Shown here: positions 1 through 14,565 of the stretch, piece after piece
Layout of the letters: each line of letters starts with the position of its first letter
Numbering within the stretch: position 1 is the stretch's first letter
Origin: an uncultured Amaricoccus sp.
GTDB taxonomy: Bacteria; Pseudomonadota; Alphaproteobacteria; Rhodobacterales; Rhodobacteraceae
DNA: 14,565 nucleotides
NCBI RefSeq assembly: GCF_937858865.1
Contig: NZ_CALLYO010000627.1
Coordinates: 1-14,565 of the forward strand
Direction of reading: 5' to 3'
Position numbers and translations under genes: made by a program
The notes under the pieces: generated by a model
The model's input: only the letters and a program-made list of their open reading frames with translations
Database searches by the model: none
Told to the model about the DNA's origin: nothing

Positions 1-812
1 CCGCCCGCCGGCATGGCGCCGATCGGGAAGCCGATCGCCGTGCCGCGCAGCCAGGGCTTCCAGGAGCGGGCCCAGTCGGCCTTGGTCATCCAGACCGAGC
101 CCCTGACCGCCTCGACCTTCTCCTCGCCCTCGACCGGGGTGGCGGCGACCTTGAGCGCCTCGCCGACGGCGAAGAGGGCGACGGCGAGGGTCGTGACCTC
201 GATGCCGTCGAGGAGGTCGGGGATGCCGAAGGTGAGCCGCGCCTGGCCGGTCTGCAGGTCGATGCCGATGAGGCCGAGGGTCAGGCCGATGAAGAGGGCG
301 GTGATGCCGCGGAGCGCGCTGTCGCCGAAGGCGGCCGAGACGGTGACGAAGGCGAGCACCATCAGCGCGAAATAATCGGCCGGTCCGAGGGAGAGGGCGA
401 ACTTCACCACCCAGGGCGAGATGAAGGCGAGGCCGACGGTCGCGATGAGGCCGGCGACGAATGAGCCGATGGCGGCGGTGGCAAGCGCCGGGCCGCCGCG
501 GCCGGCGCGGGCCATCTTGTTGCCCTCGAGGGCGGTGATGATCGAGGCGCTCTCGCCGGGCGTGTTGAGCAGGATCGAGGTCGTCGAGCCGCCGTACATG
601 CCGCCGTAGTAGATGCCGGCGAACATGATGAGCGAGCCGGTGGGGTCGAGCTGGTAGGTGACGGGGAGGAGGAGGGCGACCGTCAGCGCCGGGCCGATTC
701 CGGGCAGGACGCCGACGGCGGTGCCGAGCGTGACGCCGATCAGCGCGTAGAGCAGGTTCTGCGGGGTGAGCGCGAGGCCGAGGCCGTGCAGCAGGAGGCC
801 GAAGGTGTCCAT
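1..812 (-). CDS. tctA: TctA-family large permease subunit of a tripartite tricarboxylate transporter (partial)
   Basis: Large membrane subunit of a TctABC-type secondary carboxylate transporter, which passes substrate delivered by the periplasmic TctC protein across the inner membrane. The visible 270 residues begin [20 protein letters not shown] and contain stretches typical of Tct[21 protein letters not shown], the glycine-rich [20 protein letters not shown], then [19 protein letters not shown]. Near the window edge is [15 protein letters not shown], also family-typical. The reading frame is open to base 1, so the C-terminal part (family length is about 500 residues) lies outside the window. 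The ATG at 812-810 follows a G-run ribosome site and lies 10 bp after the tctB stop, which fits one operon tctC-tctB-tctA. The substrate cannot be told from sequence; tricarboxylates or other small carboxylates are likely. Confidence 0.92.
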
Positions 813-822
813 GCGCCCCCCG

Positions 823-1302
823 TCAGGGAATGAGCCGCTCGAGGGGCCCGGCCGGCAGCGAGAGCATCAGCACCCGCGCGAAGAGGGCCCATACGAGGAG
901 CGAGAAGACGATGCCGATGGGGATCGTCAGCCAGAGCGGGCCGCGGCCGAAGCCCTTCGCGGTGAAGGCGAAGAGGAGCCCGGTCGCGACGGAGAAGCCG
1001 ACGGGCTTCAGCAGCAGCAGCTGGAGCACGAGGCCGCCGACGATCCAGAGGACCGGAGAGAGCCGCTCCGGCTCGCGTTCGGGCATGCCGCCGCGCCAGG
1101 CCGAGACGGCGGTGCCGATCGCGAGCAGGAACAGCACCCCGGCGATGACGTAGGGGAAGGTGGTGGGGCCGACGCGGGCGTAGGCGGCGGTGACCTTCAT
1201 CGCGCGGGTGTCGAAGAAGATCACCGCGGCAAGAAGCGCGAGCAGGAGCGCGACGACCAGGCCCGCGCGGTCCGGGCCGCGCGTTCCGGCGGGTCCGCTC
1301 AC
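823..1302 (-). CDS. tctB: TctB-family small permease subunit
   Basis: Small membrane subunit of the TctABC transporter, 159 residues, the usual size for TctB. About four hydrophobic segments are visible, at roughly residues 14-30, 47-66, 84-101 and 115-145. The motif FFDTRAMKV after the first segment and [19 protein letters not shown] are typical of the DUF1468/TctB family. The start is a GTG at 1302-1300 with a GAGGG ribosome site upstream; no ATG fits better. It lies 27 bp after tctC and 10 bp before tctA, so the three genes are probably co-transcribed. Sequence conservation in TctB is low, so the assignment rests on size, hydrophobicity and position between tctC and tctA. Confidence 0.88.
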
Positions 1303-1329
1303 CGCCGGACCCTCACCCTCGGCCCCGGC

Positions 1330-2271
1330 TCACTGGACGAGGCCGATCTCTTTCAGGATGCCGGAGGTCGCCTCGATGTCGCTCTGCAGTTGCGTGGTGA
1401 AGGCGTCGCCGGCCTCGAAGCTGTCGATCCAGCCGCGGTCGGCCAGCGCCTTCTTCCAGGCCTCGGACTGCGCCATCTTCTCGATGTCGGCGGTGATCGC
1501 CGCCTTCTGCTCGTCGGTGATGCCGGGCGCGGCGGCGACCATGCGCCAGTTCTCCAGCGCGACGTCGATCCCGGCCTCCTTCAGCGTCGGGGCGTCGACG
1601 CCCTCCATCCGCTCCTCGCCCGAGACGGCGAGCACGCGCAGCGCGCCGGCTTCCACCTGGCTCTGGAACTCGCCGTAGCCCGAGACCCCGGCCGTCACCT
1701 GGCCGCCGAGGATCGCCGCCAGCGCCTCGCCGCCGCCGGAGAAGGCGATGTAGTTGACCTTGGTCGGATCGACCCCGGCCGCCTTGGCGACGAGGCCGGC
1801 GAGGATGTGGTCGGTGCCGCCGGCGGAGCCGCCGCCCCAGGAGACCGAGCCCGGGTCGGCCTGCAGCTTGGCGACGAGATCGGCCACGGTCTGGATGTCG
1901 CTCGCGGCCGGCACCACGATCGCCTCCTGCTCGCCGGTCAGCCGGGCGATCGGCGTGACCATCGTCAGGTCCACCGGCGAGGCGTTGGTCAGGATCGCCC
2001 CGACCATCACGTAGCCGCCGACGATGAGCGCCTCGGGATCGCCCTTCGACTGGTTCACGAACTGGGCGAGCCCGATCGTGCCGCCGGCCCCGGGGACGTT
2101 CGTCACCTGCACGTTGCCGGAGATGCCTTCCTCCTGCAGCACGGTCTGCATCGTGCGCGCGGTCTGGTCCCAGCCGCCGCCCGGCGAGGCGGGCGCCATG
2201 ATCTTGTAGTCCGCGGCGAAGGCCGGGACGGCCAGGATTCCGGCGAGCGCACCGATCAGAAGCTTCCGCAT
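1330..2271 (-). CDS. tctC: TctC-family periplasmic substrate-binding protein
   Basis: Extracytoplasmic binding protein of the TctABC transporter, 313 residues. It captures a carboxylate in the periplasm and delivers it to TctA/TctB. A Sec signal peptide is clear: MRKLL, a hydrophobic core, then AFA-A near residue 19, with no lipobox cysteine. The mature protein begins with the family signature [20 protein letters not shown], which forms the ligand loop, and then [15 protein letters not shown]. Other recognisable parts are GYVMVGAIL, the [21 protein letters not shown] segment and the [17 protein letters not shown] segment. The ATG at 2271 has a strong AGGGGGA ribosome site about 8 nt upstream. 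It is first in tctCBA, 83 bp after lipB; a TTAGCAT element in that gap could be a -10 box, but no good -35 goes with it. Bacteria often carry many tctC paralogues, so the ligand stays open. Confidence 0.92.
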
Positions 2272-2354
2272 CGCAATTCCCCCTCAGGCATCGTTTGATC
2301 TTGTGGCCGGATGCTAACCCCGTCGCCGGGGCGGCGCCAGCCTTTCGCGCGCCG

Positions 2355-3053
2355 TCACCGGGCCCGGCCGAAGACCTCCTCGAAGGCGTCGTGCAGCGCC
2401 AGGTCGAGGTCCGCCATGCCGACCGGCAGGCCGAGGTCGACGAGGCTCGTCACCCCGTGGCCGCGGATGCCGCAGGGCACGATGCCGGCGAAGTGGCCGA
2501 GGTCGGGCTCCACGTTGATGGCGATGCCGTGGAAGCTGACCCAGCGGCGGATGCGCACGCCGATCGCCGCGATCTTGTCCTCCGCCGGGCTGCCGTCGGC
2601 CTGCGGCGGCCGGTCGGGCCGCACCACCCAGACCCCGACCCGCCCCGGCCGCCGCTCGCCCCGGACCGCGAAGGCGGCGAGGGTGCGGATCACCCATTCC
2701 TCGAGCCGCCAGACGTAGGCCCGCACGTCGCGGCCGCGCGCGTTCAGGTCGAGCATGGCGTAGACCACGCGCTGCCCGGGGCCGTGGTAGGTGTATTCGC
2801 CGCCGCGCCGGCTGGGGTAGACCGGGAAGCGGTCGGGCCAGAGGAGGTCGGCCGGCCGCGCCGAGGTGCCTGCGGTATAGAGCGGCGGATGCTCGAGCAG
2901 CCAGACGAGCTCGCCCGCCGTCCCGGCCAGCATCGCCTCCACCCGCGCCTCCATCCCGGCCAGCGCCTCGGGGTAGGGGACGAGGCGGTCGGAGATGCGC
3001 CACTCGGGGGCGGTGGCCGGAGGTAGAAGGGCCTTTCTCGTTGCGCTCGTCAT
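2355..3053 (-). CDS. lipB: Octanoyl-[acyl carrier protein]:protein N-octanoyltransferase LipB
   Basis: Transfers octanoate from octanoyl-ACP to the lipoyl domains of 2-oxoacid dehydrogenases and the glycine cleavage H protein, the first step of endogenous lipoate synthesis in the cytoplasm. The 232-residue protein shows the signature [14 protein letters not shown] (residues 81-94), the lysine K160 in [20 protein letters not shown] and the acyl-thioester cysteine C194 in GIVPCGI. These match the catalytic Lys/Cys pair of the LipB family. Between the core strands there is an insertion, [15 protein letters not shown] (about residues 145-159), which I recall as common in alphaproteobacterial LipB and absent from E. 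coli. The ATG at 3053 has a GAGGGA ribosome site. It is divergent from the peptidoglycan-binding protein gene across an 89-bp gap. lipA is not in the window. Confidence 0.97.
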
Positions 3054-3061
3054 CGTCCCTC

Positions 3062-3090
3062 TTCGCGCAGGACCCGGAATCGGGTAGTAT
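3062..3090 (+). promoter_or_regulatory. Possible promoter of the peptidoglycan-binding protein gene
   Basis: In the 89-bp divergent gap, TTCGCG (3062-3067) and TAGTAT (3085-3090) are separated by exactly 17 bp. The -10-like box is fair and the -35-like box is weak (3 of 6 to TTGACA). A small inverted repeat, ACCCG-GAAT-CGGGT (3072-3085), lies in the spacer and could be an operator or chance. The start would be about 45 bp before the ATG at 3143. I see no equally good promoter on the minus strand for lipB. Confidence 0.35.
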
Positions 3091-3142
3091 GATCAAAACC
3101 ATTTGAGCAGTGCGAATTTAGTTTTCCTTCGGGGGATTCGCC

Positions 3143-4567
3143 ATGACCGGTCGGAGTACGACAGCACTTCTTCTCTCCAGCGCGTTGCTTTTCACCCCTG
3201 CCCAGCCGGCGGTCGCCGACGGCACCGAGGCCTTCGTCGGCGGCCTGCTCGGCGGCGCGATCGGCAGCGCCATCTCGAATTCGGTGCAGCAGCGGCAGCG
3301 GCCGGTGGTGGTCGAGCGGCGCTATGTCACGCGGCGCGCGCCGGCGCCGGTGGTCAACAGCTACCAGCGCCAGCAGAACATGCAGGTGCAGACCGCCCTC
3401 AACTATTTCGGCTTCCCCGCGGGTGTCGTCGACGGGGTGATGGGCGCCAATTCGCGCTCGGCGATCGGCCAGTACCAGGCCTATCTCGGCTATCCCGCCA
3501 CCGGCGTCCTGACCGAGTACGAGCGGGTCTTCCTCGTCTCCTCCTACGACCGTGCCCTCGTCGGCGGCGCGCAGACGGCGCAGATCATGGCGAGCGGGCA
3601 GGGGACGCGCGGCCTCCTGCTCGCCTTCCGGCAGGAGCAGGCCGGCGTGCCGGCGATGCCGATGCCGGCCCCGGCCGCCCCCATCGTCGCCGCCCCCTTC
3701 GTCGTCGCGGTGCCCGCACCGGCGCCGGCCGTCGCCACGGCGGCGCCGGGACCGGTCGCCGAGCCCGCACCCGCTCCCGCACCCGCGCCCGAGCCTGCCG
3801 CGCTGGCCGTGGCGGCGGAGCCTGCGGACCGGGCCGGCCTGCCGAGCTTCCTGCCGATGGCCGCGGCCGCGTCGATCGACAGCTACTGCAACCGCGTCAG
3901 CCTCGCGACCGGCTCCAACGGCGGCTTCGTGACGGTGGCGGCGATGACCGATCCGGCCCAGGCGCTGGGCGAGCAGTTCTGCCTCGCGCGCACCTACGCG
4001 GTCGAGCAGGGCGACAGCCTGGCGGGGACCGTCCAGGGTTTCTCGATGGCGGAGATGGAGGAGCAGTGCCGCGCCTTCGCGCCGTCGATGGCGGGCTACC
4101 AGGCGCGGCTGGCGAGCCAGGAGCCGGCGACGGTGCGCCCGGCGCTGCAGGATTTCGTGGTGTCGACCGGCGCGCCGGCAGCGCAGATGAGCGGCAGCGC
4201 GCGGATCTGCCTGGGGGTCGGCTACCGCACCGATGATGCGGAAGTGGCGCTGGCCTCGGCGATGGTGCTGGTCGGCCTCGGCGAGGAGGCCTATGGCGAG
4301 CTGGTCGGCCATCACCTGATGAACGGCTTCGCCGCGCCCAAGCGCCCCGACCGCGGCCTGGCCTGGCTCTCGGACGCCTCCGCCGCGCTGGCGGCCGGCG
4401 CCACCCCGCTGGTCGCGCGCGGCTCCGAGACCCACGCCGCGCTGATCGAGCAGGCGGTGGCCGAGCTCGGCGGCACGGCAGGCAAGCCGGTGCTGCAGGA
4501 CGCCGCCGCGTCCGCGCCCGGCCAGGGCTTCGTGCTGCCGGCGGCACCCGGCCCGTCGTCGAACTGA
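3143..4567 (+). CDS. Secreted protein with a PG_binding_1-like domain and a C-terminal domain of unknown function
   Basis: A 474-residue exported protein of unknown exact role. Residues 1-25 form a Sec signal peptide ending in AVA before D26; there is no lipobox. A glycine-rich stretch, GGLLGGAIGSAI (33-44), resembles a glycine zipper. Residues 78-122 match a peptidoglycan-binding (PG_binding_1) repeat: QVQTALNYFGFPAGVVDGVM, then SRSAIGQYQAYLG and PATGVL. A Pro/Ala linker (about 167-225) follows. The remaining 250 residues are a predicted globular periplasmic domain with four cysteines (249, 280, 309, 356), possibly two disulfides; I do not recognise it. No catalytic motif of an amidase, lysozyme or transpeptidase is visible, so a structural or scaffolding wall role is more likely than a hydrolase. 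The ATG at 3143 has a GGGGGA ribosome site. The gene is a single transcription unit closed by the hairpin at 4568. Confidence 0.78.
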   Translation: MTGRSTTALLLSSALLFTPAQPAVADGTEAFVGGLLGGAIGSAISNSVQQRQRPVVVERRYVTRRAPAPVVNSYQRQQNMQVQTALNYFGFPAGVVDGVMGANSRSAIGQYQAYLGYPATGVLTEYERVFLVSSYDRALVGGAQTAQIMASGQGTRGLLLAFRQEQAGVPAMPMPAPAAPIVAAPFVVAVPAPAPAVATAAPGPVAEPAPAPAPAPEPAALAVAAEPADRAGLPSFLPMAAAASIDSYCNRVSLATGSNGGFVTVAAMTDPAQALGEQFCLARTYAVEQGDSLAGTVQGFSMAEMEEQCRAFAPSMAGYQARLASQEPATVRPALQDFVVSTGAPAAQMSGSARICLGVGYRTDDAEVALASAMVLVGLGEEAYGELVGHHLMNGFAAPKRPDRGLAWLSDASAALAAGATPLVARGSETHAALIEQAVAELGGTAGKPVLQDAAASAPGQGFVLPAAPGPSSN

Positions 4568-4598
4568 GGCGTCGGCGAACCGACGCCGCTTCGCTCTT
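4568..4598 (+). terminator. Rho-independent-type terminator after the peptidoglycan-binding protein gene
   Basis: A perfect 8-bp stem, GGCGTCGG / CCGACGCC (4568-4575 and 4580-4587), with a CGAA tetraloop starts on the base after the stop codon. It is followed by the T-containing but interrupted tract GCTTCGCTCTT. The stable UUCG-like loop favours a real RNA hairpin; the poor U-run lowers confidence. Confidence 0.6.
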
Positions 4599-4625
4599 GT
4601 GGCCGGCCGGGGCCTTTGCTAGAAG
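4597..4625 (+). promoter_or_regulatory. Probable promoter of tRNA-Leu(GAG)
   Basis: TTGTGG (4597-4602) and CTAGAA or TAGAAG (4619-4625) are 16-17 bp apart. Transcription would start a few bases before the mature 5' end of the tRNA at 4636. The sequence TTTGCTAGAA is the only A/T-rich patch in a very GC-rich stretch, as expected for a stable-RNA promoter. The -35 box overlaps the tail of the preceding terminator. Confidence 0.6.
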
Positions 4626-4635
4626 CCCCGCCAGT

Positions 4636-4722
4636 GCGGTTGTGGCGGAACTGGTAGACGCGCAGCGTTGAGGTCGCTGTGGGCTAACCCCCGTGGAAGT
4701 TCGAGTCTTCTCAACCGCACCA
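4636..4722 (+). tRNA. tRNA-Leu (anticodon GAG), CCA encoded
   Basis: An 87-nt class II tRNA. The acceptor stem GCGGTTG (4636-4642) pairs with CAACCGC (4712-4718), followed by discriminator A4719 and an encoded CCA (4720-4722). The D arm contains TGGCGGAACTGGTAGACGC, the pattern of bacterial leucine tRNAs. The anticodon stem CAGCG/CGCTG closes the loop TTGAGGT, giving anticodon GAG at 4670-4672, which reads CUC and CUU. A long variable arm (TGGGCTAACCCCCGTG region) and the T-loop TTCGAGT follow. CUC is a heavily used leucine codon in this genome, as seen in leuB. The gene lies 210 bp before leuB; no terminator is obvious between them. Confidence 0.97.
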
Positions 4723-4872
4723 TTTACCCCACGTTTCGGACAGCGGATGCCAGCCGCCGCCGTTGCTGCATGGAATCGGCCGTGGGAGACCGCGGCGATC
4801 GGCCGCGCGGCATCGGCAGGCAGGCCTTCCGGATCGGCCGCGTCCTGGCGCCGGCCGGCCCTGCGCCCCGCC

Positions 4873-4899
4873 TTGACCCCTCCCGGCACAGGCGATACC
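4873..4899 (+). promoter_or_regulatory. leuB: Weak candidate promoter of leuB
   Basis: TTGACC (4873-4878) matches the -35 consensus in five of six positions. The nearest -10-like boxes, GATACC (4894-4899) or the overlapping ATACCG, give short spacers of 15-16 bp. It lies about 35 bp before the leuB ATG. No leucine-rich leader ORF or attenuator hairpin was found between the tRNA and leuB. Confidence 0.3.
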
Positions 4900-4932
4900 G
4901 CCTGCCGGCGAGACAGCGAAGCGAGGAGCACC

Positions 4933-6033
4933 ATGGCCGACCCGACCCTCCTGATCCTGCCGGGCGACGGCATCGGCCCCGAGGTGATGGCCGAGGTGCG
5001 CAAGGTCATCGCCTGGTTCGGCGCCAACCGCGGCCTCCGCTTCGCGATCGAGGAGGACCTGGTCGGCGGCTGCTCCTACGATGCGCACGGCACGCCGCTC
5101 ACCGACGCGGCGATGGCGCGCGCCCAGGCGGCCGACGCCGTCCTCCTCGGCGCGGTGGGCGGGACGCAGTACGACGAGCTCGACTTCTCGCTGAAGCCCG
5201 AGCGCGGCCTCCTGCGCCTGCGCAAGGAGATGGACCTCTACGCCAACCTCCGCCCGGCGCAGTGCTTCGACGCGCTGGCCGATTTCTCCTCGCTGAAGCG
5301 CGAGGTGGTCGCCGGCCTCGACATCCTGATCGTCCGCGAGCTCACCTCGGGCATCTACTTCGGCGAGCCGCGCGGCATCGTCACCGAGGGCAACCAGCGC
5401 GTCGGCATCAACACCCAGCGCTACACCGAGGGCGAGATCGCCCGCGTCGCCCGCTCCGCCTTCGAGCTGGCGCGGCGGCGGTCGAACAGGGTCTGCTCGA
5501 TGGAGAAGGCCAACGTCATGGAATCGGGCGTCCTCTGGCGCCAGGTCGTCACCGAGGTGCATGCCGCCGAATATCCCGACGTCGCGCTCTCCCACATGTA
5601 CGCCGACGCCGGCGCCATGCAGCTCACCCGCTGGCCGAAGCAGTTCGACGTCATCGTCACCGACAACCTCTTCGGCGACCTCCTCTCCGACCTTGCCGCC
5701 ATGCTGACCGGCTCGCTCGGCATGCTCCCCTCGGCCTCGCTCGGCGCCCCGATGGCGAACGGCCGGCCGAAGGCGCTCTATGAGCCGGTGCACGGCTCCG
5801 CCCCCGACATCGCCGGCCAGGGCAAGGCGAACCCGATCGCCTGCATCCTCTCCTTCGCCATGGCGCTGCGCTACTCGTTCGACGCCGGCGAGGAGGCCGC
5901 CGGCCTCGAGGCGGCGGTCGAGCGGGTGCTGGCCGACGGCCTGCGCACCGCCGACCTGCTCGGTCCGGAGGGCGGCACCCCGGTCTCCACCTCCGCCATG
6001 GGCGACGCCATCGTCGCCGCCCTCGGCGCGTGA
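4933..6033 (+). CDS. leuB: 3-isopropylmalate dehydrogenase LeuB
   Basis: Oxidises and decarboxylates (2R,3S)-3-isopropylmalate to 2-oxoisocaproate with NAD+, the third step of leucine synthesis, in the cytoplasm. The protein has 366 residues, the normal length. Visible signatures are [14 protein letters not shown] (6-19), the substrate arginines in [17 protein letters not shown] (R95-R107) and [12 protein letters not shown] (134-145), K192 in EKANVM, the metal aspartates D225 in [11 protein letters not shown] and D249/D253 in NLFGDLLSD. The NAD-binding segment [20 protein letters not shown] (284-303) is also present. The start ATG at 4933 is chosen because the protein begins exactly at the family N-terminus and has a GAGGAG ribosome site; the frame is open further upstream, but that part runs into the tRNA gene. 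leuC and leuD are not in the window. The downstream gene overlaps its stop codon. Confidence 0.98.
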
Positions 6034-6692
6034 TCCCGCCGGCCTGGGCCGACGCCCTCGCCGCGGTCGCGCCCGGGATCGCAGCCGAGGTCGCGGCCGT
6101 CGAGGCCAGGGTCGCCGCCGCCCGCGCCGCCGGTACGCCCGTCGCCCCGGCCGACGCCGACGTCTGGCGCGCGCTGGCGCTCACCCCGCCCGAGGCGGTC
6201 CGCGTCGTCCTCCTCGGCCAGGATCCCTATCCGCCCCCCGGCCACGCCGACGGCCTCGCCTTCTCGGTCCGCCCCGGCATCGCCCCGCCCCGCTCGCTCG
6301 CCAACGTCTTCCGCGAGCTCCAGGCCGACCTCGGCCTGCCGCCGCCGCGGAGCGGCAGCCTCGAGCCCTGGGCCCGCCAGGGTGTCCTCCTGCTCAACAC
6401 CGCCCTGACCGTCGAGGAAGGCGCCGCCAACGCCCATGCCGGCTGGGGCTGGACCCCGGTCACCGAGGCCGTCATCGACGCGGTCAGCGCCCGCCCCGAG
6501 CCGGCCGTCTTCCTGCTCTGGGGCCGCCGGGCCCAGGCCAAGGCGCCGCGCATCGCGCCGCGCCACACCGTCCTCGCCGCCGCCCACCCCTCGCCGCTCG
6601 CCCGCGGCGCCTTCTCCGGTTCCCGCCCCTTCTCCCGCGCCAATGCCGCGCTCGCCGCCGCCGGTCGTGGCGCGATCGACTGGCGCCTCTGA
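6030..6692 (+). CDS. ung: Uracil-DNA glycosylase, family 1-like
   Basis: Removes uracil from DNA, starting base-excision repair. The 220-residue protein carries the family-1 order of motifs: [20 protein letters not shown] (59-78) with the water-activating aspartate D65; the uracil-contacting segment [12 protein letters not shown] (120-131); [16 protein letters not shown] (134-149); and the C-terminal [10 protein letters not shown] (186-195) with catalytic H186. Against the usual family-1 signature GQDPYH, the histidine is replaced by proline, and the Leu-loop reads HPSPLARG rather than HPSPLSA. I recall similar variants in alphaproteobacteria, so activity is still expected. The start is a GTG at 6030 that overlaps the leuB TGA (GTGA), with no good ribosome site of its own, so translation probably depends on leuB. 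Placement with leuB has no obvious metabolic reason. A family 4/5 enzyme is unlikely because no 4Fe-4S cysteines are present. Confidence 0.88.
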
Positions 6693-6756
6693 GAGACCGC
6701 CACGAAAGACACCCTGCCGCAGGATCGTCAGGCACGTTAACCTCGGTGAAGGAACG

Positions 6757-6930
6757 ATGAACGCGCTCTGGATATTCCAGCTTGTTCAGTCACTTGATTG
6801 TGGTCGCACGCGTGCGACAAGTGTGCGCGGACGGGCCCGGGGCGGTCTCGCGGGCCTCTTGCTGGAACCTCTCCGACACGAGCCTGCCGAAGTGCCGCGG
6901 CCACTGGAAGCCGGGGCGCGGGCCGGATAG
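6757..6930 (+). CDS. Candidate small ORF or leader peptide, 57 residues
   Basis: An ATG at 6757 follows AAGGA with ideal spacing (AAGGAACG-ATG), a better ribosome site than most genes here have. The peptide starts MNALWIFQLVQSLDCGRTRA and then becomes Arg/Gly/Ala/Leu-rich, the composition expected of random high-GC sequence. The first 14 residues are hydrophobic. It matches nothing I know. The 16-bp palindrome lies inside codons 16-21, so the ORF might be a translated leader that controls folding of the RNA before the EamA gene. It could equally be a remnant or chance. Confidence 0.25.
   Translation: MNALWIFQLVQSLDCGRTRATSVRGRARGGLAGLLLEPLRHEPAEVPRPLEAGARAG
6803..6818. repeat. Perfect 16-bp palindrome with outer inverted repeat
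   Basis: GTCGCACG-CGTGCGAC is a perfect palindrome. Outer arms CACTTG (6791-6796) and CAAGTG (6818-6823) are also exact inverses, asymmetrically placed. As DNA it could be an operator for a dimeric repressor; as RNA it gives a 6-bp stem with a CGCG loop. It lies about 190 bp before the EamA transporter start. Confidence 0.6.
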
Positions 6931-7006
6931 AGGAGGGGGATCGCGGAAGACGAGTGACACGTGTGAGACCGACCAGACTGCGCGCCCCGGCCGGGCGCAG
7001 GCCGCT

Positions 7007-7954
7007 ATGACTCCGAACGCCAGGGGCGCGCTGCTCGCGCTCGGCGCCTTCGCCATCTATTCGACGCACGACGTGGTGGTGAAGTCGCTGGGCGGGACCT
7101 ATTCGCCGCTGCAGATCGTCTTCTTCGCCAACCTCTTCGGCTTCCCGGTCGTGACGGTGATGATGATGCGCGACCGGTCCGAGGGGAACCTCCGGCCGCG
7201 GCATCCCTGGTGGACGGCGCTGCGCGTCGTGGCGGCCACCGCCTCGACCACGCTCGCCTTCTACGCCTTCTCCGTGCTGCCGATGGCGCAGACCTACGCG
7301 CTCATCTTCGCCGCGCCGCTGCTCATCACCATGCTCGCAGTGCCGATCCTCGGCGAGACCGTCGGCTGGCGCCGCTCGCTGGCGGTGATCGTCGGCCTCC
7401 TCGGCGTCATCGTCGTGCTCCGCCCCGGCTCGACCGAGCTCGGGGTCGGCCATGCCGCGGCCCTCACGGCCGCCGTCTGCTCCGCCGTCGGCGCGGTGGT
7501 CATGCGCAAGATCGGCCACGAGGAGCGGAGCGCGGTGATGCTCCTCTACCCGATGATGGCGAACTTCCTGCTCATGGGCTGCGCCATGCCGTTCGTCTAC
7601 CGCCCGATGCCGGCGCTCGACCTCGGCGGGCTGGCACTGATGGCGGTGCTGGGCTTCGTCGGCGGGCTCTGCATCATCGCCGCCTACCGGGCCGGCCGCG
7701 CCGTGGTGGTGGCGCCGATGCAGTATTCGCAGATCCTCTGGGCCGTGGTCTACGGCTACGCCTTCTTCGGCGAGACCCCCGATGCCGCCACCGCGATCGG
7801 CGCCGCCATCATCATCCTCTCCGGCATCTACGTCGTCTTCCGCGAGGAGCGGCCGCACGTCTCGCGCACCCGCCCGGTCCTCGCCAACCAGACCCGCTAC
7901 GTGAGCGGCACCTACCCGCGCGTCAGCAGCATCCGCCGGCTGCTCCGGCGATAG
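7007..7954 (+). CDS. EamA/DMT-superfamily membrane transporter
   Basis: A 315-residue inner-membrane protein with about ten hydrophobic segments in two similar halves, the layout of EamA (drug/metabolite transporter) permeases. Recognisable family stretches are ALLALGAFAIYSTHDVVVKS near the N-terminus, the first-half end FYAFSVLPMAQTYALIFAAP followed by PILGETVGWRR, and GVIVVLRPG. In the second half these are GGLCIIAAYRAGRAVVVAPM and ILWAVVYGYAFFGETPDA. An Arg-rich cytoplasmic tail of about 35 residues follows the last helix. The frame is open further upstream to 6782, but that part is not transporter-like; the ATG at 7007 starts just before the first helix and is preferred, although its ribosome site is weak. 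The substrate (metabolite export is usual) cannot be predicted. It converges on fic across 60 bp. Confidence 0.9.
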   Translation: MTPNARGALLALGAFAIYSTHDVVVKSLGGTYSPLQIVFFANLFGFPVVTVMMMRDRSEGNLRPRHPWWTALRVVAATASTTLAFYAFSVLPMAQTYALIFAAPLLITMLAVPILGETVGWRRSLAVIVGLLGVIVVLRPGSTELGVGHAAALTAAVCSAVGAVVMRKIGHEERSAVMLLYPMMANFLLMGCAMPFVYRPMPALDLGGLALMAVLGFVGGLCIIAAYRAGRAVVVAPMQYSQILWAVVYGYAFFGETPDAATAIGAAIIILSGIYVVFREERPHVSRTRPVLANQTRYVSGTYPRVSSIRRLLRR

Positions 7955-8014
7955 CGGTCCCGGAACGGCGCTGGACGCGGATGGGATCGCTCCGCCGCAG
8001 CTCTCTCGTCGACT

Positions 8015-9142
8015 TCATTCGCGGACGATGTCGATCAGCGGCTGGAAGGCATACATGGCCGGCCGCCGTCCTGCTCCCGGAGCGACCTGTACCAGCAGAC
8101 CTGCGTCGCGGAGCTTGCGCGTGATGTCCATCGCAACGTGTGGCGGTATGCCGCTGGAAGCGGTGAACCGGTTGTTCCTGAACGTCGGGTTGGTGAACAT
8201 GAAATCCACCGCGTCCATCGCCCAGCGGCTGTTCAGTTGATCACGGAAGCGCCCCTTCATCTCCTCGTGCAGCGCGAAGATGCGCGACATGGTGTTGATG
8301 TTCCTCCGCGCCTGCTCGCCAAGTGCCGAGAGGAAGAACATGCACCATTCCGTCCATTCTCCGTGCGAGGACACGCGTCGCATTCGCTCGACGTACTCGT
8401 CGCGCATGTCCTCGAACGCAGCGCTTACGTAGAAGTGGGGGGCGCGGATCAGCCGGTAGTCCCACAGCATCAGGGTGATCAGCATCCGGCCGATGCGGCC
8501 GTTGCCGTCCTTGAAGGGATGGAGCGCCTCGAACTCGACATGCGCGAGCGCGGTCTTCAGGAGGCTGTTGCGAGGATCGTCGTGCATGAAGGCGATCAGG
8601 CTCTGCATGCCAGCGGGTAGGCTCTCCGGGGAAATGGGTACGAAGGAGATGGATCTCCGCCTGCTGTCGCCAATGTAGTTCTGCTCGCTCTTGTAGGCAC
8701 CGGGCTCGAGGCTCGCCCCGCGGCCGTACGAGAGGAGGATCTGGTGCGCACTCCGGACCATGAACTCGGAAATCGGCTGACCGTCGGACATCTCGCGCTG
8801 GATTCGGCGCATCGCCCGCGCATAGAGGAAGGTTTCCACGGCCTCCGACCTGGCATTGGAGAAGGCCTCGGCGTCGCCCGCGTCCTCCTCGGCCTCGATC
8901 CGCAGGATCTCTTCGAGGGTGGAGAGGGTGCCTTCCATGCGCGATGAGACCACTGCCTCCTGGTTCCGCAGGGGCGCGAGCAGGATCTCCCCGTCGTGCA
9001 TGGACGCGAGCATCTGGTCATAGCGGGCGAGAGCGGCGGTCGCCTCGACGAGGGGATCGATCAGGCGCTCGTAGCCCAGGTTCTCGGGCGGAAATGCACC
9101 GTAGTGGTAGTGCACCGCCTTAGAGAGGTCGTGATGTGCCAT
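8015..9142 (-). CDS. Fic-domain protein (AMP-transferase) with built-in inhibitory helix and C-terminal winged-helix-like region
   Basis: Fic proteins usually transfer AMP from ATP to a hydroxyl side chain of a target protein. This 375-residue protein has the full core motif HPFKDGNGRIGR (208-219, catalytic H208). It also has the class II inhibitory motif S-x-x-x-E-G in SSRMEG (66-71), whose glutamate E70 would block the ATP gamma-phosphate site. An upstream flap-like segment is RRRSISFVPISPESLP (161-176). The C-terminal part, about 312-372 (FMFTNPTFRNNRFTASSGIP ... ITRKLRDAGLLVQV), looks like a winged helix-turn-helix, as I recall for SoFic-like family members. The start chosen is the ATG at 9142 with GGAG six bases upstream; a TTG 11 codons earlier is less likely. 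There is no separate antitoxin gene next to it. The gene is visibly less GC-rich than its neighbours, suggesting transfer. Seven copies of a half-site lie in its upstream region, one over the start codon. Confidence 0.95.
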   Translation of the reverse strand: MAHHDLSKAVHYHYGAFPPENLGYERLIDPLVEATAALARYDQMLASMHDGEILLAPLRNQEAVVSSRMEGTLSTLEEILRIEAEEDAGDAEAFSNARSEAVETFLYARAMRRIQREMSDGQPISEFMVRSAHQILLSYGRGASLEPGAYKSEQNYIGDSRRRSISFVPISPESLPAGMQSLIAFMHDDPRNSLLKTALAHVEFEALHPFKDGNGRIGRMLITLMLWDYRLIRAPHFYVSAAFEDMRDEYVERMRRVSSHGEWTEWCMFFLSALGEQARRNINTMSRIFALHEEMKGRFRDQLNSRWAMDAVDFMFTNPTFRNNRFTASSGIPPHVAMDITRKLRDAGLLVQVAPGAGRRPAMYAFQPLIDIVRE

Positions 9143-9296
9143 GTTGTGCTCCGAAGGGCCTTCCGGCCACATCAAGCCGCCTTGTAGTGGACGGGAGCAC
9201 GGCTAGCAAGCTTGATGTGCTCGGATCTGCCTTTTAGGCACAACAAGCCGCGTTGTTGTGTCCGGAAGCACGGCCATGTGTCTTGTTGTGCCCGGA
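9140..9296. repeat. Degenerate 71-bp tandem duplication with seven CACAACAAG-like half-sites upstream of fic
   Basis: Unit A (9140-9210) and unit B (9211-9281) align without gaps with 49 of 71 identical bases. A third partial copy (9282-9296) matches the first 15 bases of unit B in 13 positions. Each full unit holds a single half-site and a dyad CACAWCAAG-CCGC-STTGTWGTG (9168-9189 and 9239-9260). Half-sites on the fic-coding strand are at 9140-9148, 9181-9189, 9211-9219, 9252-9260 and 9282-9290, spaced 41, 30, 41 and 30 bp. Two inverted copies are at 9168-9176 and 9239-9247. The best copies are followed by CCGGAA or a variant of it. Such layouts suit cooperative binding of a repressor or activator; I infer an operator array controlling fic. 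Confidence 0.8.
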
Positions 9297-9314
9297 ACGC
9301 CTACTGCCAACGAC

Positions 9315-9340
9315 AAAGGCCCCGCGCGAGCGGGGCCTTT
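9315..9340 (-). terminator. Rho-independent terminator of the rpsO-pnp transcript
   Basis: A perfect 11-bp stem, AAAGGCCCCGC / GCGGGGCCTTT, with a 4-base loop. On the minus strand it reads A-rich flank, GC stem, then CCTTTG, as for a terminator whose T-run is within the stem. It lies 23 bp beyond the pnp stop and just upstream of the fic control region, so it would also insulate fic from pnp transcription. Confidence 0.88.
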
Positions 9341-9363
9341 GAAGGGTGGTAATGGATTGACGC

Positions 9364-11499
<2,136 letters not shown>

Positions 11500-11549
11500 G
11501 TCTCTTCCTTCGTATCGGCGGGGGGACCCCCTGGTCCGGCGCCGTGCAA

Positions 11550-11571
11550 CGCGGGGGCGCATTCCCCCGCG
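11550..11571 (-). promoter_or_regulatory. Hairpin in the pnp 5' leader, possible processing or autoregulation site
   Basis: CGCGGGGG (11550-11557) and CCCCCGCG (11564-11571) form a perfect 8-bp stem with a 6-base loop, about 50 bp before the pnp start. In E. coli the rpsO-pnp spacer forms a stem cut by RNase III that lets PNPase repress its own mRNA; this hairpin has the right place for such a role, but its length is shorter and the function is inferred. Confidence 0.4.
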
Positions 11572-11629
11572 GACCCCTCGTTCGGGCGGGCGCTCCCTCG
11601 GGGTCGGAGGGGGCCCGGCGGATTGGAAA

Positions 11630-11651
11630 GGGCGCGCCCCGTGGCGCGCCC
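11630..11651 (-). terminator. Terminator or attenuator hairpin after rpsO
   Basis: GGGCGCGCC (11630-11638) and GGCGCGCCC (11643-11651) form a perfect 9-bp GC stem with a 4-base loop. On the transcribed minus strand it starts 7 bases after the rpsO stop and ends in CCCTTTCC. The short T-run suggests partial termination, leaving some read-through into pnp, as known for rpsO-pnp in E. coli. Confidence 0.6.
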
Positions 11652-11658
11652 CCTGGTG

Positions 11659-11928
11659 TCAGCGGCGGATGCCGAGGCGGCCGATCAGCGTCTGGTAGCG
11701 GCTCTCGTCCTTGCGCTTGACGTAGTCGAGGAGCTTGCGGCGCTGCGAAACCATCTTGAGCAGCCCACGCCGGGAATGGTTGTCCTTGGTGTGGGTCTTG
11801 AAATGCTCGGTCAGCGTGTTGATGCGGCTGGTCAGGATCGCAACCTGCACCTCGGGCGAACCGGTGTCGCCGGCCTTGGTGGCATAGTCCTTGATCAGCT
11901 GCTCTTTCACGTCGGGCGTGATCGACAT
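11659..11928 (-). CDS. rpsO: 30S ribosomal protein S15
   Basis: Binds the central domain of 16S rRNA early in 30S assembly and forms a bridge to the 50S subunit. The 89 residues equal the family length. Family-typical parts are the N-terminal helix, [20 protein letters not shown] (21-40), then [20 protein letters not shown] with the rRNA-binding H/D/S residues, and [20 protein letters not shown] before the end LIGRLGIRR. The ATG at 11928 has AAAGGA upstream. A promoter candidate lies about 115 bp upstream, so rpsO can be transcribed separately from the rbfA-truB genes. Confidence 0.98.
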
Positions 11929-12042
11929 CGGATGTCCTTTCCGTTTTGGAGATGGCCGGTCTCTCGGCGGCCGCAGCCGGGATGTCGTCCAGCGGGGTCG
12001 GGAGAGGCGGGCCGGCGGGAAGAGGCTCCCCTCGGCGCGCCG

Positions 12043-12071
12043 CCTATACAACCTCGACGCGGCAATGGGAA
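12043..12071 (-). promoter_or_regulatory. rpsO: Possible rpsO-pnp promoter
   Basis: Read on the minus strand, TTCCCA (12071-12066) and TATAGG (12048-12043) are separated by exactly 17 bp. The -10-like box TTGTATAGG is the best A/T-rich site in the 155-bp gap before rpsO. The -35 box is weak. The leader would be about 110 nt. Confidence 0.45.
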
Positions 12072-12083
12072 GCGGAAACGCGC

Positions 12084-12527
12084 TCAGCTCCGCCGGAAGG
12101 CGAGCATCCTCGACACGAGCACCTGCACCACCTCGCCGCGCTGGTTCAGCGTCTCGGACCGCACCGTGATCATCCCGCGCTCCGGGCGCGAGCGCGAGGG
12201 CACGATCTTCTCGATGACGCTCACGACGTGCAGCACGTCGCCGGGACGGGTCGGCCGCGGCCAGGAGATCTCGCCCCCCGCGCCGATCAGCCCCCCGGCC
12301 ATCGGCAACCCGCCATCGACGAGAAGCCGCATCGTCACCCCCATCGTATGCCAGCCGCTCGCCGCGAGGCCGCCGAAGAAGCTGTCCTTCGCCGCCGCCT
12401 CGTCGGTGTGGAAGGGCTGCGGGTCGAACTCGCCGGCAAAGGCCTTGATCGTCTCGGCCGTCATCTCGCGCTCGCCGCTGACGAGCTTCTGCCCGACGTG
12501 GAGATCCTCGAGATACAGTCTTTCCAT
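12084..12527 (-). CDS. MaoC-like (R)-specific enoyl-CoA hydratase/dehydratase family protein
   Basis: A 147-residue single hot-dog-fold protein. The hydratase-2 motif is complete: [20 protein letters not shown] (29-48) with the catalytic pair D35 and H40, followed by [20 protein letters not shown] and the conserved glycine-rich [19 protein letters not shown]. Members usually add or remove water at trans-2-enoyl-CoA in fatty-acid, polyhydroxyalkanoate or CoA-acid pathways; which substrate applies here is unknown. The ATG at 12527 lies 11 bp after the PAP2 stop with a GGGGGCGGAG purine tract upstream, so the two genes are probably co-transcribed. It sits within a cluster otherwise devoted to translation. 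The next gene, rpsO, has its own probable promoter. Confidence 0.88.
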
Positions 12528-12538
12528 CGCTCCGCCCC

Positions 12539-13249
12539 CTATCGTTCTTCCGGCTCGGTTTCCGCCTCGACCGCACCGCGCAGCGCCAGCCAGTGCGCGA
12601 CCAGCCAGCAGCCGAGCGCCCAGGCCGCGCCGGCGCTCCAGCCGGCCAGCACGTCGGTCGGCCAGTGCACGCCGAGATAGACCCGGCTCACGCCGATCGC
12701 CACCGTCACGAGAACCGCGAGCGTCAGCACATAGGCCTTGAGCGCGCGGGTGGGCTGCACCCGCGCGACGATCGTCGCCAGCGTGAGATAGGTGACCGCG
12801 GCCATCATCGAATGGCCGGAGGGAAAGCTCGCGGTATAGGTCTGCATCCCGTGCGGCACGAGGTCGGGGCGCGGCCGGTCGAAGCCGATCTTGGCGAGCG
12901 AGCTCATCGCCTGCCCGCCGGTCACCGCGACGAGCACGAGCCACATCGATCCGCGCTTGCCGTGCAGCCAGAGGAAGCCGGCAACGGCGAGCGTGATCGC
13001 CGACAGCACCCCGACCCCGCCGAGCCCGGTGACGTCGCGCATGAGCTCCTCGACCCATCCCGGACCGAGCGGATCGGCCGGGTCGGCCGGGCTCCGCAGC
13101 GCCAGCAGGAGCCGGGTGTCGAAGGCATGGGTCTCGCCCTCGGCCACCTCGTCGGCGAGGCCGAAGAAGGCCCAGGCGCAGAGGGCGACGACGAGCAGCA
13201 CCGCGAGCGCCCTGGGCTCGAGGAAGCGGGCGGAGGAACGCGCCCTCAA
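12539..13249 (-). CDS. PAP2-family membrane phosphatase
   Basis: A 236-residue inner-membrane protein with about six hydrophobic segments and the three acid-phosphatase motifs: KIGFDRPRP (120-128), PSGH (143-146, catalytic-type H146), and [12 protein letters not shown] (188-199, nucleophile-type H195). Relatives dephosphorylate lipid phosphates such as undecaprenyl diphosphate, phosphatidylglycerol phosphate or phosphatidic acid, with the active site facing the periplasm. The likely start is a TTG at 13249 that overlaps the truB stop (TTGA), which implies translational coupling; a GTG at codon 18 is the next alternative but would cut into the first membrane segment. The substrate cannot be settled from sequence. 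Confidence 0.9.
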
Positions 13250-14145
13250 CCGAGGACCAGCACGCGCGAGGGATGGAGCTCGCCGCCGCGCCAGGTGCCG
13301 ATGGCGACGGGCCGGCCCTCGGCGCTCGCCCAGGCGGTCGTCCCCTCGGGCAGGCCGGCCGGCAGCGGCACAGGGTTGCCGTTCCTCAGCCGCTCGAGGA
13401 CGTGCGGCGGGCAGGCGAGCTCGGGCACCCCGGCGAGCGCCGCCTCGATCGGCCGGAGCCGCCGGGCGAGATCCGCGCCGCCGGCCTCGAGCTCCGGCCA
13501 GGTCACGGCGCCCGCGAGGGTGAAGGGGCCGGACCAGAGCCGCCGGAGCTCGGCGACATGGCCGAGGCAGCCGAGCGCGATCCCGAGGTCGCGGGCGATC
13601 GCGCGCACGTAGCCACCCTTGCCGCAGGTCATCTCGAGGACGGCGGTGTCGGGACCGGGCACCGCCACCAGCTCCAGCCGCTCGACGTGCAGCGGGCGGG
13701 CGGCGAGGTCGAGCGCCTCGCCGGCGCGGGCGAGGTCGTAGGCGCGCTGGCCGTCGACCTTCACTGCCGAGATCTGCGGCGGAACCTGCAGGATGTCGCC
13801 GGTGAAGGCCGGCAGCGCGGCGCGGATCGCCTCCGGCGACGGCCGCTCGGCCGAGGTCGCGATCACCTCTCCCTCGGCGTCGTCGGTCGCCGTCTGCGCC
13901 CCCCAGCGCAAGGTGAAGCGGTAGGCCTTGCGCGCGTCGGCGACGAAGGGAACGGTCTTGGTCGCCTCGCCGAAGGCGACGGCGAGCAGGCCGGTCGCGG
14001 CCGGGTCGAGCGTGCCGGCATGGCCGGCCTTGGCCGCGCCGAGTGCCCAGCGCGCCTTGCCGACCACGGCCGAGGAGGTGAGCCCGGCGGGCTTGTCGAC
14101 GATCAGCCAGCCGTGCACCGGCCGGCCGCGCGAACGGCGGGCCAT
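13246..14145 (-). CDS. truB: tRNA pseudouridine-55 synthase TruB
   Basis: Converts U55 of the tRNA T-loop to pseudouridine. The 299-residue protein shows the N-terminal [20 protein letters not shown] (12-31) and the catalytic motif [14 protein letters not shown] with D47. These are followed by the [20 protein letters not shown] segment, [20 protein letters not shown], and the RNA-binding [15 protein letters not shown]. The C-terminal region (about 235-299) is the TruB_C type. The ATG at 14145 lies 3 bp after the rbfA stop, so rbfA and truB form one operon, as in many bacteria. Confidence 0.97.
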
Positions 14146-14148
14146 GGC

Positions 14149-14544
14149 CTAGTCTTCGAGATCGCGGCGGACCGCGGGCGAGCGCAGCAGCTCGCGGGTG
14201 CGATCCATCTGGTCGAAGCGGGTGTCGGGCTCGAAGGCGAGCTCGGGCGAGAAGCGCAGGTCGATGCGGTCGGTGACCAGTCGGCGCAGCTCGGCGCGGT
14301 TGCGGCCGAGCGCCGTCACCACCTCGCGGGTGTTGACCCCGCCGAGCGGCATGACGAAAGCCGTCGCGTGGCGCAGGTCGGGCGAGACGCGCACCTCCGA
14401 GACGGTGATCGAGGCCAGCGCCAGCGCCTCGTCGTGCACCTCGCCGCGGGCGAGGATCTCGGAGAGCGCGCGGCGGATCACCTCGCCGACGCGAAGCTGC
14501 CGCTGGCTCGGGGTGCCGCCGGAGAGGGGTCTTGTCTTTGCCAT
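14149..14544 (-). CDS. rbfA: Ribosome-binding factor A
   Basis: Cytoplasmic 30S maturation factor that binds near the 16S rRNA 5' end during cold-shock and normal assembly. The 131 residues form one small KH-like domain: SQRRQL-like start (PSQRQLRVGEVIRRALSEIL, 12-31), ITVSEVRVSPDLRHATAFVM (46-65), and the C-terminal IDLRFSPELAFEPDTRFDQM (93-112). The AxG kink of the KH-like fold appears as ALGRNRAELRR. The N-terminal MAKTRPLSGG extension is common in alphaproteobacteria. The ATG at 14544 has a weak upstream purine tract. infB would be expected just outside the right edge. Confidence 0.96.
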   Translation of the reverse strand: MAKTRPLSGGTPSQRQLRVGEVIRRALSEILARGEVHDEALALASITVSEVRVSPDLRHATAFVMPLGGVNTREVVTALGRNRAELRRLVTDRIDLRFSPELAFEPDTRFDQMDRTRELLRSPAVRRDLED

Positions 14545-14565
14545 CCGGCTCAGATCCTATCGGGA

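Follow-up and report, generated by a model that had tools for sequence, protein, structure and literature searches.

Self-repression by a protein that joins a Fic domain to a DNA-binding domain is already known. CccR of Yersinia pseudotuberculosis, a Fic toxin and T6SS effector, represses its own gene through a C-terminal helix-turn-helix (HTH) and needs to form a dimer to do so (PMC9755527). The footprint of CccR in its own promoter is one 46-bp site, AGATAATCAT-N26-ATGATAATCT, made of inverted 10-bp boxes (PMC9755527). CbFic2 of Coxiella burnetii binds DNA with its C-terminal winged helix, and binding alters both dimerisation and activity; the assays used random DNA, and the portions of the account cited here describe no operator or autoregulation (PMC10628234). 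DNA binding by SoFic had not yet been demonstrated as of 2023 (PMC10628234). EcSofic is a dimer whose C-terminal domain is important for its activity; leaky expression is suggested by its authors to be toxic, in which case tight control would be needed, and the role of antitoxin is assigned to AS1, a 47-aa protein encoded downstream (PMC12249575). Nowhere in the portions of that account cited here is the C-terminal domain described as reading the enzyme's own operator (PMC12249575).

The window, by which we mean the whole 14,565-nucleotide stretch of DNA analyzed here, carries a fic gene that can be compared with each of these systems. As in CccR, as far as the cited account describes it, a winged helix or HTH is fused to the C-terminus of the Fic protein and inverted repeats lie directly upstream of its own gene. 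Unlike CccR, with its two boxes 26 bp apart, the window has dyads with a six-base spacer standing 30 or 41 bp apart, and three to six such dyads are fitted across the subfamily; spacers of 6 and 26 bp differ by 20 bp, close to two turns of the helix, and the phase may therefore match that of CccR. Like CbFic2, the window's protein is a Fic enzyme with a C-terminal winged helix, here putatively DNA-binding. It shares with SoFic and EcSofic the plan of a Fic domain followed by a C-terminal domain, as well as the class II inhibitory motif, but is distant from SoFic in sequence: against the NCBIfam SoFic equivalog NF046030 it scores 117.6 bits, below the cut-off of 550, and is a relative and not the SoFic equivalog itself. 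Autoregulated type II toxin-antitoxin operons, phd-doc and hipBA among them, have a promoter overlain by repeated palindromes to which the operon's own product binds. In those operons the DNA-binding antitoxin is a separate protein; in the window a single polypeptide would be both toxin and repressor. In openly licensed PubMed Central papers we found no array of dyads alternating at 30 and 40 bp before fic, no conservation of a dyad array in the SoFic-like subfamily and no co-variation of helix and operator in Fic proteins.

The protein contains Fic_N and Fic domains, with HPFKDGNGR at residues 208-216 and the class II inhibitory motif SSRMEG at residues 66-71, and so carries both motifs that define class II Fic AMPylators (HPFxDGNGR and an N-terminal (S/T)xxxE(G/N)). 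H208, P209, F210, D212, N214, G215 and R216, together with S66, E70 and G71, are invariant in 30 sequences, and we classify the protein as a putative class II AMPylator of the SoFic-like kind. The PADLOC SoFic profile PDLC03963 matches residues 10-374 (E 1.1e-95), which points to a role in anti-phage defence; the best PDB matches are likewise SoFic entries (3EQX, 3ZCN, 9TC4, 9VJC). This fic is the sole strong SoFic match in the assembly, where one other place scores 4e-4. In an AlphaFold2 model built from 28 sequences (mean pLDDT 92.7, pTM 0.90), the C-terminal winged helix comprises helices at 308-317 and 323-329, a recognition helix at 334-346 and strands at 351-354 and 363-365. The family is large: of 8000 candidates that were scored, at least 4075 proteins had E <1e-50.

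Directly before this gene, seven half-sites resembling CACAACAAG (at most two mismatches) occur in 9140-9296, compared with 0.76 on average, and never more than 5, in 1000 dinucleotide shuffles; this confirms the seven copies of a 9-base element counted in the first-pass annotation. The half-sites on the minus strand, that of fic, start at 9282, 9252, 9211, 9181 and 9140, in steps of 30, 41, 30 and 41 bp, and those on the plus strand lie at 9168 and 9239, 71 bp apart, which agrees with the spacing described earlier for both strands. Each dyad consists of a 10-bp arm, N6 and the inverted arm, with the core CAA-N6-TTG. Read in the sense of fic, the array runs from a half-degenerate dyad through a full dyad, a second half-degenerate dyad and a second full dyad to a half-site on the ATG (Table 1).

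Table 1. Features of the fic locus and its upstream array (positions in the window; dyad centres relative to the fic ATG)
Feature	Position	Strand	Remarks
fic	8015..9142	-	375 aa; Fic_N + Fic, SoFic-like, C-terminal winged helix; proposed array reader
Winged-helix domain	8048..8221	-	fic codons 308-365; AlphaFold2 model
Recognition helix	8105..8143	-	fic codons 334-346; residues 336, 339 and 340 track arm positions 1-3
Half-site 5 (AGCACAACAT)	9141..9150	-	41 bp beyond dyad 4; overlaps fic start codon
Dyad 4	9166..9191	-	centre -36; both arms good (TCCACTACAA / GCCACATCAA)
Dyad 3	9196..9221	-	centre -66; left arm AGCACATCAA good, right arm degenerate
Dyad 2	9237..9262	-	centre -107; both arms good (GACACAACAA / GGCACAACAA)
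Dyad 1	9267..9292	-	centre -137; left arm GGCACAACAA intact, right arm degenerate
12-bp perfect inverted repeat	9314..9341		between pnp and array; probably the pnp terminator

The first-pass annotation had described the region as a 71-bp tandem duplication. The two 71-bp units do align without gaps, at 50/71 identical positions (the earlier count was 49/71), and the duplication is visible, but alternating dyads describe the unit better than a single duplicated operator does. Identity between the units is 25/31 in the arms and 25/40 at other positions, the latter indicating that an older duplication can be seen there too. With up to three mismatches, the window's dyad is found at two places in the 3.62-Mb assembly (92.6% complete), both in the fic upstream region; the array is therefore not a generic repeat, and a repeat family, the alternative raised beforehand, was rejected. 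An Rfam search gave no family at the array site, and a search of 9080-9380 for a sigma-70 consensus promoter was likewise negative. Among relatives, 25 upstreams with fitted centres at -56 and -26 have, by eye, a TTGNCA-N17-TANGNT-like pair around the dyad at -56, which is a putative promoter. The neighbouring pnp, also on the minus strand, ends at 9364. Elsewhere in the window, a tRNA gene (Rfam RF00005) lies on the plus strand at 4636-4719.

Relatives of fic were taken from genomes, named contigs (L031-L034), plasmids and viral contigs, the named close relatives being Rhodobacteraceae. The first set held 62 loci including the window's; without L077, L078, L089 and L091, which are truncated or have no usable start, it comprised 58 loci and 52 non-redundant upstreams. 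Autocorrelation of these 52 upstreams stood out at shift 70 in 39, shift 30 in 38, shift 40 in 27, shift 140 in 20 and shift 100 in 19, where shuffles gave a mean of 2.9 (sd 1.7). Five control segments from the same loci gave 0/51, 5/51, 2/52, 3/52 and 4/47 at shift 70, 1, 3, 2, 1 and 7 at shift 40, and 13, 9, 11, 5 and 9 at shift 30, multiples of three being favoured by coding sequence. A fixed fit of five dyads placed 48/58 upstreams above their own 40 shuffles and 46/58 above every control segment of the locus. In a flexible fit of three to six dyads alternating at 30 and 40/41 bp, with significance set at the floor of 100 shuffles, 58/61 upstreams of proteins at least 46% identical (the window's included) reached the floor, compared with 2/26 of those below 46%; the first 52 sequences had served to derive the geometry, and for them the 58/61 is not independent. 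Among fresh sequences of at least 46% identity, shift 70 was found in 8/8, and 21 more distant fresh sequences did not stand out at this shift; L093 and L098, counted as fresh, share genera with L080 and L085. In viral contigs, where 26 of 80 loci were fitted, the array geometry was found in 15/16 loci of at least 54% identity, nine of these 16 proteins being 95-100% identical to earlier ones, and in 2/10 loci below 46%.

The relatives of at least 46% identity in which no significant array was found are L084, L056, L057 and L136, the last being the exception among the viral-contig loci. The 41-bp step of the window is common to L037, L038 and L031, and some fitted arrays extend to about -200. 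The array probably extends beyond Alphaproteobacteria, since array-bearing upstreams include those of a short, metagenome-assembled Opitutales contig (L033) and of a Riemerella plasmid (L120, z 4.5). The plasmid relatives come from nine records, and two other queries gave the same nine; a search of phage records for fic relatives gave no match. Two exact dyad patterns, sought in viral contigs as phage decoy operators, had 0 matches there, a weak test given that the array-bearing viral loci also lack those letters. In L034 (4980-5899) fic matches in separate pieces (best at residues 136-375) and looks disrupted, and its upstream still fits the array (z 6.3). In a distant branch (L094, L097 and L121, 38% identical) the fic upstreams carry other inverted repeats, of the TTGATGATCG and CGATCATCAA types, with a poor 30/40 fit; this branch may have arrays of another geometry.

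The neighbours of array-bearing fic genes vary and include pnp, conjugation genes and a DUF6080 gene. In 13/87 loci pnp lies directly upstream of fic, namely in the window (9142-11562) and in L034, L037, L038, L039, L042, L055, L056, L057, L058, L059, L060 and L065. The fic proteins of these loci are 52-70% identical to the window's and fall into more than one clade; the 3' end of pnp is possibly a hotspot for fic insertion. The relatives in L118, L119 and L121 sit among plasmid conjugation genes, which suggests that the gene and its upstream sites travel.

While the geometry stays, the outer arm letters differ between relatives. The arm consensus is GGCACAACAA in the window, ACTACGACAA or GCTACGACAA in its nearest kin (L037, L038 and L031), CTGTCATCAA in L045 and many others, TGATTAACAA in L033 and CGAGACACAA in L082. 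The upstreams of orthologues therefore lack the CACAWCAAG dyad that the first-pass annotation would have looked for, an outcome that, read literally, it would have counted as refuting its proposal, but they have the same array geometry with arms of their own. The inner CAA-N6-TTG is nearly constant; the consensus used for co-variation took only arms with at least two of the three core letters CAA, so that this constancy is partly by construction, and an unfiltered consensus shows CAA in most rows. At the 70-bp period, the 58 array-bearing upstreams are identical at 1577/2560 arm positions (62%), compared with 254/768 of the six spacer bases (33%) and 417/1157 linker positions (36%). This difference argues that the arrays are shaped by selection on the arms and not by copying alone. 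The half-sites had been said to be better kept than the rest, which they are, and the CCGC spacer likewise, which it is not. The proposal made from the window, a duplication and then selection acting on a DNA-binding site before fic, is supported in both parts, and the site is more general than had been guessed. In L099 two nearly identical units are visible by eye, making duplication of 70-bp units a plausible route of array growth.

Co-variation between arms and protein was evaluated by a partial Mantel test, in which the outer seven arm positions were compared with every 12-residue protein window after the whole-protein difference had been removed. The sample consisted of 30 representatives less than 85% identical, 11 of 66 fits having been left out for scores below 62; one representative with a single CAA-core arm (L059) was left out of the thinned sets. 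The nine best protein windows start at residues 328-336, over the recognition helix, with r up to 0.50, compared with a mean of 0.03 (sd 0.14) over all protein windows and a best value of 0.36 in residues 1-300. Permutation P, corrected for the choice of protein window, was 0.0005 with 30 proteins, 0.0005 with 29, 0.002 with 23 (75% thinning) and 0.02 with 19 (70% thinning). With 16 proteins (65% thinning) the recognition helix was still first, at P 0.11, and with 11 (60% thinning) it ranked twelfth, residues near 230 leading. It was also first when the SSAR group was removed (25 proteins, P 0.0005) and when the SSAR and HVAASM groups were both removed (22 proteins, P 0.004), and it was thus the best-tracking part of the protein in 7/8 protein sets. 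The best single residues are 336 (0.61) and 339 (0.56); residue 339 tracks arm positions 1 (0.60) and 2 (0.53), and arm position 3 is tracked by residues 336 (0.55) and 340 (0.50). Residues 367 (0.49) and 45 (0.47), outside the recognition helix, also track the arms and are unexplained.

Arms beginning with TG are found in 15/16 non-redundant proteins with R339 and in 2/20 without it (Fisher 5e-7, uncorrected for the tree). A tree-aware test, on a quick tree of residues 1-300 from 42 proteins, gave five independent pairs, of which 3-4 agree and 0 oppose; p is 0.125 at best, five pairs being too few for significance. The rule relating helix to arm was fixed before the viral-contig loci were examined, some of whose proteins are near-identical to earlier ones. 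Searches for relatives in further orders gave nothing beyond the loci of the existing set, which left the viral-contig loci as the test. The R339 proteins L124/L125, L133/L134 and L140 obeyed the rule, as did nine SSAR[A]L proteins, which share 95-100% identity with earlier ones. The rule failed for L126, where N339 predicted T at arm position 2 and the weak consensus is TGA; another N339 protein, L148, agrees with it on four arms only, and L127, whose S339 is outside the rule's coverage, has the arm CTG. The proteins of L126 and L117 are 91% identical and have the recognition helices APTARNLS and ASSARALS, and some arms that read CTG in L117 have TGA arms as their counterparts in L126. This is possibly a natural change of specificity, one that runs against the rule. 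A comparison aimed at near-identical proteins with a changed helix listed 20 pairs, all of them among distant relatives (<46%), of which L097 and L121 alone have upstreams at the array floor.

We consider 9141-9292 to be, with a probability of about 0.78, an operator array that is read by the winged helix of the Fic protein itself and that represses fic. The same geometry with different arm letters in each relative is what a self-recognized, diverging operator predicts, and the co-variation of helix and arm points to the Fic protein itself as the probable reader; the first-pass annotation had named no binder. Fic dimers would bind the dyads, each composed of two half-sites with lineage-specific outer letters and a nearly constant core. 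The distances between dyads, 30 and 40/41 bp, are near three and four whole helix turns, so neighbouring dimers could touch and bind cooperatively. Bound Fic would then reach from beyond the promoter, on its upstream side, as far as the start codon, and transcription of the toxic AMPylator would be shut off until the concentration of Fic drops. Physical binding, cooperativity and repression, as well as the toxicity and defence role of the window's Fic, are what we infer from these comparisons.

The array could instead be the operator of an unlinked regulator or nucleoid protein, with Fic not the binder at all. Many promoters are under unlinked regulators, binding of Fic to the array is deduced from sequence, co-variation is not significant once corrected for the tree, and the helix signal is gone at 60% thinning. 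However, the dyad is absent elsewhere in the assembly, so such a regulator would have one target. The arm letters shift under constant geometry and are best tracked by the Fic recognition helix in most protein sets, and arrays also occur on plasmids, including that of Riemerella, and on the Opitutales contig, with differing neighbours. For these reasons we regard an unlinked regulator as unlikely. Less probable still is control of translation or termination at the RNA level, by dyads that fold within the fic leader into hairpins with a 10-bp stem and a 6-base loop. Transcripts of an arm, six bases and an inverted arm could pair in this way, and the last half-site overlies the start codon, but no Rfam family matches the site, some arrays reach far upstream, many left or right arms are degenerate, the constant distances of 30/40 bp between centres fit DNA helix turns better, and co-variation with a DNA-reading helix would not be expected. 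A neutral 71-bp tandem duplication without function, which the identity of the two units even outside the arms might suggest, is very unlikely, given that the period is kept in relatives sharing no arm letters and that the arms are kept better than spacer and linker.

Self-repression through the array, our preferred reading, can be extended to a fuller proposal in which the array serves at once as DNA antitoxin, operator and infection sensor with a private lineage code, a reading that we consider improbable as a whole. Its 6-12 half-sites would keep much of the Fic protein bound, and inactive because DNA would occupy the C-terminal domain, which acts on the AMPylase domain. Were the array DNA damaged or competed for during phage infection, the toxin would be freed and fic derepressed at once. 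The private code would consist of residues 336/339/340 paired with arm positions 1-3, and, if real, would avoid cross-talk when fic genes move between genomes.

On the question of how SoFic-type enzymes stay silent and what triggers them, the array offers for one subfamily a testable answer: a phased row of operators recognized by the C-terminal domain of the enzyme itself. The combination of fixed spacing with changing letters and a few changing helix residues provides a natural data set for the protein-DNA code of winged helices. Likewise, dyads alternating at 30 and 40 bp provide a sequence signature by which autoregulated fic genes may be found.
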